A DNA stretch of 64,000 bases from Clostridia bacterium (lineage in GTDB: Bacteria; Bacillota; Clostridia; Oscillospirales; CAG-272). Both the position numbers and the translations under genes were made by a program. Under the pieces are notes generated by a model that was not told the DNA's origin, ran no database searches, and worked only from the letters and a program-made list of their open reading frames with translations. Positions 1 to 64,000 of the stretch are shown piece after piece. Location of the stretch: contig JAFQUJ010000012.1 of NCBI GenBank assembly GCA_017408585.1, positions 24,225-88,224 on the forward strand, written 5' to 3'. Numbering within the stretch: the first letter of the stretch is position 1; each line of letters starts with the position of its first letter.

Positions 1-2316
1 CCATTCGCCTTGATAAATATCGCCATTTGCATAGCGCATAGTGCCATTTCCACTTGGCTGACCGTAAATGTTGCGCGCACCCTCATAGGTGTCCTCAGCC
101 GGTGGTGGACCATCAAAGTGAGGGATAGTAGGCTCGGGTCTGTCAGAGATAATTTCTTCCTCGCTCTCGGTCTTTTCCTCGTCGTCAAAGCCCTCTTCAA
201 CCTCGAAGCCCTCGTCGTCGCCCCAGCTTACATCGTCATTATCCTCATCGCTCTCCTCGTCGTCATCGAGAATATCGTCAATGATTTGCTCAATCTCGTC
301 AAGATTGATATCGTCCTCGTTTTCACTATCAATATCTGCTACGGGGGCAGAATCTAAGCCAAGGTCGGTTACATCCTCGTTACCTACATTAATGTCACTT
401 ACATCATCTGCAATAGCTATATCCTCAACCTCGTCAGATTTATTCATAGGTGAGCCAACACCACCAAGAATTTCTCTTGGAGAGTCCTCAATAACAGGAG
501 CAGAGAACGCGCCGGGCTTCTTTCTCTTTCCTGATTTTCCAAAGCCTGACGAGCCAAAGCTGGAGCGAGCAGAGGCAGATGGAGCTACATCCTCAGAAGA
601 AGGCTCTGTTTCGCTACTTGTAATATCATCCTCGTCATATGAAGGGGTTACAGGAGCGCTGACAGGAGTGCTCCTTGTGGTTGGAGCAGGAATTGTTTCA
701 CCTAGGAATGTGCCATTTTCCCATTCACCCTCTTGGATTGAGCCATCAGCTAGAACGAGCTTACCATATCCGTGATATTGGTCGTTTCTAAACTCGCCCT
801 CGTAAACATCGCCATCGTCCCAAACACGCTTGCCATGTCCGTTAAAGTCTCCATCAGCGAACTCGCCCTCGTAGTAGTTGTTTTCAGCCCAAACATAGCG
901 ACCGAATCCGTTACGCTTTCCGTCAGCGAATTCACCCTTGTAATATGTTCCGTCAGTCCAATGATATGTACCCTCTCCGTGAAGCTTATCGTCTAGGAAT
1001 TCACCCTCGTAGTAGTTGCCACTCTCCCAAACACGCTTACCATGTCCGTTAAAGTTGCCTTCCTTGAACTCGCCCTCGTAGTAGTTGTTTTCAGCCCAAA
1101 CATAGCGTCCGTAGCCGTCGCGCTTATCCTCGACGAAGTCGCCCTCGTAATATGAGCCGTCGGGCCAAACACGCTTACCATTACCATTGAAGTTGCCACC
1201 GGAGAAGGGGCCCTCATAGTATCCGCCATCGCTCCATGTGTATGTACCATAGCCCTCAAGCTCGTCGCCTTGGAACTCACCCTCGTAGTAGTTTCCGTTA
1301 TCCCACGCGCGAAGACCGTAGCCTGTAAAATCGCCATCAACGAAGTCACCCTCGTAGAAGTTGGACTCGGACCAGGCGTAAACGCCTCGACCGGTACGCG
1401 CGCCCTCGACAAAATCACCATCATAGTATGTTCCGTCGGGCCATGTATATGTACCGTTACCGTGACGCTTGTCATTCTTCCATGAGCCCTCATAGTGAGA
1501 GCCGTCCTCCCAGGAGAACATACCAAAGCCCTCAAAGTTTCCGTTTACAAATTCACCCTCGTAGCGATTTCCGTCGGGCCAGCTGAGAATACCATAGCCC
1601 TCGGGGCGACCGTTTGAGCCAACAGGGCCCGTATATGTACCATTAGCAAAGCTAATCGTTCTTGAAGGAGTTCTCCTTACATTTCTTGGTGGAGTTCTCT
1701 TAGTTGGTCTTGGAGCTTTCTTTGCTACTGCGCTTGGTGGAGCTTTTGTAGGCGGAACATTTGGCTGAGCGTTGCTGGTGCTAACGGGAGCGCCGGCAGG
1801 AGCGCTAATAGGCTCGTCAATGTCAAAATTGCCCGTGGTTTCAAAATCGTTTGTCCAATCGTATGCGCCGTCGCTTGACGAGGTAGTGGGCTCGTCGTCC
1901 CAATCAAAATCGTCGTTTGACGAGGTAGTAGGCTCATCGTTCCAATCGGAATTGTCATTTTCCTCTACTGTGTTGTAATCGTCATCAAGATCAAAGCTAA
2001 AATCTGTTGTTGTGAAGTCGTTTTCCCAATCATGTGATGCGCTCGACGAGCGAGAAGAGGAGCTAGAAGAGCGAGAGGGGGAGCTACAAAATGCATCGTT
2101 TGCCCAATCTCCGTCCTCCTCGTTTCCGTTTGCATAGGTCATTTTGCCCTTGCCGTGTCTTTTTCCGTTCTTCCAATAGCCCTCATAGGAGTCGCCATTG
2201 TTCCAATAAAATGTACCATATCCGTCGGGATTGTTATTTGAGTCTAGATCTCCTGTATAAAATCCGTCGTCGGTAGAAATTGATTTGTTGTCAGTTGGAT
2301 TTCCGTAAATTCCCAT
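1..2316 (-). CDS. MORN-repeat protein A (C-terminus beyond left edge)
   Basis: Partial gene: the frame is still open at base 1; 772 codons are visible. The ATG at 2316-2314 follows AGGGAG. Residues about 10-55 hold two MORN repeats (YEGYWKNGKRHGKGKMTYAN). A low-complexity Ser/Asp/Thr-rich segment follows, then a Lys/Arg/Pro/Thr-rich patch near residue 195. About 13 back-to-back MORN repeats (pattern YYEGEFxxGxxxGxGxxxWxDG) fill roughly residues 210-520. A very acidic linker comes next, and a last MORN block (DTYEGARNIYGQPSGNG) runs off the window. No signal peptide or membrane segment is seen, so it is probably cytoplasmic. MORN repeats form beta-hairpin rods that in eukaryotes bind lipids or scaffold proteins; the bacterial role is unknown. 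It starts 17 nt after the next MORN gene, so the two are probably co-transcribed. Confidence 0.88.
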   Translation of the reverse strand, partial: MGIYGNPTDNKSISTDDGFYTGDLDSNNNPDGYGTFYWNNGDSYEGYWKNGKRHGKGKMTYANGNEEDGDWANDAFCSSPSRSSSSSSRSSSASHDWENDFTTTDFSFDLDDDYNTVEENDNSDWNDEPTTSSNDDFDWDDEPTTSSSDGAYDWTNDFETTGNFDIDEPISAPAGAPVSTSNAQPNVPPTKAPPSAVAKKAPRPTKRTPPRNVRRTPSRTISFANGTYTGPVGSNGRPEGYGILSWPDGNRYEGEFVNGNFEGFGMFSWEDGSHYEGSWKNDKRHGNGTYTWPDGTYYDGDFVEGARTGRGVYAWSESNFYEGDFVDGDFTGYGLRAWDNGNYYEGEFQGDELEGYGTYTWSDGGYYEGPFSGGNFNGNGKRVWPDGSYYEGDFVEDKRDGYGRYVWAENNYYEGEFKEGNFNGHGKRVWESGNYYEGEFLDDKLHGEGTYHWTDGTYYKGEFADGKRNGFGRYVWAENNYYEGEFADGDFNGHGKRVWDDGDVYEGEFRNDQYHGYGKLVLADGSIQEGEWENGTFLGETIPAPTTRSTPVSAPVTPSYDEDDITSSETEPSSEDVAPSASARSSFGSSGFGKSGKRKKPGAFSAPVIEDSPREILGGVGSPMNKSDEVEDIAIADDVSDINVGNEDVTDLGLDSAPVADIDSENEDDINLDEIEQIIDDILDDDEESDEDNDDVSWGDDEGFEVEEGFDDEEKTESEEEIISDRPEPTIPHFDGPPPAEDTYEGARNIYGQPSGNGTMRYANGDIYQGEW

Positions 2317-2333
2317 TTTAAATCTCCCTTATA

Positions 2334-3821
2334 TTATTTAGCAAAGAAAATGCCATTTGTTAGTCGTCCGCGCACGCAACCGTTCTTTACAACGCTTTCG
2401 CTTGCCCGTGTGCCGATAAAGCTACCAAAGAAGGTTGTTCCGTCGGAGAGGGTGTAAACGCCTGCGCCATACCAAGCGCCATTCTTCCACTCACCCTCGT
2501 AGGTTTCACCGTTTGCGTATCTCATTTTTCCTACGCCATGAGGCTGACCGTAGGAGTTTCTTTCGCCCTCGTAAGCATCTTCCTTTACCTCGGGCTCTTC
2601 CTCGATTTCCTCGTCGCCCCAGCTCTCGTCATCTGCGACAAATTCGCCATCTACAATTTTGCCGACAACCTCGTCACCATCGGGGGTTGTCATTGTGACA
2701 TCGTAATCTTCCGAGGCTTTGAAAAAGCCGTCCCATTCCTCGCAATAGTACGAAACGCCATTTTCGTCAACATAAGTGCCCTCGCCCGACCAATCGCCAT
2801 TCCAGAAGAGTCCTGTGTAGGTCGCTCCATTTGCGTATGTCATGGTTGAGTCCTCATCTGTGATAGAACAAGGCACGCCACCATCAAATTCACCCTCGTA
2901 AACATCACCATTTGCGTAGGTGTATGTACCATAGATGAAGTTGTCATCGTCAATATTGCCCTTAAAAATGTTACCGTCTTCAACATGGAGAAGCGCCTCG
3001 CCTGTAAAATAGCTTGCATTGAGAAATCTACTATAGCTCCAATTTCCCGACATATAATCGCCGTTTGGGTAACGGAGATAGCCATCACCACTTTTGATGC
3101 CATTTTCAAAGTGACCCTCGTAGGTTGCTCCGTCAGGCATTGTCATAATTCCGTCGGCCTCATTCCAAAATCCGTCGATTACCTCGCCCTCAAAGGTAGA
3201 GCCGGCCCAGTCGCTTCCGCCAAAATAGATCTTGCATTTTCCCATTTGCTTGTCGTTTTTGTACTCACCCTCGTACCAGCCACCATCATCATAGACAACT
3301 CTTGCGTGTCCGTGAAGGTCATTGTTGAGAAAATCTCCCTCGTAGGTAAATACTCCAAGATATCTATATACGCCCTTACCGGTGCGATTGCCATTAACCC
3401 AATCGCCCTCGTACCAAGAGCCGGAGGACCAAATGATTTTACCCTTGCCGTGCCACTCTCCGTTTCGAATTTCACCCTCGTAGCTTGAGCCGTCGGCATA
3501 GGTCATTTTACCAAATCCGTGCCACACTCCATTTAAAACATCACCCTCGTAGGTTGCACCATTAAGTGACGAATCAGTGCCAAAATAGATTTTACATTTG
3601 CCCGTTTGCTGACCATTGACATAGTCGCCATCATAGTAGCCACCATCGGGATAGGTGTATCTTCCGTGACCATGCCAAGCACCATTAACAAAATCGCCCT
3701 CGTAGGAGAAGCCCTCCCATTCACCGTGCCATGTTGTTTTGCCAAATCCGTGTGGCTGACCTGCCGAGTTCACATCGCCATAATAGGATTGATCGCCATA
3801 ATTTATTGTTTGCTTTGCCAT
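2334..3821 (-). CDS. MORN-repeat protein B
   Basis: A 495-aa protein made almost wholly of MORN repeats (YEGDVLNGVWHGFGKMTYAD and variants) from residue 5 to about 395. A short acidic linker (EEIEEEPEVKED) leads to a C-terminal block that begins YEGERNSYGQPHGVGKMRYA and ends in a non-MORN tail, GRLTNGIFFAK. The C-terminal block closely matches the one in the neighbouring 535-aa MORN protein and the one cut by the left window edge, so the three genes are paralogues with a shared end module. The start is supported by AAAGGAG eight bases before ATG. It lies 25 nt downstream of the third MORN gene. No catalytic motif, signal peptide or membrane helix was seen. A scaffold or adaptor role is only a guess. 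Confidence 0.88.
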   Translation of the reverse strand: MAKQTINYGDQSYYGDVNSAGQPHGFGKTTWHGEWEGFSYEGDFVNGAWHGHGRYTYPDGGYYDGDYVNGQQTGKCKIYFGTDSSLNGATYEGDVLNGVWHGFGKMTYADGSSYEGEIRNGEWHGKGKIIWSSGSWYEGDWVNGNRTGKGVYRYLGVFTYEGDFLNNDLHGHARVVYDDGGWYEGEYKNDKQMGKCKIYFGGSDWAGSTFEGEVIDGFWNEADGIMTMPDGATYEGHFENGIKSGDGYLRYPNGDYMSGNWSYSRFLNASYFTGEALLHVEDGNIFKGNIDDDNFIYGTYTYANGDVYEGEFDGGVPCSITDEDSTMTYANGATYTGLFWNGDWSGEGTYVDENGVSYYCEEWDGFFKASEDYDVTMTTPDGDEVVGKIVDGEFVADDESWGDEEIEEEPEVKEDAYEGERNSYGQPHGVGKMRYANGETYEGEWKNGAWYGAGVYTLSDGTTFFGSFIGTRASESVVKNGCVRGRLTNGIFFAK

Positions 3822-3846
3822 TTTTCTCTCCTTTATCAGTTAGCTA

Positions 3847-5454
3847 TCAGTTAGCGTGGAACACGCCATTATCCATAGTTCCGTGGATGGATCTTCCGTC
3901 CTTGATTAGCGTTATATTTAGGCTTTGCTTAGTTGACAGGAATGAGCCCTTATATACATTACCCTCGGGATCTGTATATGTACCCTCTCTGTACCACTTT
4001 CCGTATGCCCAGCCACCATCATAAATTGAACCGTCGGCATAATACATTTTGCCCTTACCGTGAGGCAAGCCCTTGAAGTTCTTTTCACCCTCGTAGCGAT
4101 CCTCTGCCTTGTCGGGCGTAAACTTAAAGTCCTTCATTGAACCGTCGCTCTCACTCTCGCCATCGTCACGCAACACAACCTCGGCAGAGCCGTTTCCGTC
4201 CCAACAGGAAGAGAAGTATGAGATTTTCTTGCCACCATCATTTACAGTAAATGTTCCTGAGCCACACCATTCCTCTTCCTTCCAGTTACCCTCATAGGTG
4301 TTTCCGTTCGCCCAAGTGAATTTGCCCTTGCCCTCAAAGGAATCGTTTGCAAACTCGCCCTCGTAGGTGTCGCCATTTACATAGGTAAATTTGCCCTTGC
4401 CCTCAAAGGAATCGTCCTTGAATTCACCCTCGTAGGTGTCGCCATCAGCGAAGAAGAAATAGCCGTTACCACAGAACAGACCGTCTATAATAGTGCCCTC
4501 ACAGCAATCTCCGCTGTCCCATGTCTTTTTTCCGTAGCCCTCTGCCTTGCCATCGACAAACTCGCCCTCGTAGGTGAATTCCAGCTCGTCTATGCGAAGC
4601 TTACCTGTACCGTGAGGCAAGCCATTTTTTACAGGGCCTGTATAAATTCCGCCATCGTATTCAATTGTTACATCGTCATTTTCGTAGCTTTGCTCCTCGA
4701 ATATCTCCTCGTCGTCTTCCTCGTATTCCGGCTCGTCGTCAATCTTCGTGCTGGAAAGCGCCTCTTCAAGATCCTCGACAAAGTCAGCGGGAGCAGAGCA
4801 TTCGCCCTCGAACAAATCGTCCTTCCAATCGCCAAACTTTTTTATTCCGTCAGGGAAGGTCATTTGACCATATCCGTGACGCATGCCATTTTGGAAAAAT
4901 CCGTTATAAACCGCACCGCTACCCCAAGTCATCATACCACGGCCGGTCATCTCTCCATTTACAAATTCACCATCATAGGTAGCGTCAAGGAATGAAATTA
5001 CAAGCTTTCCTCTACCATGAGGCGCTCCGCTTGAATTAACCTGTCCTGTATATTTTCCGTCGTTAAAATCAATATCCTCAACAAAGCCACTTGGCGCGTC
5101 AAGCTCAACCTCGTCCTCGTCGTCCTCGAGAGGCTCCGGCTCGTTAGCCCTCGGTGAGCTACTCTCGCCAACAAAGAGGTCGTCGTCCCATTCACCGTCC
5201 TGTACGCCACCGTCGGAATAGGTCATTTTTCCATGTCCCTCGCGCCTGCCATCAACGAAGTCGCCCTCGTAAACAGTTCCGGTTTTCCATGTCATAACAC
5301 CCCAACCGGTCATTTTTCCGTCTTTAAAGTCACCCTCATAGGTGCAGTCAAGATATGGAATTTCAAGCGTTCCGTGTCCGTGGGGAAGCTTGCTTGAATT
5401 AACCTCGCCCGTGTATTTTCCGTCCTCAAAATCCATAGAAGTAACTCTTGCCAT
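3847..5454 (-). CDS. MORN-repeat protein C, internally triplicated
   Basis: A 535-aa MORN protein and the first gene of the MORN operon. I chose the ATG at 5454 (MARVTSMDFEDGKYTG) because AAAGGATGG lies just before it; a longer frame upstream has no good ribosome site. Three copies of one module follow one another: each opens with an xDGxYTGxV...LPHGxGKL segment, continues with three or more MORN repeats, and ends in an acidic Glu/Asp linker (near residues 100, 225 and 420). A fourth, C-terminal block (YEGEKNFKGLPHGKGKMYYA ... TMDNGVFHAN) matches the C-terminus of the adjacent 495-aa protein. This looks like growth by duplication inside the gene. No enzymatic motif, signal sequence or membrane segment is present. 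Function unknown. Confidence 0.88.
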   Translation of the reverse strand: MARVTSMDFEDGKYTGEVNSSKLPHGHGTLEIPYLDCTYEGDFKDGKMTGWGVMTWKTGTVYEGDFVDGRREGHGKMTYSDGGVQDGEWDDDLFVGESSSPRANEPEPLEDDEDEVELDAPSGFVEDIDFNDGKYTGQVNSSGAPHGRGKLVISFLDATYDGEFVNGEMTGRGMMTWGSGAVYNGFFQNGMRHGYGQMTFPDGIKKFGDWKDDLFEGECSAPADFVEDLEEALSSTKIDDEPEYEEDDEEIFEEQSYENDDVTIEYDGGIYTGPVKNGLPHGTGKLRIDELEFTYEGEFVDGKAEGYGKKTWDSGDCCEGTIIDGLFCGNGYFFFADGDTYEGEFKDDSFEGKGKFTYVNGDTYEGEFANDSFEGKGKFTWANGNTYEGNWKEEEWCGSGTFTVNDGGKKISYFSSCWDGNGSAEVVLRDDGESESDGSMKDFKFTPDKAEDRYEGEKNFKGLPHGKGKMYYADGSIYDGGWAYGKWYREGTYTDPEGNVYKGSFLSTKQSLNITLIKDGRSIHGTMDNGVFHAN

Positions 5455-5590
5455 AATATCCATCCTTTCAATATTTTCTCTATGCACGCACGCGTGCCTC
5501 GGCCCTTAAAGCAAGGGGAAGAGAATGCCCTTGCTTTAAGAGCCGATACCCAAGGGTATGTGCCCAAGGGTGTATATTTTAATTATACAG
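5455..5590 (-). promoter_or_regulatory. Structured leader and likely promoter of the MORN operon
   Basis: Reading the minus strand, a perfect TATAAT lies at 5587-5582 with only a weak -35. The transcript would start near 5575. It would then fold small CCCTTGGG-type hairpins (5546-5571) and a large hairpin with arms 5528-5544 and 5501-5517: a 17-bp stem with one mismatch and a 10-nt loop. A GCACGC/GCGTGC hairpin (5484-5496) follows. The ribosome site AAAGGATGG comes next. The large stem has no T-run, so it is not a simple terminator. Confidence 0.5.
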
Positions 5591-5886
5591 TATCAGCTGT
5601 AAATAAATGTCGCATATCTCGTGACATTAAATTGCGAAAAACTCTCCGTCGATCATTCTTCCGTGAATATATACAAATTCTAGCACGCGCGAGTGAAAAA
5701 TAGGTCACAATAATGTGACTTGCAAAAAAATAAAAAATGCTCGAGCGAGGCTCAAAAAAAGAGCTTGCGTGCTAAATTATATAGATATACATTCTAATTA
5801 TACTATAATTTATAATATTAGTCAACAAATTTTAACTAAAAATGAACGAAAAAGACAAAAATTTTGGTGCAAGGGGCGAGGCGTGT
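5591..5886. other. AT-rich intergenic stretch, no gene seen
   Basis: About 300 bases between the MORN leader and the EF-G-like terminator. No frame here has a ribosome site or protein-like composition, and I see no RNA gene. Confidence 0.5.
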
Positions 5887-5924
5887 CAAAAAAAGAATTG
5901 AGGCCTGCAAAAAGCAAGCCTCAA
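5887..5924 (-). terminator. Terminator of the EF-G-like gene
   Basis: Arms 5914-5924 and 5898-5908 pair over 11 bp with one G-U. On the minus strand a TTCTTTTTTTG run follows, 18 bases after the stop codon. Confidence 0.85.
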
Positions 5925-5941
5925 AACGAGATTTTATTAAA

Positions 5942-7987
5942 TTAGTCGAGCTGTCTTGGCGCAACCTTTGATGCGATTTGCGCAGGAACCTCCTCGTAGC
6001 GAACAAAGTGGAATGTGAAATTGCCTCGACCCTGTGTCATAGCACGAAGGGCAATTACATAGTCAACCATTTCAGCCTTTGGAACTTCAGCCTCAACAAC
6101 TGTATATTTTGGATGCTTTGCATCAGGCTCCATTCCGAGAACTCTGCCACGGCGCTTGTTAAGGTCACCCATAACATCACCAACCATATTTTCCGGAACG
6201 CTAACCTTGAGTGTGCCGATAGGCTCAAGAAGCACAGGATTTGCTGCTGTGAGCTCCTTATAAGCAAGGCGCGCTGCGAGCTTGAACGAAAGCTCGTTTG
6301 AGTCAACATCGTGATACGAGCCACCTGTTAGATCTGCTGCGAGATTTACCATAGGATAGCCGAGAAGAACGCCGACCTTCATAGCCTCCTCAAGTCCCTT
6401 TTCAACAGCAGGGAAATAGCCCTTTGGAACTTCACCGCCAACTACGCTGGTAGTAAATGTAAGACCGTCATTTTCGCTATGTGAGAATGTAATTTTAACA
6501 TGACCGTATTGTCCTGCGCCACCGGACTGCTTTTTGTGCTTGCCCTCAACGCTGATGGTCTTTTTAATTGTTTCACGATATGCGATTTTTGGAGTTTGTA
6601 GCTTGATTGTAACGCCGTATCTTGTTTTCAGCTTGCAAACTACTGTGTCAAGGTGAACATCACCTATACCCTTGATAAGAAGCTCACCGGTTTCAACGAA
6701 GTTTTCAAACTTAACTGTCTTATCCTCGTCGAGAATTTTTGCAATAGCGGTTGCAACCTTATCCTCGTCTCTTGCCTCAGTCTTGATTGCCATTGTCATG
6801 TTGGCCTCAGGGAACACGATAGGAGCGTACTCTGTGGTTGTTTTCTCACACAGGGTGTCATTTGTGTTGGTATTTGAAAGCTTTGCGATAACACCAATAT
6901 CACCACAAGCGAGTGAGTCAACCTCGGTCTGCTTTTTACCGCAAATCGTGTAAATCTTGGAGAATTTCTCCTCAGCGCCTGTGTTGACATTTTTAAGAAC
7001 CATATCCTTCTTAAGCTCACCATTCATAACCTTAAAGAAGGAGAAGCGACCAACAAATGGGTCAGCGATAGTTTTGAATACGAATAGACGGCACTCTCCG
7101 TCACGCTCGATTGCGATATCAGAGCCATCGGGAGCTTTTTCAACCTTCTTTGCGGTATGGCGTGGGAAGGATTGAGCGATAGCTGTAAGAATTGAGTAAA
7201 TTCCACGCATATTTTCAGACGAGCCACACCAAACGGGAACGATAGCGCCTGTAATCATACCCTCGTGAAGAGCGAGAGCACATTCCTCAGCGCTAAAACG
7301 CTCACCCTCAAAGAACTTTTCAAGCATTTCCTCGTTGGTTTGAGCAACTGCTTCCATGAAGATTTCCTCATACTTTTGAGCAATCTCAAGTCTTGAAGGA
7401 GTCATTTCCTCCTCTTGACGCTCACCATTAGGGAGATAACGGAAGCACTTCATAGTCATAAGGTCAACCATCATAACGCCATTAGGCTCTTTAATAGGAA
7501 TAAATACAGGACAAAGCGCATTTCCAAACTCGTCACGGAGCTGATTGAATACCTTGTCAAAGTCTGCGTCGGGATCGTCACATTTATTAATAAAGAAGGC
7601 TCTTGGAAGACCTGCATCTAATGCGTTATACCAAGCAATTTCTGTTCCAACCTCCATGCCCGCCTTTGCATCAACATTGATAAGACAAGCGTCAGCAACT
7701 CTTAGAGCACTTGAAACCTCACCTGCAAAGCCAAGGAAGCCGGGGCAGTCGAGAATGTTTATCTTAGCGTCATTCCATGTAAGATTACAAACGGAAAGAC
7801 CTATTGAAATTTGTCTTTTGATTTCCTCGGGGTCATAGTCGGAAACTGTGTTTCCGTCGCAAACTCTGCCAAGACGGTCTGTTGCGCCCGCACGCCAGAG
7901 CATTGCCTCGATTGTAGCTGTCTTACCGCTACCACTGTGACCGATAAGACATACATTTCTAATGTCGTTGGTTAAGAATTTTGCCAT
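5942..7987 (-). CDS. Elongation factor G-like GTPase (EF-G paralogue)
   Basis: A 681-aa translational GTPase. The chosen start (MAKFLTNDIRNVCLIGHSGS) follows AGAGGAAC; a frame 17 codons longer lacks a ribosome site. The P-loop is GHSGSGKT (residues 16-23), G3 is DCPGF and G4 is NKCD. Canonical EF-G has an AHIDAGKT-type P-loop, DTPGH and NKMD, so these differences, including loss of the His after DxPG, point to the EF-G-like paralogue family rather than the housekeeping fusA product. Domain IV is present (GGAGQYGHVKITF) and the full EF-G domain order is kept, with no ribosomal-protection signature that I can recognise. It stands alone with its own promoter and terminator, not beside rpsL/rpsG/tuf. 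A ribosome-linked GTPase is likely; the exact job is unknown. Confidence 0.88.
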   Translation of the reverse strand: MAKFLTNDIRNVCLIGHSGSGKTATIEAMLWRAGATDRLGRVCDGNTVSDYDPEEIKRQISIGLSVCNLTWNDAKINILDCPGFLGFAGEVSSALRVADACLINVDAKAGMEVGTEIAWYNALDAGLPRAFFINKCDDPDADFDKVFNQLRDEFGNALCPVFIPIKEPNGVMMVDLMTMKCFRYLPNGERQEEEMTPSRLEIAQKYEEIFMEAVAQTNEEMLEKFFEGERFSAEECALALHEGMITGAIVPVWCGSSENMRGIYSILTAIAQSFPRHTAKKVEKAPDGSDIAIERDGECRLFVFKTIADPFVGRFSFFKVMNGELKKDMVLKNVNTGAEEKFSKIYTICGKKQTEVDSLACGDIGVIAKLSNTNTNDTLCEKTTTEYAPIVFPEANMTMAIKTEARDEDKVATAIAKILDEDKTVKFENFVETGELLIKGIGDVHLDTVVCKLKTRYGVTIKLQTPKIAYRETIKKTISVEGKHKKQSGGAGQYGHVKITFSHSENDGLTFTTSVVGGEVPKGYFPAVEKGLEEAMKVGVLLGYPMVNLAADLTGGSYHDVDSNELSFKLAARLAYKELTAANPVLLEPIGTLKVSVPENMVGDVMGDLNKRRGRVLGMEPDAKHPKYTVVEAEVPKAEMVDYVIALRAMTQGRGNFTFHFVRYEEVPAQIASKVAPRQLD

Positions 7988-8071
7988 TGTGTTGTTCCTC
8001 TTTTCTTTTGTATTCGGCAACCTCGTAGCCAAAGCCACTAATTGCCTAAAAAATTATATTACTATGTAATA

Positions 8072-8100
8072 ATTGTATCACTTTAAAAAGAACATATCAA
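8072..8100 (-). promoter_or_regulatory. Promoter of the EF-G-like gene
   Basis: On the minus strand, TTGATA (8100-8095), a 17-bp spacer and TACAAT (8077-8072), about 85 bases before the start codon. Confidence 0.7.
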
Positions 8101-8180
8101 CCCTTTTTGTATAATTTTGTTAAAATACACTAAAATTAAACTATCAACTTGTGCAACTTGCACAAATAAAGGCGAAAATA

Positions 8181-8204
8181 AAAGGCACTCAAATGAATGC
8201 CTTT
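8181..8204 (-). terminator. Terminator hairpin after the regulator remnant
   Basis: An AAAGGCA/TGCCTTT stem with a 10-nt loop, followed on the minus strand by TTATTTT. It overlaps the stop codon of the XRE-type remnant. Confidence 0.65.
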
Positions 8205-8345
8205 ATCTGTTAATCCTTGGATTGTTTGTTCTTTCAAGTAAATAGTCAATTGAAACATCGAAATAATCAGCTATTGCAATCAGCATAGAATAGTCAGCTC
8301 GGCAGGCTCAATCAATCCGGTAGTTATAGAAAGATAAGCTACATA
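8203..8345 (-). pseudogene. Remnant of an XRE-family regulator
   Basis: Minus-strand codons ending at the stop at 8203 read DYSMLIAIADYFDVSIDYLL followed by ERTNNPRINR. That is the typical end of an XRE helix-turn-helix domain. The frame meets a stop at 8308-8310. A plausible continuation (TTGLIEPAE) lies in another frame just upstream, so the remnant is truncated and frameshifted. The DNA-binding helices are gone, so no function is expected. Confidence 0.6.
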
Positions 8346-8351
8346 GCAAGC

Positions 8352-8378
8352 AAAAAAGCACCCGACGGGTGCTTTTTG
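8352..8378 (-). terminator. Terminator of the metallophosphoesterase gene
   Basis: An AAAAAGCACCC/GGGTGCTTTTT stem with a very short loop, eight bases after the stop codon at 8386. Confidence 0.85.
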
Positions 8379-8385
8379 TATTTAG

Positions 8386-9099
8386 TTAAAGCTCAATGAT
8401 TTCATAAAAGTCCGTATTAAAAACGCACATTGATTTTACCGTGTGATATGGCACGCCATAAAGGGTGTTGTCAGCGCCATAGTGGAAGTGCCCTTGAAGA
8501 ACCAATTTTACCTTGCTTGCGTGGCGAGAAATTACCTCGTTTACCTCGCTTGCGTTTCGCACCTGATGCGAAAAATCGACACAGGGGTCGAGATTTTCGT
8601 GAATTAGGACAATGCAAGGCCCATCGGCGCTAAGCAGAGCAGTATCCAGCGCTTTTAGCTGTTCGTTTGGCAAGTTAGCGTCGTCCCATTTTTCGCCCGA
8701 GGTGTCAAAATGGCGCATATCGGCGCGATAGTTTGCATCAAGCATAATAAGTGTAAAATCACCGATTTTTTTAACAAGCGGAGCAAGCTCTACCCCCTCG
8801 CTCTTGAAGTCCTTACGCGAGAGCGCAAGAAAATCGTGATTGCCGGGAACGAGAAAAAACGGTATCTCAGAGGCGCGAATTATCGACACAGCCCCCTTTA
8901 AATACTCTAAAATTTGTTCTCGTCCGTCGCCGATAGCGCGGTCAATCATATCCCCTAAGCAAACGCAAGCGTCAACCTCTTGCTCCTTAAAGGCATTTAT
9001 TGCGATTTTTAGCCTTTCAATGCCAAGCAAGGGACGCCTGCCCAGCCCTAAATTATCAGCACTACAATAATGCAAATCAGAAAAAATCCCCAGCTTCAT
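8386..9099 (-). CDS. Calcineurin-like metallophosphoesterase
   Basis: A 237-aa phosphoesterase of the two-metal calcineurin-like family. Motifs in order: GIFSDLHY (DxH, residues 5-10), CLGDMID (GDxxD, near 50), VPGNHD (GNHD, near 90), LIHENLD and a C-terminal LQGHFHYG (GHxH, near 203). All metal ligands are present. The start is the ATG at 9099, preceded by GGGGGT; an upstream TTG in frame is less likely. There is no signal peptide, so it acts in the cytoplasm. It is a single-gene unit with its own promoter and terminator. The substrate cannot be named: the family includes nucleotide, phosphodiester and protein phosphatases. Confidence 0.87.
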   Translation of the reverse strand: MKLGIFSDLHYCSADNLGLGRRPLLGIERLKIAINAFKEQEVDACVCLGDMIDRAIGDGREQILEYLKGAVSIIRASEIPFFLVPGNHDFLALSRKDFKSEGVELAPLVKKIGDFTLIMLDANYRADMRHFDTSGEKWDDANLPNEQLKALDTALLSADGPCIVLIHENLDPCVDFSHQVRNASEVNEVISRHASKVKLVLQGHFHYGADNTLYGVPYHTVKSMCVFNTDFYEIIEL

Positions 9100-9128
9100 T
9101 TTTACCCCCAAAAAGAATTATATAATAA

Positions 9129-9157
9129 ATATTATCACACAAGCCGAAAAAAGTCAA
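9129..9157 (-). promoter_or_regulatory. Promoter of the metallophosphoesterase gene
   Basis: On the minus strand, TTGACT (9157-9152), 17 bp, TAATAT (9134-9129); start codon about 30 bases further. Confidence 0.75.
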
Positions 9158-9258
9158 CTTGATGAGGGTGTTTTTTGTAAAATAAAAACAAAAATGCCTA
9201 AAATCGCCCTAAATATTTGTGAATATATAAAAAATTTAAATTTTTTCAAAAATTTTTC

Positions 9259-9287
9259 TTTACAAACGCGTATTTTTTTGCTATACT
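9259..9287 (+). promoter_or_regulatory. Promoter of the CofE-like gene
   Basis: TTTACA (9259-9264), 17 bp, TATACT (9282-9287). The ribosome site AAGGAAGG lies at about 9329-9336 before the ATG at 9344. Confidence 0.75.
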
Positions 9288-9343
9288 ATTTACTGTTAAG
9301 AAATTATATGCCTGAAAAGACATAAAAAGGAAGGTATTTTTAT

Positions 9344-10537
9344 ATGAGTCGTATGGTCGGTACAGTATCAAGAGGAATTCGCGCTCCCATTATTCGTCAA
9401 GGGGACAATCTCGTTGATATCGTAACAAATTCAATTCTTGAAGCATCAAGAGAGGATGGCTTTGAAATTCGCAATCGTGACATCGTTGCAATGACAGAGG
9501 CTATCGTTGCAAGAGCACAGGGTAACTATGCAAGCGTTGACGATATCGCAGCCGATGTTAAAGCAAAGTTTGGAGGCGATACAGTCGGAGTAATTTTCCC
9601 AATCCTTAGCCGTAACCGCTTTGCAATCTGTCTTCGTGGTATTGCAAAGGGCGCAAAGAAAATTATTCTTATGCTCTCATATCCCTCTGACGAGGTAGGA
9701 AACCACCTTATCAGCCTTGATATGCTCGACGAAAAGGGCATAAACCCTTATACCGATGTTTTGGATCTTAAGGCTTACAGAGAGCTTTTTGGCTACGAAA
9801 AGCACCCCTTCACAGGAATTGACTATGTTGAATACTACGAAACTCTCATAAAAGAAAGTGGCGCAGAGGTTGAAATCATTTTCGCAAATGACCCTCGTGC
9901 AATTCTCAAATATACAAAGAAAGTTCTCAACTGTGATATTCACACACGCTTCCGTACAAAGCGCCTACTCAAAAATGCCGGCGCGGAGGTTGTTTATGGA
10001 CTTGACGAAATCCTTAACGCAAGCGTAAACGGTAGCGGATATAACGAAAATTATGGTCTTCTCGGCTCAAACAAATCAACCGAAAATCAAGTAAAGCTTT
10101 TCCCTCGCGATTGTCAAGCACTAGTTGAGGCAATTCAACAAAGACTTCTTGACGCAACAGGAAAGCTTGTTGAGGTTATGGTTTATGGTGATGGCGCATT
10201 TAAAGACCCTGTTGGAAAGATTTGGGAGCTTGCTGACCCAATCGTTTCACCTGCATACACAAGCGGTCTTGAGGGCACACCAAACGAGCTGAAGCTAAAA
10301 TACCTTGCAGATAACGATTTTGCAGATCTTTCGGGTGAGGCTCTAAAAGAGGCAATCAAGAGAGAAATCGTTAAAAAGGACGGCAACCTTGTTGGTAAGA
10401 TGGCATCGGAGGGAACAACCCCAAGACGCCTAACAGACCTTATCGGCTCGCTCTGTGACCTAACATCAGGCTCAGGCGACAAGGGAACACCTATCGTATT
10501 TATTCAAGGCTATTTTGATAACTACACCACAGAATAA
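9344..10537 (+). CDS. CofE-like F420-0:glutamate ligase family protein
   Basis: A 397-aa protein that I recognise as the coenzyme F420-0:L-glutamate ligase (CofE) family. Features include an N-terminal RGIRAPIIRQGDNLVDIVTN, the following RNRDIVAMTEAIVARAQGNY, and the C-terminal VEVMVYGDGAFKDPVGKIWE and VFIQGY. CofE adds gamma-linked glutamate to F420. No other F420 gene lies here, and Clostridia generally lack F420, so the substrate is probably different. Members of this family replace folylpolyglutamate synthase in Chlamydia, so a folate or other polyglutamylation role is one possibility. It is longer than archaeal CofE (about 250 aa), with an extra middle segment from about residue 110 to 220. 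It is a single-gene unit. Family is fairly sure; reaction is not. Confidence 0.75.
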   Translation: MSRMVGTVSRGIRAPIIRQGDNLVDIVTNSILEASREDGFEIRNRDIVAMTEAIVARAQGNYASVDDIAADVKAKFGGDTVGVIFPILSRNRFAICLRGIAKGAKKIILMLSYPSDEVGNHLISLDMLDEKGINPYTDVLDLKAYRELFGYEKHPFTGIDYVEYYETLIKESGAEVEIIFANDPRAILKYTKKVLNCDIHTRFRTKRLLKNAGAEVVYGLDEILNASVNGSGYNENYGLLGSNKSTENQVKLFPRDCQALVEAIQQRLLDATGKLVEVMVYGDGAFKDPVGKIWELADPIVSPAYTSGLEGTPNELKLKYLADNDFADLSGEALKEAIKREIVKKDGNLVGKMASEGTTPRRLTDLIGSLCDLTSGSGDKGTPIVFIQGYFDNYTTE

Positions 10538-10549
10538 TTCGCATAAAGC

Positions 10550-10580
10550 AAAAGCCAATCTCGTTGAGATTGGCTTTTTT
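10550..10580 (+). terminator. Terminator of the CofE-like gene
   Basis: AAAAGCCAATCTC/GAGATTGGCTTTTTT stem with a very short loop, 12 bases after the stop codon. Confidence 0.9.
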
Positions 10581-10606
10581 ATTACCCGAAAGGTGTCAAT
10601 ATAATT

Positions 10607-10634
10607 AAGAAAACGGACATAAGTCCGTTTTCTT
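10607..10634 (-). terminator. Terminator of the leucine-rich repeat gene
   Basis: AAGAAAACGGAC/GTCCGTTTTCTT stem ten bases after the minus-strand stop codon. A/T-rich arms make it usable in both directions. Confidence 0.8.
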
Positions 10635-10643
10635 GCGTATTAA

Positions 10644-12575
10644 TTAATATTCTGTAAGTCCTTCCTTGCCTGTGGTAATTTGAGTAGGTGTGAGTACGCT
10701 TTGGAGCTTTACTGTGTAAAGAGCATCAGCGCCTCTTGTTACCTTACTTGCCATAGGAGAAGAAACGGGGCTTTCCGCTGAGCCGATATATTCCTTTTGG
10801 AACAGTTGCGCCTTGCTGGCGTCGTCTGTGAATGCATAGCCCGCAAAAATAAGCTCAAGTGATGCGTGATCAGCATTATCAAGGCTCATACCGGAAACTG
10901 AAAGATTGCAGTTTGTATATGTGAGATCAAGCGTTACCTGGAGCGCGCCTTTTGATGCGTTAATAAGTCCCTCGCTTGTAAAGAATGTGTCGGCGTTAAG
11001 ATACTTTGGATTGAATACGACAACACCAAAGGTAACCTTCTTGCCTACGAGCGCCTCGTATGCTTCAAGGCTATCGTGATTTACCTTAAAGCCTGTTGCA
11101 ATTCCGGTGCTATTCGGACCCATTGAGTAGCCGGAAGCCTCGAAAATCGAGGAATACTCAGTCTTTGTATTTGTCAAGGCGTCCCAAGCAGAGAAGCTTT
11201 TGTCAAAACCATTGAAGCTGAACATTACACGGTAGTCATTTGCCGAGCGCTTTGCGTCTGTAAAGATTGTTTTTGTTGAGTAGGTTGCGCTTGGATCGTA
11301 GTTTTCAAAGGAATCAACAACAGCACCGTTTATTTGGGAAATTTGGAATCCTGAAAGCTTTCCGTTATCTATCGTCAGAGAATCTGCGCTTCCTGTATAT
11401 ATGATTACCTTCAAGGCGGAGCAGCTACTGAACAGAGTGCTTGTAAAGCCTGCAACATCAGCAGGAACAATCGCTGTAATTATGGGGCAACTATTAAAGA
11501 TGTCCTTTTCGGTAGTGGTCAACGATTCCGGAAGAATTACGCTTGTAAGCTTTGTTGATTGGAACGCATTTGCATATATAGTTGTAAGTCCATTTGGGAA
11601 AACAAAGCTTGTAAGTGAGGAACAACCTGCGAACGAAAAGCTTCCGATTGAGGTTAAGGCGGGGCATTCGTTTATTGCTTTTAAGCTTGAACAGTTTCTA
11701 AATGCTTCTGATCCAATAGAGGTTACCGTATCGGGAAGAACGACACTTTCAAGATTCTTACACCCGTTGAATGAATAACCTGAAACAGCAGTGAAGGTGC
11801 TACCTGTAAAGTCAATGCTTGTAATGTTGGTCTCGCGGAACGCAGACTCGCCCAAGCTTTTAAGTTTAGGACACTTAATATCTCCTGATATTTTGGTGTT
11901 ATAAAAGCCTCTGCCGATCTCCTCGAGTGATTCAAGGCTGTTTATGTTTATAGTTGTAAGTGAGGAACAACTATTAAATGCAGAATAGATTCTCTTGATG
12001 TTTTTAGAAAAGAGAAATGTGTGCATCTTTGAACAACTGATAAAGCTATGATCGCCAAGCTGAACCACATTTGAATTTGACATATCAACTGTTAAAAGTT
12101 CAGGACATTTGTAGAATTCACCGTTTGTAAAGTTGATTTCAGCAGTCCAGTCCTCGCCTGTTGAGGGATTGTATCCTCTTGCCTCAATTACAACTGTTTG
12201 AAGGTATTGAAGTTGTCTGAACGCATGGGTTCCAATGCTTTTTACAGTTTTAGGAACGAATAGCGATACAACAGGGTGGTTTGAACCGCCTGTTGAACCG
12301 AAAGCACTGCCGGCAATCTCGGTCACAATGTACCTTTTGTCAGCCACTCCGTCACTGTCGGAGTCATACTCAACGATTTCGGGAATGATAACCTCGGTGA
12401 GTGCTCCACTTGTTCTGTTTTCGCTTGTTACAGTTGCAGTTCCGTCATAGTCGGGGTAAGCGTCGGTGTTGGTAAATGAGTAGTAAATACCGTCAACCTC
12501 GACAGCGCTCGCGCTAATCGCCAAAAGGCATACAGCGAAAAGCACCATAACAAAGAGTAAAATTTTCTTTTTCAT
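10644..12575 (-). CDS. Secreted BspA-type leucine-rich repeat protein
   Basis: A 643-aa exported protein. Residues 1-24 are a Sec signal peptide (MKKKILLFVMVLFAVCLLAI, then SASA). Residues about 25-400 are LRR_5/BspA-type repeats of 22-24 residues, such as LTSIGSFSFAGCSSLTSFVF and the SIGSEAFRNCSSLKAI pattern. The last 240 residues are a non-repeat, probably beta-rich domain (NDYRVMFSFNGFDKSF ... LTEY) that I do not recognise. No LPXTG motif, S-layer domain or C-terminal anchor is seen. Such repeats bind host or microbial surface ligands in other bacteria; the ligand here is unknown. AAGGAG lies eight bases before the ATG. A promoter and a small leader hairpin (near 12594-12613) lie upstream. 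Confidence 0.88.
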   Translation of the reverse strand: MKKKILLFVMVLFAVCLLAISASAVEVDGIYYSFTNTDAYPDYDGTATVTSENRTSGALTEVIIPEIVEYDSDSDGVADKRYIVTEIAGSAFGSTGGSNHPVVSLFVPKTVKSIGTHAFRQLQYLQTVVIEARGYNPSTGEDWTAEINFTNGEFYKCPELLTVDMSNSNVVQLGDHSFISCSKMHTFLFSKNIKRIYSAFNSCSSLTTININSLESLEEIGRGFYNTKISGDIKCPKLKSLGESAFRETNITSIDFTGSTFTAVSGYSFNGCKNLESVVLPDTVTSIGSEAFRNCSSLKAINECPALTSIGSFSFAGCSSLTSFVFPNGLTTIYANAFQSTKLTSVILPESLTTTEKDIFNSCPIITAIVPADVAGFTSTLFSSCSALKVIIYTGSADSLTIDNGKLSGFQISQINGAVVDSFENYDPSATYSTKTIFTDAKRSANDYRVMFSFNGFDKSFSAWDALTNTKTEYSSIFEASGYSMGPNSTGIATGFKVNHDSLEAYEALVGKKVTFGVVVFNPKYLNADTFFTSEGLINASKGALQVTLDLTYTNCNLSVSGMSLDNADHASLELIFAGYAFTDDASKAQLFQKEYIGSAESPVSSPMASKVTRGADALYTVKLQSVLTPTQITTGKEGLTEY

Positions 12576-12641
12576 CTTGTTTTTCTCCTTGCGGGGTCGA
12601 GAGGCTCGACACCCATTATAAATAAATACTTTTGTAATGAT

Positions 12642-12670
12642 ATATTATCATATATTAAATTATATGTCAA
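12642..12670 (-). promoter_or_regulatory. Promoter of the leucine-rich repeat gene
   Basis: On the minus strand, TTGACA (12670-12665), 17 bp, TAATAT (12647-12642), about 70 bases before the start codon. Confidence 0.75.
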
Positions 12671-12696
12671 GTCATTTTGCACAAAAAATGAATTAT

Positions 12697-12818
12697 CAAT
12701 CTCGCCCGCGAGATTGCATATCATCAGTCGCTTGCGACTGTATCTCACCACGGCAGAGCCGTGTATCTCATCAACGCCTTGCGTTGTATCTCATCAGTCC
12801 GTAGGAATGTATATCATC
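12697..12818. repeat. Hairpin array 1 (TATCTCAT/TATATCAT linkers)
   Basis: Five consecutive hairpins: CAATCTCG/CGAGATTG, CAGTCGC/GCGACTG, CACGGC/GCCGTG, CAACGC/GCGTTG and the imperfect CAGTCC/GGAATG. They are joined by ATATCAT, TATCTCAC, TATCTCAT, TATCTCAT and TATATCAT. Linkers are nearly constant; every stem differs. Confidence 0.85.
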
Positions 12819-12821
12819 TCC

Positions 12822-12850
12822 TTGACTTTTTTAGAAGCTTGTGCTAAAAT
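12822..12850 (+). promoter_or_regulatory. Promoter of the HAD hydrolase gene
   Basis: TTGACT (12822-12827), 17 bp, TAAAAT (12845-12850) with TG before the -10. It starts four bases after hairpin array 1. Confidence 0.8.
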
Positions 12851-12880
12851 GTTATTACATAAAAATTCAAGGAGCAAATT

Positions 12881-13486
12881 ATGATTAAGAATGTAGTTTT
12901 CGATTTTGGACAGGTGCTTGTCCATTTCGAGCCTGAATATATGGTTGGCGTTTATGTTGATGACGAGGCGGATAAAAAATTGCTTTGCGAGGTTGTTTTT
13001 GACCGTCTTTATTGGGATAAGCTTGACGCAGGCACAATAGAGGACGAGCAGGTAATGGAGAGGGTCAAGGCTCGACTTCCAGGGCGCTTGCACGAGGTTG
13101 CCAAAAAAATCTATTATAATTGGATTTACAACATTCCCGAGCTTGACGGAATGGCAGACCTTGTAAAACACCTTAAAAATGACCACAGGGTAGGGCTTTT
13201 TGTTCTATCCAACATATCAAAATATTTTGCCGAGCATCGCCACGAAATCTCGATTTTAGCGCATTTTGATGGCCTTGTTCTCACAGGCCCTATCGGCATT
13301 GTTAAGCCAAATCGCGAAATCTTTGATTACCTTTGTAACACCTATCAGCTCAACCCCGCCGAAACGATATTTATCGACGATAACGCAAACAACATAAAGG
13401 GCGCAAGCGCCTATGGAATAAATACATACCACTTTGATGGCGATGTGCAAAGGCTAAGAGAATACCTTGACGAGATATTGAAATAA
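12881..13486 (+). CDS. HAD-superfamily hydrolase (YihX-like)
   Basis: A 201-aa HAD phosphatase. Motif I is VVFDFGQVL (residues 6-14): the nucleophile Asp8 is present, but the +2 position is Gly rather than the usual acid/base Asp, as in YihX and related DLGNV-type members. Motif II is VLSNIS (near 107), motif III the Lys of GIVKPNREIF, and motif IV FIDDNANNIKGA (near 164). The helical cap lies between motifs I and II, as in subclass IA. It is cytoplasmic; YihX acts on sugar phosphates such as glucose 1-phosphate, but the substrate here is unknown. AAGGAG lies before the ATG. Hairpin arrays with different linkers sit just upstream and just downstream. Confidence 0.87.
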   Translation: MIKNVVFDFGQVLVHFEPEYMVGVYVDDEADKKLLCEVVFDRLYWDKLDAGTIEDEQVMERVKARLPGRLHEVAKKIYYNWIYNIPELDGMADLVKHLKNDHRVGLFVLSNISKYFAEHRHEISILAHFDGLVLTGPIGIVKPNREIFDYLCNTYQLNPAETIFIDDNANNIKGASAYGINTYHFDGDVQRLREYLDEILK

Positions 13487-13490
13487 CAAA

Positions 13491-13563
13491 TATCGATATA
13501 AATCCCTTGCGGGATTTTCGATATGTTGCTAACGCAACTCGATATGCCTTCGGCTCGATATGC
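13491..13563. repeat. Hairpin array 2 (CGATATG linkers)
   Basis: Three hairpins, AAATCCC/GGGATTT, GTTGC/GCAAC and GCC/GGC, separated by CGATATA, CGATATG, CGATATG and CGATATG. The array begins four bases after the HAD stop codon. Confidence 0.8.
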
Positions 13564-13635
13564 TTGATTTGTAACCAAGCAAAAGGCGCTTATCTTTTAT
13601 AAACAAGCAAAAACAAGAGGACAAGGGGGATTTTT

Positions 13636-13836
13636 ATGATAGTTTTTGATAAATTGTGGATTCTTATGGCTCAAAAGGGAGTTTCAACCTACACTTTGCG
13701 CGAAAAATGCGGAATAGATAGCAAAACTGTTCGTAGGCTAAGGGCCAACGAAAATATTGAAACAAAAACATTGAATAAGCTATGTATGGCGCTTGATTGC
13801 AAAATCGAGGAAATTATGGAATATATTCCCGATTAA
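13636..13836 (+). CDS. Small XRE/Cro-like DNA-binding protein
   Basis: A 66-aa protein that is essentially one helix-turn-helix domain. It belongs to the short YozG-like type (MIVFDKLWILMAQKGVSTYT ... KTVRRLRANENIETKTLNKL ... DCKIEEIMEYI). The recognition helix is around SKTVRRLR. GGGGG lies about seven bases before the ATG. It is probably an autonomous transcription regulator; no partner gene is adjacent, and the next gene converges on it. Targets are unknown. Confidence 0.82.
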   Translation: MIVFDKLWILMAQKGVSTYTLREKCGIDSKTVRRLRANENIETKTLNKLCMALDCKIEEIMEYIPD

Positions 13837-13877
13837 GCGTACCCTGTGTTTCACGAGTTGCCTTCATTCACCAAAAC

Positions 13878-13910
13878 AAAAGAGCAAGAACAGTTGCGTT
13901 CTTGCTCTTT
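13878..13910. terminator. Bidirectional terminator between convergent genes
   Basis: AAAGAGCAAGAAC/GTTCTTGCTCTTT stem with a six-base loop. It serves the small XRE gene on the plus strand and the glycoside hydrolase on the minus strand. Confidence 0.85.
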
Positions 13911-13927
13911 GCTTTTAATATGTGCGA

Positions 13928-15019
13928 TTATTTTTTAAATTCCTTATCGGCGAGGGTGCAGAATTTACGAATAAGCTCTGTTTCGCGTGGGTCGTATGGG
14001 CGATGGCTCGGCCTATACAGGTCGTGGAACCATTTTGTAAAGTCGATAGGCGCGCGTGGGTCGTCCTTGTACCAATTCCAATGCGCCTCGTATGGCTCAT
14101 AGGTTTGATATTTTCCTGCAACAAAGCCCCAATTGTAACAGCCGATATTTTCAAGATAGAAAAGAGGAAAGTTGTCAAAAACGGTATTTCCCGTGCACCT
14201 TGCAAGCCACTCTGTGTTGATAATCGGGCGACCAAGTGTCTTTAAATGCTTGATTACACGAATGTGCTCCTCGTAGGTGCTATAATTATGATAGGTTATA
14301 ATATCGGAATTTTCAAGGGCATACTCGTTCAAAGCGCTTGTGCGAAAATCGTTCTCTATATCAAACCACCAAGCACCAACAGTAAGTGGCTGAGAGGGAT
14401 TGATTTTGCGCACCGTTTCAAACATTCTTACAAGGTGAGGCATAGTTATCTGCTCTCGTCTGCTGTTTCCCGGCTCGTTAAACAAATCCCACATCAAAAT
14501 GCGAGAATCGTCCTTGTAAAGCGTGACAATTTCTGTCACCATCTCAAAATATTTGTCAGCGCTTACGGCATCGTCAAAATAAAAATGAGGCGCAGGACCA
14601 CTGTGGGCGCCGTGTTGAGAGTGCTTTTTTCCACCATGATAGCCCCAATCGTAGCCTTGCTCACCAATGTATGGCATTTTCCAAAGCTCCGTTTTAGGTG
14701 GCATGCAATCGTTTGCGAGCACCATCATACACGAAATTCCAAAGCTATCGCAAAGCGAAATATATCGTTCTAAGCGCTCAAGAAAGGAATCGTGCTCTTG
14801 CTCCCAAACTACAAATTCCAAAATCAAGCGCACGCTGTTAAAGCCAAGCTCACTCATAAGCGCAAGCTCGCTTTTCGTCGTTTCTAAGCGCTCCTCGAAA
14901 TGTAGCGCTTGCCATTGGTCAACACGATTGACACAATCGGCACTCATATAATTACAGCCTCTTATCCACGGGCGAGAATTGTACCATTCCCACGCGCGCT
15001 CCTTGCTCCATCTTTCCAT
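13928..15019 (-). CDS. Glycoside hydrolase, GH5-like (clan A) TIM barrel
   Basis: A 363-aa protein with the clan GH-A pattern. ELGFNSVRLILEF lies near residue 95. The putative acid/base Glu is in WDLFNEPGN (near 183), aromatic strand ends are in TVGAWWFD and ITYHNYST, and the putative nucleophile Glu is in PIINTEWLAR (near 280). There is no signal peptide, so it probably acts in the cytoplasm on imported oligosaccharides. The whole protein is one barrel without a carbohydrate-binding module. Family assignment below clan level is uncertain; similar proteins are often labelled beta-xylanase or cellulase. It is a single-gene unit with a strong promoter. Confidence 0.8.
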   Translation of the reverse strand: MERWSKERAWEWYNSRPWIRGCNYMSADCVNRVDQWQALHFEERLETTKSELALMSELGFNSVRLILEFVVWEQEHDSFLERLERYISLCDSFGISCMMVLANDCMPPKTELWKMPYIGEQGYDWGYHGGKKHSQHGAHSGPAPHFYFDDAVSADKYFEMVTEIVTLYKDDSRILMWDLFNEPGNSRREQITMPHLVRMFETVRKINPSQPLTVGAWWFDIENDFRTSALNEYALENSDIITYHNYSTYEEHIRVIKHLKTLGRPIINTEWLARCTGNTVFDNFPLFYLENIGCYNWGFVAGKYQTYEPYEAHWNWYKDDPRAPIDFTKWFHDLYRPSHRPYDPRETELIRKFCTLADKEFKK

Positions 15020-15069
15020 AAAACACCTCGGATTTGTAATTAGAAGGTATTTAAGCCTATCTCAATCTC

Positions 15070-15098
15070 ATTTTATCACACTAAAAAATGGTTGTCAA
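15070..15098 (-). promoter_or_regulatory. Promoter of the GH5-like gene
   Basis: On the minus strand, TTGACA (15098-15093), 17 bp, TAAAAT (15075-15070), about 50 bases before the start codon. Confidence 0.8.
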
Positions 15099-15149
15099 GA
15101 TAGCGTTAACACAAAGGAAGACCAAAACCTTCCCCACCAAAACAAAACA

Positions 15150-15178
15150 AAAAAGACAGGAACAAGTCCTGTCTTTTT
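15150..15178. terminator. Copy of the tRNA-Ser terminator hairpin
   Basis: AAAAAGACAGGA/TCCTGTCTTTTT stem, the same stem and loop as the hairpin directly after tRNA-Ser at 15663-15693. It lies about 515 bases further downstream with no gene of its own. Confidence 0.7.
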
Positions 15179-15247
15179 GCTTGTGAAAGGGCGATAAAAA
15201 AATATTTTCGCCACTTTTTGTTTGATTTTGAACTGGCGCGTCCCAAT

Positions 15248-15415
15248 CACGCCAAAGGCGTGTATATCATCAAAACGAAGTTTTGTATATCACCAAGGCG
15301 AAAGCCTTGTATATCATCATTGCGAAAGAAGATACAGCCTACGGCTGATGATATACACCTTCGGTGATGATATCCACGACCGCGTCGTGATGATATACCA
15401 TTGCTTTCGCAATGG
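15248..15415. repeat. Hairpin array 3 (TATATCAT linkers, orientation flips mid-array)
   Basis: The left half has CACGCC/GGCGTG, CAAAAC/GTTTTG and CAAGGC/GCCTTG joined by TATATCAT or TATATCAC. A broken unit, CATTGCGAAAG, follows. The right half has CAGCC/GGCTG, CACC/GGTG, CACGAC/GTCGTG and CCATTGC/GCAATGG joined by ATGATATA-type linkers, the reverse complement of the left linkers. The broken unit complements part of the last hairpin. Confidence 0.85.
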
Positions 15416-15418
15416 ATA

Positions 15419-15454
15419 AAAAAATTCGACAAGTTGAAACTTGTCGAATTTTTT
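15419..15454. terminator. Terminator next to the copied tRNA-Ser 3' end
   Basis: AAAAAATTCGACAAG/CTTGTCGAATTTTTT stem with a six-base loop. On the minus strand it directly follows the second copy of the tRNA-Ser 3' end. Confidence 0.75.
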
Positions 15455-15696
15455 GGCGGAGAAGAGAAGATTTTCTAGGAACACAAGTGTTCCGTTGAAC
15501 TGTTGTCGTGTTCGCATCGCACTGCCCTCGCAAGCATCGGTTGTGTTCTGCGACGACTGCCACTCCTTATTCCTCGCTTTATCCTTCCCCGAAGGCGCTC
15601 GGAATCGTCCCTTCCACGCCGAGTAACCGACGCATTGGAAGCTCAAATCTTCCCTAAAAAGCAAAAAAGACAGGAACAAGTCCTGTCTTTTTTGCT
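15454..15696 (-). repeat. Element downstream of tRNA-Ser, bounded by tRNA-derived sequence
   Basis: On the minus strand, after tRNA-Ser and its terminator, comes an inverted copy of the T-arm (15653-15637, 15 of 17 positions) and a looser inverted match to the variable arm near 15617-15633. About 150 bases of body with small hairpins follow. The element ends with an exact direct copy of the tRNA 3' end (15473-15454). Overlapping frames look non-coding. Confidence 0.65.
15663..15693 (-). terminator. Terminator of tRNA-Ser
   Basis: AAAAAAGACAGGA/TCCTGTCTTTTTT stem four bases after the CCA end of the tRNA. Confidence 0.85.
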
Positions 15697-15787
15697 TGGC
15701 GGAGAAGAGAAGATTTGAACTTCCGCGCCGGTTACCCGACCTACACCCTTAGCAGGGGCGCCTCTTCGACCTCTTGAGTACTTCTCC
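15697..15787 (-). tRNA. tRNA-Ser (anticodon GCT)
   Basis: A 91-nt class II tRNA with encoded CCA. Acceptor GGAGAAG pairs with CTTCTCC, with discriminator G. The anticodon stem is CGCCC/GGGTG around loop CTGCTAA (anticodon GCT, reading AGC/AGU). A long variable arm, GTCGG-GTAA-CCGGC, identifies serine, and the T-arm is GGAAG-TTCAAAT-CTTCT. Its 3' end is copied at 15454. Confidence 0.95.
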
Positions 15788-15850
15788 AAAAGCCTCTAAG
15801 CACGCAACCTGGCGTGCCCAGCAAACCGTCGTTTGGTAGTTTGCTTTTCA

Positions 15851-15879
15851 ATTATACACAATTTTTAGATGGTTGTCAA
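15851..15879 (-). promoter_or_regulatory. Promoter of tRNA-Ser
   Basis: On the minus strand, TTGACA (15879-15874), 17 bp, TATAAT (15856-15851): exact consensus boxes. The roughly 60-base leader holds a GCAAAC/GTTTGC hairpin before the mature tRNA. Confidence 0.85.
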
Positions 15880-15941
15880 TACTTTTTTGCGTTTTATTTT
15901 GTTAATTTTTATTTTTGTCAAAAATATTTTCAAAAATACTA

Positions 15942-15970
15942 TTGACTTTTCAAAAATATTGTGTTATTAT
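15942..15970 (+). promoter_or_regulatory. Promoter of tRNA-Arg
   Basis: TTGACT (15942-15947), 17 bp, TATTAT (15965-15970), about 25 bases before the tRNA 5' end. Confidence 0.8.
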
Positions 15971-15994
15971 ATCATACGCACATAAAAGTGCTTT

Positions 15995-16070
15995 GCGCTC
16001 CTAGCTCAGCGGATAGAGTGCCCGGCTACGAACCGGTAGGTCGAGGGTTCGAATCCCCCGGGGCGCGCCA
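15995..16070 (+). tRNA. tRNA-Arg (anticodon ACG)
   Basis: A 76-nt tRNA with encoded CCA. Acceptor GCGCTCC pairs with GGGGCGC (one G-U). The D-arm is CTAGCTCAGCGGATAGAG, the anticodon loop CTACGAA (ACG, reading CGN after inosine editing), and the T-arm GAGGG-TTCGAAT-CCCCC. Its last 19 nt recur exactly at 16246-16264. Confidence 0.96.
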
Positions 16071-16245
16071 TAAACAAAAAAACACCACCTTGCGTGGTGT
16101 TTTTTTGCTTATCCCATATAAATTGGGGGATTCGAACGCAGGCGTTAAGAAATCATTCGGGGAATGATTTTAGCCGGTGACCGAAGGATTTTGCAAGGCA
16201 AACAGAAAAAGGTAAAGAAATGCCCTTGCAAAATTCAAGAGCGAA
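16052..16245 (+). repeat. tRNA-Arg-linked tandem element, unit 1 (194 bp)
   Basis: Starts with the last 19 nt of tRNA-Arg and its terminator. At 16125-16137 comes a perfect 13-nt inverted copy of the tRNA T-arm. Next are an AATCATTC/GAATGATT hairpin and a long stem (GGATTTTGCAAGGCA against TGCCCTTGCAAAATTC). A near-identical second unit starts at 16246. Confidence 0.8.
16076..16106 (+). terminator. Terminator of tRNA-Arg
   Basis: AAAAAAACACCAC/GTGGTGTTTTTTT stem six bases after the CCA end. Confidence 0.9.
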
Positions 16246-16437
16246 AATCCCCCGGGGCGCGCCATAAACAAGAAACACCACCTTGCGTGGTGTTTTTTGC
16301 TTATCTCATATAAATTGGGGGATTCGAACGCAGGCGTTAAGAAATCATTCGGGGAATGATTTTAGCCGGTGAACGAAGGATTTTGCAAGGCAAAAAGAAA
16401 AAGGCAAAGAAATGCCCTTGCAAAATTCAAGAACGAA
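16246..16437 (+). repeat. tRNA-Arg-linked tandem element, unit 2 (192 bp)
   Basis: Nearly identical to unit 1: the exact 19-nt copy of the tRNA 3' end (16246-16264), the same terminator (16273-16298), the inverted T-arm copy (16317-16329) and the same hairpins, with a few substitutions and short indels. It ends in a third, degraded copy of the tRNA 3' end (16438-16452). From there to 16620 I see no gene. Confidence 0.8.
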
Positions 16438-16623
16438 AATTCCCCAGGGCGCTCTTGGGCTCGATTCGACACTCCTTTGTGATTTATCACAAATTGGCTA
16501 AATCTTATAGCCAAATCAAGTATTCAAGCATTAGATAAACCAAAAAGAGAGCAGTTTAGCTATAATAGCGATTGCTCTCTCGGCTTGTAATATGGGCCTT
16601 TCTCTCTTTTATTTTTCATACCA

Positions 16624-16652
16624 TTGACAAATCCCCTGTAAAATGATATACT
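16624..16652 (+). promoter_or_regulatory. Promoter of the 128-aa membrane protein gene
   Basis: TTGACA (16624-16629), 17 bp, TATACT (16647-16652), about 40 bases before the ATG. Confidence 0.85.
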
Positions 16653-16692
16653 ATTCTTATAAGAGTGTTAGCTCTTTGAAAGGAGATAAATT

Positions 16693-17079
16693 ATGAACAA
16701 AATTTCAATCAAGCTTCAAAAGCTCATTGTTTGGCTAACGGGATATCTAAATGTTATTGCATTTTTCCTGGCGGGTGGCTACATTTTCCTCAAAACAGAG
16801 CATGAGGATGTGAGAAAGTCGGCAAAAACCGCATTTTTCACCCTTGCGATTTTTACAGCAATTGACCTTTTGACAACAGTACTTAGCAACATTTTCTCAC
16901 TCTCTCAATCATATGATGCGTATAATACGATTACAAAGGCAAGAGTTATCATAAGCGTTGTAAGAGTTGTTATATTTGTTGTGCTGATGGCTCTTGATAT
17001 TGCCGGCATTCACCTTGCAAAAAAGCAAGACGAGGACGCCCCTGCAATCGTCGAGGACGAGCAAAGCGAAAACGAGTAA
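16693..17079 (+). CDS. Small membrane protein, unknown
   Basis: A 128-aa protein with three hydrophobic segments (about residues 12-33, 45-68 and 86-108) and a highly acidic C-terminal tail rich in Asp and Glu. The layout LTGYLNVIAFFLAGGYIFLK then EDVRKSAKTAFFTL recalls the small DUF4870-like membrane proteins, but I am not certain. AAAGGAG lies eight bases before the ATG. It is a single-gene unit with consensus promoter and terminator. Function unknown. Confidence 0.75.
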   Translation: MNKISIKLQKLIVWLTGYLNVIAFFLAGGYIFLKTEHEDVRKSAKTAFFTLAIFTAIDLLTTVLSNIFSLSQSYDAYNTITKARVIISVVRVVIFVVLMALDIAGIHLAKKQDEDAPAIVEDEQSENE

Positions 17080-17081
17080 AT

Positions 17082-17106
17082 AAAAGCGTCCGAAAGGGCG
17101 CTTTTT
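17082..17106 (+). terminator. Terminator of the 128-aa membrane protein gene
   Basis: AAAAGCGTCC/GGGCGCTTTTT stem with a GAAA loop, directly after the stop codon. Confidence 0.85.
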
Positions 17107-17118
17107 CCTTTTGAAAGA

Positions 17119-17147
17119 TTGATTTTTAAATAAATGTATGATAAAAT
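17119..17147 (+). promoter_or_regulatory. Promoter of the phosphodiesterase operon
   Basis: TTGATT (17119-17124), 17 bp, TAAAAT (17142-17147), about 30 bases before the start codon. Confidence 0.75.
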
Positions 17148-17179
17148 ATCTATATATAGATATTCAAAGGAGAAATGAT

Positions 17180-18013
17180 ATGGATTTTACAAAGAGCATT
17201 TTTGAAAATAGAAAAGAAAAGGGCTCACCATTTTTGGTAGCGCATAGGGGAGTGTGTGGCGCGAATGTCCCATGTAACACCATTGCAAGCTATAAAATCG
17301 CTCTTTCACAGGGAGCAGATGTTGTGGAGATTGATGTTGCCAGATCGAGCGACGGAGTTCACTATGTGTTCCATCCGGGAATGGAGCATGTGTTCCTCGG
17401 TAGCTCAAGGCAAATCAGCGAAATGACCTCAAGCGAGGTTGACGAAATGTTCCTTTTAAATCAAGACCATGTAAAAACAAGCTACAAGGTGCCATATTTA
17501 AAGGATGTGCTAACGCTTTTAAAGGGCAAGGCGTACATAAATGTTGATAAGTTTTGGACAGATGTCGAGGGCATTTCAAGAGTGATTCGTGAATGTGGCG
17601 TTGAGGACCAGGTAATTATCAAAACCTATCCAAATCCAAGCGTAATGGCAGATATCGAAAAATACGCATCTGACTTTATGTTTATGACAATGGCGTGGGG
17701 TAAGGACGATACAAGCGAAGGGCTACTTGAACGCAATATAAATGTAATCGGCGCAGAGGTTCTGTTTTCAAGGGATAGCGACGAGTGCATAAGCGAGGAG
17801 TATATCGCAAAAATGCACAATCTTGGACTTCTTGTGTGGGTAAACTCGATAATTTATAATGAGGCAGATGTAATCAGCGCTCACCATACCGACGATATTT
17901 CACTTTATGATGATCCTGAAAAGGGCTGGGGCTGGATACTTGATAAAAATGTTGATTTTATTCAAACCGATTGGCTACTTATGTTAAAGGACTATATTGC
18001 AAAGCGAGGATGA
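17180..18013 (+). CDS. Glycerophosphodiester phosphodiesterase-family protein
   Basis: A 277-aa GDPD-type TIM barrel. The catalytic HRG is in LVAHRGVCG and is followed by NTIASYKIALSQGAD and the metal-binding VVEIDVARSSDG. The second conserved His is in VFHPGMEH. Later strands are LKGKAYINVDKFW and the C-terminal LLVWVNSI. I start at the ATG at 17180, preceded by AAAGGAG; a frame 14 codons longer has no ribosome site. No signal peptide, so cytoplasmic. GDPD enzymes split glycerophosphodiesters to an alcohol and glycerol 3-phosphate. The protein lacks parts of the classic GDPD spacing, so a related phosphodiester or sugar-phosphate substrate is possible. It is first in an operon with the next two genes. 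Confidence 0.82.
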   Translation: MDFTKSIFENRKEKGSPFLVAHRGVCGANVPCNTIASYKIALSQGADVVEIDVARSSDGVHYVFHPGMEHVFLGSSRQISEMTSSEVDEMFLLNQDHVKTSYKVPYLKDVLTLLKGKAYINVDKFWTDVEGISRVIRECGVEDQVIIKTYPNPSVMADIEKYASDFMFMTMAWGKDDTSEGLLERNINVIGAEVLFSRDSDECISEEYIAKMHNLGLLVWVNSIIYNEADVISAHHTDDISLYDDPEKGWGWILDKNVDFIQTDWLLMLKDYIAKRG

Positions 18014-18014
18014 A

Positions 18015-20015
18015 ATGCTAAGACATACTAAAAACGGTCAAATTTACGATACAAGAGCGCCGAAGGATAAAATTTTCATTTCTCCGCTTAGTGTGTGCTA
18101 TACTTATCTTGACGATGATATAACAAAAACGGAACGCCCGAGCGCAACTCCGTATCAGGATAGAGCAGACACTCTGATTTACACAAAAAACGGTGAGTAT
18201 ATTAGCAAGAGCCACCGAAATAAAATGACGATTATCGAATACAGGGGTGGCCTTTTAATAGATTTAGCTCCCTGTGATAGCGAATATGAGCGCTCCGTTA
18301 GTGAATATGGAATAAATCTTCCGTTTAATTTTATGGGTAAGCTCGACGGTGGAGGTTGGAGCAATCAATTTTTGTTCAATTCGCCTTATATGTCAAGCGA
18401 TGACAGCTACATTTACGCATACCTGACCAAGCCGAACGGCAAAAACCTTTTGCTCGCCGTCTTAAGCGATGCTCAGGGCTGGAAAATGGACTATTCTCCT
18501 TATTCGTGGGGACACTATTTTTCTAATCTCAAAATACTTTCAAGATATGATAAGGCTTTTGGCGAGCCGACCGACAAGCCAAGCCACATAAAGCTGGCGC
18601 TTATGCCGGTTGACGATTTTGACAACGCCCTTAGTGTGCTAAGCGCGCTATACGACGCCCCTGTGCTTACAAGTGAGCTTAGCGGTGGAAAAATCGGTGA
18701 TACCATTATGCTGAATTGCTTTGGCGAGGCGGACACCATAATTGAAGCCTCAAATGGTGAGAGCAGGGCCTATCCCTATACACAGAGCTACACAATTCAT
18801 TGTGAGGGCGAGGTTGAGCTGACTCCTCAAAGGTGCGGAAAAAGAGGTGTCGGCATAACCCTCTATGGTTACGAGAGCCTCCGTTCTCTTTACGAAAAAT
18901 CAATGGATAGCATAAGCCTTGAAATTGTAAGAAATCACACAGACGGCAACCTTTGCGAGCATCAATGCTGGGTGAGCGCAATGCTTAGATTTTTGCAAAA
19001 ATACGCACACACCCTCGCCCCTTTAAAAAAGGAGCGTTACGAGGCTCTCGTTTTGGAGGAGCTGAATATCATAACAGAGGAGAATGTCGAAAGGGCGACT
19101 CCTCATCAAACCATTTTAAAGACCCCACACGAGCGATTTGGGGCATATAATGTCTATAAATCTTGTCGCGTGCAGGAGCTTTTCTTTGGAATTACAATCC
19201 TGCTTGATGCCTATCGTTATTTTGGCGATGAAAAATATTATGAATATGCGCTTGGAGCAACGAATTGCTTGCTCGATAACTATCGAGGCGCTAATGGCGA
19301 AATTTTAGTTGATTGGGGCGATGGCACAAGCGAGGACTATACAACTGTGTGTGCGCCGATGATACCGCTTGCCAATATGACCGAGCTTTTAAAGGGTAAA
19401 GACGAGGCGCAATATCAAAAATGTCGCGAGGCGTGTGATAAAATGGCACATTTTTTGTTCTTGCGAGGGCTGCATTTTCCAACCGAGGGCGAAAAAAGCG
19501 CTTTTGCCGAGGAGGAAATGGAGGACGGCTCAATTTCCTGTACCGCGCTTTGCTTGCTTTATTATTGCAAGCATATAAGATATGACGAGGCTTATATAAA
19601 AAAGGCAAGAGAAATTCTTGATATTCACGAAAGCTGGGTTATCAAATCACAAATATGTCAAATGAAGGGCTCAAGCCTTAGATGGTGGGAAACACAATGG
19701 GAGGGAGATGCCGACGGTCCTGCAATCTGCGCAGGACACGCGTGGAGTATATGGCGCGCCGAGGCTGACTACCTCTATTATACGCTAACAGGCGACGAGG
19801 TGTATCTAATAAAGGCGAAAAACGGCTTTATGACGAACCTGTCAAAAATTCAAGCTGACGGCAAAACCTATTCAACCTATAATCCCGACAGAATTAATGG
19901 CGGTGGCTTTGGTAAGCCGATGCTTAAAATTGCATCTCGCTTTGCAAGCGTTGAGGACTGTGGAATATCACGATATGTGTGGATAAGAATTAACGAAACT
20001 TTTTTACAAGAATGA
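18015..20015 (+). CDS. Large uncharacterised protein, possible six-hairpin glycosidase
   Basis: A 666-aa cytoplasmic protein that I do not firmly recognise. I start at the ATG at 18015, one base after the previous stop, with GAGGA inside the end of that gene. The first 290 residues look like a beta-rich domain (IIEYRGGLLIDLAP, LPFNFMGKLDGGGWSNQFLF). The rest is rich in helices and aromatics like the (alpha/alpha)6 barrels of six-hairpin glycosidases (AYNVYKSCRVQELFFGITIL, YYEYALGATNCLLDNYRGAN, LVDWGDGTSEDYTT, GPAICAGHAWSIWRAEADYL). Candidate catalytic acids cannot be named safely. Its place between a phosphodiesterase and an EEP-family enzyme suggests work on a phosphorylated sugar or glycan. 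The last base pairs overlap an ATGA with the next gene. Confidence 0.7.
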   Translation: MLRHTKNGQIYDTRAPKDKIFISPLSVCYTYLDDDITKTERPSATPYQDRADTLIYTKNGEYISKSHRNKMTIIEYRGGLLIDLAPCDSEYERSVSEYGINLPFNFMGKLDGGGWSNQFLFNSPYMSSDDSYIYAYLTKPNGKNLLLAVLSDAQGWKMDYSPYSWGHYFSNLKILSRYDKAFGEPTDKPSHIKLALMPVDDFDNALSVLSALYDAPVLTSELSGGKIGDTIMLNCFGEADTIIEASNGESRAYPYTQSYTIHCEGEVELTPQRCGKRGVGITLYGYESLRSLYEKSMDSISLEIVRNHTDGNLCEHQCWVSAMLRFLQKYAHTLAPLKKERYEALVLEELNIITEENVERATPHQTILKTPHERFGAYNVYKSCRVQELFFGITILLDAYRYFGDEKYYEYALGATNCLLDNYRGANGEILVDWGDGTSEDYTTVCAPMIPLANMTELLKGKDEAQYQKCREACDKMAHFLFLRGLHFPTEGEKSAFAEEEMEDGSISCTALCLLYYCKHIRYDEAYIKKAREILDIHESWVIKSQICQMKGSSLRWWETQWEGDADGPAICAGHAWSIWRAEADYLYYTLTGDEVYLIKAKNGFMTNLSKIQADGKTYSTYNPDRINGGGFGKPMLKIASRFASVEDCGISRYVWIRINETFLQE

Positions 20016-20029
20016 AGAAGGAAATTGAT

Positions 20030-20794
20030 ATGAGTATTAAAATAATGACATTTAATTTAAGGTACGACAACGAGGGCGACGGGGTAAACTACTTTCCCAA
20101 CAGGCTCTCAAGAATACTTGAGGTAATCGAGGGGGAGAAGCCCGACATTATCGGCTTTCAAGAGGTGACCGACAATATAAGAGCAACCATGTACGCCTCT
20201 CTTAAGGGCTATTTGTTTGCCGGCTGTGGCAGAGATGCACGCTATCATGGGGAGTCAATGCTTGTTGCATATCGCTACGAGAGCCTTGAAATGATAAAAT
20301 GCGATAATACATGGCTATCTGAAACGCCAAGCGTTCCCGGCTCTCGCTATGGTGGCGACCATAGTGGCTGTCCCAGAATGTTTACAACTCTTCTTTTAAA
20401 GCATAATGAGTATGATGCGCCATTCTATTTTATCAACACTCACCTGGACCACGAGGGCGCAAACGGACGCTTGCTTGAATCAAAGCAATTATGCAAGGCA
20501 ATAGAGGCTCTTGACGGACACATTATCATGACCGGTGATTTTAACGCTGAGCCAAGTGCTCCCGAGATAAAGTATATTTTAACCTCTTTAAAGAGCAAGG
20601 GCGTAATTGATTGCACAAGCGAAATCGAGCCTACCTTCCACAATTTTGGCAGACTTTCAAAGGATGAGTGTGTGAAAATTGACTACATTTTCACAAGCGG
20701 AAAATGCCTTCGCTCATACAAAATCGAGGACGAAGCACCGAACGGTCTTTATTACTCCGACCATAACGCCATTGTTGCTGAAATCGAGATATAA
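20030..20794 (+). CDS. Endonuclease/exonuclease/phosphatase-family enzyme
   Basis: A 254-aa EEP-family protein. It has the N-terminal IMTFNLRYDN, the metal-binding Glu in IIGFQEVTD (near 44), HLDHEGANGR, the TGDFNAEPSAPE motif (near 173), DYIFTSG and the C-terminal SDHNAIVAEIEI. The whole catalytic set is present. I favour the ATG at 20030 (AAGGA upstream); an ATG at 20012 that overlaps the preceding stop is the alternative and would allow translational coupling. No signal peptide. Family members act on DNA, inositol phosphates, sphingomyelin or phosphodiesters; with a GDPD-like enzyme two genes upstream, a small phosphodiester is more likely than DNA. Third gene of the operon. Confidence 0.85.
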   Translation: MSIKIMTFNLRYDNEGDGVNYFPNRLSRILEVIEGEKPDIIGFQEVTDNIRATMYASLKGYLFAGCGRDARYHGESMLVAYRYESLEMIKCDNTWLSETPSVPGSRYGGDHSGCPRMFTTLLLKHNEYDAPFYFINTHLDHEGANGRLLESKQLCKAIEALDGHIIMTGDFNAEPSAPEIKYILTSLKSKGVIDCTSEIEPTFHNFGRLSKDECVKIDYIFTSGKCLRSYKIEDEAPNGLYYSDHNAIVAEIEI

Positions 20795-20797
20795 TCT

Positions 20798-20824
20798 AAA
20801 AAGGACTGCTAAGCAGTCCTTTTT
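20798..20824. terminator. Bidirectional terminator
   Basis: AAAAAGGACTGCT/AGCAGTCCTTTTT stem. It ends the phosphodiesterase operon on the plus strand and lies just after the minus-strand GH39-like stop codon. Confidence 0.85.
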
Positions 20825-20825
20825 G

Positions 20826-22154
20826 TTATTTTTCAATTAAAACAAAGCTGTTTCGCATAAGAGTGATAGTAACAGAGTTATCCTTAACAGATAGCTCCTT
20901 GCATAGTGCCATAGAGCGATCTGCGTCAACGATGTAAATTTTCGCGCCGTTCATGTCTGCGCCCTCGAAGGTGATATTTACAGTTTTCTTTATCTCGTTA
21001 TCATCATCGGTGTAATAGCAGGCAAGCATGGAGCTTTTTTCACCATTTGAAGCGCAAACGGTGTATATATCCTCGTCATCGCTTGTAGCCATAACCTGAT
21101 TTTTAAGCTCAAACAGGTGACTAAACATAACAATAGAGTAGTATCCCTTGAGCGCACGCATTGTATAAAAATCGAATAGTCCGTTCATAGCACACGGACG
21201 GGCATCATAATACATGAGCATATCAATATCGGGATTTAACTGAGCCGAGCACATACAAGCACAAATAAACGAAGCGCCCTTTATGGATATCATCTGCTCA
21301 ATAGAGTAAATCCATTCGTCGCCCCAGCCACGCACATAGTTCCACTCGTTAAGAATGCTCTCAACACCATCATAGCCGAAGCGCCTTATAATATCATAAA
21401 TTCTTGTGCCCTTTTCGCTCATTTTCTTTGGACTGGTTCCGTACCAATGCCACGAAATAAAGTCGATAGGAAGCCTTTCGCCATTGATTTTCTCAATGTT
21501 CTCGAAAAACCTTTCCAGCCAATCCTCGTTCCACGCAATAGCAGGACCACCGATTTTAAGGTGAGGGAAGCGTGCTTTTAGGTGCTTTGATGCGATAACA
21601 AAAAGCTCGGCAAACTCAACCTCTGTGCCACCCCAGCACCTTTTGTTTGTGCTTTCATCAGGGTCAAGGTCAGGCTCGTTCCAAATCTCCCAATAATCAA
21701 TTTTGTATTTAAAGCCATCAGCCCAGCCCTCTGTGTAGTGAGCGATAATATGCTCGCAAATTTGCGCCCATTTCTTGAAGTCCTTAGGCGGAAGCGTGCC
21801 ATATTTCTTTACACCGTGCTCGATTTTTGAGCCAAGACGATAAAATGGCTCTGTTCCAACTTCAAAGCATTCGGCAATATACTTGTCCGTGCAAGCGAAA
21901 TCATAGCTGTTTGGATCGTTTACATCAGCATCGAAATCGGGGAAAATGGCGTGAATGTCAACCGTATGCTCTCCGCCATACTGTGCGTGAAAGCCGGCAT
22001 CATGGTTTCTTGCATATGGGATACGCGCGGCACGAAAAAGCTCTTGATTTCCTCTTGTTTGGTCACCCCTTGAAACATGAGGGCCATTGTTTACTGCGTG
22101 CATGGGCTTGATTTTGCCAACAACGCTTGAAAGGTCAACTAAAATATTGCTCAT
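20826..22154 (-). CDS. GH39-like glycoside hydrolase, paralogue 1
   Basis: A 442-aa clan GH-A enzyme of the GH39 type (beta-xylosidase / alpha-L-iduronidase relatives). It opens with MHAVNNGPHVSRGDQTRGNQ. The acid/base Glu is in DYWEIWNEPDLDPDE (near 170), FISWHWYG lies near 240, and the nucleophile Glu is in SILNEWNYVRGW (near 275). A C-terminal beta domain follows. The start at 22154 has AAGGAG six bases before; 42 extra in-frame codons upstream have no support. No signal peptide, so it probably cleaves imported oligosaccharides. About 70% alike by eye to the gene at 23664. It is transcribed alone from its own promoter. Confidence 0.86.
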   Translation of the reverse strand: MSNILVDLSSVVGKIKPMHAVNNGPHVSRGDQTRGNQELFRAARIPYARNHDAGFHAQYGGEHTVDIHAIFPDFDADVNDPNSYDFACTDKYIAECFEVGTEPFYRLGSKIEHGVKKYGTLPPKDFKKWAQICEHIIAHYTEGWADGFKYKIDYWEIWNEPDLDPDESTNKRCWGGTEVEFAELFVIASKHLKARFPHLKIGGPAIAWNEDWLERFFENIEKINGERLPIDFISWHWYGTSPKKMSEKGTRIYDIIRRFGYDGVESILNEWNYVRGWGDEWIYSIEQMISIKGASFICACMCSAQLNPDIDMLMYYDARPCAMNGLFDFYTMRALKGYYSIVMFSHLFELKNQVMATSDDEDIYTVCASNGEKSSMLACYYTDDDNEIKKTVNITFEGADMNGAKIYIVDADRSMALCKELSVKDNSVTITLMRNSFVLIEK

Positions 22155-22184
22155 AGCATTCTCCTTAACATAAATGTTAATTTT

Positions 22185-22213
22185 ATTGTAGCATCTTATA
22201 GGGACAAAATCAA
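22185..22213 (-). promoter_or_regulatory. Promoter of GH39-like paralogue 1
   Basis: On the minus strand, TTGATT (22213-22208), 17 bp, TACAAT (22190-22185). Confidence 0.75.
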
Positions 22214-22243
22214 TAGTGCTTTTAAAATAACAGGTATTTTTGA

Positions 22244-22272
22244 TTGACATTTGGGTTATATTATGATAAGAT
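22244..22272 (+). promoter_or_regulatory. Promoter of the polytopic membrane protein gene
   Basis: TTGACA (22244-22249), 17 bp, TAAGAT (22267-22272), divergent from the GH39-like promoter. Confidence 0.75.
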
Positions 22273-22318
22273 AACAGCATAAAGCTTTTGACTTATATCT
22301 AAGAGAGAGGAGGACGCT

Positions 22319-23632
22319 GTGGAAAAAATTAAAAATGCGCTTTCAAGAGCGATACATTCGCCAAGCCTGCCACTATATGCCTTTGCGCTTGTCACGCTTA
22401 TAGCACACCTGTTTATGACAAGGCTGTTTTCCGATGATGTGTGGTTTTACGCCATACTTGACGGAAAGGAAAATACCTTTGAGGCAATAAGGGATTTCTT
22501 GACATATCGCAGACAGGTGTGGTCGTCAAGAACGCTAATCGAGGGTGCGCTTATCGTACTCGTTCAGCATATGTGGCTTTGGAAAATCATCGACTCTGTG
22601 GCGATTATTTATATAATTTTTGAGCTTTCAAGGCTTTTAAATCCCGAAAAGAGCCTTCTAAAAAATATAATAATAGCAGTAACACCGCTTGCGTTTCCAC
22701 TATGGATTCTTTACGAGGTTGGCTTTGTTGCCACCTCAATAAACTATATAATTCCCTTTGCGTGTGCGCTACCCACAATTTCGATTTTATACAGAAGCGT
22801 TACAGGAAGAGATGTCTTAGCGCTTGAATATGCTATCGCATTACCGTTTTTACTCTTTGCTTGCTTTAGCGAGATTATTTGTGCTCTTGTGCTTCTTGTG
22901 GCACTCGGGTGTGTTGTGTGGAAATTCGTTTCGAGAATGGGCGTTCCGTATGCGGAGATTGCGTGCGCTATGATTGCGATAGTCTATATTGTGTATCACC
23001 TAAGCTGTGTAGGAAATGACGCAAGGGCAGAGCAGGAAGCGCTCACATGGCTACCCGAGCATTCAAGCCTTAACCTTATTGAAAAGGTAGAGCTGGGGCT
23101 AAGAGCTATGATATTTTCGCTATTTATGTACGATAAAAATCTCGTTTTTGTCCTAATGTGCCTTGCGATAGCGCTTGTTGTAACGCTAAAGACGAAAAGA
23201 CCCTTAAAAATCGTTTTTGCGTGGCTACCATTTGCTATATCATCAATTTTTGGCGTGCTTTCGCCGATTTTGACCAAGCTACAATTTATGTCGGGCATAA
23301 AGAGCCAAATTCTTGTGGCTTTGCAAGCTCCAAAAATAACCCTTGGTGGAGCTTTGTGCGACCTTGTGGCTGTATTTTTGCTATTTTGCGTGCTTTTCTC
23401 TTTAAGAGAGGTAATAGAAGGCACGCAGGAATATGTCCTTTTATTCTATGCGCTGGGCATAGGCTCGGCGACAAAAATCGCCCTCGGTCTTTCACCTACC
23501 GTTTGGGCAAGTGGAAACAGAGGCGCAACCTTCTTGTTTATTTCAATCGCAATCACTCTCGGTGTAGCTGTATATCAGCTGATAACGCTTATAAGAGAGC
23601 GATACGCTAAGACAAAAACCGAAGCTAAATAA
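22319..23632 (+). CDS. Polytopic membrane protein, DUF6056-like
   Basis: A 437-aa integral membrane protein with about ten hydrophobic segments. The first is LPLYAFALVTLIAHLFMTRL. The conserved-looking loop FSDDVWFYAILDG followed by YRRQVWSSRTLIEG resembles the acidic first loop of DUF6056 and other GT-C-type glycosyltransferases, where Asp residues bind the lipid-linked sugar donor. The start is GTG at 22319, chosen because GAGGAGG lies seven bases upstream. It sits between the two GH39-like genes but on the other strand. A glycosyltransferase role is an inference from topology and the DD motif. Confidence 0.72.
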   Translation: MEKIKNALSRAIHSPSLPLYAFALVTLIAHLFMTRLFSDDVWFYAILDGKENTFEAIRDFLTYRRQVWSSRTLIEGALIVLVQHMWLWKIIDSVAIIYIIFELSRLLNPEKSLLKNIIIAVTPLAFPLWILYEVGFVATSINYIIPFACALPTISILYRSVTGRDVLALEYAIALPFLLFACFSEIICALVLLVALGCVVWKFVSRMGVPYAEIACAMIAIVYIVYHLSCVGNDARAEQEALTWLPEHSSLNLIEKVELGLRAMIFSLFMYDKNLVFVLMCLAIALVVTLKTKRPLKIVFAWLPFAISSIFGVLSPILTKLQFMSGIKSQILVALQAPKITLGGALCDLVAVFLLFCVLFSLREVIEGTQEYVLLFYALGIGSATKIALGLSPTVWASGNRGATFLFISIAITLGVAVYQLITLIRERYAKTKTEAK

Positions 23633-23634
23633 AC

Positions 23635-23661
23635 AAAACAGCCACATATGTGGCTGTTTTT
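23635..23661. terminator. Bidirectional terminator, AACAGCCACA type
   Basis: AAAACAGCCACAT/ATGTGGCTGTTTTT stem between convergent genes. The 27-base sequence recurs exactly at 25072-25098. Confidence 0.85.
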
Positions 23662-23663
23662 GA

Positions 23664-24980
23664 TTATTTTTCGATGAAAATTACGCTGTTTCGCTCAAGC
23701 CTTAGGTCAAGGTGATTGTTGATTATATTAAAGGGGAGCTCGCTCATTGTATGGGTTTCGTCAAGCAACAAAATTCGCGCGCCTGTCATATCTGCGCCCG
23801 TTACATTAAGAGAGATAAACCTTGGCCCTTCGTTATCGTTTTCGGCGTAGTAGGTAATCATAGCTCTGTGTCTTTCGCCGTTCGATGCGCAAATAGCATA
23901 AACGCATTCGTCATCGCTTTTTGCAAGAGCTTGATTTTTCAGCTCATAAAGGCGAGAGAACATAAGGAATGGGTAATAGCCCTTTAAAGGCTCCATTGTA
24001 TAAAAGTCAAAAAGACCGTTAAATGTGCCGGGACGGGCATCGTAATACATAAGCATATCAAGGTCATCATTATTTTGTCCTGCGCTCATACAAGCGCTCG
24101 TGAAAGCTGCGCCCTTTATACCGATAATTTGCTTTATCGAATACACAAATTGCGTTGTCCAGCATCTTACATAGTTCCACTCGTTGAGAATGGATTCAAC
24201 GCCGATATAGCCCACCTCGTCGAGCATTTTACGAATGCGAGTTGCCTTAATTGACATATCATATGGCTCGGACCAATACCAATGCCACGAGAAGAAGTCA
24301 AGAGGCGTGTTTTCCGCCTTAATTCTTTCAAGGAAGCGTCTCATCCACTCCTCGTCGCCAACGCTTGCAGGACCGCCTATTTTTAGGTGAGGGAATCGAG
24401 CCTTTAGGTGCTTGGAGGCTATTATGAACATATTTGCAAACTCAACCTCTGTGCCTCCCCAGCACTTTTTATTCGTAGCGCCATCGGGATCAATATCCGG
24501 CTCATTCCAAATCTCCCAATATTCCATATCATACTTAAAGCCATCAGCCCAGCCCTCTGTGTAGTGGGCGATAATGTGCTCGCAAATCTGCGCCCACTTT
24601 TTAAAATCCTTGGGCGGAAGCGTGCCATACTTCTTTACCTCGTGCTCAATTTTTGAGCCAAGACGATAGAAGGGGCGAGAGCCATAGGTGATAATTTGCT
24701 TCATATAATTATCTGTGCAAGCAAAATCATAGCTGTTTGGATCATTTACATCGGCATCAAAGTTGGGAAAAATTGCGTGAATGTCAACTGTATGCTCCCC
24801 ACCATAGCCTGCATAAAATGACGCATCGTGAGTTCTGGCATAGGGAAGGTGAAGAGCAAGATAATCGTGTTGGTTACCCCTTGTTTGCTCGTTTCCTGCT
24901 ACGACAGGACCATTGTTTACTGCGTGCATCGGCTTCATTTTGCCAATCGTTTGTGAAAAATCAAGAAAAATATTACTCAT
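23664..24980 (-). CDS. GH39-like glycoside hydrolase, paralogue 2
   Basis: A 438-aa paralogue of the enzyme at 20826, with the same opening (MKPMHAVNNGPVVAGNEQTR). The acid/base Glu is in EYWEIWNEPDIDPDG, FFSWHWYWSEP follows, and the nucleophile Glu is in SILNEWNYVRCW. The conserved TNKCWGGTEVEFANMF stretch is nearly identical to the other copy. Differences cluster in the N-terminal 60 residues and the C-terminal beta domain, and the substrate loop is SWHWYWSEP against SWHWYGTSP, so the two may prefer different substrates. AAAGGAG lies before the ATG. No signal peptide. It has its own promoter and terminator. Confidence 0.86.
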   Translation of the reverse strand: MSNIFLDFSQTIGKMKPMHAVNNGPVVAGNEQTRGNQHDYLALHLPYARTHDASFYAGYGGEHTVDIHAIFPNFDADVNDPNSYDFACTDNYMKQIITYGSRPFYRLGSKIEHEVKKYGTLPPKDFKKWAQICEHIIAHYTEGWADGFKYDMEYWEIWNEPDIDPDGATNKKCWGGTEVEFANMFIIASKHLKARFPHLKIGGPASVGDEEWMRRFLERIKAENTPLDFFSWHWYWSEPYDMSIKATRIRKMLDEVGYIGVESILNEWNYVRCWTTQFVYSIKQIIGIKGAAFTSACMSAGQNNDDLDMLMYYDARPGTFNGLFDFYTMEPLKGYYPFLMFSRLYELKNQALAKSDDECVYAICASNGERHRAMITYYAENDNEGPRFISLNVTGADMTGARILLLDETHTMSELPFNIINNHLDLRLERNSVIFIEK

Positions 24981-25012
24981 ATATAAAGCTCCTTTGCGTG
25001 ACCGTTAAATAC

Positions 25013-25041
25013 ATTTTACCACCAAGCCCAAGAAAAATCAA
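25013..25041 (-). promoter_or_regulatory. Promoter of GH39-like paralogue 2
   Basis: On the minus strand, TTGATT (25041-25036), 17 bp, TAAAAT (25018-25013). The -35 box and spacing match those of paralogue 1. Confidence 0.75.
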
Positions 25042-25071
25042 CATCTTGTGAAAAAAAGCTTGAAAAAATGG

Positions 25072-25098
25072 AAAACAGCCACATATGTGGCTGTTTTT
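25072..25098 (-). terminator. Terminator of the 227-aa membrane protein gene
   Basis: AAAACAGCCACAT/ATGTGGCTGTTTTT stem just after the stop at 25104; same 27 bases as at 23635. Confidence 0.85.
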
Positions 25099-25103
25099 AT
25101 AAA

Positions 25104-25787
25104 TTATTGAATGATGGGGACCGGGTCGGGAAAGTCAATTTTATAGGGCACGCTTCCATGATAATGTGTGCGAAGCACATCCCTTAAGGCGCTTTCAATA
25201 TCGTTTTTTGCCTCGGTGCAAAGGTTGTTTATGCGAAAACTGGAAACAGAGCCATAGCTATCGGAAATAGCCAATGTTACCCTTACATGCACTACATAGT
25301 TGATAGTATAACAATCAAAGGAGTAAAGGCGCGCACTAGCGGTCGAATCAACCCTTAGCTTGTTTGCAGCCCTGTATGCTGCATTTTCTAGAAGGTTATG
25401 TAGCTTGTTGCTTGATACAGGCTCGTTAGTTGATGGAGAGGAGTCCACCGAGGAGTGCCTTTCGGTACAGCTTTTGCCTGTAAAAAGATAGCCTATTGTC
25501 GAATATGTGTGAATGAGCAGACGATAGGGAAGCATAATAGGCGCAAGAAGTATAGTGTGAAGTCGTCCGCCCCTTGAATAATCGTCAAATTTTGTGAAGA
25601 TATTAAAAATCCAACCGATTATCAAGGTGATAATTGTAACAAGATAAATAGTAAATAAAGTGGCAAAGAAATCATCAAAGAAGTCATTAAATTGAAGCTT
25701 TGCCATATAGTAGGCAAGTATTATTCCCCCAACCTCAAGCAAAAGCTGAAGGCATCTTGGTATAAGTCCAAAAATTCTGCGTATCAT
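25104..25787 (-). CDS. Membrane-anchored protein of unknown function
   Basis: A 227-aa protein with two or three N-terminal hydrophobic segments (LLLEVGGIILAYYMA, LFTIYLVTIITLIIGWIF, then a weaker LLAPIMLPYRLLIHTY). A Ser-rich linker follows, and then a soluble C-terminal domain of about 110 residues (LENAAYRAANKL ... YTINYVVHVRVTLAI ... IDFPDPVPIIQ). I do not recognise the family. The C-terminal domain probably lies in the cytoplasm or at the membrane face; topology is unsure. It is a single-gene unit with an exact-consensus promoter. CTAAAAAGGAG lies before the ATG. Confidence 0.7.
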   Translation of the reverse strand: MIRRIFGLIPRCLQLLLEVGGIILAYYMAKLQFNDFFDDFFATLFTIYLVTIITLIIGWIFNIFTKFDDYSRGGRLHTILLAPIMLPYRLLIHTYSTIGYLFTGKSCTERHSSVDSSPSTNEPVSSNKLHNLLENAAYRAANKLRVDSTASARLYSFDCYTINYVVHVRVTLAISDSYGSVSSFRINNLCTEAKNDIESALRDVLRTHYHGSVPYKIDFPDPVPIIQ

Positions 25788-25850
25788 AAATATTCTCCTT
25801 TTTAGTCATTTGTTCTCAAAAAGCATTCTCGCGCAATTGGGAATACTATT

Positions 25851-25879
25851 ATTATATAACCTATAAGTTCTATTGTCAA
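25851..25879 (-). promoter_or_regulatory. Promoter of the 227-aa membrane protein gene
   Basis: On the minus strand, TTGACA (25879-25874), 17 bp, TATAAT (25856-25851): exact consensus. Confidence 0.85.
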
Positions 25880-25887
25880 TAGTACTT

Positions 25888-27060
25888 TTAAATTCTTGCC
25901 ACACCTGTTTTGTGTGCAGCCTCGATTACTGCATCTGCTACAACCCTTGCAACGCGCTTGTCAAGCGCCGGGGCTATAATGTTGTCCTCGTTTAGCTCGC
26001 TTTCATCAATTAGAGAGGCGAGCGCAATCGAGCACGCCACCTTCATTTCCTCGTTTATTTCGCTTGCTCGACAGTCAAGCGCACCTCTGAAAATACCGGG
26101 GAAGGCAAGCACATTATTAATTTGATTGGGAAAATCGCTTCTGCCCGTTCCAACGATACGCGCCCCTGCCTTTTTGGCTAAATCGGGCATGATTTCGGGG
26201 GTGGGATTAGCCATAGGGAACACGATAGCGTCATGCGCCATGGAGCGAATCATTTCCTCACTTACAACATTTGGCGCGCTAACTCCAATAAACACATCAG
26301 CGCCCACCATAGCATCGGCAAGAGTGCCTCTTTTTTGCTCCTCATTTGTCAAAAGCGCCATTTCCATATGCGCGTCGCTAAGAGTGGAATCGTCCCTTGA
26401 AATTATTCCAAAACGGTCAACCATTATAAGATGCTTAACGCCCATATTGAGCAAGTGCCTACCGATTGCAATTCCTGCACTACCTGCGCCATTGATTACA
26501 ACACGAACCTCGCTCATTTCCTTTTTAACCACCTTGAGCGCATTAATCAGCGCTGAGGCAACTACGATGGCAGTTCCGTGCTGATCATCGTGAAAAACGG
26601 GAATATCGCACACACTCTTGAGCCTTTTTTCAATCTCAAAGCATCTGGGTGCGGAAATGTCCTCTAAATTTATACCGCCGAACGAGCCACTTATAAGCTC
26701 GATTGTGCGAACGATTTCGTCAACGCTCTTGCTCTTAATACAAATTGGAAATGCGTCAACATCTGCAAACTCCTTAAAGAGCGCGCACTTGCCCTCCATA
26801 ACAGGCATACCCGCCTCAGGACCGATATCTCCAAGACCTAAAACCGCCGTTCCGTCAGTTATAACCGCAACCAGATTTGAGCGCCTTGTTAGAGTCCACG
26901 ATTTTGTTATATCCTCTTGAATTGCACGGCAAGGCTCTGCAACACCGGGGGTGTAGGCAAGTGAAAGGTCGGCTCTGTCCTCGATTTTTACACGAGAGAT
27001 AACCTCAATCTTGCCCTGCCATTCGTAGTGCTTTTCAAGCGATTTCTTATATGTATCCAT
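25888..27060 (-). CDS. Malic enzyme (malate dehydrogenase, decarboxylating)
   Basis: A 390-aa malic enzyme of the short bacterial type; it oxidatively decarboxylates malate to pyruvate and CO2 with NAD or NADP. Motifs: the substrate-binding SLAYTPGVAEPC (catalytic Tyr near 36), TDGTAVLGLGDIGPEAGMPV, the catalytic Lys in EGKCALFKEF, metal-binding FHDDQHGTAIV (near 160), the Rossmann loop INGAGSAGIAIG (near 187) and VFPMANPTPEIMPD. The phosphotransacetylase-like extension of MaeB is absent. The cofactor cannot be called safely. Its ATG overlaps the stop of fumC (TAATG), so the two are translationally coupled and convert fumarate to pyruvate in sequence. Confidence 0.93.
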   Translation of the reverse strand: MDTYKKSLEKHYEWQGKIEVISRVKIEDRADLSLAYTPGVAEPCRAIQEDITKSWTLTRRSNLVAVITDGTAVLGLGDIGPEAGMPVMEGKCALFKEFADVDAFPICIKSKSVDEIVRTIELISGSFGGINLEDISAPRCFEIEKRLKSVCDIPVFHDDQHGTAIVVASALINALKVVKKEMSEVRVVINGAGSAGIAIGRHLLNMGVKHLIMVDRFGIISRDDSTLSDAHMEMALLTNEEQKRGTLADAMVGADVFIGVSAPNVVSEEMIRSMAHDAIVFPMANPTPEIMPDLAKKAGARIVGTGRSDFPNQINNVLAFPGIFRGALDCRASEINEEMKVACSIALASLIDESELNEDNIIAPALDKRVARVVADAVIEAAHKTGVARI

Positions 27061-28424
27061 TAAATCATCTCCTCGGGGTGAAAATATTTATCAAATTCGT
27101 CGGCGGTAAGATAACCAAGCTCAAGACACGCCTCTCGAAGCGAAATGCCCCTCTTGTGTGCAAGCTTTGCAATCTCTGCACCCCTCTCGTAGCCGATATA
27201 AGGTGTGAGCGCAGTCACCAGCATAAGCGAATTGTTGAGATTTTGCGCCATTTTCGCACGATTAACCTTGATTCCACAAACACAGTTCTTCTCAAATGAA
27301 TTCATAGCGTCAATTAACAGAGAAGCCGATTGCTCAAAATTGTAAATCATTACAGGCATAAACACATTTAGCTCAAAATTGCCCTGTGAGGCGCAAATTC
27401 CAATCGTCGCATCGTTGCCCATAACCTGTGTTGCAACCATTGTGATTGCCTCGCATTGAGTGGGGTTAACCTTGCCCGGCATAATTGACGAGCCCGGCTC
27501 ATTTTCGGGAATTGTAATCTCGCCAAGACCGCATCTTGGACCACTTGCGAGCCATCTAATATCGTTTGCAATCTTCATAAGGTCGCACGCAAGCGCCTTT
27601 AAAGCACCGTGTGCGAACACAAGCTCGTCCTTTGAGGAGAGGGCGTGAAACTTGTTTTTTGCACCCTTGTAGCGAATACCCGTAAGGGCGAAAAGCTCCT
27701 CGCAAACAGCTCGGTCAAAGCCCTTGGGCGCATTTAGTCCCGTGCCGACAGCAGTTCCGCCAATCGCAATTGATAAAAGAGGCATCTTAGCTCTTTCAAG
27801 AAGCTCCATATCCACCTCAAGCGAGGCACGCCAGCCCGAAATCTCCTGCCCAAAGGTGATAGGAGTTGCGTCCTGAAGGTGCGTTCTGCCACTCTTTACT
27901 ACGCCCTTGAACTTCCTTTCCAGCTTCTTAAAGGAGCGAATTAGAGAGTCAAGATAATCCTGAACAAGCTCGGTAAGAATTACTGCGTTCATGTGCATAG
28001 CGGTGGGGAAAACATCATTTGATGATTGCGACATATTTATATCGTCATTAGGGTGCAAAAGCCTCTTGCCCGCAAGAGAATTTCCGTAATTTGCAATAAC
28101 CTCGTTTGCGTTCATGTTCGTTTGCGTTCCGCTTCCCGTTTGCCACACCTTTAAAGGAAAATGATCTGCTATGAGCATATCTCGCGCTTCAAAGGCTCTT
28201 TCTATATATTCAAGCTTTTCCTGCGTCATTTTTTCGCCCCTTAGCTTGTGATTTGCTCTTGCGCACGCAAGCTTTAACAAAAACAGAGAATAAAGAAACT
28301 GCTCGGGCATTTTTTCCTCTCCTATATTGAAATTTTCAAGACTGCGCTGAGTTTGCGCGCCCCAATATTTGCTCGCATCAACCCTTATTTCGCCCATTGA
28401 GTCGCGTTCTATACGATATTCCAT
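27060..28424 (-). CDS. fumC: Class II fumarate hydratase
   Basis: A 454-aa class II fumarase of normal family length; it interconverts fumarate and malate. It opens MEYRIERDSMGEIRVDASKY with WGAQTQRSLENF. Other hallmarks are QTGSGTQTNMNANEVI, the SQSSNDVFPTAMH site with its conserved His, SGRTHLQDATPI (active-site His) and the superfamily signature GSSIMPGKVNPTQCEA (flexible loop with catalytic Ser, near 310). The TQTNMNANEV and SSNDVFPT forms favour fumarase over aspartase. First gene of a two-gene operon with malic enzyme, with its own promoter. Confidence 0.93.
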   Translation of the reverse strand: MEYRIERDSMGEIRVDASKYWGAQTQRSLENFNIGEEKMPEQFLYSLFLLKLACARANHKLRGEKMTQEKLEYIERAFEARDMLIADHFPLKVWQTGSGTQTNMNANEVIANYGNSLAGKRLLHPNDDINMSQSSNDVFPTAMHMNAVILTELVQDYLDSLIRSFKKLERKFKGVVKSGRTHLQDATPITFGQEISGWRASLEVDMELLERAKMPLLSIAIGGTAVGTGLNAPKGFDRAVCEELFALTGIRYKGAKNKFHALSSKDELVFAHGALKALACDLMKIANDIRWLASGPRCGLGEITIPENEPGSSIMPGKVNPTQCEAITMVATQVMGNDATIGICASQGNFELNVFMPVMIYNFEQSASLLIDAMNSFEKNCVCGIKVNRAKMAQNLNNSLMLVTALTPYIGYERGAEIAKLAHKRGISLREACLELGYLTADEFDKYFHPEEMI

Positions 28425-28468
28425 AATAATACCCCTCTAAAAAATTTAAGGCAGAGCCTTATACAGAT

Positions 28469-28497
28469 ATTTTAGCATATGCTACACCGATTTTCAA
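28469..28497 (-). promoter_or_regulatory. Promoter of the fumC-malic enzyme operon
   Basis: On the minus strand, TTGAAA (28497-28492), 17 bp, TAAAAT (28474-28469). Confidence 0.7.
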
Positions 28498-28644
28498 GAC
28501 TAAATAATACAACTGATGGTTGCAATATAATTGGCAAAATTTTTCACAATACAACTACTCGTATGTTGATTTTCGCTAAAAAATGTGGTTAAATATATAT
28601 TGTAGGATAAAATCAACAGAAAAGGCTTTAAATAGGGGAGAGAA

Positions 28645-29340
28645 ATGACGATAGTATTTGGAAAGAAGTTTAAGGAATACCGAAAAAAGCTCGGCTTGTC
28701 GCAGGAGGAGCTATCGGAGAGGCTTGGCGTTACCTCTCAGGCAATATCGAAATGGGAGTGTGCAAGGTCATATCCCGACCTTGAAATGCTAGTTCATATA
28801 GCAGGCTTTTTTAATATTAGCCTTGACGAGCTTTTAAAGGGACAGCCCTTGGAGACGAGTGAATATGTACCGAGCGAGAACGCACAAAGAATTTTGGGCT
28901 TGCCCGAGGATGACGCGCTAAGAGTTGTGCTTTGTAAGGGAAATCGTCTTTTGAATTTCGAGGAGGGCTGTAACGGCATCAAAATTCCTCTTAAAATTAC
29001 AGGCAGAGTAGAACAGCTCGAGATAAGGGGAAGCGCCACAATTGACGGTGATGTGTACGGAAATGTAAGCGCAGGTGGTAGCGTCAGCTGTGATAATGTT
29101 GACGGAAATGTAAGCGCAGGCGCAAGCATCGGCTGTGACAATGTAGGTGGAAATGTGAGTGCCGGCACAAGCATAGGCTGTGATAACATAACGGGAAATG
29201 TTTCGTGTGGTGGCTCTCTTGGTTGCGATAACATTCGAGGCAACATAAAGTATTGTGGCGGAAATATCAGCTGTGAAAAAATCACAGGCAATATAGAGAA
29301 GTGCGAAAAGATAGTATATATAAATAATAATGAAGAATAA
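28645..29340 (+). CDS. XRE regulator fused to a beta-helix-like repeat domain
   Basis: A 231-aa fusion. Residues 5-65 are a classic XRE helix-turn-helix (YRKKLGLSQEELSERLGVTS, QAISKWECARSYPDLEML). After a linker, residues about 125-225 are short repeats of the form GNVSAGxSIGCDNVG (six or more copies, Gly/Asn/Val/Cys-rich), ending GNISCEKITGNIEKC. The repeats look like a right-handed beta-helix similar in character to bactofilins. Each repeat carries one Cys in the same place, so a ladder of Cys residues is expected. No membrane segment. It may be a DNA-binding protein that polymerises or senses metal or redox state, but that is speculation. GGGGAGAG lies before the ATG; TTGATT (28566-28571) is a possible -35. 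Confidence 0.83.
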   Translation: MTIVFGKKFKEYRKKLGLSQEELSERLGVTSQAISKWECARSYPDLEMLVHIAGFFNISLDELLKGQPLETSEYVPSENAQRILGLPEDDALRVVLCKGNRLLNFEEGCNGIKIPLKITGRVEQLEIRGSATIDGDVYGNVSAGGSVSCDNVDGNVSAGASIGCDNVGGNVSAGTSIGCDNITGNVSCGGSLGCDNIRGNIKYCGGNISCEKITGNIEKCEKIVYINNNEE

Positions 29341-29427
29341 CAGCCACAGGTAATGGGATTTTAGAGCAAAGGACTGAAATTCGCTTGCGTGCTCGGATAT
29401 GGATAACACGCTAAGGCTTACGCAAAT

Positions 29428-29480
29428 AAAAAGAGCAAGAGTAAAAGGAAGTTTCCTTCTAGTCTTGCTCTTATTTTTTA
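29428..29480. terminator. Bidirectional terminator
   Basis: AAGAGCAAGA (29431-29440) pairs with TCTTGCTCTT (29463-29472). The loop holds a second GGAA/TTCC hairpin and A/T runs lie on both sides. It lies between the convergent fusion regulator and DUF445 genes. Confidence 0.75.
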
Positions 29481-29506
29481 TAGATTTTTGATGATAAGAC
29501 GCAAAA

Positions 29507-30421
29507 TTATATAAATATGTTAATTACGCCAAGCAAAAGGCCTATTGCTCCACCAAGGTAAATGACTGCGTTAAGCTCCCTTTTCATCACCTTAAGGCAA
29601 AGCGCCTCAAGGTCACGAATATCCATTTGGTTAATCTTTTCCTCGACAATGGCGCAAATGTCAATATAGGCGCTCGCACAAGAGAGCGCTTTTACTACCG
29701 CCTCCTCGTAAAGCTTGCGAATTGCCTCGAAGATTGCGTCCCTGTCAAGCCTTGAAATATCGACAAAATCGCACACAGGGGTCGCTATTATGCTATCAAG
29801 CTCACCCTTCACCGCAACAAGCGCAGTATCGGTGGCGCTTTCGTCGAGATATTCGTTAATTTTTATCTTTACACCATCTAAAATCGGGTCAATTACTCCG
29901 TCAGTTAGAAACGCACCAAAAAGTCCAAGCGACGCCTTCTTTTCAAGAATTGCCTCCTTGCCCTTGGTAGCGATAATGTCGCTAATACCCATGCCGGATA
30001 GCGCAGCTACTATTTTTTGTGCTAAAAAATATGATGCCTTATCCTTTAACGCCTCGGCGTTTACCTCGCTTGTAAAGGATAGAACAAGCTCCTCGCAGGA
30101 TTCGTGGGAGCGTGCCTCGATAGCGGAAAGCACCGCATCAAAGAGCCTTTTCTCAACCTCGGGAGAGCAAAGCATGGCCTTTATATCATCACCCGTGAAC
30201 AGCTCCTCGCCCACCGTCTTACCGATTGCGTGAGCAAGCGCCCCTCTGCGCTTTGGAATAATGCCCGGCGTAAAGGGCAGGGTAATGCCGAAAAGCTTCT
30301 TGGGGAAATATGGGCGAAATAGCATCTTTACTGCGATATAGTTTGTGAAAATACCGATAATAGCGCCGATAAGAGGACCGGATATGTATCCTAAAATCGT
30401 ATGAAAAAGCTCCCAATCCAT
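29507..30421 (-). CDS. DUF445 family membrane protein
   Basis: A 304-aa protein with the DUF445 (YheB-like) signature. An N-terminal membrane segment (YISGPLIGAIIGIFTNYIAV) leads into KMLFRPYFPKKLFGITLPFT, then PGIIPKRRGALAHAIGKTVG. A long amphipathic helical middle follows, and a C-terminal membrane segment (VIYLGGAIGLLLGVINIFI) makes the protein a membrane-anchored loop. Function in bacteria is unknown. It overlaps the upstream DUF2304 gene by one base, so it is the last gene of the polysaccharide cluster, though its role there is unclear. Confidence 0.87.
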   Translation of the reverse strand: MDWELFHTILGYISGPLIGAIIGIFTNYIAVKMLFRPYFPKKLFGITLPFTPGIIPKRRGALAHAIGKTVGEELFTGDDIKAMLCSPEVEKRLFDAVLSAIEARSHESCEELVLSFTSEVNAEALKDKASYFLAQKIVAALSGMGISDIIATKGKEAILEKKASLGLFGAFLTDGVIDPILDGVKIKINEYLDESATDTALVAVKGELDSIIATPVCDFVDISRLDRDAIFEAIRKLYEEAVVKALSCASAYIDICAIVEEKINQMDIRDLEALCLKVMKRELNAVIYLGGAIGLLLGVINIFI

Positions 30422-30804
30422 TATTTTTTCACCTTGTCATTTAGCTCGTTTAGACGATTCATGGTGTTCTCGTCAACATCGTGATTAAGAATAGCAATTC
30501 TTTGAATTAAATGGTTAAGGCGATGCTTTGTTATCGACAAATCTATTGCAAGCTTGAATAGCTTTATTAATATAAGGAAGATAACAAACAAAAATACGAA
30601 GTTTACAGGAGACGCAATTCCCAAAAGACGAGTGAAGAACTCTACAATTTGAGGGAAAATGCTCATTATAAGGAGCATAAGCGAGAAGCCAATCCAAAAC
30701 ACAGAGTCGTCTATGTTGAGCTGTGACTTCCTTATCTTGCGTATCGTATAGAGAACGACCAAAACTGATGCGACAATAAGAACAATTCGTAGGGTTAGTG
30801 TCAT
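30421..30804 (-). CDS. DUF2304 family membrane protein
   Basis: A 127-aa protein with the DUF2304 layout. Three hydrophobic helices (LRIVLIVASVLVVLYTI, VFWIGFSLMLLIMSIFPQIV, VNFVFLFVIFLILIKLFKLA) are followed by a polar helix, ITKHRLNHLIQRIAIL. Such proteins usually sit directly beside a GT2 glycosyltransferase of the dolichol-phosphate-mannose-synthase type, as here (4-base overlap with the upstream gene). A subunit or flippase role for a polyprenyl-phosphate sugar is inferred. Confidence 0.85.
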   Translation of the reverse strand: MTLTLRIVLIVASVLVVLYTIRKIRKSQLNIDDSVFWIGFSLMLLIMSIFPQIVEFFTRLLGIASPVNFVFLFVIFLILIKLFKLAIDLSITKHRLNHLIQRIAILNHDVDENTMNRLNELNDKVKK

Positions 30805-31511
30805 TTTTGCTCCTCCCTTCTTATTTTTGCCTTTTTTCTAAACCATTGAACGAACAAAATGGAGAAGAACATATGGAACATATATTTTATTGAACGACCC
30901 AAATTGAGATAGCTCTGTCCTGCGGTGCGGTCTCTCATCTCAACCTGAACCTCCTTAACCCTTGCACCACTTCTTATAAGGTGTGCGAGTGTGTCAGGCT
31001 CCGGGCCATAATCAGATGTGCCTGCCATAGCCTTTATAACGGGGCGAGAGAACATTCTCATGCCTGAGGTGGGGTCCTTGACCCTTTTATGTACAGTCAA
31101 AAGAAGCGCAAGCTGAATTAGATTAGAGCCAAGCATTCTTGATGTAAAAGGCTTTTTCTTATCAACAAAGCGAGAGCCAATGCAAATATCACATTCGTCC
31201 ATTGCGTCAACCATAGTCTCAATGTAAGAGGGGTCGTGCTGACCGTCACCGTCAAATTGAATGGCATAATCGTATTTGTTTTCGTATGCGTACATAAGTC
31301 CCGCCTGAACGCCATCGGCAAGACCGACATTTATCGGCATATTAAGGTGATTGTAGCCCTTCTTGCGACAAATTTCGAGCGTTTTGTCCTTTGAGCCATC
31401 GTTTATAACGAGATAATCGTATTGAGGATAGTTTTCGATAAGGTCGTCAACAACCCTCTCAATGCTTTCCTCCTCGTTATAGGCAGGAATTATAATTAGA
31501 ACTCTTTTCAT
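30801..31511 (-). CDS. Glycosyltransferase family 2 (DPM1-like)
   Basis: A 236-aa GT-A enzyme. It has RVLIIIPAYNEEESIERVVD at the start, YLVINDGSKD (near 40), the metal-binding QFDGDGQHDPSY (DXD near 92), CIGSRFVDKKKPFTSRMLGS and a C-terminal amphipathic segment. The pattern matches polyprenyl-phosphate sugar synthases: it probably moves a hexose from a nucleotide sugar to undecaprenyl phosphate at the inner membrane face. It overlaps the DUF2304 gene by four bases. Part of the minus-strand cell-surface glycan operon. Confidence 0.9.
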   Translation of the reverse strand: MKRVLIIIPAYNEEESIERVVDDLIENYPQYDYLVINDGSKDKTLEICRKKGYNHLNMPINVGLADGVQAGLMYAYENKYDYAIQFDGDGQHDPSYIETMVDAMDECDICIGSRFVDKKKPFTSRMLGSNLIQLALLLTVHKRVKDPTSGMRMFSRPVIKAMAGTSDYGPEPDTLAHLIRSGARVKEVQVEMRDRTAGQSYLNLGRSIKYMFHMFFSILFVQWFRKKAKIRREEQK

Positions 31512-31545
31512 TTTTTGTCCTTTCCTTTAAAAAGATACAGGGTGC

Positions 31546-32712
31546 TTATTTTTGGCTTTTTTCTTCAAGCGAAGCTATGTAATTTATAACAGCGTCGGCA
31601 GTGAAATTCCATGTGCATTCCTTTACAACAATATCGTGGCAAAGCCTTGATGCGCTCCTTCGATATTCGGGCTTATCAAGCACGCTCAAAAGCGCATTAT
31701 ATACGCCCTCCTCGTTGTTGTCGGGGAGAACAATTCCGTATCGCTCGTCCTTTATAAGCTCCTTGGCGTCGCCCCTTGCGGTTGTGATAACAAAGGTGTC
31801 GCACATACTGGCCTCAATTACACAGGTTGCAAAGCCCTCGGAGAAAGACGGAAGACAGAAAATATCACTAGCTAAATGCATAGCGCAAACCTCGGCAGGC
31901 GAGATTTGTCCTAGGAAGATAGTGTTCTTGCTCTTTTGCACCTCAAGCTCCTCGCGTAGATAGCCCGCCCCTGCGAGCAAGCAATAAACATCATCTCTTT
32001 GCTCGTTTATTCGCTTTACAGCGTTTACGAGCACATGAGCGCCCTTTTCAAGAGTGAGTCTGCCGACAAAGTCAATAACAATAGCGTCCTCGGGAATGCC
32101 AAGCTCGGCTCTAAAATCACGCACAGGGTTGTCGATATAGCCCTGAAAGCGCTCAACATCAACTGCGTTATTAAAGAGCACATCGCTCTCAATTCCAAAG
32201 TGCTTAATCCATTCAAGCGAAGCCTTTGACGCACCGCCAAAGCTCTTGCAATAGTGCTTCTCACGCCATGTTATCCAGTGCTCAAACACCTCTGATAGCT
32301 TTGTGGTGAGCTTTCCACCCGTGTTAAGATGGCTGGAGCCATGGTCAATTATGATACAGGGTAGCCCCATTTTCCTTGCGAGCTTGCAAGCCCAAAGCGA
32401 AAGGAAATAGAAGCGCATATTGATAATCATAAGGTCAAAATGGCGCTCTTTAAATTCCTTTGTAAAGGCGCGAAGCTCCTTGTTGTGCTTCAAAACAGGG
32501 AAGCGCCCACCCATAAATTGACGAGTTGGAAGGCGATAAACCTCAACGCTTCCATTCTTTTCGTAATTTGGAGCACCCTCCATTTGAGAGGTGAGAATGG
32601 TTATCTCGTGCCCACCCCTTTCAAGCTCCCTTGAAAGATTATAAACATAGTTCTCAACTCCACCAACATGCGGTAGATATTGAGAGGAAACAATACAAAT
32701 TTTCTTAGACAT
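31546..32712 (-). CDS. Glycosyltransferase family 4
   Basis: A 388-aa GT-B enzyme. The N-terminal CIVSSQYLPHVGGVENYVYN carries the Gly-rich GGVE loop. Next come CIIIDHGSSHLNTGGK, the C-domain start VIDFVGRLTLEKGAHVLVNA and the donor-binding EX7E region LPSFSEGFATCVIEASMC (near 290-305). It transfers a sugar with retention to a growing glycan; donor and acceptor are not visible. Cytoplasmic, peripheral to the membrane. Neighbours indicate surface polysaccharide synthesis. Confidence 0.9.
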   Translation of the reverse strand: MSKKICIVSSQYLPHVGGVENYVYNLSRELERGGHEITILTSQMEGAPNYEKNGSVEVYRLPTRQFMGGRFPVLKHNKELRAFTKEFKERHFDLMIINMRFYFLSLWACKLARKMGLPCIIIDHGSSHLNTGGKLTTKLSEVFEHWITWREKHYCKSFGGASKASLEWIKHFGIESDVLFNNAVDVERFQGYIDNPVRDFRAELGIPEDAIVIDFVGRLTLEKGAHVLVNAVKRINEQRDDVYCLLAGAGYLREELEVQKSKNTIFLGQISPAEVCAMHLASDIFCLPSFSEGFATCVIEASMCDTFVITTARGDAKELIKDERYGIVLPDNNEEGVYNALLSVLDKPEYRRSASRLCHDIVVKECTWNFTADAVINYIASLEEKSQK

Positions 32713-32726
32713 AAATCCTCGTATTC

Positions 32727-34967
32727 TTATGGTAGCGGAATGATTTTTGAAATATATACATCATAAAATGTCATAAATATGTTGAGAGCCAAAGCGCCAA
32801 ACACGAGCGCATTTATCACGCGCTTGTCCATTCTGTGAGATACCTTGGAGCTTCCAACACAATAAAGGAATGGTATCAAAATAGGTATAATGTATCTCCA
32901 CTGACAGCCGAGAATAGTGTATCTGCCAACAGGAGTGAAGGTAAGATAAAGCGCAGTTGCAACAAGACAGGTAACTCCAAAGCAAGTGAAAATTGTAATC
33001 GCCTTCATTTTTGTGCTACCCTTGAAATCGTCATATTCGCTCTTGTCCGTAAATGCGCAGAATGCCATAATACAAAGGGCAAGCGTTCCCCAAATCAGCT
33101 TTGCGTTTCCAACATAAGAGTAGGAAACCGCCATCATACCGGAATTTGCAAATGATACATATTCTCCCAAGAATTGAAGGAGAATTTTTGTATATGTCCA
33201 AGGATTGTTAAAAATGAAGAAGGTTTGCTGAGTTGTGTCAACATCGCTTCCGCCACGATAATCTCCGCCAACAACACCGCTTGCGGTATTTGATATATAT
33301 GGAAGAATAAAGGTGACAACAAGAATAAGCATTGAGCACACGCAAGCGACACGATAAAGCACCGAGCCACGCTTTGTGTTGAATTTTTTCTTGCTCATAA
33401 ATAGCATAGGGAATATAAGAACAAGATAAATAGCCTTAGGGCCACAGCCAACAACCATAGCTCCAAGCATTAAAATTCCGTCCTTTAGTGTGAATTTTTT
33501 GTCGGGGTTTTGAAGCTCAGATATAAAATATGAGAACGCATAGCACACAAAGGCGGTTATAAAGTAGTCATAAGAAAACACAGATGCGATAAACAGCGCA
33601 GTTGGCATAAGGCATATCGACGAGAAAATGAGTGCACCGCTCTTTAATCTCTTTAGACCAAGATAAATTACAAATGCATAAGTAAGCACATTTGCCATTC
33701 TTGCAATTATAAATAAAGCAACATAATTAAGGTCTGTAAGGTCTGCCCCCGCCATCGCAACAGCCCCGGGAATGTGTCCCAGAAGCTTGTATAAATCAAT
33801 GTTTTTCGGGACAACGCCCCTTGATTTTATTTGATCCATATCAATAAGGTCAAAAATAAAATCGTCGGTGTTATAAAGATATCTGTCAGTTGTAAGAGGG
33901 AATAGCCTTTGAGCCTGCCAGGTGTCAGCATAGGTTTCCTCGTTGCCGAATAAAAACATCTTCATATCAACGCATCTTGCGTAGTGATATTCCTCGTCCC
34001 AGCCATTTGAAACCTCGACAGGAAGCGTGCTGGCTATCATAAAGCCACAGGCAATAGTGATAATCAAGAACATTATAGGCGCGTTTATGTTACCGCTCAA
34101 AACCCTGTCGGCAATAAACAAAATGACAAAAACAGCGCTCATAATAAATATGTAGGTAATAAGAGAGGTTGTCATTGTTGCTGTCATAAGAATGATAGTA
34201 TAAGAAACAACAAGTGTGACAGCAGATAGAATAAATAGTACTCTAATTACAAAAGACGCATATTTTTTGTTAGTCAAAAGCTCTCTTGCGCTAAGATAAC
34301 AGGTCTTGATAAGCGACCAAATCCACCTGTAAAAGCCAAACCACCTCTCAACTCCCGCCAGAATAGCGACAAGTATAATAAACGCGATAATAACGCCGAC
34401 ATTTGCGCTTTTTTGCATACCAACAAGAGTAGTGGTTTCAAGTGATATTTCGTCAAGAGTGAAGGTTGAGTTTACATCAACTCTTAATAGCTCATAGGTA
34501 GTTGTTTTTGGTAAAACGAGCGAAACACTCATTCCGTCAGAGGAAATTCTTGATTTTACAGAGTGTGGCTCGCTTAGCTCCTCGCCCGTATAAGAGTAGT
34601 ACACCTGCACAAAGCTTGACGATGCAACCGGTGATTTGAAATGAAGCGTTATGGTGTTAAAGCTCACCTTATCGCCAAGAGTAAAATACAATTGAGGATC
34701 ATTGTTTATAGGGGTGTAGGTGACATTTTGATTTTCATCTATGCTCGTCGTATATCCGTGAACACCAAGGCCTGTAATTTCCTTGTCAAACGATGTTACA
34801 TTGTCCACATCATAGGCGATTTTTGTCGATACGAAAGAAATAATAAGAAGGGCAAAAATAAGAACGAGAATAACATAAAATACTCTGATGTTCCTTTTTA
34901 AAAGCTCCCAGGTGAATTGCCCTGCTTTTTTCATACAGGGCATTACCTTTTCCTTGAATTTGCTCAT
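32727..34967 (-). CDS. DUF2142-like polytopic membrane protein
   Basis: A 746-aa protein. One N-terminal membrane helix (FYVILVLIFALLIISFVSTK) is followed by an extracytoplasmic beta-rich domain of about 130 residues (GVHGYTTSIDENQNVTYTPI ... NTITLHFKSPVAS). About a dozen further membrane helices follow. The loop VSNGWDEEYHYARCVD carries the acidic DExxH-like site typical of DUF2142 and GT-C glycosyltransferases, and LFPLTTDRYLYNTDDFIFDL follows. It probably adds a sugar to a lipid-linked glycan outside the membrane. It overlaps the next upstream gene by four bases. Confidence 0.82.
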   Translation of the reverse strand: MSKFKEKVMPCMKKAGQFTWELLKRNIRVFYVILVLIFALLIISFVSTKIAYDVDNVTSFDKEITGLGVHGYTTSIDENQNVTYTPINNDPQLYFTLGDKVSFNTITLHFKSPVASSSFVQVYYSYTGEELSEPHSVKSRISSDGMSVSLVLPKTTTYELLRVDVNSTFTLDEISLETTTLVGMQKSANVGVIIAFIILVAILAGVERWFGFYRWIWSLIKTCYLSARELLTNKKYASFVIRVLFILSAVTLVVSYTIILMTATMTTSLITYIFIMSAVFVILFIADRVLSGNINAPIMFLIITIACGFMIASTLPVEVSNGWDEEYHYARCVDMKMFLFGNEETYADTWQAQRLFPLTTDRYLYNTDDFIFDLIDMDQIKSRGVVPKNIDLYKLLGHIPGAVAMAGADLTDLNYVALFIIARMANVLTYAFVIYLGLKRLKSGALIFSSICLMPTALFIASVFSYDYFITAFVCYAFSYFISELQNPDKKFTLKDGILMLGAMVVGCGPKAIYLVLIFPMLFMSKKKFNTKRGSVLYRVACVCSMLILVVTFILPYISNTASGVVGGDYRGGSDVDTTQQTFFIFNNPWTYTKILLQFLGEYVSFANSGMMAVSYSYVGNAKLIWGTLALCIMAFCAFTDKSEYDDFKGSTKMKAITIFTCFGVTCLVATALYLTFTPVGRYTILGCQWRYIIPILIPFLYCVGSSKVSHRMDKRVINALVFGALALNIFMTFYDVYISKIIPLP

Positions 34968-37900
34968 TTTATTCCAAAATCCTCTCTTTCAAGCGTTAGA
35001 TTTGGGTTGTAATATGGGTCACCTGCATCACGCACGCCACGCCATTTTCTTAGGAAGTTGTTAATCTCACCGTTGAAGCGCTCCACCTTTTCGGGAGTCG
35101 TTTCAAGACCGCGTGATTTAGACTCATAGTGGTATGCCTCGGCAAACGGAGTCCAAACGATAAGATAGCCCGCTTGTCTGATTTTTAGACACAAATCGAC
35201 ATCGTTAAACGCAACTGCAAAACTCTCGTCAAGACCGCCGACCTCCTTGTAAACCTCGCTTCTTATCATTACACAGGCTGCGGTAACTGCGCTGAGGTTT
35301 TGAGCAAGGCAAAGTCTAGATGCGTAGCCATACTCGCCACGCTTAAAATACTTGTGAGAGTGTCCTGCAACCGCCATCTCGGGATCTGCTCCGATACCGA
35401 TAATAACGCCGGCGTGCTGAATCGTGTCATCGGGATAGTAGAGCATAGCTCCAACTGCGCCAACATCCTCTCTTTGAGAGAACATAAGCATTTGCTCAAT
35501 CCAGTCGGGAGTGAGAATTTCAATATCGTTGTTGAGCAAAATAATGTGCTCTCCCTTGGCGCTCTCAAAGCCATAGTTGTTAATCTTTGAGTAGTTAAAG
35601 CCCTGTCCCTCCCAATAAATAACCTTGACCTGTGGGTGCTTTTGCACAATTTCGTCATAATACTTAAAGGTTTGAGGGTCGGTTGAGTTATTTTCAACTA
35701 CGATAATTTCATAATTTTTATAGGTCGATTTTTCAACAATCGAGGTAATACACTTGTCAAGGTCGGAAATATAGTCCTTGTTTGCGATAATAATTGAAAC
35801 CAGAGGCTCGCCTTGAATGTCATAATTAATCTTGTAAACTGACGGAATACGAGTGTCCTCGCTCTTGCCGGGAAGCCCAATTCTTTCAAGATGCTCGTCA
35901 AGAGCCTTTTTAGCTGCAACAAGCGTGTAGGGCTTAGCTGAAATGTCAGAGGCAACAGATGACTTATGACATCTCCAATAGTACAAAATCTTAGGAATGT
36001 GTACGATTTTTTGCGCTTGCTCGGTAAGCCTTAAAATCATATCGTAATCCTGACTGCCATCAAACTCAGAACGGAACATACCCACCTTCTCAAGAAGCTC
36101 TCTTGAAAACGAGGTGAAATGGCAGATATAGTTATATGAGCGAAGCGTATCCGGTGAAAAATCAGGCTTAAAGTGTGGGTGATACGCATCTGATGGGGTG
36201 TTGTGGAAGGTGTTTTCGTCAGTATAGATAAAGTCCGCACCCTGTGAGGTAATTGCCTCCATTACATTAAATAGAGCAGAGGGGTGAAGTAAATCATCAT
36301 GGTCGAAAAGCGAAATATAATCGCCTGTGCTCATTTCAATACAAGCATTTGTGTTTCCTGAAATGCCAAGGTTCTTTTCGAGCCTCTTGTAAACAATACG
36401 ATTATCCTTTTTTGCGTATTTCTTAACGATTTCTTCAACATCGCTATGCTCGCTATCACTACCATCAGCTAGGCAAAGCTCCCAATTTGAATAGGTTTGA
36501 GCGATAACAGACTCAATCATATCGCAAAGGTATTTTTTGGGAGTGTTATAAAGAGGCACGATAACACTGAACTTAATATCGCGCTCAAATTTAACCCTTC
36601 TTTGCGCCTCAAGCTCCTTGGGAGTGTAAAGAGGAGCATTAGCCTTCTTGCTTTTAGCTCGGCGGAATACCTTTCTCCAAGCGCACTTAAAGCCCTGCTC
36701 ACGCCACACCTTAAAGAATTTTCTAACCTTTAAGATAGGGCCATGACGGAATGGGTATTTTATAATATCGAAAAGAACTCTAAATGGCTTTGTAATCTTC
36801 CACCAGCCGGCGTTTGATATAACATTGTATTTGTTTGTTATATCGGCAAGCTGTCTTTTTAGGTCCTCTCGCTGTGAAATTGCAACAAAATAGTGCGTTT
36901 TATAGTGGTCAAGCTCGCCTCTTAGCTCGCCCAGCTGACCGTCAAGCAGAGCAATATCTCTGTTGGCTCTTTCAAGCTGTGACATAAGAAGCTCAATTTG
37001 AGAGCCAAGAGAGGCCCTTATCGCTTCAAGAGAGGCAATATGCTTGTCCTTTTCCAAAATTATATTATCAAGGTTTGCGATATGGTCGCCCGATAAATCG
37101 AGCTGAGTCTTAACAGCCACAAGCTCCGCCCTTGCGCTCGAAAGCTCGTAATTTACACCCTCAAGAAGCCTTGCAAGCTCACCGAGAGGATTTTTATATG
37201 CATCAAAAGCGCTTGATATGTGTCCCTTAAATACAACCTCGTGCGCGCCCTCTGCGTTAAATATAAGCTGAGGATCGCTTTCGAAAAGCAAGAATTGCTC
37301 GTCAAGGCGAACAAGGTTGTGATAGCTGTCAATCGGGGCGCTGTTTCCGTCAAGCACGCAAAGAGCCTCTCTTAGAACATAGCCCTTGTCCTCGCGCAAA
37401 TCTATGCGTATGCGAGAGGTCGATTGTGGCAGGGTAGCCCTTAGCTCAAAAGCTCCGTCAGGACAGGGGAGAGTGGTGCATTCCTCGGCGTTAAAGCCCT
37501 TACCTGTGTCAAAATAAATGGTCGCTGACGGCTCTGCTTCATCAAGCGCCCAAACTGTTTCAAGGTTGGCGTCCTTTGCAAAATCGCTTTTGACGGCAAG
37601 AACAACAAATTGATATACATCTGCGTTTGTCTTTCTTTTTACAGCGACCTCAAACTCAGACGGAATATCTCCATCGGTTCTTTGCTCAGTTGCGTTTATA
37701 GGGCATCTTGTTCCACCAATAAGCGTAGGAAAAATTCCCGCATCAGAGCAAAATCCGGTCAAATTCTCTTTTGCAAAGAAGTGAATGTGCGTATCGTCAA
37801 GAAGACCGATTTCGGTATAGTCGAAGCGATTGCCCAGAAGCTTTAAAATGATATCTGCGTGCGCGATGTTTGGAACGGAGAATATGATTTTTCCGTCGTC

Positions 37901-38257
37901 CTTTAAAAGAGAAAGCGCGCGCTTAATTGCCTTAGCAGGCTCTCTTAAATGCTCCAAAACATCAGCAAAAACAAGCGTGTCGAACTTAATGCCCGATAGC
38001 TCGCTTTCCCAATCATAATTTTCTATATCACAGCAAATGTAGCCATCAAGGTGAGCCTTTGCCACCTCGAGAGCGTGCTGATTTATTTCAATTCCATAGG
38101 TTTTGCAACCAAGCGTTTCCTTTATGTGCGCACAAAGCTCACCCTTAGCACAGCCAAATTCCAAAACACACTCACCCTGTGAAATGAGTGATACAAGCAT
38201 GCTATGTGATGTGCGACTTTCCTCTAAAAAGGAAACCTCTTTGTTATACTTAAACAT
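34964..38257 (-). CDS. Methyltransferase / coiled-coil / double GT2 fusion protein
   Basis: A 1097-aa multidomain enzyme. Residues 1-200 are a class I SAM methyltransferase (CVLEFGCAKGELCAHI, then GIEINQHALEVAKAHL, DTLVFADVLEHLREP). Residues about 210-370 are a beta-rich region without a recognised family. About 375-480 form a long coiled coil. A basic WWKITKPFR linker follows, the first GT2 domain (about 565-800: SVIVPLYNTPKKYLCDMIES, SLFDHDDLLHPSALF) and a second GT2 domain (about 835-1080: VSIIIANKDYISDLDKC, ILLNNDIEILTPDWIEQM). It could extend a rhamnose-type glycan with two alternating linkages and methylate its end, with the coiled coil acting as a length ruler as in WbdD-like systems; that is an inference. 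Confidence 0.87.
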   Translation of the reverse strand: MFKYNKEVSFLEESRTSHSMLVSLISQGECVLEFGCAKGELCAHIKETLGCKTYGIEINQHALEVAKAHLDGYICCDIENYDWESELSGIKFDTLVFADVLEHLREPAKAIKRALSLLKDDGKIIFSVPNIAHADIILKLLGNRFDYTEIGLLDDTHIHFFAKENLTGFCSDAGIFPTLIGGTRCPINATEQRTDGDIPSEFEVAVKRKTNADVYQFVVLAVKSDFAKDANLETVWALDEAEPSATIYFDTGKGFNAEECTTLPCPDGAFELRATLPQSTSRIRIDLREDKGYVLREALCVLDGNSAPIDSYHNLVRLDEQFLLFESDPQLIFNAEGAHEVVFKGHISSAFDAYKNPLGELARLLEGVNYELSSARAELVAVKTQLDLSGDHIANLDNIILEKDKHIASLEAIRASLGSQIELLMSQLERANRDIALLDGQLGELRGELDHYKTHYFVAISQREDLKRQLADITNKYNVISNAGWWKITKPFRVLFDIIKYPFRHGPILKVRKFFKVWREQGFKCAWRKVFRRAKSKKANAPLYTPKELEAQRRVKFERDIKFSVIVPLYNTPKKYLCDMIESVIAQTYSNWELCLADGSDSEHSDVEEIVKKYAKKDNRIVYKRLEKNLGISGNTNACIEMSTGDYISLFDHDDLLHPSALFNVMEAITSQGADFIYTDENTFHNTPSDAYHPHFKPDFSPDTLRSYNYICHFTSFSRELLEKVGMFRSEFDGSQDYDMILRLTEQAQKIVHIPKILYYWRCHKSSVASDISAKPYTLVAAKKALDEHLERIGLPGKSEDTRIPSVYKINYDIQGEPLVSIIIANKDYISDLDKCITSIVEKSTYKNYEIIVVENNSTDPQTFKYYDEIVQKHPQVKVIYWEGQGFNYSKINNYGFESAKGEHIILLNNDIEILTPDWIEQMLMFSQREDVGAVGAMLYYPDDTIQHAGVIIGIGADPEMAVAGHSHKYFKRGEYGYASRLCLAQNLSAVTAACVMIRSEVYKEVGGLDESFAVAFNDVDLCLKIRQAGYLIVWTPFAEAYHYESKSRGLETTPEKVERFNGEINNFLRKWRGVRDAGDPYYNPNLTLEREDFGIK

Positions 38258-38282
38258 AATTACCTCTCAGCCTCTTAAGGTC

Positions 38283-39014
38283 TTACATATTCTTATATTG
38301 CTCGCATACTGTGGCGGTATCGCCTATCATTCTGGTCTTTCCATGGTCAAGCCACAAAATACGAGAGCAAAGACGCTCAATCTGCTCAATCGAGTGAGAA
38401 ACGATAAGCACCGTCGTGCCACCGCTCATCATCTCGGAGATACGCGCCTCGCACTTTTGCTGAAATAAAAAGTCACCAACCGCCAAAATCTCGTCAACTA
38501 TGAGAATGTCGGGCTTTACAAGCGTCGCAATAGAGAAGCCAAGACGGGCAACCATACCCGACGAGAAGTTCTTTATCGCCACATTTTCATAATCTCGTAG
38601 CTCGGCAAAATCGAGAATTTCGTCATACTTTTCACGAATAAACGAGCGCTCAAAGCCGAGAACGCTTCCGTTTAGGAAAATGTTTTCACGAGTTGTAAGG
38701 TCGGGGTCAAAGCCGGCACCAAGCTCAATTAGTGGGGAAATCGTTCCGTTTGTGATAACCTCACCATCAGAGGGCTTTAAAATGCCCGAAATCACCTTCA
38801 AAAGAGTGCTTTTGCCACTACCGTTAAGACCGATAATGCCAAGCACCTCGCCCCTTTCAATATCAATTGAAATGTTGTCAAGGGCGGTGAATTTGTCATA
38901 GCTTAAACGCCTTTTGAGCTTTCGTATAAGGTATTCCTTTACGCTGTCAACCTTTTCCTTTGGCATGTTGAAGTTCATGGTTACACCACGAACGCTTATC
39001 ATAGGATTACTCAC
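38283..39014 (-). CDS. Polysaccharide ABC exporter ATPase (Wzt/TagH type)
   Basis: A 243-aa ABC ATPase. Walker A is GLNGSGKST (near 62), the Q-loop is unusual for the family, the signature is NFSSGMVARLGFSI (near 153), Walker B is PDILIVDEILAVGD and the H-loop His is in IVSHS. The SSGM signature and DEILAVGD are typical of O-antigen and teichoic-acid exporters. The C-terminal carbohydrate-binding domain of some Wzt proteins is absent, so export should not need recognition of a capped chain by the ATPase. It pairs with the permease 12 bases upstream. Confidence 0.92.
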   Translation of the reverse strand: MSNPMISVRGVTMNFNMPKEKVDSVKEYLIRKLKRRLSYDKFTALDNISIDIERGEVLGIIGLNGSGKSTLLKVISGILKPSDGEVITNGTISPLIELGAGFDPDLTTRENIFLNGSVLGFERSFIREKYDEILDFAELRDYENVAIKNFSSGMVARLGFSIATLVKPDILIVDEILAVGDFLFQQKCEARISEMMSGGTTVLIVSHSIEQIERLCSRILWLDHGKTRMIGDTATVCEQYKNM

Positions 39015-39025
39015 AGCTAACTCCT

Positions 39026-40270
39026 TTAAATGTGAAGAACAAATTTATCTTGATTTTTACGGAACACAGTAACGCCCACAGCAAGGAACAATAGCGCAAA
39101 GCCAATACAGATAAGATTATCGGTAAATGATGGGAGCGTTCCGTAAATCATTACATTTCTAAAATAAGTTACATAGTGATAAAGTGGGTTGAAGCGAATA
39201 ATGCCTTGTAGCCACTCCGGTACTATGTTGATAGGGTAGATAATCGGGGTTGCATACATCCAAACAGTCATAAATACACCCCATAGGTGTCCCACATCTC
39301 TGAAAAATACATTGAGTGTTGATAGAATGAGATTGAGTCCCAGCGAGAACACAAAAACATATATCATGGGGACAAAGAATAATAGCATTGTTGCGTGTAG
39401 CTGTACCTGTCCTGTGATTAGGAAGATAACAAACACAATAACAAACGCGGTAAGCGAGAAAAGCATATTTACAAGAGAGAAAATAGTCTTTTCAAGCGGA
39501 AATACATATTTTGGAAGGTAAACCTTCTTAATTAGTCCGCCACCGTTGATAACGGAAACGAGAGAGAAGCCCGAGGACTCGGATACAAAGTTAAAAATGA
39601 TATATCCCGTTAGGTAGAAAAGCGCAAAGCCACCCTCGACCTCAACACGAATAATTTGCGAAAATACAGCCGTCAGCACAAGCATCATAAGGAGAGGGTT
39701 TAACACGCTCCAAAGAATACCGAGCACGCTACGACGATATTTTGTCTTAATATCTCGTGAAACTAGGTCGTAAAGCAGATATTTATAACGCTTCATAGCC
39801 AAAATGTCCTTCTTAAACGCGCTCTTGTCCTCTATGGCGTTAAGAATTGCCCACGCAAGACAAAGAGGAAGGAAAAATATAAAGAAGGTAAGCATAACAT
39901 TTACATTAAGGCTTGTAGGGTTTACAGTTACCACCGTGTCGTCATCAGCGCCCGTAAATGATACATAATCGGCATAAACGCCAAAATTATAGTATAAATC
40001 GTCATTTTTTTGCGTAGTGGACGAGGGGAGAATAGGCTCACCCTCGGCAGTAAAGGCGCAAACGCTCTCGATTTTGCCATTCACCTTGACATTGTTTAGA
40101 TATTTGCCATCAAGCACAAACACCTTTCCGTCGGGGTGCGAAATTTCGGCATTCTCGTAGCCATTTTTGCGATTTTCCAAATTGTCGGCGCTGAAATTAA
40201 TCACACCGAACAAAAGTGCAAGCGCAAGGCAGACAACTGCCACAGCGCATAATATAAGCTTCTTTTTCAA
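39026..40270 (-). CDS. Polysaccharide ABC exporter permease with N-terminal extension
   Basis: A 414-aa ABC-2 permease of the Wzm/TagG type. The usual domain begins near residue 155 (KYLLYDLVSRDIKTKYRRSV, then LGILWSVLNPLLMM) and has six membrane helices. Before it is an extra 150 residues: a membrane helix (KLILCAVAVVCLALALLFGV), an outside domain with short beta segments (DGKVFVLDGKYLNNVKVNGK) and a second helix (VMLTFFIFFLPLCLAWAIL). The normal family length is about 260, so this is a fusion. With its ATPase it would flip a lipid-linked glycan across the membrane. Confidence 0.9.
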   Translation of the reverse strand: MKKKLILCAVAVVCLALALLFGVINFSADNLENRKNGYENAEISHPDGKVFVLDGKYLNNVKVNGKIESVCAFTAEGEPILPSSTTQKNDDLYYNFGVYADYVSFTGADDDTVVTVNPTSLNVNVMLTFFIFFLPLCLAWAILNAIEDKSAFKKDILAMKRYKYLLYDLVSRDIKTKYRRSVLGILWSVLNPLLMMLVLTAVFSQIIRVEVEGGFALFYLTGYIIFNFVSESSGFSLVSVINGGGLIKKVYLPKYVFPLEKTIFSLVNMLFSLTAFVIVFVIFLITGQVQLHATMLLFFVPMIYVFVFSLGLNLILSTLNVFFRDVGHLWGVFMTVWMYATPIIYPINIVPEWLQGIIRFNPLYHYVTYFRNVMIYGTLPSFTDNLICIGFALLFLAVGVTVFRKNQDKFVLHI

Positions 40271-40310
40271 AATAACACCTTCAAATTAGTAGTCAGCCCG
40301 TGGGCTATAA

Positions 40311-40874
40311 TTAAAACGAAAAGCCAAGGTCCTTTAGTAAGGGGTTTTTCTTGTCCTTTTCAGACAGGAGCACCTCGCCGTCAATGGGCCATTTAATGTC
40401 AATATCGGGGTCGTTCCACAAAAGACCGCCCTCGCTTGATGGGTCGTAAAGACGAGTGCATTTGTAAACAAAGGTGGCGCTCTCGCTCATTACATAAAAT
40501 CCGTGAGCAAATCCCTCGGGAACATAGAATTGCTTCTTGTTTTCCGCACTTAGAACAACGCCATACCATTTTCCAAAGGTTTCGCTGTCACGACGAAGAT
40601 CAACTGCAACATCGAAAACCTCACCCTCGATAACTCTAACAAGCTTGCCCTGTGGGTTTGCCTTTTGGAAGTGCAAGCCACGGAGCACGCCCTTCTTTGA
40701 GCGTGATTCGTTATCTTGAATGAATGTCGCGGGCGTGTTGTCAAGATGCTTAACATACGGAGAGAACTCGTCGTTAAAGGTTTCCATAAAATAGCCTCTC
40801 GCATCACCGAAAACAGTCGGCTCAACGACATATAAATCCTTAATAGGTGTGTCAATAAACTTAAATTTTCCCAT
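40311..40874 (-). CDS. rfbC: dTDP-4-dehydrorhamnose 3,5-epimerase
   Basis: A 187-aa RmlC cupin of normal length; it epimerises C3 and C5 of dTDP-4-keto-6-deoxyglucose. It has LYVVEPTVFGDARGYFMETF at the start, FIQDNESRSKKGVLRGLHFQ (catalytic His in LHFQ), GEVFDVAVDLRRDSETFGKW and PEGFAHGFYVMSE, followed by YKCTRLYDPSSEGGLLWNDP. The catalytic His/Asp pair and Tyr are present. Part of the complete rhamnose set here; it is separated from rfbB by a 300-base repeat region. Confidence 0.95.
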   Translation of the reverse strand: MGKFKFIDTPIKDLYVVEPTVFGDARGYFMETFNDEFSPYVKHLDNTPATFIQDNESRSKKGVLRGLHFQKANPQGKLVRVIEGEVFDVAVDLRRDSETFGKWYGVVLSAENKKQFYVPEGFAHGFYVMSESATFVYKCTRLYDPSSEGGLLWNDPDIDIKWPIDGEVLLSEKDKKNPLLKDLGFSF

Positions 40875-40907
40875 TTTTCTTCCTCGAAATAGTTTTTCTA
40901 TCTTTTC

Positions 40908-40928
40908 TTTAACACAAAGAAAAGATAG
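40908..40928. other. Hairpin after the rfbC start side
   Basis: CTATCTTTTCTTT/AAAGAAAAGATAG with a five-base loop, centred here and extending a few bases to each side, in the gap upstream of rfbC. A/T-rich and symmetric, so it may stop or pause transcription between rfbB and rfbC. Confidence 0.5.
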
Positions 40929-40945
40929 CCAAAAGAAAGTAACCC

Positions 40946-41158
40946 AAGCCGAGAGCCTCGGCAGGCAAGACAGGGCTTGTCGAACAAGCGAAAAATCACA
41001 CTTGATTTAGTTTTACTATGATTTTTTTTGCTTACCTTTTTTCTTTTTCCAAGCCGAGAGCCTCGGCAGGCAAGACAGGGTTTGTTGAACAAGCGAAAAA
41101 ATCACACTTGATTTAGTTTTACCACGAGTTCTTTTTTGCTTACCTTTTTTCTTTTTCC
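40946..41158. repeat. Two tandem 105-108-bp repeats between rfbB and rfbC
   Basis: Copy 1 is 40946-41050, copy 2 is 41051-41158. They are near-identical apart from a short variable patch. Each begins with a GCCGAG/CTCGGC hairpin, then a CTTGT/ACAAG hairpin and a run ending TTGCTTACCTTTTTTC. The right end pairs with AAAGAAAAAAGTAAG at 41159-41173. No convincing frame. Confidence 0.85.
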
Positions 41159-41173
41159 AAAGAAAAAAGTAAG

Positions 41174-42193
41174 TTATCTGTTTTCGTACATTTTCTTATA
41201 GTAATCCTTGTACTCACCGCTTATGATGTTTTCCCACCATTCACGATTTTCAAGATACCATTTAATTGTTTTCTTTATACCGTCAGCAAACTTAGTTTCC
41301 GGTAGCCAGCCAAGCTCGTTATGGATTTTAGTTGGGTCGATAGCGTAACGCATATCGTGACCTGCACGGTCCTTGACATAGGTGATAAGATCCTCACTCT
41401 TGCCGAGCTCCTTAAGAATGATTTTAACAATATCAATGTTTCTCATTTCGTTATGACCACCGATATTGTAAACCTCGCCAACTCTACCCTTGTGAATAAT
41501 AAGGTCGATAGCACGGCAGTGGTCCTCAACATAGAGCCAGTCACGAACATTAATGCCCTCGCCATAAACGGGAAGAGGCTTATCATAGAGCGCATTCGCA
41601 ATCATAAGAGGAATGAGCTTTTCGGGGAAGTGATATGGACCATAGTTGTTTGAGCAACGAGAAATTGTCACAGGCAAGCCAAAGGTTCTGTGGTAAGCCT
41701 GAACGAGAAGGTCAGCGCTAGCCTTAGATGCAGAATATGGGCTTGATGTGTGAATAGGTGTTTCCTCGGTAAAGAAAAGGTCGGGACGGTCAAGCGGAAG
41801 ATCTCCGTAAACCTCGTCAGTTGAAACCTGATGGTATCTCTTAATGCCATATTTGCGACAAGCGTCCATCATAACCTGAGTACCCATAATATTGGTGTTA
41901 AGGAAAACGCCGGGGTTTTCAATAGAACGGTCAACATGGCTCTCTGCTGCAAAGTTTACAACGATGTCGGGGTGCTCCTCTTCAAAAATAGCGTAGATAG
42001 CATCACGATCTGTTATATCAGTCTTGCAGAAGCGGAAGTTTGGGTTGTCCATAACGGGAGCAAGGGTTTCCATGTTGCCCGCATAGGTAAGACAGTCAAT
42101 GCAAATGATTTTGTAGTCCGGGTGAGCCTTTAGCATATAGTGAACAAAGTTACCACCAATAAAGCCGGCACCGCCTGTTACGATAATTTTCAT
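41174..42193 (-). CDS. rfbB: dTDP-glucose 4,6-dehydratase
   Basis: A 339-aa short-chain dehydrogenase-type enzyme that converts dTDP-glucose to dTDP-4-keto-6-deoxyglucose. NAD-binding VTGGAGFIGGNFVHY (residues 5-19), FAAESHVDRSI, the catalytic STDEVYGDL (Thr, Asp, Glu near 125) and YSASKASADLLVQAYHRTFG (Tyr/Lys near 160) are all present, as is SNNYGPYHFPEKLIPLMI. Normal length. AAAGGAG lies before the ATG. It sits 35 bases after rfbD in the minus-strand order rfbA-rfbD-rfbB-rfbC. Confidence 0.96.
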   Translation of the reverse strand: MKIIVTGGAGFIGGNFVHYMLKAHPDYKIICIDCLTYAGNMETLAPVMDNPNFRFCKTDITDRDAIYAIFEEEHPDIVVNFAAESHVDRSIENPGVFLNTNIMGTQVMMDACRKYGIKRYHQVSTDEVYGDLPLDRPDLFFTEETPIHTSSPYSASKASADLLVQAYHRTFGLPVTISRCSNNYGPYHFPEKLIPLMIANALYDKPLPVYGEGINVRDWLYVEDHCRAIDLIIHKGRVGEVYNIGGHNEMRNIDIVKIILKELGKSEDLITYVKDRAGHDMRYAIDPTKIHNELGWLPETKFADGIKKTIKWYLENREWWENIISGEYKDYYKKMYENR

Positions 42194-42228
42194 AAGATAA
42201 TCTCCTTTTAAATTGTCATATTTTTGGG

Positions 42229-43116
42229 TTACTCACCCTTATAGTTGTCAATAAAGCATTTTAGCGCCTCTTGCCATGGTCGAAACTCGTCGCCAACGGT
42301 TGCACGAAGCATCATATTGTCAAGCGAAGAATAAGCGGGACGCTTGACAGGAGAGGGAAATTCGTCGCTTGTGCAGGGCGAAACGACAGCGTCAATGCCT
42401 GCAAGCTCAACGATTTTTTGAGTAAACTCAAACCATGAGCACTCACCGTTTCCCGTTCCGTGATAAATTCCATATTCCTCGGTGGTCACCAGCTTTAAAA
42501 GATGGTGAGCGAGGTCGCACGCGTTTGTGGGATTGCCGACTTGGTCGCAAACAACCTTGCACGCACCTCTTTCACGAGCGATATTCATCATGGTTTTAAC
42601 AAAATTCTTTCCAACATAGCCATAAAGCCAAGCCGTGCGAACAATAAAATATTTAGAGCAGAACTGCTTTATATATTCCTCACCTAAATACTTAGTCGAG
42701 CCATAAACGCTTTGTGGAGCACAAATGTCGTATTCCGTGTATGGCACACTTCCGTTGCCGGCAAAAACATAGTCAGTTGATACATGAACGAGCTTGGCAC
42801 CGTTCTCCTCGCATACAATCGCAAGATTGCGAGGACCAAGCGCATTTGCACGAAAGGCGATTTCCTTGCCATCACCCTCAGCCAAATTTACATTTGTGTA
42901 TGCTGCGCAGTTGATAACCGCATTGTAGCCCTTGCCATCAAAGAAGGCGCGCACCTCGTCAAGAGAGGAGATGTCAAGCGTGTCAATGTCAACATAGTCA
43001 ACCTCAGCGCCGATTTTGAGCACCTCGGGCACGCCAAGCTCCGTATATGAGCGCTCAAAGCATTTTCTTATTTCTGTGCCAAGCTGACCCTTAGCACCTG
43101 TTACGAGAATTTTCAT
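42229..43116 (-). CDS. rfbD: dTDP-4-dehydrorhamnose reductase
   Basis: A 295-aa RmlD enzyme that reduces the 4-keto sugar to dTDP-L-rhamnose. The dinucleotide motif is VTGAKGQLGTEI; other landmarks are VINCAAYTNVNLAEGD, LVHVSTDYVFAGNG, the YxxxK site in PQSVYGSTKYLGEEYI and VRTAWLYGYVGKNFV. Normal length. Its ATG shares one base with the rfbA stop, so the two are coupled. Confidence 0.95.
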   Translation of the reverse strand: MKILVTGAKGQLGTEIRKCFERSYTELGVPEVLKIGAEVDYVDIDTLDISSLDEVRAFFDGKGYNAVINCAAYTNVNLAEGDGKEIAFRANALGPRNLAIVCEENGAKLVHVSTDYVFAGNGSVPYTEYDICAPQSVYGSTKYLGEEYIKQFCSKYFIVRTAWLYGYVGKNFVKTMMNIARERGACKVVCDQVGNPTNACDLAHHLLKLVTTEEYGIYHGTGNGECSWFEFTQKIVELAGIDAVVSPCTSDEFPSPVKRPAYSSLDNMMLRATVGDEFRPWQEALKCFIDNYKGE

Positions 43117-44003
43117 TAGTACTTAAATTTACCCTCCGCAACCTTTCTCAAATGCTCACCATAGGTGGATTTTCCGTATCTTTCAGCGCTTTCAAGAAGC
43201 TTTTCCTTAGTAATCCAACCATTAATGTAGGCAATCTCCTCAATTGCAGAGATTTTAATTCCTTGACGCTTTTCAATCATTTGAACGAACTGTCCTGCCT
43301 CGAGAAGACTATCCATTGTTCCTGTGTCGAGCCAAGCAAAGCCACGGCCAAGAAGGTGAACATCAAGATCGTCATGCTCAAGGAAGATGTTGTTAAGAGC
43401 GGTTATTTCAAGCTCTCCGCGCTTAGAGGGCTTAACCTGCTTTGCGTATTCAACGCATCTGTTGTCGTAGAAGTAAAGACCTGTTACTGCGTAGTTTGAC
43501 TTGGGCTTTTGAGGCTTTTCCTCGACGGAGATAACCTTGTTGTGCTCGTCGAATTCTACAACGCCAAAGCGCTCGGGGTCGTCAACATAGTAGCCAAAAA
43601 CGCTGGCTCTGTGCTTTTCCTCGGCGTTCTTAACCGCTTCCTTTAAGACCTTGGAAAATCCGTTTCCATAGAATATATTGTCACCAAGAACCATAGCACA
43701 GCAATCGTTACCGATGAACTCCTCGCCTAGCAAAAATGCTTGAGCTAGTCCGTCAGGAGAGGGCTGAACCTTGTACGAGAGCTTAATTCCGTAGTCGCTT
43801 CCGTCGCCGAGTAGGTTCTCGAAGTTTGGCAAATCACGAGGGGTTGATATGATAAGAATGTCCTTAATTCCCGCAAGCATAAGAGTTGAGAGAGGGTAGT
43901 AAATCATTGGCTTATCATAGATAGGGAGAAGCTGCTTTGAGGTAATCATCGTAAGTGGATAAAGACGAGTACCGCTTCCGCCTGCTAAAACAATTCCTTT
44001 CAT
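43116..44003 (-). CDS. rfbA: Glucose-1-phosphate thymidylyltransferase
   Basis: A 295-aa RmlA enzyme that makes dTDP-glucose. The nucleotidyltransferase signature [20 protein letters not shown] lies at the start, followed by [20 protein letters not shown], the metal-binding VLGDNIFYG (near 108), [19 protein letters not shown] and [11 protein letters not shown]. It is normal in length. Allosteric inhibition by dTDP-rhamnose is known for the family. First dedicated gene of the rhamnose pathway in this operon, 66 bases after a GT2 gene. Confidence 0.96.
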
Positions 44004-44069
44004 TTTGTTATCAATCCTTTCTTATTTCCGGCGCTCCTTTAAAGCGCCTGTTTTTTGATGCCGAAGCAT

Positions 44070-45014
44070 CTATTTTTGCTTTGGTTTTTTAGTTTTCTTA
44101 AAGTTATATCTACCAAAAAGGTACATAAGACGAAAGACAATTCCCTCACTCCATGTCTGCCTATACATCTTGGTGGTAAATATGTAGCCAAGACGGGTGA
44201 AGAAATTCCTTTGATTTTTGAAATATCTCTTGGCCTCGTGCATATATTCCTCGGGAGCATCGTCACCGTAAGCCTCGCAGAAGGCGCGTAGCTGATACGA
44301 ATATCGTCTGCTTTTGCCCGTTTTTATGCGATGAAGGCGCTTAAAGAAATTTCTAATGGGGCTAGTTTCATAGCCTATTGAGTTGTTTCCGTGCTGTCTG
44401 TATAGGGTGGTGCGCTCAAGGTCATAATAGGCGTTACCAAAGGCGGTGGCCACAAGATAAACCCATGAATCATGCACATCCATGTCATCACTAAAGTGGG
44501 GCTTTAAAAGGTTGATAAGAGCGAGGTTGCAAACTTGCGTGTGACCAACGCAAGCGTTTTGTATCATTGCGTTATAGAAGGTCAAGGGACGCCTTGCAAC
44601 AACTGTCTTACCTTTAATTTTGAGAGCGTCATTTGTGATGTGAGAGCAAGCGGAGTAGAGATTAGGCGTGTCGTTATCCTGAGCGTCGAGCCACGCAGTA
44701 GCACGAGTCAGCTTGTTTGGAAGCCAAACATCGTCCTGGTCGCTAAACGAGAAGTATTTACAGCTTGTGTCGCAACGCAAAATCAATTCATGAAGACTTG
44801 CGTTAAGACCGAGGTTTTCACCAAAAATGACCTCAAAGCCGAATTTCTCGGAATACTCAGAGAGAATTTCTCTTGTCGAATCAGTCGAGCCATCATCACG
44901 AATAAGCACCTTTACCTCGTCGAAGTTGTCGAGCGTGGTAAAGCTATCAAGCTGTTCTCTTAAATGTGCCTCGCCATTGTAGGTGGAGAGTAAAATTTGA
45001 ATTTTCTTTTCCAA
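44070..45014 (-). CDS. Glycosyltransferase family 2, rhamnosyltransferase-like
   Basis: A 314-aa GT-A enzyme. It begins LEKKIQILLSTYNGEAHLRE, with VKVLIRDDGSTDST, the SFSDQDDVWLPNKL site (DXD) and DVHDSWVYLVATAFG. The SDQDDVW motif is typical of WbbL-like rhamnosyl and similar transferases. I start at the TTG at 45014, because AAGGAGG lies eight bases upstream; an in-frame ATG 18 codons earlier has no ribosome site. First gene of the polysaccharide operon. Confidence 0.88.
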   Translation of the reverse strand: MEKKIQILLSTYNGEAHLREQLDSFTTLDNFDEVKVLIRDDGSTDSTREILSEYSEKFGFEVIFGENLGLNASLHELILRCDTSCKYFSFSDQDDVWLPNKLTRATAWLDAQDNDTPNLYSACSHITNDALKIKGKTVVARRPLTFYNAMIQNACVGHTQVCNLALINLLKPHFSDDMDVHDSWVYLVATAFGNAYYDLERTTLYRQHGNNSIGYETSPIRNFFKRLHRIKTGKSRRYSYQLRAFCEAYGDDAPEEYMHEAKRYFKNQRNFFTRLGYIFTTKMYRQTWSEGIVFRLMYLFGRYNFKKTKKPKQK

Positions 45015-45089
45015 GGCTCTAACCTCCTTCGATAAAATTTTAGTGCTTAATGCCCGAATAATAGACAAAATTCGCTCCTAATCGTAATT

Positions 45090-45118
45090 AGTATAGCACC
45101 ATTTCCCTCAAAAGTCAA
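45090..45118 (-). promoter_or_regulatory. Promoter of the polysaccharide operon
   Basis: On the minus strand, TTGACT (45118-45113), 17 bp, TATACT (45095-45090) with TG before the -10. Confidence 0.8.
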
Positions 45119-45263
45119 TATAAACTAAGAATTTATATAATATATAAAGAGAAATTCCTTATTTAGAATTTTGCGCAGGACAGAGAAGAAATATACATTC
45201 TAACGCATAGACTCACTCTTAAAGGGCGTTGAATTGACGATAAAAAAGAGGATAAAAGCCCCG

Positions 45264-45382
45264 AAATGCGACACAGGGTTAGGCATAGTGCCAAGGGCGC
45301 TATGCGTCGATATAAATTTGCTGTCGCAAATTTTCGATATATTACTGACGCAACTCGATATGTGCTGATACACACGATATGC
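45264..45382. repeat. Hairpin array 4a (CGATAT linkers) with leader
   Basis: The leader AAATGCGACACAGGG (45264-45278) recurs exactly at 45405-45419. After it come a GGCATAGTGCC/GGCGCTATGC-like palindrome and hairpins AAATTTG/GCAAATTT and GTG/CAC, with an imperfect unit between. The hairpins are joined by CGATATA, CGATATA, CGATATG and ACGATATG. Confidence 0.75.
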
Positions 45383-45404
45383 TCTTAGGGGCGCTAAAGG
45401 TTCA

Positions 45405-45624
45405 AAATGCGACACAGGGGAAGGGTTTTTGAGTGCGGAATGCGGAGTGCGGAATGAGGAATGAATTGTGCCTTTGGCACATGAATTGCAACTGCGTTGC
45501 ATGAATTGAACGCAAGCGTTCATGATTTGCTCCTATGGAGCATTAATGCACACAAGGTGTGCAATTCATGACACAGGGTGTCAATTAATGGCGTTAGCCA
45601 ATTCGCGTGCGAAGCGCAATTCAT
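45405..45624. repeat. Hairpin array 4b (ATGAATT linkers, orientation flips mid-array)
   Basis: The leader AAATGCGACACAGGG is followed by a GGAAT/GGAGT-rich run. Hairpins follow: GTGCC/GGCAC, GCAAC/GTTGC, GAACGC/GCGTTC, GCTCC/GGAGC, GCACAC/GTGTGC, GACAC/GTGTC, GGC/GCC and an imperfect GTGC/GCGC. The linker is ATGAATT, then ATGATTT, then ATTAAT; from the fifth hairpin on it becomes AATTCAT or AATTAAT, the reverse complement. Confidence 0.85.
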
Positions 45625-45629
45625 TTTGG

Positions 45630-45721
45630 TCGATATGTCCTAACGGACTCGATATGTTGCTAACGCAACTCGATATGTCAGCGTTGCTGACTCGATATGC
45701 TCCTACGGAGCGTTCGATTTG
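45630..45721. repeat. Hairpin array 4c (CTCGATATG linkers)
   Basis: Hairpins TCC/GGA, TTGC/GCAA, TCAGC/GCTGA and CTCC/GGAG joined by CTCGATATG; it ends with a decayed linker, CGTTCGATTTG. The TTGC-TAAC-GCAA unit matches one in array 2. Confidence 0.85.
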
Positions 45722-45807
45722 CCCACAGGGGCTCCCTGTTGGCTCTCGGCTCGCGCTGAGTTAATGTGAAAAATAGATGAATTTTCTAAAATTATAAAAT
45801 ATTGTTA

Positions 45808-45836
45808 TTGATTTTAATATTATAATGTGCTATACT
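45808..45836 (+). promoter_or_regulatory. Promoter of the Gld-like ABC operon
   Basis: TTGATT (45808-45813), 17 bp, TATACT (45831-45836), with TG before the -10. Confidence 0.75.
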
Positions 45837-45909
45837 ATAAATCGACATAATGTTTGTTGCGATGCTTATGCTCGCAAGTGATCAAAAACAAAGGAAAGGA
45901 AAAGGGAAA

Positions 45910-46854
45910 ATGATAGAAATCAAAAATCTTTCTAAAAGATATGGAAACCACTATGCAGTTGATGACATATCATTTACAATAAACGATGGCGAAATCGTGG
46001 GATTTCTTGGCCCTAACGGTGCAGGAAAATCTACAACGATGAACATTATAACGGGCTATCTTTCTGCTACCTCCGGCACTGTATCCATTGACGGATACGA
46101 CATTTTAGAGGAGAGCACACAGGCGAAAAGGCTTATTGGATTTTTGCCCGAACAGCCACCCCTTTACATAGATATGACCGTTTGGGAATACCTCACCTTC
46201 GTATATGAGCTAAAGGGCTGTACCTTCAATAAGCAAAAGCATCTTGACGAGGTGTGCGAGCTTGTGAAGATTTCCGATGTAAAAAGACGCCTAATTCGCA
46301 ATCTCTCAAAGGGATATAAGCAAAGAGTTGGAATTGCGGGAGCGCTTATCGGCAATCCAAAGATGATTATCTTTGACGAGCCAACGGTGGGACTTGACCC
46401 GAAGCAAATAATTGATATAAGAAATCTCATTCGTAACCTTGGTAAAAAGCATACGGTTGTCCTCTCAACGCATATTATGCAGGAGGTTCAGGCGGTTTGC
46501 GATAGAATTATCGTTATAAACGAGGGCAAAATCATCGCTGACGAAAAGACGGCAAGCTTTAATAATGCGGTTAACCAAAACACAAGGTATCGCGTAAAGA
46601 TTGCAGGACCTCAAAAAGAGGTTGTCAAGCTCATTCGCTCAATGGTTGGTATCGTTTCATGTGAGCTTCACGGAGAGCGTGAGGGCGACGCATTTACATA
46701 CGATATTGAAAGCGCTCAAAATATAGATATAAGAAAGAGCCTGTTCCGTGCTCTTGCAGAAAAGGGCTGGCCTATGCTCGGCATGGAGCCGATTGGAATG
46801 GAGCTTGAGGATATATTCCTAAAACTAATCAATGCTAAAGGAGAGAGAAAATGA
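45910..46854 (+). CDS. ABC transporter ATPase (GldA-like)
   Basis: A 314-aa ATPase. It begins MIEIKNLSKRYGNHYAVDDI, with Walker A FLGPNGAGKST (near 38), signature NLSKGYKQRVGIAGAL (near 137) and Walker B MIIFDEPTVGLDP; the H-loop is STHIM. A C-terminal 90-residue extension ends GMELEDIFLKLINAKGE. The start at 45910 (AAAAGGGA upstream) is better than a frame 20 codons longer. Type and gene order match GldA-GldFG-like systems (ATPase, ABC-2 permease, GldG-like, DUF4340) known from non-gliding Firmicutes as well. The transported substrate is unknown. Confidence 0.9.
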   Translation: MIEIKNLSKRYGNHYAVDDISFTINDGEIVGFLGPNGAGKSTTMNIITGYLSATSGTVSIDGYDILEESTQAKRLIGFLPEQPPLYIDMTVWEYLTFVYELKGCTFNKQKHLDEVCELVKISDVKRRLIRNLSKGYKQRVGIAGALIGNPKMIIFDEPTVGLDPKQIIDIRNLIRNLGKKHTVVLSTHIMQEVQAVCDRIIVINEGKIIADEKTASFNNAVNQNTRYRVKIAGPQKEVVKLIRSMVGIVSCELHGEREGDAFTYDIESAQNIDIRKSLFRALAEKGWPMLGMEPIGMELEDIFLKLINAKGERK

Positions 46855-47585
46855 TAGCGATATTCAAGCGTGAAATGCGCTCTTATTTTACAACCTCCAC
46901 AGGCTATGTGTTCTTGGCGGTAGCGCTTGCCTTGTCAGCGATTGTTTTTGGAGCTAGCACGCTCCTTATTGGAACTAGCGACACAGGTGCGTACTTTTCA
47001 CTTATGCTTTTCGTTCTTATGATAATATTGCCAATTCTCACAATGAAGACCTTTAGCGAGGAGAGAAGAACGAAAACCGAACAGCTTCTTATGACTGCGC
47101 CAATATCGACAACTCAAATGGTAATGGGTAAATTTCTATCCTGCCTTTGTATGTTCCTTATCGCGCTCGCACTTAGCTGTATCAACTTCATTCCAATCTT
47201 TACATATGCTGACACAACAACGGATATCGCAACTGATTTGCCCCCGAATGTGTCGCTAATTATTGGAAACCTAATAGCTCTAATTCTTGTTGGAATGAGC
47301 TTTATCGCAATAGGAATATTCATTTCCTCTCTTACAGAGAACCAGTTTGCAGCGGTAGTAATTACAATCGCAATTTTGTTGGGACTTCTTCTCATAGGAC
47401 TATTTAATAGCTTTATTGAATCCTATGCGATAAGAACAATCCTTTCATGGCTCTCAATTTATAGCAGATACACCAACTTCACATATGGAATATTTGATAT
47501 AGGTGCGCTAATCTATTATCTGTCCATTAGCGGAGTGTTCATTTTCTTGACAATTCGTGTCTTTGAGTCACGAAAGTATCGCTAA
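46851..47585 (+). CDS. ABC-2 type permease (GldF-like)
   Basis: A 244-aa six-helix membrane protein of the ABC-2 family. It has IFKREMRSYFTTSTGYVFLA at the start, ILTMKTFSEERRTKTEQLLM (the conserved motif after helix 2) and TAPISTTQMVMGKFL. Length and motifs are those of GldF and the ABC-2 permeases with a coupled GldG. It overlaps the ATPase gene by four bases (ATGA), so they are translated together. It forms the membrane channel of the transporter. Confidence 0.9.
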   Translation: MIAIFKREMRSYFTTSTGYVFLAVALALSAIVFGASTLLIGTSDTGAYFSLMLFVLMIILPILTMKTFSEERRTKTEQLLMTAPISTTQMVMGKFLSCLCMFLIALALSCINFIPIFTYADTTTDIATDLPPNVSLIIGNLIALILVGMSFIAIGIFISSLTENQFAAVVITIAILLGLLLIGLFNSFIESYAIRTILSWLSIYSRYTNFTYGIFDIGALIYYLSISGVFIFLTIRVFESRKYR

Positions 47586-47597
47586 GGGGGTGGCAAA

Positions 47598-49184
47598 ATG
47601 AAAAGTGGATTTTTAAAGTCATTTGCTGACTCTCGAAAAATGAAGTATTCCTCGCTTAGTATTGCCCTTAGCGCTATAATAATTGCATTAATTGTAATAC
47701 TGAACTCAATAACCGCCGTTTTGTCGGAAAAATTTGGCTGGTATATTGATATGACGGACGAGCAAATCTTTTCCTTGACCGACGATACCAAGGAGCTACT
47801 TGCAACGCTTAACAAGGATGTTCAGCTTGAAATTGTGTTCCCACAGGACAAGGATGTAATTGACACAAACTACGCAAATTCAGCCACATCCGGCTCGATA
47901 GGCTATGTTCACGCAACTGCGGAGCAGATAGCGAAGGAGAGCGACAATGTGACAGTTTCCTATCACGATGTGGATAAGGACTACCTTTTCTATAAGAACG
48001 CAGGCGTTCTTGGTAAGGCAGGCGACGATAGCATTCTTATCTTGCGTAAGGACGAGAACGGAAACTATATCAAGGGCGATTTCCGTGTATATCCAATAAA
48101 CTATTTCTATGTTGGTGACACCGAGGGCAACCTCTATGGATATAATGGAGAGCTTATGTTTATGTCAGCGCTCCTTGCAATGTCAAACGATACAGTCCCT
48201 GTTGTGTATTTCACAATAGGCCACGGAGAGAAGTCCTTTAAGGCGGATATCTCTATCACCTACGAAACAATAAATAACGAGTTCGCAAAGGGCAATATCG
48301 ACGCAAGCGCGCTTGAGCTTATGAGAGTATTCTGCGATAGCGGATTTACAGTAAAGGCGCTTGACATTACAACAGGCGAAATTCCCGCCGATACAAGAGT
48401 TCTTGTGATAAATCAGCCACAGGGTGACTTCGATGACGACGAGCTTTATAAAATAAACACCTACCTTGAAAACAAGGGAACTGTGTTTATGTTCACCCCA
48501 CATGACATAGAGCTTCCAAACCTATATACAACGCTCAAGGCAAGCTATGGCGTAACAGTAAACACCGATACAACACCAATCGAGGACCCATCAACTCAGT
48601 TCTCGAATACAAAATATACGCTTCTTGCAAATGTAAGCAACATAGACAATAGCTTCGCATCAGCGCAATATTTTGGAGCGCTCAATTCATTTTCATCGCT
48701 AAGAGCACGCCTTTATAAATCGGCAACGCTCGACATAGACGAAAGATATATGACAAAGGACGGATACAGAACGGGTAGTATTACAAAATATACCTATCCT
48801 CTGCTTGAAACCTCGTCAGATGCAGTCTTTAAGGGCGAGAAAAAGACTCATTACCTTATGAGCATTACATCAATTGAGGCATGGGATTATGAGCTACAGG
48901 AGAGCACCTTCTCGTATCTTGTTGTTTGCCCTGCAAGCGAGTTTGCAACGCCTCAATTTATCAGCACAACCACCGCATCAAACAAGGATATGGTTTTGTC
49001 ACTTATTCAAACCACATCAAGCGTTCAAACGCCTGTAAACCTAGATTATAAGACCTTTATGAACTATAATCTTGATATTACAGACCGTCAAGCACAGAGC
49101 GCAACAATTCTTCTGGCAACTATATTACCCGCTATTGTTGTTTTGTGCGGAGTGGTAATTCTTGTAAGGAGAAAGCACAGATAA
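47598..49184 (+). CDS. GldG-like ABC accessory protein
   Basis: A 528-aa protein anchored by an N-terminal helix (SLSIALSAIIIALIVILNSI, residues 20-42) and a C-terminal helix (LLATILPAIVVLCGVVILVR). Between lies a large outside domain with the GldG/DUF4350-type start TDEQIFSLTDDTKELLATLN, the glutamine-amidotransferase-like core VVYFTIGHGEKSFKADISIT and the phrase LVINQPQGDFDDDELYKINT. It is expected to sit outside the membrane with the permease. GGGGGTGG lies before the ATG. It shares TAATG with the next gene. Confidence 0.85.
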   Translation: MKSGFLKSFADSRKMKYSSLSIALSAIIIALIVILNSITAVLSEKFGWYIDMTDEQIFSLTDDTKELLATLNKDVQLEIVFPQDKDVIDTNYANSATSGSIGYVHATAEQIAKESDNVTVSYHDVDKDYLFYKNAGVLGKAGDDSILILRKDENGNYIKGDFRVYPINYFYVGDTEGNLYGYNGELMFMSALLAMSNDTVPVVYFTIGHGEKSFKADISITYETINNEFAKGNIDASALELMRVFCDSGFTVKALDITTGEIPADTRVLVINQPQGDFDDDELYKINTYLENKGTVFMFTPHDIELPNLYTTLKASYGVTVNTDTTPIEDPSTQFSNTKYTLLANVSNIDNSFASAQYFGALNSFSSLRARLYKSATLDIDERYMTKDGYRTGSITKYTYPLLETSSDAVFKGEKKTHYLMSITSIEAWDYELQESTFSYLVVCPASEFATPQFISTTTASNKDMVLSLIQTTSSVQTPVNLDYKTFMNYNLDITDRQAQSATILLATILPAIVVLCGVVILVRRKHR

Positions 49185-50872
49185 TGAAAACAAAGAAAAA
49201 GCAAATTACAATAATTGTGCTTGCCCTTGTGCTTATTGCGCTGATTCTTTTGTATTTTCTTGTTATCGCACCATTGATTGAGGAAAATACCACAAACAAA
49301 AGACCACCTGCCGAGGCTCACGAGGGTGAGGGCTTATATTATGGCGTTCTTACAATGTATCCCACAATCGACGAGGACGATGTTGTTTTACTAACCATTA
49401 ATAATAGTCATGGCACATATTCATTTATAAACAAAATTGATGAAAAGACAGGTAGCCTTAAGCTTGCGCTTGCTAAGTATCCAAGGCTCGAGCTTGATTC
49501 CAGCGCAATATCGTCGCTTAGAATTTATACCCTAAACACTCAATGCGTCACAAACGAGCCACTAAGAGATTGCTCACCCGAAATGATGGAGCAGTATGGC
49601 GTGACAAGGGAAAGCTGTACAATGAGCTACACCGTCAAATTCCGTGATGGCGACACCGAAAGAGAGCACACGGTATTTATCGGAGATAAAACACTATCCT
49701 CTGATGGCTCATATTTTGCAACTGTTGAGGGCAGAAATGTAATTTACGAAATAGATGACGGACTTGAGAGCGGACTTTTCATAAAGCAAACTGATTTTGT
49801 AAACCCTCTTATCGCCGCTCATTATACAGACACAGAGGTCGTTTACGAGGTAAACAAAATCCTTATAGGACACTCAAATTCAGCCACACCATTTGTTGGA
49901 ATTGGCGCAACAAGAGTTGAAAGCAAGGACACGCTCCTCGTAAATTATACAGTACAATACCCCACAAACGCAAAGGATGTAACCGCTAGCTCCTCGTATA
50001 TTTCGAGTGCGCTATCAAAGCTACTTGTGAGCTTTACAGCCAATAAGGTAGTTGAAATTGATCCAAGCGAGGAAACAAAGGACAAGTATGGCTTTGGAGA
50101 TAGCGATGTAAAAAAGCTAATTAGTATAGGTACATTCAGCGACAAGGAATATATTTATAACATAAGCCAAAAGCAAACGGGCGAGGACGGACGCGAGTAT
50201 TACTACTTGCTCTCTCCGGCTCAAACCTCTAAGGATGTGGCTCTTATTCTTGAATTAAGTGCCGAAAATTACGAATTTTTAGAGCAAGAAAACGCTATTA
50301 AATGGATTGCAACAAACTCATTTGAGGCAGGCTTTAAAAAATACATTTATGCAAAAGAGGATATAGGCGAGAGTGGAGTTAAGGACATCTCAATTTTCGC
50401 AAACACCAACGCACTTAAAAATTTTAGCGATAAGTTTATCTTGACCTATTCGCCTCACCCAACAAATCCCGATAAGGACGATGTTTTAACCGTTACAAGC
50501 GAAAGTGGTAAATATACCTTTGTCGAGGATACTGACGCAAATGAGGTGGCGTACGAAAACGAGTTCAATAACTTCTATGCGATACTCGTAAACTACCCAA
50601 TGCCAAATCGCTTCAATACAATGACAGAGGCAGAAAGAGAAGCGGCAAAGACACAGGAAAAGCTTGTTTTGAGCATAAGAGTTACATTAAATGATGGCAC
50701 AAAAATGGGCTACGATTATTACATGCTCGATTCTGCTAATGTAATGTGTGAATTTTTTGACGACAAAACAAAAGAGCCAAAGATCGTCTTTGACACCACA
50801 ATTCAACAGGTAAACATTCTCGCAACTGCGCTAAATCAGCTAATTAGTGGGGAGCATGTTGAAAAGCACTAA
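49184..50872 (+). CDS. DUF4340-containing membrane-anchored protein
   Basis: A 562-aa protein with one N-terminal membrane helix (QITIIVLALVLIALILLYFL) and a large outside region. It carries two DUF4340-like stretches: TLNTQCVTNEPLRDCSPEMM with YGVTRESCTMSYTVKFRDGD, then VFIGDKTLSSDGSYFATVEG. DUF4340 proteins commonly follow GldG-like genes; their biochemical job is unknown. I start at 49184, overlapping the previous stop (TAATG) after AAGGAG; a longer frame starting inside the previous gene is rejected. Last gene of the ABC operon. Confidence 0.85.
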   Translation: MKTKKKQITIIVLALVLIALILLYFLVIAPLIEENTTNKRPPAEAHEGEGLYYGVLTMYPTIDEDDVVLLTINNSHGTYSFINKIDEKTGSLKLALAKYPRLELDSSAISSLRIYTLNTQCVTNEPLRDCSPEMMEQYGVTRESCTMSYTVKFRDGDTEREHTVFIGDKTLSSDGSYFATVEGRNVIYEIDDGLESGLFIKQTDFVNPLIAAHYTDTEVVYEVNKILIGHSNSATPFVGIGATRVESKDTLLVNYTVQYPTNAKDVTASSSYISSALSKLLVSFTANKVVEIDPSEETKDKYGFGDSDVKKLISIGTFSDKEYIYNISQKQTGEDGREYYYLLSPAQTSKDVALILELSAENYEFLEQENAIKWIATNSFEAGFKKYIYAKEDIGESGVKDISIFANTNALKNFSDKFILTYSPHPTNPDKDDVLTVTSESGKYTFVEDTDANEVAYENEFNNFYAILVNYPMPNRFNTMTEAEREAAKTQEKLVLSIRVTLNDGTKMGYDYYMLDSANVMCEFFDDKTKEPKIVFDTTIQQVNILATALNQLISGEHVEKH

Positions 50873-51014
50873 TGCACTTTGTGCAAATGCGGATAAGTGA
50901 CAGTCCAAGAACACGAGCGAAAGCGATGTGCGATTGGGTGTTGGAGCTTATGCAAGCGACCGCAGGGAGTCGCAATGAGGTGCTTCGCAAGTGCGAAATG
51001 AGGAATGCGGAGTG
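50873..51014. repeat. Degenerate hairpin array after the DUF4340 gene
   Basis: A GCACTTTGTGC hairpin immediately after the stop codon and GCGAC/GTCGC lie in this stretch. The GGAATGCGGAGTG run (51002-51014) also occurs exactly at 45437-45449 in array 4b. Linkers are less clear than elsewhere, so this may be a decayed array. Confidence 0.45.
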
Positions 51015-51155
51015 AATAAAATTGCTTCTAAATTGTCAAGTCACTCACACCAAATCACTGCTTATTATGGTTTCTTTTTGCAAGCTTTTTCTTTCCTGTT
51101 TCCTAAAGAAAAAGCGTAATAAAACAACATGTGTAAACGAAAGGACACAACAGCT

Positions 51156-53495
51156 ATGGAATACAAGTATGGCTATTTTAACGAAAGTGGAGACGAGTTT
51201 ATCATAACCTCTCCTAAGACCCCAAGACCATTTGACAACTTCCTATTCAATGACTCCTGCTATGCAAATGTGCATCAAACAGGTATCGGTTGCTTCGATT
51301 ATCAAATCGATGGCAAGGAGGGCATTCAGCTCTACACAGGCGTAGGAAGAATTTGTGACTACGATGTTTTTGGCAAGGACCACCTATACAATCGTCTTAT
51401 CTTCATTCGTGATAACGAAAGTGGAGAATTTTGGACACTAAACTGGGAGCCTGTTTGCCATCCTTATCAGGAATATCAATGCGTTCAAGGACTTGGATAT
51501 ACAGAGATTACAAACAAAACAAACGACCTTGTATCTAAAATGCGCATATTTGTTCCTGTTGGAACAGACGCAACAGAGCTTTGGAAGCTCTCCTTCAAGA
51601 ACGAAACAGGAAAGAAAAAATCCTACTCAATCTTTACATATAGCCAAATTCAATTCCGCTTTAAGTGGGGCTTTGATAGCTATGGCGACACAATGTATCG
51701 CGCAACACGCTTTGACGAGGAAAGAAATACCTTCTACATGACAAAGCACCCATTCATTAAGCCACATAACTACCTCACCGCATTTATGACCGCCGACAAG
51801 AAGATTGTAGGTAGCGACGGATGCCAAAATGTGTTTGTTGGCGAATATGGAACAATTGGCGCACCCGAGGTTGTAAGAGAGGGCAAATGCAAGAACTCAA
51901 TCGGCTCTGCAAACGCAACAATCTGCACACTTCAATTCGATATCGAGCTTGACGCAGGACAGAGCGAGTATATCTCACTTATGCTTGGTGTAGGAAGCGA
52001 GGAAAACGATTCTATTGCGCTCTCTGATAAGTACCTAAATAACCAAGAAAAGTATTTCGAGGAAATGAAGGCTCACTATAAGGCGATGTATAACCAAAAC
52101 CACATTACCACAACAGATGAGCACTTTGACCGCCTAATCAACTATTGGGGCAAGCACGCAACACACTTTGGCGCAACATGGTGTCGTTGGGGCTATAATG
52201 GCTATCGTGACATTGTTCAACACGGCTTTGGCGTAGTGTCCTTTAAGACTGATAGAACAAAGCAAATCTTGAAGGAAGCAATTCAAAACCAATACGCAAG
52301 CGGAATGGCTGTTCGTGGCTGGAACCCTGTTGATACAAAGGCATACTCAGACTCAGCGCTCTGGCTTGAATTTACACTCACCGCATATCTAAGAGAAACA
52401 GGCGATATTGATTTCTTGAGCGAGGTTTACCCATTCAGAGACGAGGGCGAGGCAACCGTTCTTGGTCACATGGACCGTGCTCTTGACTTCCTTGAGTCAA
52501 ACAAGGGCGAGCATGACCTTCTTCTTATCAAGTTTGGTGACTGGAACGACTCACTTACCGGCGTAGGTAAGGAGGGCAGAGGCGAGAGCGTATGGCTATC
52601 AATCGCATACGCACAGGCGCTTTACGAAATGGCAGAGCTTGCACGCTTTATGGGCGATAGCGCAAAGGAAGCAAACTACCTCTCTCGCCGTGAGGCAATC
52701 ATGAAGGCGATAAACGATAACGCTTGGGACGGAGAGTGGTATAGACGCTGTTACACGGATAATGGCTCACCTCTTGGAAGCGTTCAAAATAAATACGCAA
52801 AAATGTTCATGGAGCCACAATGCTGGTCACTCATTTCGGGAGTTGCAAGCGAGGAAAGAGCAAACACCATCATCAAGGCAATGGACGAGAGAATGCTAAC
52901 CCCTGTTGGATACCTCTTGCTCACCCCTTCATATAAGGAATTTGACTCAACAATCGGTCGTATTTCATCAATGGAGCCGGGCATTTGCGAAAACGGAACA
53001 ATCTATTCACATACAAATATCTGGATGATTTTGGGACTTCTCAAATATGGTAAGGCAGACCTCGCATATGAGCTGTTTAAGAAGATTGCCCCCGGCTATA
53101 TCGTAGGCGATAATACCGAGATTAAGAACAAGTGCCTACCATATATGTTCTCAAACTGCTACTTTGGTCCGGAGCATAAGAATAGCGCATTCCAAATGGA
53201 ATACAGCTGGATTACAGGCTCAGTTGCTTGGTACACCAACACAATGGAAAACTACCTTGTTGGCGCAAGAGCAACCTATGAGGGACTTGTAATTGAGCCA
53301 CATCTCCCATTCGAGAGCGCAAAAATGAAGCGTAGCTTCCGTGGCGCAGAATACGATATTACCGTATCTAACCCATCAAAGCTCGCAAAGAACTACACTC
53401 TTGAAATCACAGTTGACGGTAAAAAGCTCGATGGCAACATCGTTCCTTCATTCGCTGATGGAAAGACACATAGCATAGCCGTAATCGTAAAATGA
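51156..53495 (+). CDS. GH94 glycoside phosphorylase (cellobiose phosphorylase-like)
   Basis: A 779-aa protein of the GH94 type. The N-terminal super-beta-sandwich opens YGYFNESGDEFIITSPKTPR, with YQEYQCVQGLGYTEITNKTN. The (alpha/alpha)6 barrel carries the general acid Asp in IKFGDWNDSLTGVG (near 455). Later landmarks are SLISGVASEERAN, GIGRIS-like IGRISSMEPGICENG and EYSWITGSVAWYTNTMENYL. A C-terminal jelly-roll ends the protein. GH94 enzymes use phosphate to split beta-glucosides to a sugar 1-phosphate, a way to save ATP after oligosaccharide import. Cellobiose, cellodextrin, chitobiose or laminaribiose cannot be distinguished by eye. I start at 51156 (AAAGGA ten bases before); a frame nine codons longer has no ribosome site. 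Confidence 0.88.
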   Translation: MEYKYGYFNESGDEFIITSPKTPRPFDNFLFNDSCYANVHQTGIGCFDYQIDGKEGIQLYTGVGRICDYDVFGKDHLYNRLIFIRDNESGEFWTLNWEPVCHPYQEYQCVQGLGYTEITNKTNDLVSKMRIFVPVGTDATELWKLSFKNETGKKKSYSIFTYSQIQFRFKWGFDSYGDTMYRATRFDEERNTFYMTKHPFIKPHNYLTAFMTADKKIVGSDGCQNVFVGEYGTIGAPEVVREGKCKNSIGSANATICTLQFDIELDAGQSEYISLMLGVGSEENDSIALSDKYLNNQEKYFEEMKAHYKAMYNQNHITTTDEHFDRLINYWGKHATHFGATWCRWGYNGYRDIVQHGFGVVSFKTDRTKQILKEAIQNQYASGMAVRGWNPVDTKAYSDSALWLEFTLTAYLRETGDIDFLSEVYPFRDEGEATVLGHMDRALDFLESNKGEHDLLLIKFGDWNDSLTGVGKEGRGESVWLSIAYAQALYEMAELARFMGDSAKEANYLSRREAIMKAINDNAWDGEWYRRCYTDNGSPLGSVQNKYAKMFMEPQCWSLISGVASEERANTIIKAMDERMLTPVGYLLLTPSYKEFDSTIGRISSMEPGICENGTIYSHTNIWMILGLLKYGKADLAYELFKKIAPGYIVGDNTEIKNKCLPYMFSNCYFGPEHKNSAFQMEYSWITGSVAWYTNTMENYLVGARATYEGLVIEPHLPFESAKMKRSFRGAEYDITVSNPSKLAKNYTLEITVDGKKLDGNIVPSFADGKTHSIAVIVK

Positions 53496-53511
53496 TTTTC
53501 AAATAAAAATC

Positions 53512-53543
53512 AAATCCACCTGCATCATAGCAGGTGGATTTTT
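53512..53543 (+). terminator. Terminator of the GH94 gene
   Basis: AAATCCACCTGC/GCAGGTGGATTTTT stem 17 bases after the stop codon. Confidence 0.9.
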
Positions 53544-53637
53544 GTTGCTTGTTCAACTTCGGCTAGAGCTGAAATTTGGGTGTCGCACCCTTGTTTGCTT
53601 TTGCTAAGACACAGAACCATTCTTTGTCTGTTCTTGT

Positions 53638-54354
53638 TTATTCAGGCAGATAGGTTCTAACCTCACAGCTTGAATTGTAATTTTGGCCTTCGAAAACATA
53701 CTCTTTGTTAATTATTTTAATTTCCGTTAAGGTGGTATTATTGCAAAGAGATTTGGGGATTATGCAAACATCAGTATAACCACTCTCCGCCTGGCTGAAA
53801 TTTTGCTTTTTTGAATATACACGATTGTAAGTTATAGTATAACAATCATTTTCTTCCTTGAAATCGGTATAGTATATATCTTCCGAACGAATTACAGGAG
53901 TTCTTCCACTTATTACAATAACAAAATAATCGTCAAAAGTTGCTTCTGTAATAATTTCGAAAATATTTTCCAAGGTCACGCCCTTCAAAAAATCCTCATA
54001 AGTGAAAATTACCTTTGCGTGTTGCTCTCCAATATTAAGGCTGGGCGTTGAATATTGATATTTATCTAGAAAGGCATTATACGCATCAAAATATTCGCAA
54101 GTTACGCCATCTAATATAACCTTTTCGGCGGTATCGTCAACCAAGCTTTCGCTTTCACTTGAAATATCAACACTTTCAGTTTCGCTATCAAGTGTAGTCA
54201 TTGTTTCTTCGTGATTTCGGGAAGATTCCTCACTATCGCTTTCCTTGACACCTTCACTTTGACTTGATATCTCTGTCGGCGTTTCGTTATTGCACGATAC
54301 GAAAATACCAAGGCAGAAAATCAAGGCTAAAAGTATTGATAATAGCTTTTTCAT
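53638..54354 (-). CDS. Lipoprotein of the tandem paralogue family, copy 4
   Basis: A 238-aa lipoprotein. The signal peptide MKKLLSILLALIFCLGIFVS is followed by the lipobox cysteine (VSC). It differs by one residue from that of the gene at 54436. A Ser/Glu-rich linker follows (residues 25-80). The family core comes next (VIFTYEDFLKGV, ATFDDYFVIVISGRTPVIRS, SGYTDVCIIPKSL). I do not recognise a named domain. It is expected to sit on the outer face of the membrane. The ribosome site and ATG context (AAAGGAGTTGATTTTATG) match the frameshifted copy exactly. Last of four tandem paralogues. Confidence 0.8.
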   Translation of the reverse strand: MKKLLSILLALIFCLGIFVSCNNETPTEISSQSEGVKESDSEESSRNHEETMTTLDSETESVDISSESESLVDDTAEKVILDGVTCEYFDAYNAFLDKYQYSTPSLNIGEQHAKVIFTYEDFLKGVTLENIFEIITEATFDDYFVIVISGRTPVIRSEDIYYTDFKEENDCYTITYNRVYSKKQNFSQAESGYTDVCIIPKSLCNNTTLTEIKIINKEYVFEGQNYNSSCEVRTYLPE

Positions 54355-54435
54355 AAAATCAACTCCTTTTGAAATGGTGCGAGTTACACGCCCCTTTTAC
54401 TGTTTTTGCTTTTTAAGGCATAAATGTTACTAGTC

Positions 54436-55376
54436 TTATTCAAAATATAGTATGTTTTCCAGTTTCAACTTTAAGTCCGTGATTGAATCGGGGCTGAATT
54501 TCAAAGAGGATCTTGGAATTTCCACAAAATCAAAGCATACCTCTATTGACTCGGGAAGAATTGATCTGCCTGGCATTTGATAGGCAATTAGCTTAACCTC
54601 GCCCTCTTGCCTTAACAAGTCAAAATATCCAATTTCGTCAAAAAATGAGCTTTTTTCACGATACACCGCTAAGTATATATTTTCTTCAAAATTAAAGGCT
54701 TTTTCGTAGGAATACACTTTTTCCTTAAAGGCGTCGTAAGTTTCCTCACTTGTTAAAACCCATGAGTCTCCATTTTTACGGGAGTCAAGAGCGTTTTCTA
54801 AGCTTGACGAAGTATAAGCCTTATAGATTTGTATTTTATTTACATTTACTTTAAATTTTTTTATTGTATCAGCGGAGGCTTCTCCCAAGGAATCTCTTGG
54901 AATGGTTATGTAGGTATAACTAATGGTTGAAGCAGGGTTTCCCGCTACTCCTTTTTTCCCGAAACAAAGGTTTTATCAAGCGTTAGATATGCAATTTCGT
55001 TATCAATGTAAAAATTTCTATATCCTATTTCGGTTTCGCCTTCTACCAAAACAGATGCGCTTGAGTAATGGCAAATTACATAAATGAAATTCTTTTCAAA
55101 AAAGCTCTCGTCTATATAATCTCCGTTTGAAATCAAATCCTTAAAATCATCGTATGTATCAATTATTTTGTAATACGATCCAAACGAAAGATCTGTAGCA
55201 TTGTTATTATTCTTTGAGGGCATATCATGACCCGTGTATTCAAAATCCGAGCTTGCCTGATAATACTTCAAACTGCTTTCATCATCTTTGCTAGAATCAT
55301 GTTTATCGTTATTACACGAAACAAACATACCAAGGCAGAAAATCAAGGCTAAAAGTATTGATAATAGCTTTTTCAT
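54436..55376 (-). CDS. Lipoprotein of the tandem paralogue family, copy 3, split by a -1 frameshift site
   Basis: Two frames make one protein. Frame 1 (55376-54945) encodes the lipoprotein signal MKKLLSILLALIFCLGMFVS plus Cys and the first core module (FFEKNFIYVICHYSSASVLV). It stops at TAG 54947-54945. Just before the stop is an in-frame A AAA AAG heptamer (54957-54951). A shift of -1 there continues as KKGVAGNPASTISYTYITIP and reads to 54436 through a second core module (NFEENIYLAVYREKSSFFDE), giving 313 aa. The second frame alone lacks a proper start. Either this is programmed -1 frameshifting or the gene is broken by an indel. The conceptual protein fits the paralogues well, with two core modules rather than one. 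Confidence 0.65.
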
Positions 55377-55404
55377 AAAATCAACTCCTTTCGGGAAGGT
55401 GTTT

Positions 55405-56052
55405 TTAATTATTGTCGCCGACTGTAACAGGCGATACTTCCTTTAAAATCACAGAATCCCAGCCTAACATTTCTTGTTCTATTCCTGCTTTGGGAACAAG
55501 AATGATATAATATCCGGACTCGCTTTCGCCCAACAAATCATATTCTGCATAATAATTTAATGTATTTGCAAAAAGATACTCACTATAATCCTTGTTAAAA
55601 TGAGGTGTAAATCTATAAAAAGCCTCATTTATATATTGAGCCGAGCGCGCTCCTGCCGATACTGTTATTATAAAATAATTATCAAAGGTTTTTTCATCAA
55701 TTTCAATATTGTTTTCTTGGCAGTGATTGTAAAATCCGGAGCTTGCAAAATCTTCATATTTAAAAAATATTGTATTTATTTGAAAAACATTTTCTGTCAA
55801 GTGTGCATTTTCGGCTTTTACAAAATAATGCTGATATGCCTGCTTTTTTAACTCGTTTTCCTTTTGGCTTTGCTCCGCTAAAATTTCGTTCTTTACCTCT
55901 TGGCGCAACTCGCCTTCAAGAGTTATGGATATTTCTTCGCTTAGGCTTGTATAAAGCTCCTTTTCTATTTCGTTTCTTAACGATTCTTCATTTGTGCAAG
56001 CAATCAAACCGATACATACTACTAAGGTTAGAATTAATAATATTTTTCTCAT
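55405..56052 (-). CDS. Lipoprotein of the tandem paralogue family, copy 2
   Basis: A 215-aa lipoprotein with signal MRKILLILTLVVCIGLIAC (lipobox IAC). A charged helical region of about 60 residues follows, with an ELRxE-type repeat (SLRNEIEKELYTSL, TLEGELRQEVKNEI), and then the core (FKYEDFASSG, TFDNYFIITVSAGARSAQYI, ESGYYIILVPKAG). The core's order matches copies 3 and 4. Function is unknown; likely outside the membrane. It starts five bases after the stop of copy 1. Confidence 0.8.
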   Translation of the reverse strand: MRKILLILTLVVCIGLIACTNEESLRNEIEKELYTSLSEEISITLEGELRQEVKNEILAEQSQKENELKKQAYQHYFVKAENAHLTENVFQINTIFFKYEDFASSGFYNHCQENNIEIDEKTFDNYFIITVSAGARSAQYINEAFYRFTPHFNKDYSEYLFANTLNYYAEYDLLGESESGYYIILVPKAGIEQEMLGWDSVILKEVSPVTVGDNN

Positions 56053-56056
56053 AATA

Positions 56057-56692
56057 TTATTTCACCTCGCCTTCTAAAACCTCTATGGTTTCATGTATTA
56101 TTGTCTTGCCAGAATCTATTCCTTCAGGTAATTTTATATCTTTCTTAGGAATTAAAACAATGTGCATTTCAACAACTCTTGTATTTAAGCCTGCATAATC
56201 AAGGCTTGCATAATATTCGATAGAATAGCCAATCGGTGTGCCTGCTTTAGAATATTCTATTTTAAAATCGTAATACGCTTGGTTGATATAGTTACTACCT
56301 TTTCCAAACGCCATTACCATAACATAATTTTCTTCAAAGGTTTCCTCTTTAATCATAGGAGCAAGATTTGACATATTTGCGTGACCGCTAAGAAAGCTTT
56401 CGTATTTATCGTATATACCAAGGCATCTAAACGCCCCTACCGAATCGCAATCTATTTGATAAAACTTATATCCATTTTGTAGCTTTTCCAGTTGTTCTTC
56501 CCGTTGCTCGTCTAAAAGCTCTTGCTCAACCTCTGAGCGCAGTTCGTTTTTTATAACAGGTGTAAGTTCATTTTCAATGCTTGTGCGAAGCTCACATTCA
56601 ACTTGACTTCTTAACTCATCCTCGCTTGAACAAGAAGCTAAGGCGACACAGCATATCATTATTGCTAAAAATAGCGCGATTAGCTTTTTCAT
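56057..56692 (-). CDS. Lipoprotein of the tandem paralogue family, copy 1
   Basis: A 211-aa lipoprotein with signal MKKLIALFLAIMICCVALAS and a lipobox Cys (ASC). The helical ELRxE region (DELRSQVECELRTSIENELT, PVIKNELRSEVEQELL) repeats that of copy 2. The core follows (IYDKYESFLSG, TFEENYVMVMAFGKGSNYIN, HIVLIPKKD). I start at 56692, where AAAGGAG lies eight bases before; a longer upstream frame is rejected. It is the first gene of the lipoprotein operon. A possible -10 with TG extension (TGCTAAAAT) lies at about 56736-56744. Confidence 0.8.
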   Translation of the reverse strand: MKKLIALFLAIMICCVALASCSSEDELRSQVECELRTSIENELTPVIKNELRSEVEQELLDEQREEQLEKLQNGYKFYQIDCDSVGAFRCLGIYDKYESFLSGHANMSNLAPMIKEETFEENYVMVMAFGKGSNYINQAYYDFKIEYSKAGTPIGYSIEYYASLDYAGLNTRVVEMHIVLIPKKDIKLPEGIDSGKTIIHETIEVLEGEVK

Positions 56693-56744
56693 AAAACCAA
56701 CTCCTTTGTTTATCTCGTTCCTTTCTAATTTCATTTTAGCATAC

Positions 56745-57005
56745 AAATTCATAAAATTCCTTAGTGTTCACAATTTTTTCACACAAGGCTTCCTGATTTT
56801 TCTGTTTTGCACAAATTTTGATTTTTTTATTATCCTTTGAAATTATTATTTTTGTGCAAGATAACGATAATTTCTTCTGTTTAATAAAACAATGGAAAAT
56901 AAAAAGTGTGACAAGATTTTTAAAAATTTTTTTAGATTTTTTATTTTTTTGTAAAAAAGACTGATGAGCAACGGCTTTTGGGCTTATTGACTTGCTCCCG
57001 AAAAC
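56745..57005. other. AT-rich intergenic stretch, no gene seen
   Basis: About 260 very AT-rich bases between the lipoprotein promoter and the CotH terminator. No coding frame or RNA structure was recognised. Confidence 0.5.
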
Positions 57006-57035
57006 AAAAAATCGGCTTGATTACAAGCCGATTTT
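57006..57035 (-). terminator. Terminator of the CotH-family gene
   Basis: AAAAATCGGCTTG/CAAGCCGATTTT stem just after the stop codon at 57041. Confidence 0.85.
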
Positions 57036-57040
57036 GTAGC

Positions 57041-58726
57041 TTATTCGCTTTCAACTGTGGGGGCAGGATAGCTATTTTTCAAAAACGCAAGGCTATTTTT
57101 AAGATAATCCTTGACGAAGTTTAATTGCTCCTGCCATGATCTGAGATTGTTAAGCTCGCTTGGATTGGGATAAACATATGTGCCAAGAATTTGCCATCTT
57201 TCAAAATTGCGGTCAAAGCCCACCCTGTTTTCCTCAAGATATGTATAGCAATCGCTTAGCGTTTGCTCAATTATCGGCGTACATTCGTCAAGCAGAGAGC
57301 CAACCAGCTCCTTAAACTCATCGTGACGGAGAAGGTAGTTAAACCATACATTATCCATCTTCGCCCAAAGATAATAGTAACGCCTAGCGCTTTCGTTGTT
57401 GCTTATGTTTCCAACGCTGCGGTCAAAGTCCCAAACAGGACCACAGAATAGCTTGTCGCCCGCATCCTTGTACATATAAAAGCTCGAAAAGCCAACATCA
57501 ACGCATTTGAACATTTCAAACACGATATAGGCTCTTGCAAAGGACTCTGTGTCGATTAAAGCCTCGATTTGCGAGTAATCGCTACCCTTAATTGCGCTCA
57601 TGCAATCGTTCATATATTGCTCCACAAACGCAATTTGGTCAGCTCTTAGCGTGTTAGGCTCTTTTATCGAATAAGGAATTCTGTCAATTACAAAATTGGT
57701 GTTGTCCTCTCGCTCGTCAAGCTCGATAACATATCCTGTGTCAAGTGCGTCGCTGTCAGTTATGTTAACACGGTTTTCGCCAATCTCGATTTGGTCGCAA
57801 ACCAGATACACCCCTCGGTATTCGCCATTTAAGTATAGGTCAACAAACTGTACCGAGCTTGAATATTCAAGCCCGATAGCATAGGCAACCGAATACGCAA
57901 GATAGTTTCTTGAAAGACTTAGGTCAAAGTGGTTGGAAATCAGAGTCCATTCCTTCGCCTTGCCATTTCCAAACAGGTCAATGGCGTTATCAAATTTGAT
58001 TTTGTACGAGCGCTTGTCAAGCTGATAGCTTGTGTTTCCCCTGCCTCGAATTCCGCCACTCTCGCCCTTGAAATTGTATTTTTCCGTGTTTTCAACATTA
58101 ATTGTGCAATCCCTGTAATCACCCTTTGGAATTCTGTTGCTTCCGTCAAGAGTGTCAATCGCAAGAACAGGCAAGCAAAGGTCCACGCGACTAAAAATCG
58201 CCACAAGCTCTATGTCCTCGGTGGGTGAAATCTGTATTTTGTCGCTCGTTTCGCCACTATCCCAGCACACAAAGCGATAGCCTGTCTTTGGCACAGCGGT
58301 AACATATGTTGTTTTTTGACCGCTACCCACAGCTTGCTCCTTTTGCCCATCAATGTAACCATGATTTTTATTGCAAGAGAAGGTGACCTCAAACAGCTTT
58401 TCAAACCTAGCGCATATAACCACACTTTCACTTGGCGAGTCAAGGCGAGCAGAGGCGTTAAAGCCATCATCCCAGCCGATAAAGCGATAGCCCTCGTTTG
58501 CGATAGCCCTAACAGCCGTGCCCTTTTCGCCTACAATGATTGATTGTAGAGCAGTGCCCTCAATATAGCCACCATCAAGCGCACGATATTCAATTGTAAT
58601 TTTGCCATCATTTGTGCTCTCACTCTCGCTCTCGCTTGATGCGCTCTCGCTTGTTGATTCCGTTATGAAATCACAGGAGCAAAGGAAGAGCAAAAGGCAA
58701 AGGGCTAAAAATAAAATACGCCTCAT
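57041..58726 (-). CDS. CotH-family lipoprotein with InlB-type repeats
   Basis: A 561-aa lipoprotein. The signal peptide is MRRILFLALCLLLFLCSC and the lipobox Cys is near residue 16-18. A Ser/Glu-rich linker is followed by two divergent InlB-type beta repeats (residues about 40-180: GYRFIGWDDGFNASARLDSP and GYRFVCWDSGETSDKIQISP). A CotH kinase-like domain fills residues about 190-540: GGIRGRGNTSYQLDKRSYKI, WTLISNHFDLSLSRNYLAYS, QFVDLYLNGEYRGVYLVCDQ, VIELDERED and GPVWDFDRSVGNIS. The catalytic pattern of CotH-type protein kinases is kept. Surface CotH proteins phosphorylate spore-coat proteins in Bacillus; here it is likely outside the membrane. ATG at 58726 after AGAGGA. Confidence 0.85.
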   Translation of the reverse strand: MRRILFLALCLLLFLCSCDFITESTSESASSESESESTNDGKITIEYRALDGGYIEGTALQSIIVGEKGTAVRAIANEGYRFIGWDDGFNASARLDSPSESVVICARFEKLFEVTFSCNKNHGYIDGQKEQAVGSGQKTTYVTAVPKTGYRFVCWDSGETSDKIQISPTEDIELVAIFSRVDLCLPVLAIDTLDGSNRIPKGDYRDCTINVENTEKYNFKGESGGIRGRGNTSYQLDKRSYKIKFDNAIDLFGNGKAKEWTLISNHFDLSLSRNYLAYSVAYAIGLEYSSSVQFVDLYLNGEYRGVYLVCDQIEIGENRVNITDSDALDTGYVIELDEREDNTNFVIDRIPYSIKEPNTLRADQIAFVEQYMNDCMSAIKGSDYSQIEALIDTESFARAYIVFEMFKCVDVGFSSFYMYKDAGDKLFCGPVWDFDRSVGNISNNESARRYYYLWAKMDNVWFNYLLRHDEFKELVGSLLDECTPIIEQTLSDCYTYLEENRVGFDRNFERWQILGTYVYPNPSELNNLRSWQEQLNFVKDYLKNSLAFLKNSYPAPTVESE

Positions 58727-58745
58727 AATTCCTCTTAAAAGTATA

Positions 58746-58770
58746 AAGCCCACAAAAGTGGGCTTGTTTT
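58746..58770 (-). terminator. Terminator after the methylglyoxal synthase-like gene
   Basis: AAGCCCAC/GTGGGCTT stem with an AAAA loop. The minus strand continues TATACTTTT. Confidence 0.6.
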
Positions 58771-58811
58771 TAGTATAAATGCTTGCTCAATGGGATAAGC
58801 CTACGCTACAA

Positions 58812-59258
58812 TTAGTATTTTGGAGCACCCCTGTGTCGAATATTGTACTCTGAACGAGGGTTGATAAACTCACGATAATCAAGCTCACCACGCTCAAGCG
58901 CGGTAACGATAATTTCAGCTGTTGCGATATTTGTAGCAACAGGAACATTGTGAACATCGCAAAGGCGGAGAAGATTTTGCTCAACCGAGTTTACAGCCGA
59001 ATCCGGACGCGGAGTTGTTGAGCGGAAATAGAAAAGCACATCAATTTCGTCAAAGGAGATACGCGAGGCAATCTGTTGCTCTCCACCCTGAGTTCCCGAA
59101 AGAAGCTTTTCAATTTTTAGGCCTGTCGCCTCTGAAATATAAGCGCCCGTTGTGCTTGTCGCGCAAATAGAGTGCTTTGAAAGCGTACCACAATAAGCGA
59201 TACAAAGCTGAGTTATCAATTCTTTTTTTGTGTCATCTGCAATAATTGCAATTTCCAT
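58812..59258 (-). CDS. Methylglyoxal synthase-like protein with altered active site
   Basis: A 148-aa MGS-domain protein whose length and order match MgsA: IAIIADDTKKELITQ at the start, CATSTTGAYISEATGLKIEK, the phosphate loop LLSGTQGGEQQIASRI and VPVATNIATAEIIVTALERG. MgsA makes methylglyoxal from dihydroxyacetone phosphate. Three residues important in E. coli MgsA differ: His19 (AHD) is Asp (ADD), catalytic Asp71 (GGDQQ) is Glu (GGEQQ), and the PHDPD segment with His98 reads TPRPDSAV. Activity and substrate are therefore open. GAGGCG lies before the ATG. Single-gene unit. Confidence 0.8.
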   Translation of the reverse strand: MEIAIIADDTKKELITQLCIAYCGTLSKHSICATSTTGAYISEATGLKIEKLLSGTQGGEQQIASRISFDEIDVLFYFRSTTPRPDSAVNSVEQNLLRLCDVHNVPVATNIATAEIIVTALERGELDYREFINPRSEYNIRHRGAPKY

Positions 59259-59326
59259 AGCAAACGCCTCCTATAACATCCATGGAATAAATAAGCAAAA
59301 GCTATTTACATAGTTTTCTATAATAG

Positions 59327-59355
59327 ATAATATCACAGTTTTTGTCATTTGTCAA
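59327..59355 (-). promoter_or_regulatory. Promoter of the methylglyoxal synthase-like gene
   Basis: On the minus strand, TTGACA (59355-59350), 17 bp, TATTAT (59332-59327). Confidence 0.8.
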
Positions 59356-59441
59356 TGGAATTCATTAAATTTATTTAATTTTTTACGAAAAAATTTACAA
59401 AATAGCGTCAAAAAACGCCACTTGATTTGTGTAAAATAACC

Positions 59442-59469
59442 AAAAAGGCTTCCTCGAGAGAGGAAGCCT
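59442..59469 (-). terminator. Terminator of the Ca/Na antiporter gene
   Basis: AGGCTTCCTC/GAGGAAGCCT stem followed on the minus strand by TTTTT, five bases after the stop codon. Confidence 0.9.
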
Positions 59470-59474
59470 GAATC

Positions 59475-60545
59475 TTATGAAATAACGGTTCTTATAACTA
59501 AATAGGAAAGGTATGCAACATATAGAGAAATAAAAATAATACCATTCCATCGCTCAAGCCTGTGATTTAAGGACATAACGAACAAAATCACAGTTGCAAC
59601 CATCATTACAATTAGGTCGATTACAATTTGAGAGCCGGTTGTAAGAGGGTTTACCGTACCGGCAATGCCGAGTATAAATAATATATTGAATATATTTGAG
59701 CCGACAACATTTCCAAGTGCTAGATCGTTTTGACCCTTTTTCGCTGCGATAACGCTTGTGACAAGCTCCGGAAGTGATGTTCCAACTGCAACAATTGTAA
59801 GACCCACTAGCGCCTCTGTTAAATCGTGGTCAATCCCCGCAGCGATAGCGCCATGCATAGCAAGACCCTTAGCGCCACTAACAACCATCTCGCCACCGAG
59901 AATAATTCCCGCAATTCCTACAACGCATACCAAAATTGCCTTGACAAGCGACATATCCTTAATCTCGGGCTCTTCGCCCTTATCCTCCGGTGCGCTACCG
60001 TCACCTAAATCGAGAGCCTTTTCTCTTTTTGCGCTCAAAACAACATAGGTTAGGTATGCAATAATGAGGATAAAGAAGATGATAGCCTCCCATCTTGTGA
60101 TGGCGTAGGCGCTTCCGTCGATGCCGAAAAAGCAACCGAATACGACAAGAAGAGCAGAAACTCCCAGTAGTATAGGAAGCTCGCGCTTTACAATGCTTTT
60201 CTTTACCGCAACGGGAGAAAAGATTGAACAAAGTCCTAAAACGAGCAAGATATTGCAAATATTAGAGCCGACAACATTTCCTAAGGCAACATTCGCGTTT
60301 CCGCCATCAATCAAGGTAGCAATAGAGTCCGAGGTCGAAACCGCAAGCTCGGGACACGATGTGCCCATAGCTACAATGGTAAGACCGATAATCAGCGGAG
60401 AAACATGAAGCTTTTTTGCAATAACGCAGGCACTATCTACGAAAAAGTCGCAAAACTTAACTAAGAAAAGCGTGCCTATGCCAAGAAGCGCAATAAAGCA
60501 AACAATTTGAAGGGGAACGCCGAAATTGTTTATGAAATCAAACAT
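59475..60545 (-). CDS. Calcium/sodium antiporter (YrbG-like, CaCA family)
   Basis: A 356-aa membrane protein with about ten helices in two inverted halves, each with an alpha repeat. The first is GLTIVAMGTSCPELAVSTSD with ALGNVVGSNICNILLVLGLC; the second is GLTIVAVGTSLPELVTSVIA with ALGNVVGSNIFNILFILGIA. The ion-binding Glu (PEL) and Asn residues are intact in both. A polar loop (residues about 170-200, Asp/Glu/Lys-rich) separates the halves on the cytoplasmic side. It exchanges Ca2+ for Na+ (or H+/K+) across the inner membrane. Monocistronic by spacing. Confidence 0.93.
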   Translation of the reverse strand: MFDFINNFGVPLQIVCFIALLGIGTLFLVKFCDFFVDSACVIAKKLHVSPLIIGLTIVAMGTSCPELAVSTSDSIATLIDGGNANVALGNVVGSNICNILLVLGLCSIFSPVAVKKSIVKRELPILLGVSALLVVFGCFFGIDGSAYAITRWEAIIFFILIIAYLTYVVLSAKREKALDLGDGSAPEDKGEEPEIKDMSLVKAILVCVVGIAGIILGGEMVVSGAKGLAMHGAIAAGIDHDLTEALVGLTIVAVGTSLPELVTSVIAAKKGQNDLALGNVVGSNIFNILFILGIAGTVNPLTTGSQIVIDLIVMMVATVILFVMSLNHRLERWNGIIFISLYVAYLSYLVIRTVIS

Positions 60546-60579
60546 AATATATCCTTTTTAATATCCTTGTTTTTCGATT

Positions 60580-61872
60580 TTATTCTTCGATTATAAGCTT
60601 TATAACATTACCATTTCCGTTTAGCTTGGCAAATGGTGGCGTGCGTACAAATATTACACTATGCCCGTCTATCTCGTAGGAATGGGCATTCCACGGAAGG
60701 TTAGTGGATAGCTCGCGTCCGTCGCACAAAAGCCTAGCGCCGATAACCTTGTAGGGACAATCGTAAATTGCAATATGCTCTGAGCAACAGTCCTGAACAT
60801 AAAGGTAAAGCGCGCCCTCGCCCTTTGTAATTCTGCCGAAATCGTGCTTTTTAATGTCTGCTATGCCACAGCCATAAACGCACTCACCATTAAGACGCAT
60901 CCATTCGCCGACCTCCTCGAGCACCTTAACTGACATTTCAGGAATATTTCCCTTAGCGTCAGGGCCAACATTGAGAAGAAGATTTCCACCCTTAGAAACA
61001 CACTCCATTAGCATATTGATTACATTTTTAGAGCTCTTGTAGTTTAGGTCGTTTGCGTTATAGCACCAATGGTCATTAAGCGTAATACAGGTTTCCCACG
61101 GAATAGGATTACCGTTTACATCGGTCATTCCACCGACAGGTATCATTTGCTCGGGAGAGCCAAAGTCACCTGAATAAATCTCGGGATTTGCACTTGTGAT
61201 ATCGCCACCCATACGGTTGTCAATAATTACATCGGGGTTAATCGATCTAACCATATTTACAAGCTTGGTAGCCTCCCATTTTTCACCGGTCATCTCGCCA
61301 TAGTGGAAGTCAAACCACATAATGTCGATTTTTCCGTAATTGGTCATAAGCTCCCTTACTTGATTATGCATATATTCAACATATCTTTCAAAGTGCTGAC
61401 CTCTTTGCTCCTTGAAGTCCTCGTTGTCTCTCATGGGGTGATGCATATCACCATACGCAGGATAGTCGGGGTGATGCCAATCGAGCAGAGAATAGTATAG
61501 ACCAATCTTTATGCCCTCAGCACGAAATGCGTCAACATATTCACGAACAAGGTCGCGACCCGCAGGGGTGTTTGTAGCCTTGTAGTCTGTATATTGGCTA
61601 TCGAACAAGCAAAAGCCATCGTGGTGCTTTGTTGTAAGCACAGCGTATTTCATGCCCGCCTGCTTTGCAAGCTTAGCCCATTTCTTAGGATCATAATTTG
61701 TTGGATTAAAGGTGTCAAAATATTTTTGATAGTCCTCGATTGTAATTCTTTTGTGGTTTCTTATCCATTCGTTTTCAGCGATAATTGAATAAAGTCCCCA
61801 GTGAATAAACATACCGAAGCGGTCATGACAATAGCCCTTGGTTCTCAGAGCTCTTTCCTCTTGAATATTCAT
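60580..61872 (-). CDS. Alpha-L-fucosidase (GH29)
   Basis: A 430-aa GH29 enzyme. It opens DRFGMFIHWGLYSIIAENEW, with KYAVLTTKHHDGFCLFDSQY, GIKIGLYYSLLDWHHPDYPA and the nucleophile Asp in IDIMWFDFHYG (near 205). The WFDG motif is WFDF here. Later come SGDFGSPEQMIPVGG (candidate acid/base Glu), LNDHWCYN, and GGNLLLNVGPDAKGNIPEMS. A short C-terminal beta domain follows. It removes alpha-L-fucose from glycans. No signal peptide, so it acts on imported fucosyl-oligosaccharides. The ribosome site is AGGAG-poor, but the ATG matches the family N-terminus. Confidence 0.9.
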   Translation of the reverse strand: MNIQEERALRTKGYCHDRFGMFIHWGLYSIIAENEWIRNHKRITIEDYQKYFDTFNPTNYDPKKWAKLAKQAGMKYAVLTTKHHDGFCLFDSQYTDYKATNTPAGRDLVREYVDAFRAEGIKIGLYYSLLDWHHPDYPAYGDMHHPMRDNEDFKEQRGQHFERYVEYMHNQVRELMTNYGKIDIMWFDFHYGEMTGEKWEATKLVNMVRSINPDVIIDNRMGGDITSANPEIYSGDFGSPEQMIPVGGMTDVNGNPIPWETCITLNDHWCYNANDLNYKSSKNVINMLMECVSKGGNLLLNVGPDAKGNIPEMSVKVLEEVGEWMRLNGECVYGCGIADIKKHDFGRITKGEGALYLYVQDCCSEHIAIYDCPYKVIGARLLCDGRELSTNLPWNAHSYEIDGHSVIFVRTPPFAKLNGNGNVIKLIIEE

Positions 61873-61959
61873 AGAAATCTCCGTAAAGCACTAACCGATT
61901 GGAGAATTGCTTCCCCAATCGGCATAGAGCAAATTATTTATAAAACAATTCGATTAAAA

Positions 61960-64000
61960 TTATTTTCTAGGGTTCTTAATAGCTGCTTGAGCTGCTGCAA
62001 GTCTAGCAATTGGAACTCTGAATGGTGAGCATGATACATAAGATAGACCGATCTTATGGCAGAACTCAACAGATGTTGGGTCACCACCGTGCTCTCCGCA
62101 GATACCAAGGTGCATATTAGGACGAGCCTCAAGACCTGCCTCAACTGCCATCTTCATGAGCTTACCAACACCGTTTTGGTCGATTCTTGCGAATGGATCG
62201 TTCTCGTAGATCTTGCTCTCATAGTAAGCTGTGAGGAACTTACCGGCGTCATCACGGCTGAAGCCGAATGTCATCTGTGTAAGGTCGTTTGTACCGAAGC
62301 AGAAGAACTCAGCCTCAGTTACGATCTCGTCAGCTGTTAGACAAGCACGAGGAATTTCGATCATTGTACCAACCTCGTATGTGAGATCAACGCCTGCGTC
62401 AGCGATTTCCTTGTCAGCTGTTGCAACAACGATTCTCTTAACGAATGCAAGCTCCTTAACCTCGCCAACAAGTGGAATCATGATTTCAGGAACGATGTTC
62501 CAATCCGGATGATTTCTCTTAACATTGATAGCTGCACGGATAACAGCACTTGTTTGCATCTTAGCGATTTCAGGGTAAGTAACTGATAGACGGCATCCAC
62601 GGTGACCCATCATTGGGTTGAACTCGTGAAGTGAAGCGATGATAGCCTTAATGTCTGCTACGCTCTTACCTTGTGTTTGAGCGAGAAGCTCAATATCATT
62701 TTCCTCAGTAGGAACAAACTCATGTAGAGGTGGATCAAGGAAACGAATTGTAACAGGGTTGCCCTCGAGAGCCTCATAGAGCTTCTCGAAGTCGCTTTGC
62801 TGGTAAGGAAGAATCTTAGCAAGAGCTGCCTCTCTTTCCTCAACAGTGTCAGCGCAGATCATTTCTCTGAATGCTGCAATTCTGTCTGCCTCGAAGAACA
62901 TATGCTCTGTACGGCAAAGACCGATACCCTCAGCACCGAAGATTCTAGCCTGCTTAGCATCAGCAGGAGTATCAGCGTTTGTTCTAATCTTGAGCTGTCT
63001 GTATTCGTCAGCCCATGTCATAATTGTTTCAAACTCACCAACGATTGAAGCAGGAACGGTAGGAATAGCCTCGCCATAGATGTTACCTGTTGAACCGTCA
63101 AGTGAAATGTAGTCGCCCTCAACATATGTTCTGCCACCGAGAGTGAACTTCTTGTTTTCCTCGTCCATCTTAATCTCGCCACAGCCGGATACACAGCAAG
63201 TACCCATACCACGAGCAACAACCGCTGCGTGTGATGTCATACCGCCACGAACTGTAAGGATACCTTGAGCGTAGTGCATACCCTCAATGTCCTCAGGAGA
63301 TGTTTCAAGACGAACAAGAACAACCTTCTTACCGGCCTTGCCCCATTCAACAGCGTCCTCAGCTGTGAATACGATTTGACCGCAAGCAGCTCCTGGTGAA
63401 GCAGGAAGAGCAGAAGCAACAATCTTTGCCTTCTTAAGAGCAGAAGCGTCAAATTGTGGGTGGAGAAGAGCGTCAAGCTGCTTAGGATCGATCATGAGAA
63501 GAGCCTCTTCCTTTGTGATCATACCCTCGTTAACGAGGTCAACAGCAATCTTAAGAGCAGCCTTAGCGGTTCTCTTACCGTTTCTGGTTTGAAGCATATA
63601 GAGCTTTCTATCCTCTATAGTGAACTCCATATCCTGCATATCTCTGTAGTGGTTTTCAAGAGTATTGCAAATGCCAACGAATTGGTCATAAACCTCAGGC
63701 ATAACCTCTTGAAGCTTTGCAATAGGCATTGGTGTACGAACACCGGCAACAACATCCTCGCCCTGAGCGTTCATAAGGAACTCACCCATAAGCTTCTTTT
63801 CACCTGTAGCTGGGTCACGAGTAAATGCAACACCAGTACCACAGTCATCACCCATGTTACCGAATGCCATCATTTGAACATTTACAGCAGTACCCCATGA
63901 GTAAGGGATTTCATTTTGCATTCTATAATAGTTAGCACGAGGGTTGTCCCATGAACGGAAAACAGCCTTAACTGCGCCCATGAGCTGTTCCTTAGGATCA
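61960..64000 (-). CDS. ppdK: Pyruvate, phosphate dikinase (N-terminus beyond right edge)
   Basis: Partial: the frame is open at base 64000, so about the first 200 of roughly 875 residues are missing; about 680 codons are seen. The visible part has the end of the ATP-grasp domain (GDDCGTGVAFTRDPATGEKK), the phosphohistidine domain (VRGGMTSHAAVVARGMGTCC, catalytic His in TSHA), the RTEHMFFEADRI stretch and the PEP/pyruvate barrel (FCFGTNDLTQMTFGFSRDDA; CGEHGGDP with the active-site Cys). The enzyme interconverts pyruvate + ATP + Pi and PEP + AMP + PPi in the cytoplasm. Its family is typical of Clostridia lacking or complementing pyruvate kinase. Together with malic enzyme and fumarase in this window it links C4 acids to PEP. 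Confidence 0.96.
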   Translation of the reverse strand, partial: DPKEQLMGAVKAVFRSWDNPRANYYRMQNEIPYSWGTAVNVQMMAFGNMGDDCGTGVAFTRDPATGEKKLMGEFLMNAQGEDVVAGVRTPMPIAKLQEVMPEVYDQFVGICNTLENHYRDMQDMEFTIEDRKLYMLQTRNGKRTAKAALKIAVDLVNEGMITKEEALLMIDPKQLDALLHPQFDASALKKAKIVASALPASPGAACGQIVFTAEDAVEWGKAGKKVVLVRLETSPEDIEGMHYAQGILTVRGGMTSHAAVVARGMGTCCVSGCGEIKMDEENKKFTLGGRTYVEGDYISLDGSTGNIYGEAIPTVPASIVGEFETIMTWADEYRQLKIRTNADTPADAKQARIFGAEGIGLCRTEHMFFEADRIAAFREMICADTVEEREAALAKILPYQQSDFEKLYEALEGNPVTIRFLDPPLHEFVPTEENDIELLAQTQGKSVADIKAIIASLHEFNPMMGHRGCRLSVTYPEIAKMQTSAVIRAAINVKRNHPDWNIVPEIMIPLVGEVKELAFVKRIVVATADKEIADAGVDLTYEVGTMIEIPRACLTADEIVTEAEFFCFGTNDLTQMTFGFSRDDAGKFLTAYYESKIYENDPFARIDQNGVGKLMKMAVEAGLEARPNMHLGICGEHGGDPTSVEFCHKIGLSYVSCSPFRVPIARLAAAQAAIKNPRK

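Follow-up and report, generated by a model that had tools for sequence, protein, structure and literature searches.

The hairpin array at positions 45405..45624 of the window (the whole stretch of 64,000 nucleotides that was analysed) belongs to a two-arm repeat that is dispersed through its genome, and repeats of this design stand beside many genes of the S23 family. With moderate confidence we interpret the array as a dispersed copy, without a gene of its own, of the repeat found with these S23/IVP genes, in a REPIN/RAYT-like system where the partner is an S23 protein, the linker heptamer is the sequence bound by it and the hairpins are self-folding spacers. Such a system would explain the seemingly paradoxical combination of conserved linkers and free stems. 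It would also join, through cognate repeats, the S23/IVP proteins, described as having no known function in the available part of PMC4990558, and the role-less candidate Gut-1, and it suggests a concrete ligand.

Structure and dispersal of the hairpin array

The original prediction, made from the sequence of the window, was of at least seven consecutive hairpins whose stems all differ while the 7-nt linker stays nearly the same, and this structure was recovered. Six perfect hairpins follow one another at 45467-45583 on the forward strand: TGTGCC-TTT-GGCACA (45467..45481), TGCAAC-TGC-GTTGCA (45487..45501), TGAACG-CAAG-CGTTCA (45507..45522), TGCTCC-TAT-GGAGCA (45528..45542), TGCACAC-AAG-GTGTGCA (45547..45563) and TGACAC-AGG-GTGTCA (45569..45583). 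On the same strand there is a seventh, TGGC-GTTA-GCCA (TGGCGTTAGCCA, 45589..45600), and an imperfect eighth, GCGTGCGAAGCGC (45605..45617). The linker is ATGAATT or its reverse complement as predicted, with the minor variants ATGATTT and ATTAAT. It was further found to switch from ATGAATT to AATTCAT at the middle of the array, near the fifth hairpin, and the family-A array as a whole, with its two inverted arms, was not assigned to a strand. The open reading frames that overlie it are mechanical. A chance origin was rejected, since runs of six hairpins were absent from 20 dinucleotide-preserving shuffles of the window and 19 sampled stretches (387 kb), in which the longest run was 3. In the same 387 kb, runs of at least three hairpins numbered 19 in the real sequence, not all of them arrays, against 0–5 per shuffle.

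Directly ahead of the array and leading into its first ATGAATT linker, 7-bp tandem direct repeats (GTGCGGA/ATGCGGA/ATGAGGA) were seen at 45431..45467 of the forward strand. The self-match of this segment at lag 7 was 20 of 25 positions, as against 5–8 at any other lag between 4 and 10. Its heptamers GTGCGGA and ATGCGGA are similar to the repeat that accompanies another S23 clade (L329, L340, L359 and L360).

Designs of the same type with other linkers, predicted at 12697, 13491, 15248, 45264 and 45630, were all present in the window. On the forward strand these included a hairpin arm with TATCTCAT/TATATCAT linkers at 12697..12815, D-like by its linkers, and three arms of family B (TCGATAT), one at 13493..13561, a decayed one at 45307..45390 and one of four hairpins at 45630..45711 that has the forward arm only. 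A gene-less family-D array (TATATCAT/ATGATATA) with its terminator occupies 15241..15454 of the reverse strand. A composite A+B repeat at 45448..45744 (forward strand) was 96.6% identical over 297 bp to G000:C8:20403-20699, where G000 denotes the genome of the window, a metagenome-assembled genome of 1.48 Mb that is 69% complete.

A BLAST search of this genome with 45405-45630 as query returned 49 matches, 18 of them above 100 bits; apart from the query itself these 18 were 90–98% identical and often truncated. The copies were mosaic, with the order of stems preserved between them. The claim that the stems are all different thus held within the array and failed within the genome, where identical stems recur in identical order in other copies. 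The family-B pattern was also matched 49 times in the genome, and the exact pattern GCATGAATTGN{5,30}CATGAATTG had no match there.

Among 28 genus loci, the region upstream of the orthologous ABC-transporter gene contained an array in the window locus only, and linker words in that region numbered 13 in the window as against 0–4 elsewhere (L271 being unorientable). In two close relatives (86–87% protein identity) the divergent glycosyltransferase gene was kept and the array was absent, as judged by eye. Among features of MITEs, inverted arms were seen; no clean target-site duplication was readable at the orthologous locus, the flanks being too diverged.

The family-D array of the window (15241-15454) was identical at 199 of 214 positions (93%) to the array upstream of an S23 gene of the same genome (G000:C4:57398-57682), so that a gene-less array is matched to an S23-linked one, and the homology stops at the array edge on the gene side. 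By eye, the other end of the homology between D arrays is a tRNA 3' end, with a different tRNA at each place. In the window a partial duplicate of the tRNA-Ser 3' end (15455..15475, reverse strand, by eye) abuts the family-D unit, roughly 220 bp from the intact gene (15697-15787). An old integration at tRNA-Ser would be expected to leave such a partial duplicate next to the D array.

The design recurs well beyond this genome. Matches to CTCGATATG-N6-20-CTCGATAT were found in 12 of 57 genomes including that of the window, with none for the backwards control, and the inserts were by eye mostly hairpins with few exceptions. The pattern CATGAATTG-N6-20-CATGAATTG was matched in 29 of 391 genomes of the class, again including that of the window, as against one match in total for its backwards control. 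In other families of the class the same linkers recur with different, still paired stems; linkers are accordingly conserved and stems variable between genomes. Some genomes of the class are rich in the repeat family; one of 2.2 Mb, for example, held 208 family-B pattern matches. Arrays were thus found elsewhere both in the genome and in relatives, and the outcome named as refuting the original prediction was not encountered.

That pairing is kept while the stem sequence changes was also supported. From four linker families, 475 distinct inserts between identical linkers were collected, excluding the contig-scan loci L140-L219, where gut Clostridia arrays were mixed, among the matches listed, with chance matches from other phyla. 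Perfect hairpins made up 323 of these inserts, and 386 paired with at most one mismatch, compared with 30 when each insert was shuffled. The covariation expected of the stems was evaluated in one element family, in which 7 of 18 consensus pairs had two-sided changes among 36 aligned copies; six of the original 42 copies had been dropped by eye, mostly because the left arm was missing, and a few of the retained rows also have no left arm.

Loops were found to be polar. Read on the strand where the linker is AATTCAT, ATATCGA, ATTTAGC or ATATCGC, 148 of the 323 perfect hairpins had GNA or GNNA loops and 2 had TNC or TNNC loops, the remainder having others. As linker and loop flip together at mid-array, the element consists of two inverted arms. 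The linkers per arm were mostly 4–7, with a range of 1–7 in a count allowing one mismatch, which is compatible with a pentamer. Families B and G fix the linker length at 7 nt; in families A, F, E and H a linker of 5 or 9 nt fits equally well because the first stem pair is constant.

Arrays and heptamers beside S23 genes

Reading of the flanks revealed four-helix-bundle genes behind several arrays, which led to a test of association with PF05635 (23S_rRNA_IVP, S23; TIGR02436). The family was found in 33 of 42 genomes chosen by hand (20 array-rich, 22 array-poor or controls). Three proteins of the window genome exceeded the curated PF05635 cut-off of 33.8 at 99.8, 87.5 and 62.7 bits, two of them scored 101 and 114 bits against TIGR02436 (cut-off 24), and a solved relative was identified (2rld, E=4e-23). 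The three genes are of A type (G000:C19:17575), D type (C4:57398) and F type (C4:152825). The S23 loci comprised 30 from the search and 60 further ones that were fetched, of which 89 were used as L410 was not located.

An array was called by a strict detector at 51 of these 89 loci, or 49 of 86 without three places that had been fetched twice. The corresponding figure for control loci was 1 of 28, the one being the window's own array, and three shuffles of the PF05635 loci gave 0, 0 and 0 of 90. Of the arrays, 51 were upstream of the S23 gene at a distance of up to 330 bp, 8 were downstream of it and 4 were more distant. The remaining 38 of the 89 loci had no array by the strict detector; arrays it had overlooked were seen by eye at L335, L339, L346, L358 and L405, and some of the other array-negative loci carry direct heptamers. 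The S23 gene at L405 (G016:C12:148531) stands with a further linker type, GATTACATA, so the linker families exceed those listed here. Linkers recorded beside S23 genes were ATGAATT, TCGATAT, GCGATAT, GCTAAAT, TGAAATA, GTGATAT, TGATATA, GATGTT and GTGAAGT, among others.

Linker type follows the S23 protein clade. On a tree of 71 of 81 S23 proteins (short, mis-framed and identical rows were dropped, and labels derive from hand-chosen word counts) the linker label changed 22 times, compared with a mean of 53.1 for shuffled labels, and none of 200 shuffles was as low. The nine TCGATAT genes grouped together with a support of 98, and their sister group has GCGATAT linkers as well as one GTTATAT. 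Rows within one clade come from different host families, and two of the 71 rows, L359 and L378, had a linker label foreign to their clade. Linked inheritance alone could account for much of this match.

A tRNA or tmRNA of the same strand precedes 29 of 87 S23 genes by no more than 600 bp, as against such a position for 0.66% of positions in the 387-kb sample of the window genome, and the 28 control loci contained no tRNA. Outside the class, 28 S23 loci from elsewhere in the phylum yielded no hairpin array; the one call made there by the detector is a tandem direct repeat. Nothing tying the repeats to S23/PF05635 genes was found in the literature covered, which consisted of titles and the starts of abstracts with subscription papers mostly outside it.

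Heptamers also occur at S23 genes without hairpins. At S23 genes of the same class that lack arrays, 7-bp tandem repeats were present in 21 of 23 rows, and in 22 of 23 on a rerun; the rows were picked by eye and two of them represent one place. In S23 flanks from other classes, 19 of 28 loci being orientable, tandem repeats beyond all shuffles were found in 21 of 38, with 20 of these at lag 7, compared with 3 of 56 control flanks and none at lag 7. Judging from these loci (L415-L442), flanking heptamers may be a more general trait of S23 elements, and the S23 reading frame of Coxiella is likewise reported to be preceded by tandem heptamers (PMC4990558). At L418, L420, L421 and L425 the heptamer repeats were by eye inverted across the gene.

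Co-occurrence of arrays and S23 genes among genomes was less uniform. All 8 genomes with a B-type S23 gene had at least four family-B matches, as did 9 of 34 others (p=2e-4), and all 7 with an F-type gene had at least three family-F matches, as did 9 of 35 others (p=4e-4). The types were taken from the protein tree, except that G192, a partial protein, was placed in type F by eye, and its omission raises p. Because as many as 6 matches can come from a cis array by itself, a threshold of 13 is fairer, and the comparison at low thresholds mostly restates cis linkage. At 13 matches or more the counts were 6 of 8 versus 4 of 34 for family B (p=9e-4) and 1 of 7 versus 3 of 35 for family F (p=0.5). 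Across the class, with cis arrays included, 25 of the 29 genomes holding family-A arrays had an S23-like gene, compared with 68 of the 362 that hold none (p=2e-13). In several genomes many arrays were also found with no cognate gene detected: G108 had 46 family-F matches and no F-type gene, G225 had 16 family-A matches and no S23 gene over the PF05635 search, and in the window genome, 69% complete, none of the three S23 genes detected is of B type despite its 49 B-pattern matches. The idea that arrays strictly require a cognate S23 gene was rejected on account of these genomes and of the absence of an effect for family F once cis matches were allowed for.

A proposed heptamer-binding model and its alternatives

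In the preferred reading a complete unit would consist of a two-arm array and an S23 gene, the array usually lying just upstream. Each arm would hold mostly 4–7 cognate heptamers separated by short hairpins, the two arms being inverted, and array-only copies would have spread through the genome. The S23 protein may form a ring like its Xanthomonas relative, which is a homopentameric toroid (PMC4990558), and in that form would bind the row of heptamers. Hairpins folding out would turn ATGAATT-hairpin-ATGAATT-hairpin into tandem heptamers. This is the arrangement that S23 genes of other clades carry directly. On the simplest reading a row of heptamers would be the target of S23, and the heptamer is probably the unit that S23 recognises. 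The hairpins would then act as self-folding spacers whose sequence is free provided that folding is kept, and C-GNA-G loops would favour their extrusion from supercoiled DNA. Hairpins of the N4 promoters with a C:G closing pair and a G..A loop are reported to extrude at physiological supercoiling, their non-conserved stem bases being free if the hairpin is kept (PMC4496689). We infer extrusion of the hairpins, spread in trans and a parent among the two matched family-D arrays.

A broader generalisation is offered more tentatively. S23 rings may read tandem heptamers, one per subunit, in extruded single-stranded DNA or in RNA, with one class of bacteria spacing the heptamers by self-folding hairpins. 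Array and S23 gene together would form a class of selfish elements that lack their own transposase. One arm of one such element would be Gut-1, and the intervening sequences of 23S rRNA would be another branch.

The original prediction held that pairing is under selection, as RNA or as cruciform DNA, or that template switching makes new palindromes beside a fixed linker. The persistence of pairing agrees with selection; an explanation in RNA alone was countered from several sides, while Gut-1 favours it. On such an explanation the array is transcribed and its pairing selected in RNA, either as a Gut-1-like noncoding RNA or as a leader or operator of the S23 gene, and dispersed copies represent duplications or a regulon. 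Rfam Gut-1 (RF01706) matched arms at gathering score in 9 of 52 S23 loci scanned (L345, L361, L363, L366, L369, L383, L389, L412 and L327), and the available part of PMC2864571 presents it as a proposed noncoding RNA, seen in human gut metagenomes alone. At two of these loci, L345 and L369, it matched both strands of one array, and GNA loops lie on opposite strands in the two arms; both observations speak against the RNA explanation. None of the 8 family-A element loci reached the gathering score, and the window array had a sub-threshold match at 45447..45512 on the forward strand (25.1 bits against a cut-off of 50, E=0.012), the single gathering match in the window being a tRNA.

The position of arrays relative to promoters is similarly divided. 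By eye, arrays of families A, B, F and G are often between a sigma-A-like promoter and the start codon, as an RNA would require, whereas those of families D, E and H are upstream of the promoter. A TTGAAA-N17-TATAAT-like promoter often immediately precedes family-A elements (L126, L127, L129, L130, L115 and L116; by eye), and some arrays are therefore probably transcribed. GNRA-like loops and two-sided changes at consensus pairs also fit a structured RNA. Single mismatches, read on the loop-conserved strand, numbered 20 for G.T, 18 for A.C and 25 for others; since no wobble bias is present there is no sign of a constraint carried by one RNA strand alone, and a strand-specific RNA signature through wobble pairs was rejected. 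The window array moreover has unrelated genes on either side and was not present upstream of the 27 other orthologues examined. We regard the RNA explanation as rather unlikely.

Ordinary REP- or MITE-type repeats moved by a conventional transposase, with S23 genes as passengers within them, would account for dispersed intergenic repeats with inverted arms, which resemble REPINs and MITEs, and for arrays in genomes without a detected S23 gene. The arrays at 51 of 89 S23 loci, mostly immediately upstream, the agreement of linker with S23 clade and the heptamer repeats at most array-less S23 genes of the same class speak weakly against passengers, and we consider this origin improbable. Purely mutational upkeep, in which template switching during replication makes and repairs palindromes beside a fixed linker and the array has no function, is very improbable. 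It fits the fact that stems stay perfect while changing (323 of 475), to which template switching may still contribute, and leaves without explanation a linker conserved across host families, the loop polarity of 148 to 2, the two-arm layout and the S23 association. Copying by a reverse transcriptase was rejected as a requirement, since RVT_1 was detected in only 12 of 42 genomes; it was not found in the other 30, including the window's and the genome richest in B and F matches.

Relation to known systems

TRAP is a ring protein that reads one short repeat per subunit on tandem RNA repeats; it differs from S23 in fold and repeat length and serves as an analogy only. The vRNAP promoters of phage N4 are likewise short hairpins with a C:G closing pair, a G..A loop and partly free stems. 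They are read by an RNA polymerase and thus provide an analogy for extrusion only (PMC4496689).

Avd of diversity-generating retroelements (DGRs) resembles PF05635 in sequence and structure (PMC10053308). The genomes searched differ in that reverse transcriptases were mostly absent from them. A reverse transcriptase beside the Avd gene characterises DGRs, and by the coordinates listed RVT_1 was found beside a PF05635 hit only in G157:C9 and G214:C19. Both hits score below the PF05635 cut-off, and the two sites (G157:C9:47839-49354 and G214:C19:19023-20505) have the appearance of genuine Avd-RT pairs of DGRs.

The intervening sequences of 23S rRNA share the protein family with the arrays, have been called selfish elements and include the Coxiella case of tandem heptamers before the reading frame (PMC4990558). 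Insertion inside a 23S rRNA gene was not observed here: the Rfam scan of 52 S23 loci returned tRNAs, one tmRNA, one lysine riboswitch and Gut-1, and no rRNA, and S23 genes lie instead behind tRNA or tmRNA genes in a third of cases (29 of 87). Hairpin-spaced arrays and gene-less copies are absent from the available part of the description of these sequences (PMC4990558).

Gut-1 corresponds to one arm of arrays of the GTGAAAT type, with three hairpins of variable stem, constant 7-nt linkers and CUUCG loops. Its description, in the part of PMC2864571 available, omits S23 genes, the inverted second arm and the other linker families. Matches beside S23 genes thus provide an orphan RNA family with a neighbour gene. 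One arm type of the repeat system is accordingly already known as Gut-1, and the S23 link is absent from the literature searched.

The closest system in behaviour is REPIN-RAYT, in which each transposase has its own adjacent repeat as well as dispersed gene-less copies (PMC3116915). The arrays share with it dispersed non-autonomous palindromic repeats with two inverted arms, a partner gene beside its own repeat type and several flavours per genome (PMC3116915), and gene-less copies with two inverted repeats were found dispersed here. They differ in that the partner found for them is S23/PF05635, whereas that of REPINs, RAYT, is an HUH Y1 transposase (PF01797; PMC3116915). REP elements moreover conserve the palindrome (PMC3116915), whereas in the arrays no conserved palindromic core was found: the linker heptamer is conserved, with mostly 4–7 units per arm, and the palindrome varies between genomes. 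On present evidence the arrays are thus not members of the REPIN-RAYT system, to which they come closest, and their own association with S23 genes and their architecture are well supported.
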